A stretch of 36,312 bases of DNA from a virus. Shown piece by piece: positions 1-36,312 of the stretch. The translations under genes and the position numbers were made by a program. Below the pieces are notes generated by a model that saw only the letters and a list, made by a program, of their open reading frames with translations, did not search any database and was not told the origin of the DNA. Each line of letters starts with the position of its first letter. The stretch's first letter is position 1. The stretch is from IMG/VR virus record IMGVR_UViG_3300050821_002747, positions 1 to 36,312 of that record; one strand, 5' to 3'.

Positions 1-261
1 CCGAGCAGCCCGAGCAGTCCAAGCAGCCCAAGCAGCCCGAGCAGCCCGAGCAGCGCGAGCAGCCCGAGCAGCGCGAGCAGTCCAAGCAGTCCGAGCAGCC
101 CAAGCAGCCCGAGCAGCCCGAGCAGTACGAGCAGTCCGAGCAGCCCGAGCAGCCCGAGCAGCCCGAGCAGTCCAAGCAGCCCGAGCAGCGCGAGCAGTAC
201 GAGCAGCGCAAGCAGCCCGAGCAGCGCGAGCAGTCCGAGCAGTCCGAGCAGTACGAGCAGT
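1..261. repeat. 9-bp tandem repeat, 29 units
   Basis: About 29 head-to-tail copies of the unit CCGAGCAGC run from the left edge to 261. Variation is limited to a few positions: CCG/CCA/GCG/ACG in the first triplet and AGC/AGT in the third. The copies continue to the window edge, so the true number is unknown; an assembly break or collapse here is likely. There are no unique spacers, so this is not a CRISPR array. Confidence 0.95.
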
Positions 262-474
262 TTTTCAAGCTATCAAGAGCCGTTTGCGCTTTTTTTTTGG
301 AACCGAAATACTCCACTGAGCACCGGTTGCCGTTCTTGTCTTCGATCCATGTCTTGTTCACGTCGATTCTCCTCTCGAATCTCCGGTAGGATCAGGGGCG
401 CTGCGACGGAATCGAATCCGCAGTCGTGCTTTTCGGAACACCCCTTCCCTACATGCCGAGTGCCAGCCAGGAGT
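1..474 (+). CDS. Partial C-terminal frame with (P/A/T)-S-S repeats
   Basis: Reading from base 1, the tandem repeat gives Pro/Ala/Thr-Ser-Ser triplets, and the frame stays open to a TAG at 472-474. Most unit-to-unit changes (CCG/CCA, AGC/AGT) are silent third-position changes in this frame, while they change residues in the other two plus frames. The gene cut by the right edge of the window is in the same register, so if the molecule is circular the two would join into one protein of about 245 residues. Against this, the 70 residues after the repeat are rich in Ser, Arg and Cys and do not look like a normal domain. The start lies outside the window. Low-complexity linker of a fibre is the best guess. 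Confidence 0.3.
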
Positions 475-627
475 TAGTTGTTCCTGCCAGGAATAAGTTC
501 ATCCTGTGGTGCTGAAAACACTCGGCAATCCCTTCGGCCTAGCCTGTCGGATGCTCGCTGCTCATGGAGGAACGGTAGGTCCGCTTGGTGGGAACTACTT
601 GCGAGCACCCGACACGCTGGCCGATCT
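262..627. other. Stretch without a convincing gene
   Basis: Apart from the weak continuation of the repeat frame to 474, no start with a ribosome binding site opens a plausible protein on either strand. On the minus strand, around 388-420, there is a sequence resembling the T-arm of a tRNA (ATTCGATTCC) followed by an acceptor-like segment, but its stem does not pair properly, so it is not called a tRNA. Confidence 0.5.
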
Positions 628-867
628 TCATGGGCACCTGTGCTTAACTTTCAATGCTGACAGCAAACCTCGTAAATCTGCCGCCAATTTCGGAAACTCT
701 TTCTCGCAAGCATTCGCATAGGCCGTGAGCGCCGGAACTGAAAACTGATCGTGGTCCGTATCGAGCACGAAATAAAAGCAGTCCTTGTGCTTTCCGGTCG
801 GATCATGTCGTGTGACTTCAAACTTTCGATACAATCCGAGATTCTTGTCCTGCCCGCTTCGACTCAT
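628..867 (-). CDS. Small conserved phage hypothetical protein
   Basis: 79 residues. The core (YRKFEVTRHD, then FYFVLDTDHDQFSVPALTAY) resembles a small soluble protein family common in phage early regions, whose function is unknown to me. ATG at 867 is preceded by GAGAGGT and overlaps the stop of the upstream gene (ATGA), so the two are translationally coupled. It is the last gene of the leftward operon. A role in host takeover or DNA metabolism would be pure guesswork. Confidence 0.75.
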   Translation of the reverse strand: MSRSGQDKNLGLYRKFEVTRHDPTGKHKDCFYFVLDTDHDQFSVPALTAYANACEKEFPKLAADLRGLLSALKVKHRCP

Positions 868-1103
868 CGCCTACCTCTCTTTCCCCTCATCCGGCAATCT
901 CGGCCTAGCCTGTCTGTCATTAGATATTTTGCCCTGCAAGAAACCAACATAGCGAACATCTGCTGTGAGGTACTGTCGAAGAAATAATCTCCGTGTGGCC
1001 CGTTCAATAAATGTTCATTGCCCCACCCATCGTTGTATGCTTCGTAGCCCAACTCTTTAGTAATCTGTTCACGAGCCTTTTTAAGATGCGATTTTGTGGG
1101 CAT
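864..1103 (-). CDS. Small hypothetical protein
   Basis: 79 residues starting MPTKSHLKKAREQITKELGY. I chose ATG 1103 rather than the longer form from 1133 because a clear AGGAG lies 7-8 nt upstream of 1103. The N-terminal half is basic and helical; the C-terminus ends in an Arg-rich tail (RLGRDCRMRGKRGRR) that could bind nucleic acid. It overlaps the gene upstream by about 23 bp and the gene downstream by 3 bp. No family is recognised. Confidence 0.65.
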   Translation of the reverse strand: MPTKSHLKKAREQITKELGYEAYNDGWGNEHLLNGPHGDYFFDSTSQQMFAMLVSCRAKYLMTDRLGRDCRMRGKRGRR

Positions 1104-1266
1104 TTTCAAATCTCCTGTTTGCGGCGATTTCAATAAGTCTCAGAACATCTTTTCTTGAAAGCATAGGGTTATTTGGATTCTTTGAGACTAACCCATAACT
1201 CGGCAAGCATCGAATTGCAGACCACAGCTTATAATCACGCTCATCCCATCCATTTATTCTGCTCAT
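1081..1266 (-). CDS. Small hypothetical protein
   Basis: 61 residues, starting MSRINGWDERDYKLW. The start overlaps the stop of the preceding gene as ATGA (1263-1266), the usual sign of coupled translation in this operon. The sequence is mixed helix with several Trp/Tyr and basic residues and has no recognisable motif. Function unknown. Its 3' end overlaps the next gene. Confidence 0.6.
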   Translation of the reverse strand: MSRINGWDERDYKLWSAIRCLPSYGLVSKNPNNPMLSRKDVLRLIEIAANRRFENAHKIAS

Positions 1267-1994
1267 TCCGGCACCTCAGTTGGCTGGTCGAGCAGGCGGC
1301 GAACAAAGTTAATGTGAGCCTGCCTGCAACTCGGTTCTGTAGTTTCAAGATATTCGATAACGGACTCCAGTGGCTTCCTTCTCGTCTCGCGGTCATGCTC
1401 GGCGAGTGCCTTGTCCCCGGCGTCGTCGGTGAGGGCGTTGATTTGCTCCTCAAGTGTAGGACCACCGATAGTGAATGTACCTAGTTGCACTTCGCCGTAA
1501 GCAGGAAGTTGTACAGGTTCCACATGCGCCAATCGAGCCACCGCCATCCTCATCCCCGCTCTGGCGAGGGCTATCTCCGCAGGTCGAGTCTCAAAGTCGG
1601 TCTTGTGGATGTAGTCCTGTAGTGCGTTCCACTGGCGTTTGAGGGAATCCAGTTCATCGCGCAGGTCGGCAACGCGCTTGTCAACCTCGGCCCACACCTC
1701 GGCGCAAACAGCAATCATCAGTTTTCGATTATTCTCGGGAACCTGCCCCCAAGGCACCGATGACGCCTTTCGAGTCTCGTAGCCGAACGATGGCGCAAGA
1801 CGTTCGTATGTATCGTGAAACTGTTTTGCCAGTTCTTCGGCACTATGCCTGTCCGTCGTAGTAAGATCGGAAACTTCGGCCCGCATCGAGGCTTCACAGG
1901 CTCGCCATGCCATTTTAGCGATGGCTTTGCCACCACCTAATCCGCCAGCGAATGCCAATGCTTGCCACTCCTCGAAACTCTGCCTCTTGCTCAT
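1263..1994 (-). CDS. Conserved phage hypothetical protein
   Basis: 243 residues. ATG 1994 is preceded by TAGGAGG at good spacing, so it is preferred to an upstream start at 2030 that would run into the ATPase gene. The middle carries a segment I associate with many phage accessory proteins: a His-x2-Tyr-Glu-x-Leu-Ala-Pro core, then GYETRK, VPW and EVPENNRKLMIAV-like residues (about 60-100). After it comes a helical region suited to a coiled coil (residues about 105-130). The function of this family is not known to me. It sits directly downstream of the RecA-like ATPase with an 8-nt gap, so it is part of the replication/recombination operon. Confidence 0.75.
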   Translation of the reverse strand: MSKRQSFEEWQALAFAGGLGGGKAIAKMAWRACEASMRAEVSDLTTTDRHSAEELAKQFHDTYERLAPSFGYETRKASSVPWGQVPENNRKLMIAVCAEVWAEVDKRVADLRDELDSLKRQWNALQDYIHKTDFETRPAEIALARAGMRMAVARLAHVEPVQLPAYGEVQLGTFTIGGPTLEEQINALTDDAGDKALAEHDRETRRKPLESVIEYLETTEPSCRQAHINFVRRLLDQPTEVPE

Positions 1995-2002
1995 GGAGCC
2001 TC

Positions 2003-2857
2003 CTACAATCTTATTTCCCCGGCGCGGCACTCGCTCCAGAAGGTCGGGCCAAACGATTTGCGATTGGGGATTTCCATTTCCACCCGTGGCGATTCCAAGA
2101 CGGAAAGATTGTCACGAAGCACTCTGCACGTCACCACGCCACCGCTTAGTTCCAACAGTACCAAAGTCTCCACCACGGAAGGCATGGTAGGCGAGCCCGA
2201 CAGGTTACAATCCATGCCCACCTCTGCCCTGAATGCCTTGCGATCCTTGCTTTCCTTAAAGCCGCCCTCGCGCTGCTCTTTAATTGGCTTGGCAATGGAG
2301 GTTAGGATCACGTTCAATGTCTCCGACTGGCGAATAGGGTCAAGGAACGCGCTGTCATAGGCGCCCTTGGCAATCTTCCAGTAGTCTTCTGGATTGCCTG
2401 GGACCGGACTTCCCTTTTTCTCTATGCCAGTAGGGAACTTGGTGCCTTTCTTGGCGTCCATGTAGGCCACGCGCGAGACTCCGGCAATGGACTGAGTGGC
2501 GAGGTCTTGAGCCTGGTCCCAGATTGGACCCATGCTCTCTACGGCCAGCCAGTCGCCAGGGCGGTGCTCGGCCATAATCTTGGCGACCGTCTCAGTGATC
2601 TCGTTCATGCTGTGCATGCGATAGTAGATGATGTTCTTGGGCACGTCTGGCCCGAAGCCCATCAAGGCGCTCTTGATCTTGTTCTCGGAATCAATGATGT
2701 AGAAGCGCGCATCGGGATGGATCTGTTCAACCCACCACGCGATGCTGATACAGGCACAGGTCTTGCCAACGCCATCCTTGCCTGCAATAAGCATTAGCTC
2801 GCGACAGGGATAGCCGCCCAATAGTTCTTTACTGGATTGCGCTATCAATTCGGACAT
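2003..2857 (-). CDS. RecA-like P-loop ATPase (phage recombination/replication)
   Basis: 284 residues from ATG 2857, which has a near-perfect AGGAGG 6 nt upstream; a longer GTG form from 2926 has no such site. Walker A is GKDGVGKT at residues 26-33, preceded by a beta-strand (ELMLIA). A strand ending in DSE (YIIDSE, 53-58) is at the place where RecA-like phage ATPases have an acidic residue. The fold is that of the RecA/AAA_24-type phage nucleotide-binding proteins that usually sit beside a RecB-like nuclease and an SSB-like protein, as here (3230-3757, 4175-4948). Probable role: ATP-driven strand exchange or single-strand binding during phage recombination. The substrate is inferred from family and context, not seen. 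Confidence 0.8.
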   Translation of the reverse strand: MSELIAQSSKELLGGYPCRELMLIAGKDGVGKTCACISIAWWVEQIHPDARFYIIDSENKIKSALMGFGPDVPKNIIYYRMHSMNEITETVAKIMAEHRPGDWLAVESMGPIWDQAQDLATQSIAGVSRVAYMDAKKGTKFPTGIEKKGSPVPGNPEDYWKIAKGAYDSAFLDPIRQSETLNVILTSIAKPIKEQREGGFKESKDRKAFRAEVGMDCNLSGSPTMPSVVETLVLLELSGGVVTCRVLRDNLSVLESPRVEMEIPNRKSFGPTFWSECRAGEIRL

Positions 2858-3229
2858 GGATTCCTCCTGAGAGTCCACGGTAAAGGTGGTACAGGTGCCG
2901 TCATGCTCATCAAACACTGTGGCCACCGTGCGTAGACAGGCGGCACCCGATCTTCACCTTGAAGGGCCGGGGAAAGCCAAGCCCCTCAAGGTCCGCTTCC
3001 CAGCCGAGTTTTCTGCTAACTAGCCTTGTTCATTGGCCTTGTTGCGTGTTCACTGGGAAGCGAAATTCAAACTTTCGGTGTCGTTCCTATTCCATCTTGG
3101 TATCCCATAGATGGGCTTCCTTTTCTCTCTGCCCGTTTGTCCGCTTGCGTCCATGTTGACCAGTCAGCGGCGAGGTAGGTACGGGCCAAGCAACCTAATG
3201 CGTCCACAACGACACCTTGTTGTACAACT
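2858..3229. other. Gap of about 370 bp with no firm gene
   Basis: On the minus strand two short frames exist. One, 3053-3154, starts with ATG, gives 34 residues (MDASGQTGREKRKPIYG...) and has no ribosome binding site. The other is open from about 3029 to the stop at 2910-2912; it contains GLGFPRPFKVKIG but has no ATG, GTG or TTG start. Neither is called as a gene. This breaks the otherwise tight packing of the leftward operon, so it may hold a decayed gene. Confidence 0.5.
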
Positions 3230-3757
3230 TCAAACTCTCAATGCTTTGGCGTTCTCTAAGATCATTTGCCAATTATCAGCCAGCTCCGCAGGCGTGAACA
3301 GTATGTCCCACGCCTTAATAATGGGCACGGGCGGGCGCCAATTCCCTCCGACATAGAACACGAACAGGGATGCGCGGCACATTCCAAGCATCTGGCAATA
3401 GGCTTTTATTTGCCAGAAGTATTCCAGCTTGGACTCGATGGGCTTGATCGCGGACCCAAAGTTTGCTTTGTATTCCTGCACCGACCAGTCCACAGTATCA
3501 ATGGCGTCAGGCGAACCGATGATGCCGTCGCACTCAATCTCGCCTATGCGCTCGTAGCGAGGCGGCTGGAAGGTCGCTGCCGCCAGTTGAGCTTCAAAGA
3601 GCCTGCCTACCGTGGCGAACATGTTCAAGTCATCTTCAGTGAAGTCGTTCTCTTTGGCGCGGCCGATAGCCTTGCTCATGTGCCTGATAACGGCACTGAC
3701 GTGGATCCCAGAGCTGCGAACGGCATTCTGTTCCGGCGATAGAACTAAGTCGGACAT
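3230..3757 (-). CDS. RecB/Cas4-like PD-(D/E)XK exonuclease
   Basis: 175 residues starting MSDLVLSPEQ. The RecB-type nuclease signature is complete and in order: G51-x3-E55 (GRLFE), D84 in GSPDAID, E95-Y-K97 in VQEYK, and Q116-x3-Y120 in QIKAY. These are the metal-binding Asp/Glu, catalytic Lys and the Gln/Tyr of the RecB subfamily. Such phage proteins are 5'-3' or double-strand exonucleases that make single-stranded ends for recombination. The neighbouring RecA-like ATPase (2003-2857) and SSB-like protein (4175-4948) fit a recombination module. The start is less certain because no strong ribosome binding site precedes ATG 3757; an in-frame extension to 3880 is open but looks like basic noise. 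Confidence 0.8.
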   Translation of the reverse strand: MSDLVLSPEQNAVRSSGIHVSAVIRHMSKAIGRAKENDFTEDDLNMFATVGRLFEAQLAAATFQPPRYERIGEIECDGIIGSPDAIDTVDWSVQEYKANFGSAIKPIESKLEYFWQIKAYCQMLGMCRASLFVFYVGGNWRPPVPIIKAWDILFTPAELADNWQMILENAKALRV

Positions 3758-3788
3758 GGACACCGTTCGCTCTGAGAGTCGCACTGGC

Positions 3789-4172
3789 CTATTCTCCCGC
3801 CGCCTGTGCCAGTGGAGCCCCTTTGGATTCCACCACTGACGGCCCTTTCTTTGCCTTTCTGCCTGCCTGCATCTTGGCAATCTGCTCAGGCGTGAGCGTT
3901 CGCTTCTTTGTCCCAGCCTTACGGCTGCGTTTGGCCTTTACCGGAGTCCCGTCAGCGAAGATGGCCAAAGCTTCCTCCGCCGCCTCCACCCTTGCTTGAG
4001 CATGGGCAAGACGCCGCTTCAGTTCTGCTACGATCATTCCGTTGATATTCAACTTCTTTCTCCTTCTCCGCTTGTGCAGCGGTAATCTAAGCATGTCCAT
4101 GTGGAAGGACACGAAATAATTGTACCGGCGCTGCGCTTCTACCACGGCCGGGTTGATGCCCAGCGGACACAT
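3789..4172 (-). CDS. Small basic, Lys/Ala-rich protein (histone-like tail)
   Basis: 127 residues in the long form from ATG 4172, which begins 2 nt after the stop of the gene upstream. An alternative TTG at 4052, with AAGGAG about 7 nt upstream, would give 87 residues starting at NINGMIVAELKRR. The common part has a helix or coiled coil (ELKRRLAHAQARVEAAEEAL), then a basic tail (KAKRSRKAGTKKRTLTPEQ, KMQAGRKAKK) like that of nucleic-acid-binding proteins. The KRRRRKK stretch just before the TTG could be coding, and also mimics a ribosome site, so I cannot decide between the starts. Function inferred only as nucleic-acid binding. Confidence 0.65.
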   Translation of the reverse strand: MCPLGINPAVVEAQRRYNYFVSFHMDMLRLPLHKRRRRKKLNINGMIVAELKRRLAHAQARVEAAEEALAIFADGTPVKAKRSRKAGTKKRTLTPEQIAKMQAGRKAKKGPSVVESKGAPLAQAAGE

Positions 4173-4174
4173 TG

Positions 4175-4948
4175 CTAGGCCAAAGTTACAGTTTCACCGT
4201 CAGACACCCAGGTTTCGGGAGTTGAGTTTTCCACGAGCCAAGCCGCGTCCCCTGCCAGCTTCTTGAGGGCCATCATGTTCGGCTTCAATGCGGGATCCTT
4301 GGTCGCCGCCAGCATGACATCGGTAGAGAGCTTGACGCGCGTGACAGTGTTATCGGGCTTGGTGGCCAGGATGGTGAGAATGAGATCCCTGGCGGCTTGG
4401 TTGAGGTCCGCGTTGCCATTAGCAGCAGCGTGGGCAGTTGGCGCGGACGCGGACGTGGCGGCAGCGGAAGTTGACGTAGGGCGTGAGGTCGTGGCCCCTG
4501 CTTTCTTGGCACTGGGCAGGGCGATGATCTTGTCCACGATCAGCACGGTCTTGTCCTTGTCGCCTTCCTTGTCGATGCCCGACATCTTGGGAAGGGCTTG
4601 CCTGATGACGTGGGCTTTGGTCCCATTGAAGATACGCACATCGGTATCGACATTGGGGAACTTCTGGGCGAGAAGAGAGTCGATGTATCGCTTGGCCTTG
4701 CACTTGACATCGAGAGCAGTCTCGAAGCCTGTGCCATCCTCAAGCGGCGTTGCCTTGCCGCAAGAGTAGGCTTCGACGTGCTCGACACCTTCCTCGTCCA
4801 CCATCTCCACAATCAGGGCGTTGACCACCATACCTCCGGGGTACTTGTACTCACCCGTCCTGTGGGATTTGAGCGTAACAACTACATTGTCCAGAAAGCC
4901 GCCTGTCGTGCCTTCCACAAGCGAGGCTCCCCGCTTTGCTTCTGCCAT
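4175..4948 (-). CDS. Conserved phage protein, possible SSB-like recombination partner
   Basis: 257 residues from ATG 4948 with AAGGAG upstream. The N-terminal 150 residues look like a beta-rich domain (FLDNVVVTLKSHRTGEYKY, then ALIVEMVDEEGVEHVEAYSCG, VRIFNGTKAHVIR and TVLIVDKIIALP). A low-complexity Ala/Ser/Thr linker follows (about 150-178), then a small helical, winged-helix-like domain. Similar proteins in other phages stand beside RecB-like nucleases and RecA-like ATPases, which suggests a single-strand DNA-binding role. No OB-fold residue pattern can be proven by eye, so this is inference from context. It is followed by a 2-nt gap to the basic small protein. Confidence 0.6.
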   Translation of the reverse strand: MAEAKRGASLVEGTTGGFLDNVVVTLKSHRTGEYKYPGGMVVNALIVEMVDEEGVEHVEAYSCGKATPLEDGTGFETALDVKCKAKRYIDSLLAQKFPNVDTDVRIFNGTKAHVIRQALPKMSGIDKEGDKDKTVLIVDKIIALPSAKKAGATTSRPTSTSAAATSASAPTAHAAANGNADLNQAARDLILTILATKPDNTVTRVKLSTDVMLAATKDPALKPNMMALKKLAGDAAWLVENSTPETWVSDGETVTLA

Positions 4949-4953
4949 AGTAG

Positions 4954-5143
4954 CTACTCCTTTTTCTTAGATTTGACTGCATCGGCTGTATAACTCATTG
5001 ATCTTCCCGTCGCCACTGCCGACAATGACATCGGAATCCTAACGGCCCTTGCGCTTGCTCTGATACCAGGACCTCTTTCAATGTCTGCCGTTCCAGAAAA
5101 ATCCGTGTATTCCGGTATATCAAACCGCCCTACCGGAAGGGCT
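4954..5143 (-). CDS. Possible -1 frameshift extension of the 5142-5363 gene
   Basis: After the TAG of the upstream gene, the -1 frame stays open for 62 codons (starting LALPVGRFDIPEYTDFSGT) to a TAG that sits inside the ribosome site of the next gene. No ATG, GTG or TTG opens this frame until an internal ATG at 5031. The upstream gene ends C CCT TTC TAG, which is the canonical X XXY YYZ slippery heptamer, and a hairpin GCCCT/AGGGC follows directly. It may be a programmed frameshift product, an independent 25-codon peptide, or chance. Confidence 0.3.
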
Positions 5144-5154
5144 AGAAAGGGCGG
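5125..5154 (-). other. Hairpin at the end of the 5142-5363 gene
   Basis: On the minus strand CCGCCCT (5148-5154) can pair with AGGGCGG (5125-5131), spanning the stop codon. A smaller hairpin GCCCT-TCCGGT-AGGGC lies within it. Only a short T-rich stretch follows, so it is a weak terminator but a plausible frameshift stimulator or mRNA structure. Confidence 0.5.
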
Positions 5155-5363
5155 ACGACAATTTCAATGTCATCGAGTTTGTCAACGTGCGTGTCTGGTA
5201 TGGCCCTGCTTGCCAGCACAGATACCTGTTCAGGACTTAATGCCAGCGCCGAGGTCGGCTGAATCAGGACTTCCGACTTCGGTGTTTCGCCACGGTCGTT
5301 CTGCTCCTTCGTTGGCTTTGGATGATACAATACAGCGTACTCAAACAGTTTTCCTTTTGCCAA
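5142..5363 (-). CDS. Small conserved phage protein (KLFEYAVLYHPKPTKEQ family)
   Basis: 73 residues. The pattern KLFEYAVLYHPKPTKEQ, then GETPKSEVLI, then a helix ending in KLDDIEIVVRPF, is typical of small proteins conserved in many phages; the function is unknown to me. The start is TTG at 5363, supported by AAGGAG 7 nt upstream and by alignment of the family N-terminus MAKGKLFEY. It ends with a slippery CCCTTTC just before TAG (see the -1 frame extension). It lies in the leftward operon between a Trp-rich small protein and the SSB-like gene. Confidence 0.8.
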   Translation of the reverse strand: MAKGKLFEYAVLYHPKPTKEQNDRGETPKSEVLIQPTSALALSPEQVSVLASRAIPDTHVDKLDDIEIVVRPF

Positions 5364-5374
5364 GATAGGCTCCT

Positions 5375-5548
5375 TTACTTTGATTTACGTCCAGTCCATT
5401 TTTCGTTCAGTGGTAAGATATATTCCTCGCACAGCAACTTCCCGAACCAGTACCAGACCCAGCTGCCGTGCGGAGATATCCAGCTGCAGAACCTTATTGC
5501 TGCATTCCATAGCCAATCAGGAGTCCATTGTGCTCGCCTGGTTGCCAT
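5375..5548 (-). CDS. Small Trp-rich hypothetical protein
   Basis: 57 residues starting MATRRAQWTPDWLWNAAIRF. ATG 5548 has AAGGAA 7 nt upstream and follows the stop of the preceding gene by one base, so it is preferred to a longer form. Seven Trp residues in 57 are striking, and the middle (WISPHGSWVWYWFGKLL) is hydrophobic enough to be a membrane-associated or amphipathic segment. No family recognised. Confidence 0.6.
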   Translation of the reverse strand: MATRRAQWTPDWLWNAAIRFCSWISPHGSWVWYWFGKLLCEEYILPLNEKWTGRKSK

Positions 5549-5549
5549 G

Positions 5550-5723
5550 TTATTTCCTTGGCGCAGGGTCAAGGGGATAGCGCCTTCTCGCAGCTTCCTC
5601 GAACGAAGCCATAATCTGAGGCTGGTGCCGTAGCATCCATCGCCTTGCTAGACTGGCCGCGTATTGAAGGCGCTTGCGGGATTGACGGGTATTCCCCTTA
5701 ACCCTGTCGCTTACCTGCTTCAA
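5550..5723 (-). CDS. Small basic hypothetical protein, first gene of leftward operon
   Basis: 57 residues from a TTG start at 5723, chosen because AGGAG lies 8 nt upstream and because a promoter (5749-5777) occupies the upstream part of the same open frame. The sequence is helical and strongly basic (RVKGNTRQSRKRLQ, ARRWMLRH, ARRRYPLDPAPRK), so nucleic-acid binding is possible. Being the first gene after an operator-containing promoter, it could be regulatory, but no helix-turn-helix is evident. Confidence 0.5.
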   Translation of the reverse strand: MKQVSDRVKGNTRQSRKRLQYAASLARRWMLRHQPQIMASFEEAARRRYPLDPAPRK

Positions 5724-5748
5724 TGATTGGTTCTCCTGAGACACCACT

Positions 5749-5777
5749 CTTATAAACCTGTTCCATAGAAAAGTCAA
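5749..5777 (-). promoter_or_regulatory. Leftward sigma70-type early promoter
   Basis: Minus strand: -35 TTGACT (5777-5772), 17-bp spacer, -10 TATAAG (5754-5749). Transcription would begin near 5742, giving a leader of about 20 nt to the TTG start at 5723. The spacer contains TTCTATGGAA, one copy of the recurrent operator-like word, so a bound protein would block polymerase here. Confidence 0.8.
5761..5770 (-). promoter_or_regulatory. Operator-like site 1 (TTCYATRGAA)
   Basis: TTCCATAGAA on plus, TTCTATGGAA in the direction of the leftward promoter. It lies between the -35 and -10 of that promoter. Confidence 0.7.
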
Positions 5778-5796
5778 GCGGTAATTTCACTGGACA

Positions 5797-5811
5797 ACAA
5801 AATAATTTTGT
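5797..5811. promoter_or_regulatory. 15-bp perfect palindrome
   Basis: ACAAAAT-A-ATTTTGT is a perfect 15-bp palindrome about 20 bp upstream of the leftward -35. It may be an activator or repressor site, and differs from the TTCYATRGAA word. Confidence 0.5.
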
Positions 5812-5846
5812 GGTAGGCTGCTTTACGCATGTGAATCCTCCACAGA

Positions 5847-5942
5847 ACAGCCCTGGTCCCTTACTCTCTCCTGAGCAATAGGTCAGGGCAGAACTACCCA
5901 GACGGAAGGGCTGTCGTCGCGCATACGATGGCCCTTTTGTTT
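5847..5942 (+). ncRNA. Candidate small RNA or attenuator leader
   Basis: Within 100 nt three mutually exclusive stems can form: GCCCTG (5850-5855) with CAGGGC (5884-5889); ACAGCCC (5847-5853) with GGGCTGT (5908-5914), which would open the terminator; and the terminator stem itself (5906-5911 with 5931-5936). That is the layout of an attenuator or of a short terminated RNA. No convincing promoter is visible just upstream; TGGACA at 5791 with a poor -10 is the only candidate. Confidence 0.4.
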
Positions 5943-5944
5943 TG
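5906..5944 (+). terminator. Rho-independent terminator
   Basis: AAGGGC pairs with GCCCTT, with a second TCGT/ACGA stem inside and a short loop, followed by TTTTGTTTT. It ends any rightward transcript just before the promoter at 5951. Confidence 0.8.
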
Positions 5945-5950
5945 ATGGGC

Positions 5951-5978
5951 TTGACTTTCCACTGGAAATGTGCATAAT
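5951..5978 (+). promoter_or_regulatory. Rightward promoter 1
   Basis: TTGACT (5951-5956), 16-bp spacer, CATAAT (5973-5978). The spacer holds TTCCACTGGAA, an 11-bp palindrome whose TGGAA half-sites match those of the operator-like word. It directs transcription towards the ATPase gene. Confidence 0.65.
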
Positions 5979-6071
5979 GGTTGATGACGCTGTGAGCCTA
6001 CGTCCAGCCACGGGGCGGCAGGTAGTGCAAAACTCCAGAATTATGCCAAGAGAGTTACCGTGGCCTTCCTG

Positions 6072-6099
6072 TTGACAATTCCATTAAAGTGTGCATAAT
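6072..6099 (+). promoter_or_regulatory. Rightward promoter 2
   Basis: TTGACA (6072-6077), 16-bp spacer, CATAAT (6094-6099). It shares TGTGCATAAT with promoter 1, 121 bp upstream, as though duplicated. The spacer contains TTCCATTAAA, a degenerate operator-like word. Confidence 0.7.
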
Positions 6100-6155
6100 A
6101 GTTCCGCTCCCTGGCCGGGGAGTTGCCGCGAACGAGTTTCGGGCATCATGTTAGC

Positions 6156-6179
6156 AGGGCGCTTCTCCAGGGGCGCCCT
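6156..6179 (+). promoter_or_regulatory. Hairpin before the ATPase start
   Basis: AGGGCGC (6156-6162) pairs with GCGCCCT (6173-6179) around a 10-nt loop. It has no T-run, so it is not a terminator. It would hide a TTG start at 6179 and leave the GTG at 6203 free. Confidence 0.55.
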
Positions 6180-6202
6180 TGCTGACATACCTGGAGCGTT
6201 GT

Positions 6203-7339
6203 GTGACCGATCCTGTAGTCCAACTTGCCATCTATGAAGAACTTAGCAACCACCTGAACCAGTATTTCTACAAGCCTGATCTTGAGGCCTGCCGCGCTGT
6301 CTTTTCAGCTATCCATGCTCACTATGCCGAGGGCGATCCAGTGTGGTTATTTGTCATCGGGCCAGCGCGCTCAGGGAAAACAAGCGTGGCTATCAACTGC
6401 ATAGCCAATCTTCCCGAGGTCACGGTGGAGTCCGACTTGACGCCGCGGAGTTTTATCGTTGGCAAGAAAGGCGGCGAAAAGAACAGCCTGCTCAAAAAAG
6501 GGCAGAACATCATTCTGGCGTTCAAGGACTTCACGACCATGATCTCGAGGCGTGAGGACGACCAGAAAGAGATTATGGCTACACTCAGGGAGGTTTATGA
6601 TGGCCAGTTCCGGCGACGGACAGCGGAAGTTAATTCCCTGTGGGTGGGCAAGGCAACAGTTATCGCAGCCTGCACTCCAGCGATCGAGAGAGCTTGGGCC
6701 ATCCATCGGGACCTTGGGGAGCGATTCAGCCAAGTGCGATGGCAAAACAGCGACAATCCCCAAGCTACAGCCAAGCGCGCGCGGGAGCAGATTGGCAATG
6801 AGAAAGAAATTGGCGGTACGATGCGAGGATTGGTGGACACGTTCTTTAGCTTGGCCAATGGAAGCGTGGCTGGCCTGCCTGATCATTACGGGGATCAGCT
6901 TGACGCTGCTGCGACTTTAATAGCTCGGCTTCGTTGCAACGTGGTCAGAGATTCCCACGCTAATCGTCAAATTATAGATGTGTCAACCCCGGAAGAGCCC
7001 ACCACCATAGCAAAGAACTTGGCAACCATAGCGACTCACCACGCAGCCTTGTTCGGATACGACACCGTTTCTATCAAAGACATGAAGCTAGCCCTTCGCA
7101 TGGCTCTCGATACGGTTCCGGCGTCCCGCGCGAGGATCATATCCAATTTGAATAGAGATGTGCCCATTCATGGGAAGGATTTGAAAGACATGTGCGGAGT
7201 CCATAAGAATACAATTCTGTGGCAGACCGACGAATTAGAAGCTTTGGGAATAGTAGAGATAGTGCAAGATATTGATGGCGAACGTAGTTACAGGCATTCT
7301 ATGGAAATGGATGACCTATGGCAAGCCGCCAAACTTTAG
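6203..7339 (+). CDS. P-loop ATPase with C-terminal winged helix
   Basis: 378 residues from GTG 6203, chosen because GGAG lies 6 nt upstream; TTG 6179 (386 residues) lacks a site and is in a hairpin. Walker A is GPARSGKT (residues 53-60). A strand followed by KDFTT (103-112) acts as Walker B or sensor, then come LREVYDG and VIAACTPAIE, a set I associate with ATP-binding proteins of phages and other mobile elements. The last 50 residues (HGKDLKDMCGVHKNTI, DELEALGIVEI) form a winged helix-turn-helix. It is likely a replication initiator, helicase or helicase loader acting at a nearby origin; which one is not proven. It is the only large gene of the rightward early operon and ends inside one arm of the 19-bp inverted repeat. 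Confidence 0.75.
   Translation: MTDPVVQLAIYEELSNHLNQYFYKPDLEACRAVFSAIHAHYAEGDPVWLFVIGPARSGKTSVAINCIANLPEVTVESDLTPRSFIVGKKGGEKNSLLKKGQNIILAFKDFTTMISRREDDQKEIMATLREVYDGQFRRRTAEVNSLWVGKATVIAACTPAIERAWAIHRDLGERFSQVRWQNSDNPQATAKRAREQIGNEKEIGGTMRGLVDTFFSLANGSVAGLPDHYGDQLDAAATLIARLRCNVVRDSHANRQIIDVSTPEEPTTIAKNLATIATHHAALFGYDTVSIKDMKLALRMALDTVPASRARIISNLNRDVPIHGKDLKDMCGVHKNTILWQTDELEALGIVEIVQDIDGERSYRHSMEMDDLWQAAKL
7297..7306 (+). promoter_or_regulatory. Operator-like site 2
   Basis: TTCTATGGAA inside the end of the ATPase gene, 33 bp before its stop codon, where it encodes Ser-Met-Glu. Confidence 0.5.
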
Positions 7340-7449
7340 CGCACAACGAATCCGGTACCGAGCACAGATATGGTGCCTTATATATAAAAAAAAATATGCT
7401 TTGAAGGGGGGTATATTGACGTGCGAGGGGGGATTCGTTGTGCGCTAAA
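7335..7449. repeat. 19-bp perfect inverted repeat around an AT-rich core; origin candidate
   Basis: TTTAGCGCACAACGAATCC (7335-7353) is repeated in inverted order at 7431-7449, a perfect 19-bp match separated by 77 bp. The centre holds a run of about 20 A/T bases (TTATATATAAAAAAAAATAT) and two G6 runs. The left arm includes the stop codon of the ATPase. A replication origin served by that ATPase is my first choice; a large mRNA hairpin ending the ATPase transcript is the alternative. Confidence 0.75.
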
Positions 7450-7454
7450 TGAGG

Positions 7455-7464
7455 TTCTATAGAA
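7455..7464 (+). promoter_or_regulatory. Operator-like site 3
   Basis: TTCTATAGAA, a perfect palindrome, directly abuts the ATG at 7465. A bound protein would also cover the ribosome site of the GIY-YIG gene. Confidence 0.6.
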
Positions 7465-7971
7465 ATGGTCTATTACACATACTTATGGCTTCGTGAGGAT
7501 GGCAGCGCCTACTACGTCGGCAAAGGTTCAGGCAATCGTGCATTCAAAAGACACAGAGGATGCTGCGCTTTGCACCCGCCAAAAGACAGGTCGCGCATAT
7601 TGATTATAGAACTGGATTCAGAGATCGACGCCTTTACTGTCGAAAGAGAACTCATTTCCTATTATGGCAGGAAAGATTTGGGTACGGGATGCTTGCATAA
7701 TTTGACCGATGGCGGCGATGGCATTTCAAGCGTCAGTATTGAGACAAGGCAAAAGATGCGGAATAGCCACCTTGGAATTAAGTTATCGGCTCATCATCGT
7801 AAAAAGCAAAGTGAAGCGCGAAAAGGTGTTTCGCATTCATTGGAACATTGTGCGGCTATATCGAAAGCAAAAACTGGAAAGCGAAAAAGGCCGCATACAA
7901 AGCAAGCCCGCGCTCGAATCAGTGCCGCAATAGCGCGATGGTGGGAGAATCGTCATCGTATATTACAATGA
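7465..7971 (+). CDS. GIY-YIG homing endonuclease with NUMOD3-like repeats
   Basis: 168 residues. The N-terminal domain has the GIY-YIG layout: YYTYLWL at 3-9, AYYVGKGSGNRAFKRH at 15-30 (with the catalytic-type Arg), then a Glu in the VERELISYYG helix and Asn in NLTDGGDG. After residue 90 come three NUMOD3-like segments (TRQKMRNSHLG, HHRKKQSEARKG, HCAAISKAKTGKRK) that act as DNA-binding helices in homing nucleases. It makes a DNA break to promote its own spread. Its 3' end overlaps the beginning of the methyltransferase frame, and it lies between the possible origin and that gene, so it looks like an insertion. Confidence 0.85.
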   Translation: MVYYTYLWLREDGSAYYVGKGSGNRAFKRHRGCCALHPPKDRSRILIIELDSEIDAFTVERELISYYGRKDLGTGCLHNLTDGGDGISSVSIETRQKMRNSHLGIKLSAHHRKKQSEARKGVSHSLEHCAAISKAKTGKRKRPHTKQARARISAAIARWWENRHRILQ

Positions 7972-9271
7972 ACTCGATCCCTTCGCGGCTGCTTGGCTCC
8001 AGAACTTGGTCGATGATGGTCTGGTGGCTTATGGCGTGGTGGATGACAGGAGCATAGCCGATGTGCGTGCGTCTGACCTTGAAGGATTTGAGCAGTGTCA
8101 CTTCTTTGCCGGAATTGGCGGGTGGTCCCTGGCTCTCAGACTTGCTGGATGGCCTGATGACCGCCAAGCGTGGACTGGATCGTGCCCGTGCCAGCCGTTC
8201 AGCGCGGCAGGGAAGCAAGAAGGCTTTGCCGATGCCAGACATCTATGGCCTGTCTGGTTCAGGCTCATTGAACAGTCTCGTCCTGTCACAGTTTTTGGGG
8301 AGCAGGTTGCGAGCGCTGGTGAATGGCTCGACCTTGTTTCGGGAGACTTGGAAGATCAAGGCTACACCTTCGGGACGGCAGTTCTGGGCGCACACAGCGT
8401 CGGGGCGCCGCACATCAGGCAGAGAATCTACTACGTTGGAACCTTGGAGTTCTCCGCGCAGCAACAAATGGGGATTCCCAGACGCACACGGGAGTCACGA
8501 AGCGCCGTGGCCGACAGCGATTCAGAACGACGCGGAGAAGCGCGGGATTCCAAAAGTGGGAGCGGGACTAGCAGGGGCAGCGTACTGGCCGACCGCGCAA
8601 TCCCACGACGACCGCCTACGGGGCAACACGAATGCGGACCATCACCACTATCCGCACGATCTGCCGAACATGAGCAACTGGGTGAGCCCCCAGAAGGGCG
8701 ACGGCGACCGGGGCGGCCAGGCGAAACGGTATCTCGCCAAGGACCATGCGGTGCGGCTGAACGATCAGGCGCTCACGACGGCAGCGACATGGGCGACACC
8801 CTCCACGCGCGACCACAAGGACGGAGCGTGTCAGGAGCAACTGGAGAACGGGACGGTGGAAGTGAACTCGCTACTGGGCAGACAAGTGCTTGGAGCGGCA
8901 TGGAACACTCCCCGGAGCACAGACGGCTCGAACGGCGGTCCCTCGCAAGCGAACGGAGCATTGAGCCACGACGCGGCGATGTCAACTTGGCCCACGCCGC
9001 AAGCCACGGAAGCGGGCACAATCAATCAGAGCAAGAGCGGCGGTCCTCCGTCGAGCCTCAAACACACAGCGCAGAAACTTTCTGGAGTGATTGCGTCTGG
9101 CTCCCCTGCATCGACGGCAAATCACGGCCAACTCAACCCGGCCTTTTCCCTCTGGCTACAAGGGTTCCCAACCGAGTGGGCACTCTGCGCGGCGCGGGTA
9201 ACGCGATTGTCCCGCAAGTCGCCCAAGCGTTCATAGAAGCCTACCTAGCCGTGAGGCAGCATCGCCCATAG
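7955..9271 (+). CDS. dcm: DNA (cytosine-5) methyltransferase
   Basis: Transfers methyl from SAM to C5 of cytosine in DNA, probably to protect phage DNA from host restriction. Motifs: FFAGIGGWSLAL (motif I), GSCPCQPFS (IV, catalytic Cys), FGEQVAS (VI variant of ENV), GAPHIRQRIYYVG (VIII), and near the end GNAIVPQVAQAFIEAYL (X). The family N-terminus VYYNELDP-x-AAAWLQNL is present but lies upstream of the first canonical start (TTG 8006). The only starts giving it are ATC codons, with GGGAG 7 nt before ATC 7955. Residues between motifs VIII and X are Arg/Ser/Gly-rich because this DNA also encodes a second frame (8061-9236). Confidence 0.85.
   Translation: MVYYNELDPFAAAWLQNLVDDGLVAYGVVDDRSIADVRASDLEGFEQCHFFAGIGGWSLALRLAGWPDDRQAWTGSCPCQPFSAAGKQEGFADARHLWPVWFRLIEQSRPVTVFGEQVASAGEWLDLVSGDLEDQGYTFGTAVLGAHSVGAPHIRQRIYYVGTLEFSAQQQMGIPRRTRESRSAVADSDSERRGEARDSKSGSGTSRGSVLADRAIPRRPPTGQHECGPSPLSARSAEHEQLGEPPEGRRRPGRPGETVSRQGPCGAAERSGAHDGSDMGDTLHARPQGRSVSGATGERDGGSELATGQTSAWSGMEHSPEHRRLERRSLASERSIEPRRGDVNLAHAASHGSGHNQSEQERRSSVEPQTHSAETFWSDCVWLPCIDGKSRPTQPGLFPLATRVPNRVGTLRGAGNAIVPQVAQAFIEAYLAVRQHRP
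8061..9236 (+). CDS. Long gene nested in another frame of the methyltransferase
   Basis: 391 residues, wholly inside the methyltransferase gene. ATG 8061 is preceded by AGGAG 8 nt away. The protein is not random: it carries repeated WPTP/WATPSTRD/WNTPRSTDGSNGG segments, RASARRTSG-like residues (HTASGRRTSGR) and an ending GQLNPAFSLWLQGFPTEWA. I know these from a family, often labelled methylase-like or hypothetical, encoded beside or across dcm genes in phages. The function is unknown to me. The middle of the methyltransferase seems to be shaped by this frame, since its own sequence there is low complexity. Confidence 0.7.
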   Translation: MCVRLTLKDLSSVTSLPELAGGPWLSDLLDGLMTAKRGLDRARASRSARQGSKKALPMPDIYGLSGSGSLNSLVLSQFLGSRLRALVNGSTLFRETWKIKATPSGRQFWAHTASGRRTSGRESTTLEPWSSPRSNKWGFPDAHGSHEAPWPTAIQNDAEKRGIPKVGAGLAGAAYWPTAQSHDDRLRGNTNADHHHYPHDLPNMSNWVSPQKGDGDRGGQAKRYLAKDHAVRLNDQALTTAATWATPSTRDHKDGACQEQLENGTVEVNSLLGRQVLGAAWNTPRSTDGSNGGPSQANGALSHDAAMSTWPTPQATEAGTINQSKSGGPPSSLKHTAQKLSGVIASGSPASTANHGQLNPAFSLWLQGFPTEWALCAARVTRLSRKSPKRS

Positions 9272-9359
9272 CCCCAGGGCAAGGGTGCCGAACACGAGGC
9301 CCAGGGCGATGCCCACGGCGAGCGCGGCGAGAAGGATTACTTTCTCTTTCGTTGACATT
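9246..9359 (-). CDS. 37-residue single-span membrane protein
   Basis: MSTKEKVILLAALAVGIALG, then LVFGTLALGLWAMLPHG: a short charged N-terminus and one long hydrophobic helix. ATG 9359 has GGGAGG about 8 nt upstream, a very strong site. It overlaps the 3' end of the methyltransferase (convergent) and the end of the gene upstream. It is the last gene of the second leftward cluster. A small holin-like or host-membrane modifier is possible but unproven. Confidence 0.65.
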
Positions 9360-9531
9360 GCCTTGCCTCCCACAATTCCATCTGAGCCAGACACCTCTTA
9401 GCCTCCCAGATCTCCACCTCGAGCGAGCCGTGGAGTAGGGCCATGCGCCGGCGGCGCTCCGACCACGCCAGTTCCATAGCAGGACGGTCATGGTAGAAGA
9501 ACCAGCCGTAGATGCGTTGCATGGTGGTCAT
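9337..9531 (-). CDS. Small hypothetical protein
   Basis: 64 residues starting MTTMQRIYGWFFYHDRPAME. The start overlaps the preceding stop as ATGA (9528-9531). The rest is a long amphipathic helix rich in Arg/Glu (SERRRRMALLHGSLEVEIWE) ending in a basic tail. Coiled coil possible; no family recognised. Confidence 0.55.
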   Translation of the reverse strand: MTTMQRIYGWFFYHDRPAMELAWSERRRRMALLHGSLEVEIWEAKRCLAQMELWEARQCQRKRK

Positions 9532-9917
9532 TCCGCTTCCGGCAATGCTGGCACCGCGGTCGCCAAGAGCGGAGTCTCAAAGCACTCCCACTCCACGATG
9601 TCCTCAGTTCGCGCTGGAATGATCGTCTCAGGCACTTGGCGATGGCCCACCACCTTGCGATTGCACACCTGTGAGCGGGAGCAGATGGCTCTGAACTCAA
9701 TTTTGCCGAAGTCTTTGGACAGCTCGAATTGGCCTGCAGCATCGTTGTACCGCTTCTCGCAGGATCCCATTACCTTGGCCATGTGCGCCATAGCTTCCCG
9801 CGACTGGGCCATGAAGTATCGGAACTCCTTGTGATCGTGGGGCAACTTCACGTCTGGATGCGCTTCAAACCAGTCCGCAATCATCCGTAAAGACTCTGCG
9901 TACTCCTTGTGTGTCAT
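9528..9917 (-). CDS. Hypothetical phage protein
   Basis: 129 residues starting MTHKEYAESLRMIADWFEAH. Segments such as YAESLRMIADWFEAHPDVKLP recall a protein widespread in phages of soil bacteria; its function is unknown to me. Its second half has NRKVVGHRQVPE and VEWECFETPLL. ATG 9917 is chosen on the basis of that family N-terminus; a longer form from 9971 is open, and neither start has a strong ribosome site. Confidence 0.6.
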   Translation of the reverse strand: MTHKEYAESLRMIADWFEAHPDVKLPHDHKEFRYFMAQSREAMAHMAKVMGSCEKRYNDAAGQFELSKDFGKIEFRAICSRSQVCNRKVVGHRQVPETIIPARTEDIVEWECFETPLLATAVPALPEAE

Positions 9918-9999
9918 AATTACACGCTTTCTGGTGTCAGTGACACCGATAGAATATGGCATTGCTGCCATTTGCAGCCTGTTACAGCGTACTTTGCCC

Positions 10000-10203
10000 C
10001 TAATCTGGTACTTTACCCCTACCCAGCTCAGGATCGCCCTCCAGCGGGTACTCTGCCGCTAAATCCAAGATGCACTCGCCCGGATGATCTTGGCGCCATG
10101 CTTCTGCGAACATAAGCAAGGCAGAGACAGGAAAGCCTAGGCGTCTGAAGCGAGCTGCGCTAAGGCGAAGATGATCTGATTCTGTAAGCATGGGCTTAGG
10201 CAT
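10000..10203 (-). CDS. Small hypothetical protein, MPKPM start
   Basis: 67 residues starting MPKPMLTESDHLRLSAARFR, a helical protein of unknown role with a Trp/His-rich centre. ATG 10203 has AAGGGAG 7 nt upstream, and that site overlaps the stop of the upstream (amber-interrupted) gene. The first five codons and leader are nearly the same as those of that gene, pointing to a duplicated start region. Confidence 0.6.
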   Translation of the reverse strand: MPKPMLTESDHLRLSAARFRRLGFPVSALLMFAEAWRQDHPGECILDLAAEYPLEGDPELGRGKVPD

Positions 10204-10214
10204 AAGCTCTCCCT

Positions 10215-10436
10215 TTACTCGTTCAACCCTTCGGGTTGTTCTCGCTCCCCCTCATGGGCGCGTACAGTTTCCCGCCTTTTCCATTTGGCGTATTCGATAT
10301 TGAAAAATGCACGAGCGGCAGGGTCACTAATACATGCTCTATGGAGAGCGTACAAGTCAAGGCATACTTTGGCAAGAGTATCTCCCGCAGCCCGCTATTT
10401 CAGCATTTTCTCTCCGTCTGTCATTGGCTTAGGCAT
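10215..10436 (-). pseudogene. Small phage gene interrupted by an in-frame amber at codon 14
   Basis: From ATG 10436, with AAGGAG upstream, the frame reads MPKPMTDGEKMLK, then TAG (10395-10397), and continues open for 59 more codons (RAAGDTLAKVCLDLYALHRA and on) to TAA at 10215. The part after the amber is plainly protein-like, with helix periodicity and normal codons. A CAG-to-TAG change would restore Gln. Other genes here end in TAG, so genome-wide amber recoding is unlikely. A nonsense mutation, sequencing error, or host suppression are the choices. Confidence 0.65.
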
Positions 10437-10649
10437 AAGCTCTCCTTTACCTTTACCAGTACCAGTGGTTCCCCACTCGCTTATAAGTGCTTCGCACTTC
10501 TAAGCTCCCCCTCCAATGGGCAAAGAGTAGGGCCAGCACTCAGCTAGAATACCAGCCCCAGCCCAACGCCGCGAAATTCATTGTGCCTCCAGTTTACCGC
10601 GCGTTCTCCAATGGCCACGTCACAGAACGCGCCATTGGACAAGGAGCGA
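10437..10649 (-). other. Structured gap in leftward cluster with tiny 13-codon frame
   Basis: No normal gene. A hairpin of 11 bp with one mismatch (10480-10504, AAGTGC/GCACTT core with a 3-nt loop) and interleaved inverted repeats at 10599-10638 lie here. A tiny frame at 10540-10581 (MNFAALGWGWYSS) has GGAGG at good spacing and could be a leader peptide. Confidence 0.5.
10599..10638. repeat. Two interleaved inverted repeats
   Basis: GCGCGTTCT (10599-10607) matches AGAACGCGC (10624-10632), and CCAATGG (10608-10614) matches CCATTGG (10632-10638). The two stems cross, so only one can form at a time. It may be a mRNA switch or protein site between two leftward genes. Confidence 0.6.
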
Positions 10650-10826
10650 TTAAGACTCCTGATAGTTACTGAACAAGTGTTCAGATAGCAGCGTTTCGAC
10701 GTATCGTTGCGCATGATGCACAAAGGAAAATATAGGCATCGGTTCATTGACAGCGTCTCGCTTGGCTTGTTGAAGGATGTTCACTGCGTCAATTAATGAT
10801 TGTGTTTCTGCTGATACTTTGCTCAT
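10650..10826 (-). CDS. Small hypothetical protein
   Basis: 58 residues, MSKVSAETQSLIDAVNILQQ to LFSNYQES, mostly helical. ATG 10826 has GGAGG 8 nt upstream. Its leader (GGAGG ... TGTGCTCTC...ACTACC on the plus strand) is a near-copy of the leader of the gene upstream, so start regions in this cluster have been duplicated. No family recognised. Confidence 0.6.
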   Translation of the reverse strand: MSKVSAETQSLIDAVNILQQAKRDAVNEPMPIFSFVHHAQRYVETLLSEHLFSNYQES

Positions 10827-10861
10827 TGTGTTTCCTCCAGTTAAGATGTGCTCTCTACTAC

Positions 10862-11092
10862 CTAAGACTTTGCCACTGCCCTATGCACAGGACAATCTTT
10901 ATTGTCGCCATCTTCCCATTCGCACGCACAGTACGCTTCCCTTATTGCCTGTTCAAATTGCGATTGAGTGCAATTAGAGAAGGATGCGCCATTGTCTGCC
11001 ATGCGCGATTGAACGCGTGATGCGGTCGCAAGGTCGCATGGACCGTAATGGATGGCGATAAACTCTGCTATCTGTAAGGTTGCTTTGTTCAT
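10862..11092 (-). CDS. Small Cys-containing hypothetical protein, first of second leftward cluster
   Basis: 76 residues starting MNKATLQIAEFIAIHYGPCD. ATG 11092 has GGAG 8 nt upstream. Longer forms from 11125 or 11161 are open, but the latter would start inside the promoter. The C-terminal part (YCACEWEDGDNKDCPVHR) has three Cys and a His that might bind a metal. It is the first gene after the leftward promoter at 11133-11161. Function unknown. Confidence 0.6.
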   Translation of the reverse strand: MNKATLQIAEFIAIHYGPCDLATASRVQSRMADNGASFSNCTQSQFEQAIREAYCACEWEDGDNKDCPVHRAVAKS

Positions 11093-11132
11093 TGTGCTCT
11101 CCAGTTTTAATGTGCTCTCCACTACCAGTGCC

Positions 11133-11161
11133 ATTCTCGTTTTTCCATAGAAAATAGTCAA
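11133..11161 (-). promoter_or_regulatory. Second leftward promoter
   Basis: Minus strand: TTGACT (11161-11156), 17-bp spacer, GAGAAT (11138-11133, four of six consensus bases). As in the 5749-5777 promoter, the spacer carries TTCTATGGAA, so the two leftward operons seem to be controlled alike. Confidence 0.6.
11143..11152 (-). promoter_or_regulatory. Operator-like site 4
   Basis: TTCTATGGAA read leftward, between the -35 and -10 of the second leftward promoter. Confidence 0.7.
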
Positions 11162-11169
11162 GGATAATC

Positions 11170-11179
11170 TTCTATGGAA
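11170..11179 (+). promoter_or_regulatory. Operator-like site 5
   Basis: TTCTATGGAA, 27 bp from site 4 centre to centre and just upstream of the leftward -35, in the divergent control region. Confidence 0.65.
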
Positions 11180-11263
11180 TAAAAGATTTTACATTATCTT
11201 CGCCTAGTGTTCGCTAAAAAGTGTAACTATTCTACACATAAGGCACAGTGAAGTCAAAAATAG

Positions 11264-11293
11264 TTGACAATTTCAGTTTTCTGTGCCTCTACT
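11264..11293 (+). promoter_or_regulatory. Late-region rightward promoter candidate
   Basis: TTGACA (11264-11269) is a perfect -35; the -10 is weaker (TCTACT at 11288-11293 with an 18-bp spacer). It would start RNA just before the ATG at 11301, so the small terminase mRNA may be leaderless or the true -10 differs. Confidence 0.45.
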
Positions 11294-11300
11294 GGCCACG

Positions 11301-11726
11301 ATGCCCGAATCTGAATTGGTAGACAATCCCATCAAACTGCCTATTCGTAGGCGAGCACAGCTCAAACGTGTTCTTAGCGGTGAACCAATAGGCGAGGCCT
11401 CGCTCGCGGTAGGCTACAGCTCCGCGTCTACTGGTAGCAGAGCTTTGCGAGACACGCGCAATAGGCTTATAGAAGCAATGGACCGGCATAATCTTACAGA
11501 CGGTGTGCTGGTGCGCGATTATCTGTTGCCTCTGCTAAATGCCACGCAACGGCAACACGCCTCGTTTATGGGAGTCTTTACTGATAGCGTCACAGACGAA
11601 GACAATCACACGCGCCTAGCAGCATTGCGCGAGACGTTCAAGCTCCGCGGCGCCTATCCGCGCGAAGAGTCTGGGCCCAGCGCTCTGGCAATCACTCTCA
11701 ACAATATCAGCGTAGGCCATGAGTAA
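11301..11726 (+). CDS. terS: Small terminase subunit (probable)
   Basis: 141 residues. The N-terminal half has a helix-turn-helix (AQLKRVLSGEPIGEASLAVG) like that used by small terminases to bind the packaging site. The second half (LLPLLNATQRQHASFMG, DNHTRLAALRETFKLRG) is helical and like the oligomerisation region of this family. It stands upstream of the large terminase with an HNH nuclease between, a common phage order. ATG 11301 is preferred; GTG 11283 would add six residues but overlaps the promoter. Confidence 0.7.
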   Translation: MPESELVDNPIKLPIRRRAQLKRVLSGEPIGEASLAVGYSSASTGSRALRDTRNRLIEAMDRHNLTDGVLVRDYLLPLLNATQRQHASFMGVFTDSVTDEDNHTRLAALRETFKLRGAYPREESGPSALAITLNNISVGHE

Positions 11727-11865
11727 CATATTCGCTAAATGGTTCAGTTCTATGGAAACTGCTATTGCGTTCTCCCAGCAAGTGCTAAGTCAATACCAGC
11801 GCATTGCGCCACTGGTACAGATATTCAGGATCCGAGACGGTATCATTGTGACGGTGAGAACGTGA
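11719..11865 (+). CDS. Small hypothetical protein
   Basis: 48 residues starting MSNIFAKWFSSMETAIAFSQ. ATG 11719 overlaps the end of the small terminase gene, and its TGA overlaps a GTG start of the next gene (GTGA). The N-terminus is amphipathic and aromatic, the middle hydrophobic (IAPLVQIFRIRDGIIVTV). A peptide like this could associate with membranes. An operator-like site lies within it. Confidence 0.5.
   Translation: MSNIFAKWFSSMETAIAFSQQVLSQYQRIAPLVQIFRIRDGIIVTVRT
11748..11757 (+). promoter_or_regulatory. Operator-like site 6
   Basis: TTCTATGGAA near the start of the 48-residue gene, encoding Ser-Met-Glu. Confidence 0.5.
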
Positions 11866-12263
11866 CCTATCCTGCAGCAGCTCGCCCGCGAGTCTCTAGG
11901 CGCATTAAGCGTATCCTGCAGGTGCCGCGGCCGTGTCGGTATCAACGCGAAGAGTATCGTACCAGCGACGAGCGTAACGCGCGTCTAGCAGAGCTTCGCG
12001 TTCGAGGCTTGTGTGGCCTAGTCAAGTACAGTGACATGGGCGCCGCATGTCTCGTGTACGTTGTCGCATGGCCTATTGATAGGAATGTTGAGGGTATGGC
12101 AGGCGCTAATAGAGAGACGGCGGGGGGCCGAGCCTCATATAGTCCCATGAGGAATTTGCAAGAAATTGACAACGGGAACTCTTCTATAGAAATATCGAAA
12201 TCGCCGGAGGAAATTTTGGAAAATGCCGGACTGGAAATTGTTTCTATGGAAAACTTGCCATGA
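11862..12263 (+). CDS. Hypothetical protein
   Basis: 133 residues from GTG 11862, which overlaps the preceding stop as GTGA. The first 60 residues are Arg-rich (RPRVSRRIKRILQVPRPCRY, SDERNARLAELRVRG), suggesting nucleic-acid contact; the end is acidic (SPEEILENAGLEIVSMENLP). A longer form from 11739 would overlap the upstream gene in another frame. No family recognised. The stop overlaps the start of the HNH gene by four bases. Confidence 0.5.
   Translation: MTYPAAARPRVSRRIKRILQVPRPCRYQREEYRTSDERNARLAELRVRGLCGLVKYSDMGAACLVYVVAWPIDRNVEGMAGANRETAGGRASYSPMRNLQEIDNGNSSIEISKSPEEILENAGLEIVSMENLP
12182..12191 (+). promoter_or_regulatory. Operator-like site 7
   Basis: TTCTATAGAA, a perfect palindrome, inside the end of the preceding gene, encoding Ser-Ile-Glu. 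Confidence 0.5.
12242..12251 (+). promoter_or_regulatory. Operator-like site 8
   Basis: TTCTATGGAA, 9 bp upstream of the HNH start at 12260, within the last codons of the preceding gene. Confidence 0.55.
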
Positions 12264-21678: not shown

Positions 21679-23019
21679 ATGACACCCTATAATGATTTGA
21701 GGGTGCGCCGAATTTCAACAAGAGTTGTCATCGACATGGAGTCGATGGCAGTCGTGGAACGGGATTCCTACGAGTATTCCGGTCCTGTTGATTTGGCTGC
21801 GCCGCCCTCGAACTTGCAATCAGTAGCACTACAGCTTGAAAAGGTAAGGAAAACAGTTCCGACCGCCTACGAGCAAGAGCACATCCTGCTCGACATGATC
21901 GACAAGCGGGGTGATGTCATTGATGCGTCTACCCGCAACATCAGGTTACCGATTCTGGTCCGTCCTGGCGGCAAGTTCTCTCAAGGAACGGCAGATTTTG
22001 ATGACATGGGCCGCGGTTCAGGGTCAACCTGGGACGTGGGCACCTTGTCCACTCTGCATTTCCGTTTCGCTTTCGAGGTCAGCAAGCTGTCGGAGTACGC
22101 CACCAAGGGCAACGACAAGGCCATCGAGGACGTTGCAGTCCGGGAAGTGGCCGAAGCGATGAAGATGTTCAAGCGTGCCCTCGATTGCGTCTACCAGAGC
22201 AACGGCACCGGCACGCTCGACAGCATCGTCACCGTCGCCGGTAACGTCTTTACCGTCACCAATCCCAATATCTTTTACTTTAACCAGGACATTCAGGTAT
22301 ACCCCTCTGGCCTAGCATCGGCTTCCCGCGGCCTCGCCACCGTGACTCAGGTTGATCCTTTGCTCAAGACCATTACGGTCAACGCGGCCCCTGCCGGAAC
22401 CAGCAACGGCGATGCGCTTGTCCTCAACATCAGCCAGGGCGCGGGCGGGGCGAATCCTGTCTCGCTTGAAGGGCTCCTCTACAATCACGTGGATTCCGCG
22501 TCAGGCTCATGGAACAATCTGGCCCGATCCACCTACCCTGAAATTCTCAAGACTCCGCACGTGGCAGCGGGAGGCGCGACAATCACACCTGCCCTTCGTC
22601 GTCTTGGCGAAAACAAGATCCGGCGCGTTCTCGGCGTCGAGTTTGACGAACCCATGGTTGCCTTCATGAACGTGGACCAGGAAGCTGCCTGGGAGAACGT
22701 CGGGGTGGCCGTGACCAGCGACATCAGGTCGATGCAGAAGGGCGAAAATTCACCAGACATGCTTTCCCGACGGCCGGCCAAGACCTTTGGCGGCATTCCC
22801 ATCAAGACCTCCATTCACGCCACTATCCAGCGCATTGATGTGATCTGCCTCAAGCACTGGGGCAGAGGCGTGACCAAGGAAGTCGATATGTTTGAGCTTG
22901 GCGGGCAGACCACGTTCCAGCTCTATGGGCAGTCAGGCGGCTTGCTGGCTGGCTACCTGTGCTACTTCGATAATTGCCGTGTCGAAGATTCCATGACTGA
23001 CGTTGAGAAGGCGGCCTGA
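21679..23019 (+). CDS. Major capsid protein
   Basis: 446 residues from ATG 21679, with AAGGAGA 6 nt upstream. It directly follows the scaffold-like gene, and has a long alpha/beta sequence with coat-like segments (LPILVRPGGKFSQGTADFDD, TLHFRFAFEVSKLSEYATKG, FDEPMVAFMNVDQEAAWENV, KTFGGIPIKTSIHATIQRID). The N-terminal 40 residues (RISTRVVIDMESMAVVERDS, then YEYSGPVDLA) resemble a short conserved peptide that I know from separate small phage proteins, so it may be a fused module. The group I intron-like sequence begins 7 bp after the stop. Confidence 0.75.
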   Translation: MTPYNDLRVRRISTRVVIDMESMAVVERDSYEYSGPVDLAAPPSNLQSVALQLEKVRKTVPTAYEQEHILLDMIDKRGDVIDASTRNIRLPILVRPGGKFSQGTADFDDMGRGSGSTWDVGTLSTLHFRFAFEVSKLSEYATKGNDKAIEDVAVREVAEAMKMFKRALDCVYQSNGTGTLDSIVTVAGNVFTVTNPNIFYFNQDIQVYPSGLASASRGLATVTQVDPLLKTITVNAAPAGTSNGDALVLNISQGAGGANPVSLEGLLYNHVDSASGSWNNLARSTYPEILKTPHVAAGGATITPALRRLGENKIRRVLGVEFDEPMVAFMNVDQEAAWENVGVAVTSDIRSMQKGENSPDMLSRRPAKTFGGIPIKTSIHATIQRIDVICLKHWGRGVTKEVDMFELGGQTTFQLYGQSGGLLAGYLCYFDNCRVEDSMTDVEKAA

Positions 23020-23026
23020 CGGTGTT

Positions 23027-23300
23027 CAACGTTTTTATGGACCTTCCTTTGTTAACGCTGGGGAAGGATAAATCTCCTCTGATTGACTCGAACGCTGCGA
23101 TGCCAACGAGGGCCAAGCAAGCGAAAGCTGTGCAGGCTGAGAGACTAAGCGGGGAGACGCTGCAAGGCGATGCAATAGTCCGCTCTCACGGTAAAATGAA
23201 CTGTGAGAGGTCGGCAGAAATGACCGACCCCCTTCATGTGAAGGGTAACAATGGGCGAGCGGGATTGTTCTTTGATGGACTCGCGTTACCGGTGGGAGGC
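23027..23300 (+). ncRNA. Group I intron-like RNA after the capsid gene
   Basis: Elements in group I order can be drawn: P1 GUUCA/UGGAC with a U.G pair (U23026.G23040), P2 CUUCC/GGAAG (23043-23047/23062-23066), P3 UCUCCUC/GGGGAGA (23073-23079/23151-23157), P4 CUCG/CGAG, P6 with a GAAA loop (23112-23137), P7 GACUA/UAGUC (23143-23147/23176-23180), P9 CUCUCAC/GUGAGAG (23183-23209), then P9.1 and P9.2 hairpins to 23245. GAGACTA ... ATAGTCC is the usual P7 signature. The 3' splice site is not certain. It would lie in the gap between the capsid gene and the HNH gene. Confidence 0.55.
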
Positions 23301-23319
23301 TATTAGAACTATTAATTAC

Positions 23320-23347
23320 TTGACTTGCTCGCTAAATATGTTATAAT
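23320..23347 (+). promoter_or_regulatory. Consensus promoter of the EndoVII-like HNH gene
   Basis: TTGACT (23320-23325), 16-bp spacer, perfect TATAAT (23342-23347), ending 7 nt before ATG 23355. The transcript should begin at or next to the start codon. Confidence 0.8.
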
Positions 23348-23354
23348 GGTGAGC

Positions 23355-23876
23355 ATGACAACTCAAATAGGTGGAGAGTGCGAGTCTTGTGGCAGGCCAC
23401 TCGTACTCTCTACCTCGAATCGAAACAAAGGTCAGCCGATAACTTGTATTTGTAAGGGCCGGGAGTATCACAGGAACTATGGGCAATCTAGACGAACAAA
23501 TCATCATAAGCGCCCCACGATTCCGTGGCATGAATCGCGTAGCCTTGTGGATGCTAGAACCAATCAGGCAAGCAATGAAGCCCACAAGGAGCAGCAAGCG
23601 GAATGGCGCGGGAAAAATCTGGACAAGACCAAGGACTACTTTCGCAAGCACGCTTATGGTCTTGCTCCGGGGCGTTACGATGAAATGCTCGTTGAACAGG
23701 ATGGCAACTGCTTTTTATGTGGCAAGCCAATGTCCAGACCTCACATCGACCACAATCACAAAACGAAGCAGGTTCGCAAGTTGCTTTGTGGCGGTTGCAA
23801 TATGGCCGTTGGAATCATCGAGGCTGACCCGACGTGGATTACAAGAACTCAAGAATATCTAAAAGGAGATTGCTGA
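23355..23876 (+). CDS. HNH nuclease, endonuclease VII family
   Basis: 173 residues. The C-terminal domain is that of recombination endonuclease VII: C119-x2-C122 (CFLC), HIDHNHKT (D132, H133, H135 for the catalytic centre), C145-x2-C148-N149 (LLCGGCN). A second set of Cys at 9, 12, 31 and 33 may bind another zinc. It sits beside the group I intron-like RNA, under its own promoter, with a leaderless start; MLAKYVIMVS upstream is ignored because it lies in the promoter. It is probably a homing nuclease that moves with the intron. The stop overlaps the start of the next gene (TGATG). Confidence 0.85.
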   Translation: MTTQIGGECESCGRPLVLSTSNRNKGQPITCICKGREYHRNYGQSRRTNHHKRPTIPWHESRSLVDARTNQASNEAHKEQQAEWRGKNLDKTKDYFRKHAYGLAPGRYDEMLVEQDGNCFLCGKPMSRPHIDHNHKTKQVRKLLCGGCNMAVGIIEADPTWITRTQEYLKGDC

Positions 23877-24286
23877 TGCACACGACAACGAAAGACGTAG
23901 TAGGAACCGCCGATGATGCCAAGGCTCTCAATGTCCCGGTGGGCACGCACATCCTCACCAGCGTCATTGAAGGTGATGGTCCTGTGGCACTCGCCAGCGA
24001 CAAAGCTAAGCTGTCGGCCAGGGTAATTTCAACTTCGCGCACCGATAGCGGCGGCGTGCAGATTCAGGTTGCGGTATTCGTGTCTGAGCCAACGCCAGTA
24101 GCGGCTCCAGCCCCGCCGCCTCCACCTCCCACGCCAGAGGAACAGGCTCTTGCCTATTTCACTGAGAAGGGTTTCAGCGCGGATTCGGCCAAGGCCAACG
24201 TGGAGCAGTTCGGCGTTGCTCGCGTGCTGGCCATGCGGGAAAAGGAACTGGACGAGAAGCTGGCCGCTGCTGTAGCCAAGGCGTAA
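23876..24286 (+). CDS. Structural/accessory protein with Pro-rich linker
   Basis: 136 residues starting MHTTTKDVVGTADDAKALNV, with AAGGAG upstream. A beta-rich first half (VGTHILTSVIEGDGPVALAS, ARVISTSRTDSGGVQIQVAV) leads to a Pro-rich linker (APAPPPPPPTPEEQ) and a small helical end with a UBA/FF-like look (ALAYFTEKGFSADSAKANV). Role unknown; the place after the capsid suggests a virion or head-completion protein. Confidence 0.55.
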   Translation: MHTTTKDVVGTADDAKALNVPVGTHILTSVIEGDGPVALASDKAKLSARVISTSRTDSGGVQIQVAVFVSEPTPVAAPAPPPPPPTPEEQALAYFTEKGFSADSAKANVEQFGVARVLAMREKELDEKLAAAVAKA

Positions 24287-24982
24287 GTGAAGTCCTCGGC
24301 ACAAGAGCGAATCGAGCACCACATGGCTCCTCCAGAAGTCGTGGAGGAATTGCGTCTCGCGGGCGGTAACAACCGCTTTGGCGAGCCCAATTTTAGAGTC
24401 GTCTGGGGCTACGATCGCATTGTGCCGATGCACGGCCGGTGGGAGAACTGGCAAACGTATCTTGGTACTCTCACCGACAAATACACAGGCCACAAGGAAA
24501 CTCGGCAGTTCGTCAAGCTGGAGTCCTCGGTCATCGAGACGCGCCTCGTGCCCAAGTACCTTCCCGGCAACTGCTGGCACCTCGAGATGTGGCGACCGCC
24601 GGAAGAGTACGGCACCAGAGAAGAGTGGGCCAAGCTGGGAGAAGAGGTCATTGACGGGCTAACGATCGACACCAGCGGTCCTTATCCCGATCGTGGCGAG
24701 TACGAACTGTGCTACCCGCTCACGCACGATGGCACCAGCAACGGCACGCCAATTCCTTTGGTGACAGATGTTGTGGCAGAGCTTGTCCGTCACATCGTCT
24801 TTGACAGGGGCAAGCACTCCTTTCTCCAGCGCAAAGCTGCCATCGAGCAACGCCTGCGCCGGGAAGAGGAAGGGTACGTGAAGCTGGCAATGGAAAGAAT
24901 GACGGAAGGTATGCGCCCCTTTGCGGGCGAAAAATTCGTAACGGTGCCTGCGGGCACAGGAGACAACAATGAGCCAAGCTAG
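24287..24982 (+). CDS. Conserved phage hypothetical protein
   Basis: 231 residues from GTG 24287, directly after the preceding TAA. The segment GGNNRFGEPNFRVVWGYDRI and LPGNCWHLEMWRPPEEYG are characteristic of a family found in phages of soil bacteria. Its function is not known to me. It lies among head and connector genes and overlaps the next gene by 14 bp. Confidence 0.7.
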   Translation: MKSSAQERIEHHMAPPEVVEELRLAGGNNRFGEPNFRVVWGYDRIVPMHGRWENWQTYLGTLTDKYTGHKETRQFVKLESSVIETRLVPKYLPGNCWHLEMWRPPEEYGTREEWAKLGEEVIDGLTIDTSGPYPDRGEYELCYPLTHDGTSNGTPIPLVTDVVAELVRHIVFDRGKHSFLQRKAAIEQRLRREEEGYVKLAMERMTEGMRPFAGEKFVTVPAGTGDNNEPS

Positions 24983-25853
24983 TATCATCATCAATGTCAG
25001 TGGTCAGGATCATCTCCACAGCAACGGCCTATCAGGAACGTGGATTGTTCCTGCCAAGAAATCAGACGAGCAATTCGGCATTCTCGTCGTCTATCCCACC
25101 GCCGAGATTCAGGATATTGGTGACAGCCGCAAGACTGTACACTGGCTCAAAGCCAAGCCTCTTGCCCTCGACATCGTTGGGATGCGCTCCGATGCTGCTG
25201 CTCACGGCGTTGGTCTGAGCGGCAACAAGGAAAAGTGGGGGCTGCTGCTCTGCGAGGCCGAACCTGACCTGCCCAAAGAACTCTTGGACGCCCAAGAAGC
25301 TGAGATGGAGTACCTGAACGCGCACCCGCCCGACATCAAGATGAGGGTAGATCCAATTTCCAAAGCCACTGTTGCGACGAACCTCTACAACTCAGAGCCC
25401 GGTGAATTTGACAAGCGCGTGGAGCTGGCTCTGACCATTCAGCTACTCAAAGAGCAATTTGTGGCTGATTGCCGCAAGCTGGTCAGCACTGCCGAGATCG
25501 CCAAGGCCAAGCGCAATCGCCAGCAGGAGTGTCAGCGCCTCATTGCCGAGGCTGACAGAATGTGGGCGCGACCCGCTGAACAGGCCAACATCAATGAGCT
25601 TCATCGCAACGCCTGCACTGAACTGGGGCAGGAACGAGTCTGGTGCTATACGCCAAAGCAACTGGTTCCTTGTCCTGCTTGTGCTGGAATGATTCCAGAG
25701 GGCGTGATTACCTGCTCTCATTGTGGTGGTATCCTTGATGCGACACCAGAAGAGTACGCCATGATGACGCCGAGAGAGAAATCTATGCGAATTTACCCTC
25801 AGAGGTATGCGGAGCCATTGCCGCCGCTTGAGCCTTCGGGGAAGAAACACTGA
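24969..25853 (+). CDS. Structural-region protein with C-terminal zinc ribbon
   Basis: 294 residues. The first 100 residues are beta-rich (TWIVPAKKSDEQFGILVVY, GLLLCEAEPDLPKELLD), the middle is helical, and the C-terminus has a zinc ribbon (C235-x2-C238 ... C249-x2-C252, in PCPACAG and TCSHCGG). Often in the connector region of such phages, role unknown. Its 3' end is overlapped by a convergent HNH gene. Confidence 0.65.
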   Translation: MSQASIIINVSGQDHLHSNGLSGTWIVPAKKSDEQFGILVVYPTAEIQDIGDSRKTVHWLKAKPLALDIVGMRSDAAAHGVGLSGNKEKWGLLLCEAEPDLPKELLDAQEAEMEYLNAHPPDIKMRVDPISKATVATNLYNSEPGEFDKRVELALTIQLLKEQFVADCRKLVSTAEIAKAKRNRQQECQRLIAEADRMWARPAEQANINELHRNACTELGQERVWCYTPKQLVPCPACAGMIPEGVITCSHCGGILDATPEEYAMMTPREKSMRIYPQRYAEPLPPLEPSGKKH

Positions 25854-26259
25854 ACTGGTTGCGCCATCTATTTTTCTTGGCGCAGTCACGCATGTTGTCT
25901 AGCTGAGTACCGAGGAATAAATGATCTGGCCTGATGCACAATGGAGTATCGCAACTGTGAAGTACGCGCAATCCTTTAGGGATTGGACCAAAGTGCATCT
26001 CCCAAGAAAATCTGTGAGCATACTGATTACTGCCATGCTTTTTGATGTTTCCGTAAGGCGCTTGGCCCATTACCGCTCCTGTCCAAAGCCAGCACGTAGG
26101 CGTCTTATTGACCTTGGACCAGAATTGCTCTTCTGGAGTGCCGCGGTAGCAAAGAAGGCTGCAAAATTTACCTCTGCCGTTAGCTATACGGGAAGGTATC
26201 TCGAGGAACAAGTTTCCGCATCGGACACAGGTGCATTGAACTGCTGGATAGTGTTTCAC
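25783..26259 (-). CDS. HNH homing endonuclease (HNH_3-like)
   Basis: 158 residues from GTG 26259. The core has AHRFSWEMHFGPIPKGLRVL, HSCDTPLCIRPDHLFLGTQL and DNMRDC, the HNH_3 pattern, with H82-R83, H101 and the CDTPLC/PDH segment. An N-terminal zinc pair (C9, C11, C14 and C33, C37) precedes it. It is encoded against the surrounding late genes, overlaps the convergent end of the upstream gene, and has its own promoter with TATAAT 7 nt before the GTG. This is the arrangement of a selfish insertion. Confidence 0.85.
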   Translation of the reverse strand: MKHYPAVQCTCVRCGNLFLEIPSRIANGRGKFCSLLCYRGTPEEQFWSKVNKTPTCWLWTGAVMGQAPYGNIKKHGSNQYAHRFSWEMHFGPIPKGLRVLHSCDTPLCIRPDHLFLGTQLDNMRDCAKKNRWRNQFSVSSPKAQAAAMAPHTSEGKFA

Positions 26260-26266
26260 GGGAGCG

Positions 26267-26295
26267 ATTATACCACAGATCGACCGTGGTGTATA
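26267..26295 (-). promoter_or_regulatory. Promoter of the minus-strand HNH gene, with dyad
   Basis: TATACA (26295-26290), 17-bp spacer, perfect TATAAT (26272-26267) ending 7 nt before GTG 26259. The spacer holds a dyad ACCAC...GTGGT. A TATAGT-like box at 26292-26297 faces the other way, 5 nt before the ATG of the next rightward gene. Confidence 0.7.
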
Positions 26296-26302
26296 GTATA
26301 AA

Positions 26303-27094
26303 ATGCCTATTCCCACATCAGCGTACAAAACTTTCGCGGATGTAAGCGCCCGCCTGCGAACAATTGTCCTTGACTCTGAGATTGCTGGTGGAGACACTCT
26401 CACTGACCCCGGCTCTCCTACTGGCGTTCCATTTGTCACAGTCCAAATAATCAATGCCGCGTTCGAGAAAGTGCAACTTGAGCTCGCGCGTGTAGGTGTT
26501 GAAACTATGATTGGGGAAGCGTGGCTCATTGGCCTTCCAGCCATGCCAACCATTGATCCTGAAGGCCGCATGGTTGTCGATGACACTGGCACCACCATCA
26601 CCTATCCCAACGCCATTGGCAATGTATTCAGCCTGACACCGCAACTGCCAGTGGACCTGGTATTACCACTTGTCTTGTACGAGCGCCAGACCAATACTAC
26701 TAACTCCCCATTGAAGATGCGGCAACCAAATGGCACGCTTCCAAGCCAATCACAGAGCACTTGGCTCATAAATTGGGAGTGGGAAACAGACGGCCTTCGC
26801 TTTCGCGGCGCCACGCAGTCGCAGGACGTGAAGATCAAGTACGAGAAGAGCCTGCCATTACTTGTTGCCACCACCGACCCTGTTCCCATTCGCGGCGTGG
26901 TCAATGCCGCTGCCTATGCCGGGGCCACCATCTTTGCCCAGTCGCGCGGAGGGGCCATTTCGCCAATGTTTAAGGCCGAAGCCGACTACGAGATTTCACT
27001 GTTACAGCAAATATCAGCACGAAGGCGGCAGAGGAAGCAGGTACGCCGTCAGCCGTATTCAGGTCGAGGGCAAAGGACCAACAGTCCAGTTTAA
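26303..27094 (+). CDS. Head-tail connector-like protein
   Basis: 263 residues. Begins MPIPTSAYKTFADVSARLRT and has a helical first third followed by beta segments (ITYPNAIGNVFSLTPQLPVD, DGLRFRGATQSQDVKIKY). The layout of a phage connector or adaptor is plausible by position, though no motif proves it. No ribosome binding site precedes ATG 26303; the upstream DNA is the promoter of the divergent HNH gene, which may have displaced the original site. The C-terminus is basic (ARRRQRKQVRRQPYSGRGQR). Confidence 0.6.
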   Translation: MPIPTSAYKTFADVSARLRTIVLDSEIAGGDTLTDPGSPTGVPFVTVQIINAAFEKVQLELARVGVETMIGEAWLIGLPAMPTIDPEGRMVVDDTGTTITYPNAIGNVFSLTPQLPVDLVLPLVLYERQTNTTNSPLKMRQPNGTLPSQSQSTWLINWEWETDGLRFRGATQSQDVKIKYEKSLPLLVATTDPVPIRGVVNAAAYAGATIFAQSRGGAISPMFKAEADYEISLLQQISARRRQRKQVRRQPYSGRGQRTNSPV

Positions 27095-27103
27095 GGAGAT
27101 AGA

Positions 27104-27475
27104 ATGGCAACTAATCCTACGATCACATACGTTGCAAAGGTTGGCTCGCAGATTCGCATTGGCTTCAAACTCGCGCCATCTGGACTTTATGTCGCAGGTG
27201 GAGACATCGTCAATTTGGCTACAGCGGCAGCGGATCCTCTTTTTGTGGGGGCAATCCCGGCCGTTGAAGCCCTTGGCCCTCCATTGTCGATCGACATCTG
27301 GAGCAATGGCGGGAACATCACCACAGTCTATGTTCCTGTCCTTGGCACCAATCCAAGCAACTCCAAAGTGAAGGGATACTCTGCCCTGACCACAGAGTTT
27401 ACCGGGGCTGCGGCCTATCCCGCCTCTGCCTTGGCCGACACCATTGTTGGCGAGGCGACGTTTAACAACCTCTAG
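27104..27475 (+). CDS. Small structural protein
   Basis: 123 residues with AAGGAG upstream. Beta-rich, low charge (ITYVAKVGSQIRIGFKLAPS, VNLATAAADPLFVGAIPAVE), as for a small tail or connector part. No family recognised. Short gap to the large structural gene. Confidence 0.55.
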   Translation: MATNPTITYVAKVGSQIRIGFKLAPSGLYVAGGDIVNLATAAADPLFVGAIPAVEALGPPLSIDIWSNGGNITTVYVPVLGTNPSNSKVKGYSALTTEFTGAAAYPASALADTIVGEATFNNL

Positions 27476-27483
27476 GGGGCATT

Positions 27484-30400
27484 GTGCTTAGTCAAGACCT
27501 CATCGACATGCCCATTGAGGTGTTTGGCGGCTATGTGCCGGCGCTCGCTCCATCGGTAATGCCGCCAGGATCATCTCCATCAACTCAGGACTGCTACTTC
27601 CCTGAAGGCGCCGTCGCAACTCGCCCGGGCCTTTTCGCTCTCTTCGGTCCCGCTGGCGGCGTCCTCCCGGGCGGCGTGTCGATCAATGGCCTAAAGAGTT
27701 ACCTGACCCCGCAACTGAATCGCCGCATGATGGTGTGGGACAGTTCCGGCAACCTCTACAAAGAGTCGCCTGATGGCACCTTGACCTTACTGTTTGCGCG
27801 TCCTCAAGGTGCCTCGATGCTTTACCAGTCCACCACCCTGTTCGGCCGCGACTACGAAGCCTTCTACAATGTTAATGGCGGTGTGGACATCCCTCGCCAG
27901 TACGACGACATGAACTGGGACCGCGTCAGCCATAGTGGTCCTGGCAAGGCTCCTGCAGCAGTGGACTCAGGTACAGCAGGAACCATTGCCGCTGGACTGC
28001 ACCAAGTCACTGTCGCGTTCATCAACAGGCAAGGATTCATCAGCCAGTACGCGCCCAATCCTACGACATGGACAGCGGCAGGGGCCAAGCAAGTGGCCCT
28101 CACAGCCATTGCCACTGGCCCTCCCAACATCATTGCACGCCTATTGCTCTTTACGCCCGTTATCACGCCTCCTGCCACCACGGGCAGCTTCTACTCTCTT
28201 CCTGTTGGCACAACGCAACTGGCGACTCCTACGGTCATGCTCATTAACGATAACGTCACTACCACATTGACCGTGGACTTTACTGACGCCATCCTGATTG
28301 CAGGTTTTCAGGGCAACTATCTCGCCACTGAACGCACGCTTGGCGAATCGCAATGCGCTTTCGGGTACAGTTCAAGGCTGGGCTGGCTAAGCGAGCGCAA
28401 CCGCCAACAGAACTTCGTCAACATGGACTTTGACGGCGGCTTTGGCGGCGCTCCTGTCGCTGCAAACTCTGGTGTTCTCAGTCCGTCCACGTCATCGCAG
28501 CTTCCAAATGGCGGCAATCCGTGGGTGGGCATAGGCAACATCTTCGTGGCTGATGGAGTGGTGGCCAGCGCAGCCATGCCCATTGGTCAGGCCAGCGATT
28601 TCATACTGGCCACTGGCTACGGCCTAGCTGTTCCCCTTGGCGCTACCATTACAGGCGTTGCGGCAGTAGTCAGGGCCAGTGCCAGCGTAGCCAATCAGGT
28701 TTCCGACTTTCAAGTGTATCTTGTATACAATGGCGCTATCATTGGCATCACTCATGGCAATGGCAACCTTCTAACAGTTGCGCTCGCCAATCAAGCCTAT
28801 GGAAGCCCTGTGGATACATGGGGCGCAGCTTTGACGACTGCGAAAGTGAATGACCCTACTTTCGGCTTGGCATATTCTGCTCTCAACAACGATGCCTTTA
28901 CCCGCACCGCCAACGTGGACTACATCTCCATCATTGTCTACTACACCACGCAATCAGCAGGCGGCACATTGCCTCTGGGCTGGACAGCGGGTGCGGCAGT
29001 CGCGGGCGGCTCCTCTGCTCTCACCAGTGGCTACACTCCCGACTGGGGCGATGCCTACGCCATTACCGGAGATGGGGCCACGGCTAAACGCGGGGAAATC
29101 AACCAGTCGGCGTATCAGGACTATTTACTGGCCTCTTTGATTGCTCGCGGGACCGCCTACCGTGTTCGCGTGCGCCTTGCCAAGGTGGGTGCGCTAACTC
29201 AGGGCGTCCTGCACATCAACCTGCAATCCACCACTGGCGGCTTCACGACTGCGGGCCTTGCCGTTAACGCCTCCGCACTTACCGCCAACTACAAAGAGTT
29301 TGACGCGCTCCTTACCGCCGCCATCGTATCGCCACCAGCCGACTTGCTTATTCAGGTCTACGCCGACGGCACGCCCACCAACGCTGGCGTGATTCTGGTT
29401 GATTCGATTGAACCTTATCCGGCCAATGCGCCATACAACTATTCGACCGCTTTCCTGTCGCACAGCTTCAATCCAGAGTCCTACGACAACACCACCAGTT
29501 CCATTCAGGTGCGGCCCAATGATGGAACGCAGCTTCGGGCTGCCGCTCCTATTCGCAACAATATGTACCTTATGAAAGACCACTATATGTGTTACGTCAC
29601 GGATGATGGCGTGAACGAGCCCGCGTCGTGGCCTGTCAATGAAGTGAGCGCCACTGTGGGCTGTTGCGGTCCCAACGCGGTTGATTGGACGGAAGAATGG
29701 TTCGTTACTGCCGAACGCTCCGGCCTCTACATTGTCTGGGGCTCCGATCCGGTCAAGATTACGCCGGAGATCCAGCAGGACGCCACGAGCACTGGCAAGG
29801 TCTGCTGGAACTCAATCAACTGGCAGTACGGTCACACCATCTGGGTCCGCATCGACAAGGTGAACAAGCAGATTCTAGTGGGCGCGCCGGTGGGCAAGAA
29901 CCCCGATGGCGGCATCATCACCACACCCAACACCGTGTTCATGCTGGACTACAAGTGGCTTGAGGGGGCAAGCGACATCGCCGCAAGCCCAATGGTGACG
30001 TACAGCGCTTTCACCGGCAAGGTGCTTTCTCATGGCCGCGGCCGCAGGTGGATGCTCTGGAACATCAAAGCCGCGTCGATGGCCTACATTGAAAGAGCCG
30101 ATGGCACAGTGCAGCCTTTCTTCGGTAACAACAGCAACAATGGCAAAATCTATCAGCAGATAGCCACTCAGTACAGCGATGATGGAGTCGCCATCAATTC
30201 CTTCTACGCCACCTATTACAGTCCTTCGCACGTCGAGGAGCAGATAGTTCAACTGGGAGCGCACCAAAAGCTACTCGGCTACTTAAAGTGGAGAGCTTTC
30301 GGTTCCGGCATCTTGGCTATCTCCGTCATCACGGTGCGAAGAACAACTGTGCTGCGAGGGTACATCTTGTCCTTGACACCCGCCGGCGATGGTGAGCGCG

Positions 30401-30534
30401 GGCTTGAAATCAGCGGAGAGCGGTTCAGTTTCCAGTTCGGGACCAACGCGGTTGGGAGCTATTTTCAGCTCGAGCAGGTCGTGCCTTGCCTGAAGAAGCA
30501 CCCGACCATGGTTGTGCGAGGCGTCAATGCGTAG
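27484..30534 (+). CDS. Large tail-hub-like structural protein
   Basis: 1016 residues from GTG 27484, with GGGGG upstream. The start (DMPIEVFGGYVPALAPSVMP, then STQDCYFPEGAVATRPGL) resembles the N-terminus of large tail proteins that close the connector in podovirus-like particles. It goes on with long beta-rich stretches, low charge, many Gly/Ala/Thr, and near the end EEWFVTAERSGLYIVWG and RRWMLWNIKAASMAYI, as in propeller-like hubs. No enzymatic motif. Inferred from position and size. Confidence 0.65.
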   Translation: MLSQDLIDMPIEVFGGYVPALAPSVMPPGSSPSTQDCYFPEGAVATRPGLFALFGPAGGVLPGGVSINGLKSYLTPQLNRRMMVWDSSGNLYKESPDGTLTLLFARPQGASMLYQSTTLFGRDYEAFYNVNGGVDIPRQYDDMNWDRVSHSGPGKAPAAVDSGTAGTIAAGLHQVTVAFINRQGFISQYAPNPTTWTAAGAKQVALTAIATGPPNIIARLLLFTPVITPPATTGSFYSLPVGTTQLATPTVMLINDNVTTTLTVDFTDAILIAGFQGNYLATERTLGESQCAFGYSSRLGWLSERNRQQNFVNMDFDGGFGGAPVAANSGVLSPSTSSQLPNGGNPWVGIGNIFVADGVVASAAMPIGQASDFILATGYGLAVPLGATITGVAAVVRASASVANQVSDFQVYLVYNGAIIGITHGNGNLLTVALANQAYGSPVDTWGAALTTAKVNDPTFGLAYSALNNDAFTRTANVDYISIIVYYTTQSAGGTLPLGWTAGAAVAGGSSALTSGYTPDWGDAYAITGDGATAKRGEINQSAYQDYLLASLIARGTAYRVRVRLAKVGALTQGVLHINLQSTTGGFTTAGLAVNASALTANYKEFDALLTAAIVSPPADLLIQVYADGTPTNAGVILVDSIEPYPANAPYNYSTAFLSHSFNPESYDNTTSSIQVRPNDGTQLRAAAPIRNNMYLMKDHYMCYVTDDGVNEPASWPVNEVSATVGCCGPNAVDWTEEWFVTAERSGLYIVWGSDPVKITPEIQQDATSTGKVCWNSINWQYGHTIWVRIDKVNKQILVGAPVGKNPDGGIITTPNTVFMLDYKWLEGASDIAASPMVTYSAFTGKVLSHGRGRRWMLWNIKAASMAYIERADGTVQPFFGNNSNNGKIYQQIATQYSDDGVAINSFYATYYSPSHVEEQIVQLGAHQKLLGYLKWRAFGSGILAISVITVRRTTVLRGYILSLTPAGDGERGLEISGERFSFQFGTNAVGSYFQLEQVVPCLKKHPTMVVRGVNA

Positions 30535-30700
30535 CTGCGATGAATGCGAACAGTGGGCACAATGGCGCGGCGTCGTCAAGGAAGGCGATAAGATCGTGCT
30601 GGTCCGTCATCTCTGCCAGATCCACAAGGATGCCGACAAGACGCCTGACATCAAGTTCGTTTTCGTGGGTGCGATCCCTCTGCAAGCAGGAGCAAATTAG
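30527..30700 (+). CDS. Small Cys-containing protein
   Basis: 57 residues starting MRSCDECEQWAQWRG. ATG 30527 overlaps the stop of the hub gene and has GAGG 5 nt upstream. Cys4, Cys7 and a later CQIH give a possible zinc site. Function unknown. Confidence 0.55.
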   Translation: MRSCDECEQWAQWRGVVKEGDKIVLVRHLCQIHKDADKTPDIKFVFVGAIPLQAGAN

Positions 30701-30994
30701 ATGCCCCTTGTGATCCCCAATCTCGATCGGCAGCAAAAGCAAAATATCGCCTTGGCTGAAGCCTTGCAAGCGCAGCAGACCTACATCAACCTGACTGCCG
30801 CCATCAAAGGTTCCTATGTTGCCACTCTCACGTATAATCAGGGCGATATTGTTCTGTTTGGTGGCGTTCTTTATCGCTCGCTTGTTCCTGTCAACCTGGG
30901 CAACACGCCGACTACGAGTCCGTCGCAATGGCAGACAGTAGGAACGGCCAAGCTCGCGCCACCGCCATTTGTGAAGCCGGGAGTGCCGGGATGA
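30701..30994 (+). CDS. Small protein with carbohydrate-binding-like repeat
   Basis: 97 residues. After a helical start (DRQQKQNIALAEALQAQQTY) it has YNQGDIVLFGGVLYRSLVPV, NLGNTPTTSP and QWQTVG, the pattern of chitin/cellulose-binding modules (CBM5/12), with aromatic Tyr and Trp at the sugar-binding places. It could help adsorption to host surface glycans. The stop overlaps the GNAT start. Confidence 0.65.
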   Translation: MPLVIPNLDRQQKQNIALAEALQAQQTYINLTAAIKGSYVATLTYNQGDIVLFGGVLYRSLVPVNLGNTPTTSPSQWQTVGTAKLAPPPFVKPGVPG

Positions 30995-31449
30995 TCGTAA
31001 GAAGATACCGCGACTCCGACCTTGGTGCCATCTTTGACCTGCACCACAGGCAGGGGCTCAACTATGATCTGCCACCTCTTGAAGAGATGGCTCTTGGTCT
31101 TGTCATCGAAGAAGGCAGCAATATCACGCACGCCGTATTTCTTCGCGGCATCGTAGAGGCGTACTGGCTGTTTGATCCTGCACGCGAATGGAAGAGGCAA
31201 ACACTTGGCCGCTTGCTGGTATTGCACAAGGAAGTGGAAGCAGCAGCGGCAAAGGCAGGCGTAAAGGAAGTGGAAGCATTTGTGCCACCAACTATTAACA
31301 CACCAAAGTTTGAGGCTACAATGCTTAAGTTAGGCTGGCGACGGCCTCTGTGGACATGTTATTCGCATGATGTGCCGCCTATTTCTTCGTCGTTGGTTGC
31401 AGCACGTTCTACAATGCCGTCCATTGATTCCTTCTCTGATAGTGTTTGA
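30991..31449 (+). CDS. GNAT-family acetyltransferase
   Basis: 152 residues from ATG 30991, overlapping the previous stop (ATGA) and with GGGAG upstream. The start IVRRYRDSDLGAIFDLHHRQ and IVEAYWLFDPAREWKRQTLG fit the GNAT fold with acetyl-CoA. Substrate unknown. The last 20 residues or so (SSSLVAARSTMPSIDSFSDS) look like extra sequence: they overlap a convergent HNH gene, whose insertion may have changed the C-terminus. Confidence 0.7.
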   Translation: MIVRRYRDSDLGAIFDLHHRQGLNYDLPPLEEMALGLVIEEGSNITHAVFLRGIVEAYWLFDPAREWKRQTLGRLLVLHKEVEAAAAKAGVKEVEAFVPPTINTPKFEATMLKLGWRRPLWTCYSHDVPPISSSLVAARSTMPSIDSFSDSV

Positions 31450-31803
31450 TGGACTGAAAAGATGGCCATGAATACAATGAGTTTTAGATTTGTTAACCGC
31501 ACAAATGCCGCGAGTATCAGGATGACTATGGTTCATGTGCTCGCTTTGACTCTTAAACAATTCAAGGTTTTCAAAAGCTGGGTTGCATTTATTGTGGTCT
31601 CTGTGATGGACAATTTCAGAATCAAGCAATGGTCTGTTAAGGTACTTTTCCATTGTAAGTCTGTGTATTCCAATCGTGGTTTTCATTCCACGTCTGATTA
31701 CATTTACAACCGGATAGCCATAATGGTTAAAAAATATCGAACCTATGTCGGGAAGGTCCGCCAATCGACGCAAATGGGCTTGGACTTTTTCAGGCAATTT
31801 CAT
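31330..31803 (-). CDS. HNH homing endonuclease
   Basis: 157 residues from ATG 31803. HNH motif H66-H67-x-D69-H70-N71 (VHHRDHNKCN), with N79 and ENLELFKSQSEHMNHSH, typical of homing nucleases. A second Cys/His cluster (CIHGH, CRTCC) follows. It points against the late genes, overlaps the end of the GNAT gene by 120 bp, and has its own perfect promoter (31810-31839) with TATAAT 6 nt before the ATG. Starts at 31821 or 31965 are rejected because they lie in or beyond the promoter. Confidence 0.85.
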   Translation of the reverse strand: MKLPEKVQAHLRRLADLPDIGSIFFNHYGYPVVNVIRRGMKTTIGIHRLTMEKYLNRPLLDSEIVHHRDHNKCNPAFENLELFKSQSEHMNHSHPDTRGICAVNKSKTHCIHGHLFSPSNTIREGINGRHCRTCCNQRRRNRRHIMRITCPQRPSPA

Positions 31804-31809
31804 TCCTTG

Positions 31810-31839
31810 ATTATAGCCCATGAAGTAGTTGGGTGTCAA
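31810..31839 (-). promoter_or_regulatory. Consensus promoter of the minus-strand HNH gene
   Basis: Perfect TTGACA (31839-31834), 18-bp spacer, perfect TATAAT (31815-31810), 6 nt before ATG 31803. The -35 overlaps the ribosome site of the rightward gene at 31850. Confidence 0.85.
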
Positions 31840-31849
31840 GGAGGTTTTA

Positions 31850-32383
31850 ATGGCTAGAGGGCAGGCCGGTGCAGCAAATGCACAATTAAAGCAGAGCAAC
31901 ACGGTTGCCAACTCGCAGCAATCGCAGGCTGACACTCTTCGCAACAAGCTGGTGCCCGGGTACACTTCTCTGGCCGATACTGGCTACCTTGACCCTGCTG
32001 ACAAGGCTGCAGCAACGACAAGTGAGATGGGAGCGGCGACGGCGCCGTTCGGATCTGCCAACTTTGAGGCCAGCAACAGGGCTGCGCGCACGGGCAATGC
32101 TTCTGACCTGACAGCGCAGCAGGATCAGTTGGCTTTGGAGCAAGGGCAAACTGCTGGCGGGGCTGCGGCAACATTACAGGGCCAGCAGATGTCCAATCAG
32201 CTTCAGGGTATGTACGGCTTGCAGGGAGAGGAAGCAGCCTCGCGCGGAGAAGCGCAGGGAATGTACGGGCTGGGGCCGCCAACATTGCAGGCCAGAGCAG
32301 CGGGAATGAGTGGCGACCAGACGGCAATGGGCTATATCAACGCTCTTGCTCCAAAGGGTGCGATAAGCGCACCGGGAACTTAA
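31850..32383 (+). CDS. Internal virion protein-like, Gln/Ala-rich
   Basis: 177 residues from ATG 31850, with AAGGAGG 5 nt upstream. Very rich in Ala, Gln and Gly (NAQLKQSNTVANSQQSQADT, LTAQQDQLALEQGQTAGGAA), helical, like ejection proteins carried inside podovirus heads. No motif. It begins a block of three such genes. Confidence 0.6.
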   Translation: MARGQAGAANAQLKQSNTVANSQQSQADTLRNKLVPGYTSLADTGYLDPADKAAATTSEMGAATAPFGSANFEASNRAARTGNASDLTAQQDQLALEQGQTAGGAAATLQGQQMSNQLQGMYGLQGEEAASRGEAQGMYGLGPPTLQARAAGMSGDQTAMGYINALAPKGAISAPGT

Positions 32384-33715
32384 ATGGCAGATACCGACAA
32401 CTATCCGGCAGTGATGGATGAAGAGGACGAGAAGAAGCGCAGGGATCAACAGTATCCTGCGCCCAATCCTGTACCGCAGTCTGTCACGCCAGCGGACCTT
32501 CAAAGTGTTGCTATTCAGAATCCTCCTGTTCCACAATCTGTCTCTCCAGCAGATTTACAAAGTATTGCTGTCCAGCATCCTCCATCAGCAGGAAGTGCTC
32601 CACCTGCACCGATTCCTCCTGTGATGACAGCGCCGTCACCAGCAACCAAGCCATCCTATCCGGCCCCGCAACAGCCCACTTGGTCGCAGTACGCTCCTCC
32701 TGAGAAGCATGGCCTAGCCAAAGCAGGCTCGGTGCTGGCCCAACTTAATCCTCTTTCCGATGAGATTGTCAATGCACGGCCACTTCGCACGGCAGAGCGC
32801 AATTACGGTGCTGCCGCAAAGGAGTACGAGACTCAGGCGGCACAAAGAAAAGCAGAACAGGAAACGGCATCGAAAACGGAACTGGAGGCGGCGCAGGCCA
32901 AGGAAGCTGAACAGCGCGGGGCTGCAACAGAAGCCGGGATGCAGGATGTGACAGTAACCTTGCCTAGTGGTCAGACCGCGCGTGTTCCCGCTAAGGATGC
33001 CGAGAGATTGTTTGGGAACATTGTCACTGGCGCATCAAGAGAAGCTGTTGGCGAAGGGAAAAATAAGACCACTGAAGATGTCGCCACTGGAAAGAACAAG
33101 ACCGCAGAAGATATTGCTAAAGAACGTGTGGCATCAGCAGAAAGCATAGCCAAAGGACACGATCTTGTTAGTACCGAGAATGAACGTATAAGGGCTTCTG
33201 CTGCCAACGATCCGAATAAACTCACCTCCATGATGAAAACACAGAAGCAGCAGGCTCAGGCTACTCTCCCGCAAATTGACAAGGCTCTTGACGAAACCGA
33301 AGGCATTGCTTCTGAATTGGGTCCGGCTGAAGGTCGCTGGAATAGCTTCTGGCAAGGCACTGTTGGCGTCAAGAATCCTGCATTCACTCATTACAAAGAC
33401 GAGATTGGAATGGTGCAGACCGCCGTGACGCTTGCTCACGCCCGTGGTCGCATGTCCAATCAATTATTTGACCATTTCGTACAGATGTTTGATGCAGGCA
33501 AGCAAGCGCCAGAGAACATGATTCAGGCTCTTAATGTGGCAAAGGAATGGCTTACTACCTACGCCAATATGGGCGAGCCGGGTTCGCCTATTGGTGGTGG
33601 AACAGCAGAAACGCCAAAAGCTACTGGCGGTGGCAAGTTGCCTCAAGGAGCTGTGGCTGGGACTCTTGGTGGCAAGCATGGCTATGTTCTAAATGGAGAG
33701 TTTCATGGCGATTGA
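32384..33715 (+). CDS. Internal virion protein-like with N-terminal direct repeat
   Basis: 443 residues. A Pro-rich start contains a 17-residue direct repeat, PVPQSVTPADLQSVAIQ at 29-45 and its variant at 48-64, diverged at DNA level. Then comes a long charged coiled coil (ERNYGAAAKEYETQAAQRKA, AAQAKEAEQRGAATEAG). The last third is compact (YKDEIGMVQTAVTLAHARGR). Probable ejection or internal core protein by position and composition. Confidence 0.6.
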   Translation: MADTDNYPAVMDEEDEKKRRDQQYPAPNPVPQSVTPADLQSVAIQNPPVPQSVSPADLQSIAVQHPPSAGSAPPAPIPPVMTAPSPATKPSYPAPQQPTWSQYAPPEKHGLAKAGSVLAQLNPLSDEIVNARPLRTAERNYGAAAKEYETQAAQRKAEQETASKTELEAAQAKEAEQRGAATEAGMQDVTVTLPSGQTARVPAKDAERLFGNIVTGASREAVGEGKNKTTEDVATGKNKTAEDIAKERVASAESIAKGHDLVSTENERIRASAANDPNKLTSMMKTQKQQAQATLPQIDKALDETEGIASELGPAEGRWNSFWQGTVGVKNPAFTHYKDEIGMVQTAVTLAHARGRMSNQLFDHFVQMFDAGKQAPENMIQALNVAKEWLTTYANMGEPGSPIGGGTAETPKATGGGKLPQGAVAGTLGGKHGYVLNGEFHGD

Positions 33716-34880
33716 CCTCTCTGGATTCGTGCCTGACAAACCTTCATTGTCACGGGGCTTTGTGCCTGACCAGTCTGGCGACGAAGATGAACTGACCAAG
33801 CAGACTCAGGCTGCGGCGAAGGCGGCGGGAGTGCCCACTACAGAGCCAGCACCTAAGAATCCTATGCCTCATTGGCTAAGCCAAGAAGAATCGAATCGCG
33901 GCAACACTGGCGCGGCATCGGGCGTTATGGCTGGTGTTGGTGGCACCATGCTCGCTGCGGCTCCTGAAGCTATTGCGACAAAGGGATTCGGTGGCTACGT
34001 GGCTCCTCTTGTTCGTGCTGGCCTCAAATCGGCAGCGGGCGCGGAGATTGGCAAGTACGGTGGCCGTTTCGTTGGCGGCATGTTTGGCGATAAAGGTGCC
34101 CAAACTGGAGAACAGGTAGGTCAGGTGGCTGGCGGCTTGGTCGGTCCTTTCCTTGGCCCAAAGACATTTTCTCGCATGCCGCTTGGTCTTGGCCGCTATG
34201 TTCTTGGCGATGAAGAGTACGCCGCGGCTCAGGCTGACAGGAAAGTGGTGCAAAGGAACGCTGACATTAAGGCTGGACTCAGGAAAGCGCCATCGGTTCC
34301 TGCGCCTGAACCGCCATCACCGTTTGAAGGTATGGCTTCAAGCAGTCCCGCCGATGTTTCCACATTGCCGCCAGCCCCCACAGCCCCCGGCATTGGCCCG
34401 TTACAGACCGCTACAGGCCCGATTCCCAAGTTTTCGATACCTGGGGCCAAGCCGACGCCGTTCGAGCCTCCTAGCCCCTTTACAGGCATGGCGTCCTCAA
34501 GGCCGGGAGAGGTGGCTGGACTTCCTCCAGCAGCAACGGCACAGGCTGCGGCGCCTGCCCCGGCGGTGACACCAAGGGTTAGCTATGTCGGCAAGTTCAC
34601 AGCACCTGGAACCAATGTAGAAGTTCCTGCTGGCACCGTTGCTCCTGAGGACTTAATTGACCGCGACATTGCTGAACGCGCTACCCGTGGCGAGAGATTG
34701 ACGCCGGAAGAGGAAGAAAGACTTGGCAAAAGAGTGCAGAAATTCTATACGCCCGAAGCTGGAATGGAACCATCAGCACAGCATTCAGGTATGATTTATG
34801 CTGGCAGGGGATCAAGATATCGCCCCACCAATGAGCAGATTGAATTGCAGAAGCGTTATCCGGCCCCGGAGAAAAAGTAA
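33705..34880 (+). CDS. Internal virion protein-like with Gly-rich membrane-active region
   Basis: 391 residues from ATG 33705, with GGAG 7 nt upstream. Residues 70-155 are Gly/Ala-rich and hydrophobic (SGVMAGVGGTMLAAAPEAIA, GGRFVGGMFGDKG, GGLVGPFLGP), as in phage proteins that insert in the host membrane on injection. Two copies of a 24-residue unit beginning PPSPF.GMASS follow at 203-226 and 255-278. The end is charged. It overlaps the previous gene by 11 bp, and its stop overlaps the fibre start (TAATG). Confidence 0.6.
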   Translation: MAIDLSGFVPDKPSLSRGFVPDQSGDEDELTKQTQAAAKAAGVPTTEPAPKNPMPHWLSQEESNRGNTGAASGVMAGVGGTMLAAAPEAIATKGFGGYVAPLVRAGLKSAAGAEIGKYGGRFVGGMFGDKGAQTGEQVGQVAGGLVGPFLGPKTFSRMPLGLGRYVLGDEEYAAAQADRKVVQRNADIKAGLRKAPSVPAPEPPSPFEGMASSSPADVSTLPPAPTAPGIGPLQTATGPIPKFSIPGAKPTPFEPPSPFTGMASSRPGEVAGLPPAATAQAAAPAPAVTPRVSYVGKFTAPGTNVEVPAGTVAPEDLIDRDIAERATRGERLTPEEEERLGKRVQKFYTPEAGMEPSAQHSGMIYAGRGSRYRPTNEQIELQKRYPAPEKK

Positions 34881-36049
34881 TGAAAAGACTACTGGCTCTA
34901 ATTCTACTCACAGCCACGGCAGCGTTCGGGCAGGGAGGGCGGCTCACGCAGGATCCTTGGGTCAGTAATCGCCTCGGCAACCCTGCCGCTGGCGTGACCG
35001 TTTCCGTCTGCGCTCCCTTGGCCACCACCGCAGCCTCGCTTGCGTCCACGATCGCCACTTTCACCATGGCGTCTAATCCAGTTACGGCAGGCTTCAAGTC
35101 AGGCATGAACCTCCAGATTGCAGGCTTTACTGGTGGCGATACCTTCTTCAACGCGGGCATCCTTGCCAACGGCTTTCTGACAGGCGGGGTGCCCATCATC
35201 CTTGTCACCGCCACTCAGGTTATCGCTGGCCCAATTGCTCATGCCGATGGCACCGCCGGTACCAATGGCACCTTGCTGCAGATGGGCAACAGCACCACTT
35301 CCTGCGCGGGCCTTTCTGCTCTCTACAGTGACTCCTTGCTTTCAGTGACCACGCCCAATCCTTTGACCACTGATGGCCTTGGTAATTATGGAACTTATAT
35401 TGCCCCCGGAATCTACTACACGCAATGGTACGGCTCCGGCATCACCACCACCATGAGGCCGATGGCAGTGGCCTGCGTGCCTTTGAACAGCGCGAATTGT
35501 GGGGCGCTGCTGGGAACGGCAAATAATTGGACAGCTCTACAGAATTTTAGTGTCGGTTTTACGGTCACTGCTGGAACTGCCACTTTCGCCATAGCCCCAA
35601 CGCCTACAACGGCATCTTCTGCTCCACTGGGAAGTCCGCTTCTGCCATGGTCAGGCGTTGATTTTGGGCAGGCGGCAAATCAATACACGCAATTAACATC
35701 GCTAGCTACTGTTGCGAGAGGGGTAGCAATACCGGATGCTACTGGAACTGTATCACTTGTCGTAGTAGAATACTGCGGTGCAACCAGTGGAGCAGGACAG
35801 CCCTGTGCCAAGACAGTTCAGACCCTTCCCATCATCATCTGGGGTGACGTGCTATTAAATGGCGCTGTCTCGCAATCCATCACGACATTGCCTTTTACAG
35901 ATGCGCTCTATTCCTGCACAGGCTCTGACCTGACCACGCCGACGACAGGGATAGTTTCCTTTACGACTTACGCCTCGGCCTCGGTCACTATTCTCGAAAC
36001 CAGCGGCACGAATGCGGACCACTTACGCTATGTTTGCGTGGGGCACTGA
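34880..36049 (+). CDS. Fibre-like protein with signal peptide
   Basis: 389 residues. Signal peptide MKRLLALILLTATAAFGQ, then a beta-rich low-charge sequence (TQDPWVSNRLGNPAAGVTVS, DGLGNYGTYIAPGIYYTQW). The GLGNY...APGIYY segment is common at the start of phage fibre proteins and acts as a small beta domain. Several Cys may form disulfides. Probably a tail fibre or receptor-binding part. The stop overlaps the next gene (TGATG). Confidence 0.65.
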   Translation: MKRLLALILLTATAAFGQGGRLTQDPWVSNRLGNPAAGVTVSVCAPLATTAASLASTIATFTMASNPVTAGFKSGMNLQIAGFTGGDTFFNAGILANGFLTGGVPIILVTATQVIAGPIAHADGTAGTNGTLLQMGNSTTSCAGLSALYSDSLLSVTTPNPLTTDGLGNYGTYIAPGIYYTQWYGSGITTTMRPMAVACVPLNSANCGALLGTANNWTALQNFSVGFTVTAGTATFAIAPTPTTASSAPLGSPLLPWSGVDFGQAANQYTQLTSLATVARGVAIPDATGTVSLVVVEYCGATSGAGQPCAKTVQTLPIIIWGDVLLNGAVSQSITTLPFTDALYSCTGSDLTTPTTGIVSFTTYASASVTILETSGTNADHLRYVCVGH

Positions 36050-36312
36050 TGAAGAGAGCGATTCTATTTACAGCCATTTTGCTTAGTGCGGTATCGGCAT
36101 TTGGCCAGGTCGCCAACTATGGCGGTGGCGGCCTTGGTTCTGTGGTGCTTACTGGATCGCCTTCGGGAGCCGGTCAAGTTCCAACATCAACATCAGCGAC
36201 AGCCGCGACCTGGCAGACTCCAGCCGGGTCAGGAACGGTTACGCACACAGGCGGCGCACTAACTCTCAACCACGTCGTGACGGGCGCAGGACTAGCCGAC
36301 ATCAAGGTTGAC
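36049..36312 (+). CDS. Fibre-like protein with signal peptide, cut by the window edge
   Basis: 88 residues visible, still open at the right edge. Signal peptide MKRAILFTAILLSAVSAFGQ, then Gly-rich NYGGGGLGSVVLTGSPSGAG, then repeated Thr/Gly segments ending GLADIKVD, as in the N-terminal part of phage fibres. The register agrees with the repeat frame at the left edge of the window, so it may continue there if the genome is circular. Confidence 0.65.
   Translation, partial: MKRAILFTAILLSAVSAFGQVANYGGGGLGSVVLTGSPSGAGQVPTSTSATAATWQTPAGSGTVTHTGGALTLNHVVTGAGLADIKVD

Follow-up and report, generated by a model that had tools for sequence, protein, structure and literature searches.

A soil-phage capsid gene in the window (36,312 nucleotides of viral DNA, IMG/VR record IMGVR_UViG_3300050821_002747) is annotated as ending in a TGA behind which a structured RNA lies, and the question is where this gene really ends. 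The earlier note on this DNA had placed a group I intron-like RNA at 23024–23300, with its splice site 7 bp beyond the stop of the capsid gene and a host exon that seemed not to be coding. Relatives lacking the segment, which it had suggested as a check, were found and fixed the splice sites: in 50 of the 51 readable relatives, all except L003, the capsid C-terminus was unbroken. Judged by the intronless relatives, the splice site lies 29 nt after the TGA, and both of its flanks are capsid C-terminal codons. The stop itself belongs to a separate 47-nt insert at 22972–23018, which had been missed. From these comparisons, the capsid gene probably consists of three exons separated by two introns, with a single catalytic core for both.

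Of the 51 readable relatives, 22 were IMG/VR loci; the other 29 came from bacterial genome contigs, all of these labelled Acidobacteria or related MAGs, and the latter capsid relatives (L150–L178) suggest an Acidobacteria-type host phylum for the window's phage. L178 was counted despite an end consisting partly of N. L005, L015, L018, and L024, which end inside the capsid, and L025–L032, which match the N-terminal stretch only, stand outside the 51. BLASTN of the locus and tblastn of the capsid against the phage collection gave no match, and the predicted capsid structure was set aside at a mean pLDDT of 44.4. The first 41 capsid codons of the window (21676–21798) were missing from close relatives, and capsid residues 10–61 matched L025–L032, unrelated-looking loci, at about 56–67% identity; this N-terminal segment may be foreign in origin.

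A spliced protein-DNA aligner was written for this analysis, with a protein as its only input and no splice rule. For the window its output was two inserts, 47 and 207 nt long; for L003 it was two of 35 and 216 nt, and L012 had no insert. The second window junction was ambiguous by one base in the aligner, and the rule of U before and G at the end of an intron placed the boundaries at 23048/23049 and 23255/23256. The features of the proposed arrangement, all on the + strand, are as follows.

21676–22971, +: capsid exon 1, with U22971 as its last base and ...GYLCYFD as the end of its translation (L001 capsid in the spliced alignment; relatives)
22965–22971, +: P1 exon strand of the putative mini-intron, CUUCGAU, with u.G at the splice site (guide pairing test)
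22972–23018, +: putative guide-only mini-intron, 47 nt, ending in G (relatives without the insert; protein alignment; guide test)
22975–22980, +: P10 strand of the mini-intron guide, UGCCGU, partner exon 2 ACGGUG at 23019–23024 (guide pairing)
22981–22987, +: mini-intron guide, P1 strand GUCGAAG (guide pairing test)
23019–23048, +: capsid exon 2, 30 nt, TVFNVFMDLP (intronless relatives; codon comparison)
23042–23048, +: P1 exon strand of the full intron, CCUUCCU (pairing and exon change together in L003)
23049–23255, +: full group I intron, 207 nt (covariation, covariance models, spliced protein alignment)
23061–23067, +: full intron guide GGGAAGG (pairs with exon CCUUCCu)
23070–23234, +: full intron core match (covariance model R2)
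23073–23079 and 23151–23157, +: full intron P3, 5′ strand TCTCCTC and 3′ strand GGGGAGA (sequence and covariation alignment)
23143–23147 and 23176–23180, +: full intron P7, 5′ strand GACTA and 3′ strand TAGTC (sequence and covariation alignment)
23256–23306, +: capsid exon 3, RAGLFFDGLALPVGGY and stop TAG (intronless relatives; codon comparison)
23320–23347, +: promoter-like site before the endonuclease gene, TTGACT-16-TATAAT (11/12 consensus matches only)
23355–23876, +: EndoVII-like HNH endonuclease gene (PF02945 match; start codon uncertain, open frame from 23325)

Close relatives end in ...YFDTVFNVFMDxPRxGxFxDGLALPVGGY and a stop. In the window, the 3′ coding end MDLP^RAGLFFDGLALPVGGY plus stop is split by the full intron, and the 47-nt insert, which holds the first two bases of the TGA, sits 30 bases upstream of that intron, between the YFD and TVFNV codons. 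This insert was missing in 50 of 51 relatives, and L003 has 35 nt there. In the spliced alignment, removal of the mini-insert restores the host reading frame; removal of the full intron restores the frame DLP^RAGLFF as in L001, provided that the mini-insert is removed too. With both introns out, the protein would end ...YFD^TVFNVFMDLP^RAGLFFDGLALPVGGY before the stop. Between the window and L003, the capsid codons past the stop differed by 13 synonymous and four non-synonymous changes (3/4/16 by codon position), indicating that they are under protein selection. The C-terminus was kept down to relatives of about 40% identity, and TVFNVFMD, which ranks among the most conserved capsid stretches, showed only synonymous change between the window and L003.

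The RNA at 23049–23255 is supported as a group I intron, as the earlier note had recognized with too wide an extent, and on its own it is an already known kind of element. P3, P4, P5, P6, P7, P8, P9, and P9.1 were all present on the + strand, and alignment and model R2 placed a P3–P8 core with P7 as a pseudoknot. The earlier placement of P3, P6, P7 (GACTA/TAGTC), P9, and P9.1 stood, and its P2 proved unneeded; its P1 with U.G exists and was imprecisely located, being formed by exon 23042–23048 and guide 23061–23067. Over 38 aligned family members, including the window and L003, 96.2% of the cells of the group I structure were paired, and 25 of 38 pairs showed both-sided changes. The covariation score was 0.529 against 0.172 for shuffles (0/500 as high) and at most 0.10 for slid controls. 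P3, P5, P6, P8, P9, and P9.1 covaried, and P4 and P7 were invariant in the 38 members and hence outside the reach of this test. The intron ends were those of group I, with U at the end of the 5′ exon, u.G in P1, and an intron-terminal G. The intron appears, from its sequence, to be a self-splicing ribozyme.

Model R1 was built with the window and L003, and model R2 from 31 relatives without either. R2 matched the window with 155.8 bits (E 3e-33, 23070–23234) and L003 with 140.9 bits, and gave no match in L001, L002, L012, L021, L148, or L149. The covariance-model check that the earlier note had proposed succeeded with the family model; with Rfam it returned no group I match in the locus, at gathering or at E up to 10 (RF00028). 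The same note would have taken the lack of a covariance-model hit as refutation, a test that would have misfired here, given the Rfam miss despite the R2 match. RF00028 misses most members of the full intron's family as well, and its miss was read as a limit of that model. R1 reaches more distant introns too, e.g., in L034 and L065, where its weak matches overlapped the sole RF00028 matches seen. A search of viral contigs for the motif GAGACTAAGCG...GATGCAATAGTCC gave 82 stretches, or 89 copies once the window was added. In most copies the P1 guide pairs with whatever exon is present (four copies were stemless by simple search), and in L003 the P1 is formed by exon ACUGCCCu and guide GGGGCAGU. 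L058, L106, L039, and L045 carry tandem full introns of this family with cores 221–247 nt apart, which means that the intervening exon is very short, and L107 near 1922–1965 looks, by eye, like two tandem introns fused by deletion.

The mini-insert, at 47 nt, contains no catalytic core; the model match in the window lies at 23070–23234 only. It starts after U and ends in G, with a P1 of 7 bp carrying u.G at the junction and a P10 of 6 bp. The guides 5′-UGCCGU-GUCGAAG-3′ in the window and ACCGU-GUCGAAG in L003 are complementary to the ligated exons CUUCGAU^ACGGU. The sole wobble in L003 is the u.G exactly at the junction, and the window has two further wobbles at the far P10 end. Shuffled inserts reached the guide score in 127 of 400,000 trials for the window and 24 of 400,000 for L003, two cases that are not independent of each other; the P1-like stem alone was unconvincing before P10 was added (shuffled fractions 0.035 and 0.012). 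The two inserts share CCGTGTCGAAGATTCCATGA exactly, and both have the in-frame TGA at their end; over 179 bases, beginning at the stop codon and reaching into the full introns, the window and L003 were just 74% alike. CTGACG occurs twice within or at the end of the window's insert (CTGACGTTG and CTGACGGTG), as if it had grown by a small repeat relative to L003. Exon duplication was rejected as the source of the 47 nt, local similarity being no better than in shuffles. By eye, readthrough of the stop retains the wrong frame, and no slippery site for a −1 frameshift was seen.

Spliced protein alignment located 22 distinct mini-inserts of 34–52 nt, with 34 occurrences in total, in three capsid families, including those of the window and L003. 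The register of U before and G at the end, together with a P1 and P10 guide, was found in 22 of 22, each reaching the lowest attainable p, 0.0002, when compared with other positions in its own gene for which an equal number of registers was tried. The mini-inserts of the window, L003, L059, L089, and L093 were first noticed via the guide (L089 was seeded by the guide scan), and the other 17, located by protein alignment without the guide, all passed the guide test. All 22 contain an in-frame stop, including the eight whose length is divisible by three, and six lie inside a codon. The stop may keep ribosomes off the downstream intron until splicing. A loose scan of 2.7 Mb for guide units gave 169 matches against 164 in reversed sequence; with no excess, the guide alone is not diagnostic. 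Some of these matches fell in capsid genes of intron-rich phages and were used as leads only.

The second capsid family comprised 80 relatives picked by an uninterrupted N-terminal stretch. Together with the intron loci, it was aligned to intronless references (116 genes, 91 at a score of at least 1000). With the window's family included, these sets yielded 18 distinct mini-inserts in 27 occurrences, among them those of the window and L003. The third family, 52 loci fetched via an exon far from the mini-inserts, added four distinct mini-inserts in seven loci; 34 of its 52 genes had full introns only, showing that the mini-insert is no necessary companion of full introns, and 11 had no introns. 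Mini-inserts in genes scoring below 1000 were left out (e.g., the 51 nt of L073/L096, and L114), as were inserts shorter than 30 nt; for the third family this limit was 28 nt, and inserts at or ahead of about the start codon were left out too. L226 was set aside for poor alignment. L089 and L110 were kept as exceptions to the score limit, their genes having partial cover (residues 1–190 and 231–343, respectively), and the near-identical mini-inserts of L047 and L060 were counted as two.

In 34 of 34 occurrences, the next element 3′ of the mini-insert was a longer insertion, 18–120 nt away. For most mini-inserts it matched R1 or R2. In L047, L060, L065, L089, and L093, it was a 619–663 nt insertion with no model match (that of L093 had been cut in two by the aligner). 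Inspection by eye of four of these five insertions showed a P7-like motif and a reading frame of LAGLIDADG type, and the five were judged by eye to be group I. Among the 80 loci selected by N-terminus, 65 had no insertion, 12 had a mini-insert and a full intron, two had a full intron only, and one was poor. R2 matched in 12 of 12 mini-bearing loci of this set and in none of the 22 others searched.

At four exact sites, a mini-insert and a longer intron replaced each other between phages: TACGAT^AA (mini-insert in L047, L060, and L093; long intron in L122), GAGAACCT^CAA (mini-insert in L089; long intron in L047 and L060), CCAGTAT^GA (mini-insert in L059 and L065; full intron in L047 and L060), and CTCGGCCCT^GA (mini-insert in L253; full intron in L246 and L074). 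Guide-exon comparisons at sites shared between phages gave 16 double changes that keep pairing and two one-sided changes, and 11 comparisons paired in one member only, all at helix ends. The 42-nt mini-insert of L074 was dropped from this count because its site differs, which lowered the double changes from 31 to 16; the other two counts do not involve it. Guides thus track exons at shared sites. The position and boundaries of the mini-insert, its guide pairing, its recurrence, the longer intron downstream, and the interchange with full introns are established computationally. In the simplest history, we infer, a full intron lost its core and became a mini-insert, a loss that would be tolerated because another core lay close by.

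Laboratory-made cores reportedly accept an external guide RNA (the sunY work of Doudna and Szostak), which makes it chemically reasonable that a neighbour's core acts on a second P1. In the window, the downstream intron would be a compact group I ribozyme whose guide pairs with CCUUCCu and which would splice itself out. The 47-nt insert would supply its own P1, with u.G at the 5′ splice site, its P10, and its terminal G, and would borrow the core of the full intron, which begins 30 nt further on. Its excision would take place at the RNA level and would be performed by that neighbouring core. According to PMC3984707, P1 is the helix by which a group I guide fixes the 5′ site, and P10 does so for the 3′ site; the mini-insert has exactly these guide elements and nothing else. 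A comparison of mini-insert tails with the partner intron revealed no docking sequence, and tail-to-partner pairing was without specificity. Neither the 207-nt full intron of the window nor the 216-nt one of L003 contains a stop in the capsid frame, so that a window transcript from which the mini-insert alone had been removed would encode a capsid longer by 69 residues. If the 207 nt left while the 47 nt stayed, the capsid would end ...VEDSMTDVEKAA.

Other explanations of the insert were weighed. The bypass gap of T4 gene 60 is 50 nt long, close to the 34–52 nt of the inserts, and a hairpin is present at the junction, which would suit a ribosome hopping over the insert. Of all the readings, this one is the least credible, because the triplet before the insert equals that at its end in 0 of 22 cases, six of the 22 interrupt a codon, and the frame-restoring matched codon pairs in the window drop or swap conserved residues. 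T4 gene 60 has matched take-off and landing codons, whereas the mini-inserts lack them and have a group I guide and splice ends. Template switching can produce inverted copies of flanks, and mini-inserts are probably products of deletion, both of which would be compatible with a dead relic or a template-switch inverted repeat in a truncated capsid whose remainder is decaying. That is very unlikely in view of the selection on the codons behind the insert, the C-terminus conserved to relatives of about 40% identity, the concerted change of guides and exons at shared sites, and the longer introns retained downstream in 34 of 34 occurrences.

The capsid could also be made in two pieces, with a stop at the insert's TGA and a restart at a GTG two bases on. 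The purine-rich AGAAGG (window) or GAGGAG (L003) that precedes TGAcgGTG speaks for it, split genes are known from T4-like phages (PMC2988022), and the window and L003, taken alone, also fit. Nevertheless, a restart leaves the guide, the U and G ends, and the other 20 mini-inserts unexplained, and a Shine-Dalgarno-like stretch with a start codon at that place occurred only in the window and L003 among 18 mini-inserts checked. We consider such a split unlikely, and a separate 25-residue C-terminal peptide made once the 207-nt intron is spliced no more likely. If the insert were instead an alternative 5′ splice site, a second P1 for the downstream intron that joins YFD to RAGLFF, the product would be in frame, and Twort Orf142 offers a precedent in which an exon between neighbouring group I introns is skipped (PMC10136302). 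The mini-insert's P10 has exon 2, not exon 3, as its pairing partner, which makes this use of the insert highly improbable; a product skipping the ten residues TVFNVFMDLP is just as improbable, since TVFNVFMD is highly conserved and changes only synonymously between the window and L003. Guide-directed excision by the shared core is the reading preferred here.

The earlier note was right about the EndoVII-like HNH gene just downstream, which matched PF02945 (58.7 bits, cut-off 23.6, E 5e-16), and about a promoter ahead of it, at least as a promoter-like site with 11 of 12 matches. An EndoVII gene also follows the intron-bearing capsid of L003, and EndoVII-like genes lie directly after intron-free capsids in L002 (6626–6877) and L021 (6261–6785). 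In L059, an EndoVII-like HNH frame was seen by eye within an intron of the window's family. Cooperative homing of the intron and the EndoVII gene, which are co-located, is plausible. The S-PM2 psbA intron and F-CphI, an endonuclease-free intron beside a free-standing HNH gene, reportedly home collaboratively, and T4 mobE with the nrdB intron (PMC2988022) is a further case of collaborative or trans homing with this layout. The window has the same layout, as a putative pair.

By the accepted view, a group I intron comes with a ribozyme of its own, and the group III introns of euglenid plastids are shortened introns relying on a catalyst elsewhere. The degenerate group II and group III introns and twintrons of these plastids resemble the mini-insert in that respect; on the other hand, they have group II chemistry and domains, whereas the mini-insert has a guide of group I type that forms P1 and P10. 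In size and helices, the full intron resembles compact phage group I introns such as those of the Jug phages (about 206 nt; PMC12363816), and like the LittleE mycobacteriophage capsid-gene intron (PMC3706429) it lies in an essential phage gene. In both, as in the window, the exon ends in U and the intron in G; the parts of the two papers available to us mention no coreless companion, which the window has, and unlike these introns the window's family escapes RF00028. Two introns flank a short exon, as in the window, in Twort Orf142 (23-nt exon) and Coxiella 23S (34-nt exon; PMC10136302), with crosstalk between P1 and core as a likely further similarity; there both introns have a core, whereas the upstream one in the window has a guide and splice sites only. 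T4 gene 60 with mobA likewise combines an insert of about 50 nt, an in-frame stop, and a nearby homing endonuclease (PMC2988022 for mobA). No coreless group I intron turned up among the open-access papers listed in literature searches. The mini-insert lacks the core, the defining feature of the sole family in which it could be filed; if splicing by the neighbour's core holds, it may be named a non-autonomous variant of group I introns.

Taken as a class, phage capsid genes probably harbour non-autonomous, guide-only introns of 34–52 nt that are excised by a group I core 18–120 nt downstream. It is quite likely, on the comparisons made here, that P1, P10, and a terminal G are all that is left of these introns, and that two introns depend on a single core. 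An insert of 35–50 nt with an in-frame stop creates a false gene end, with the result that capsid genes of such phages will be annotated truncated, and the compact intron family mostly escapes Rfam's group I model. If true, the arrangement would show in nature a ribozyme that works on a splice unit other than its own. It would provide a small, testable model for self-splicing introns becoming guide-only and served by a shared catalyst, and would represent, within group I, a naturally occurring stage on the way to introns that keep a guide only and leave splicing to separate machinery.
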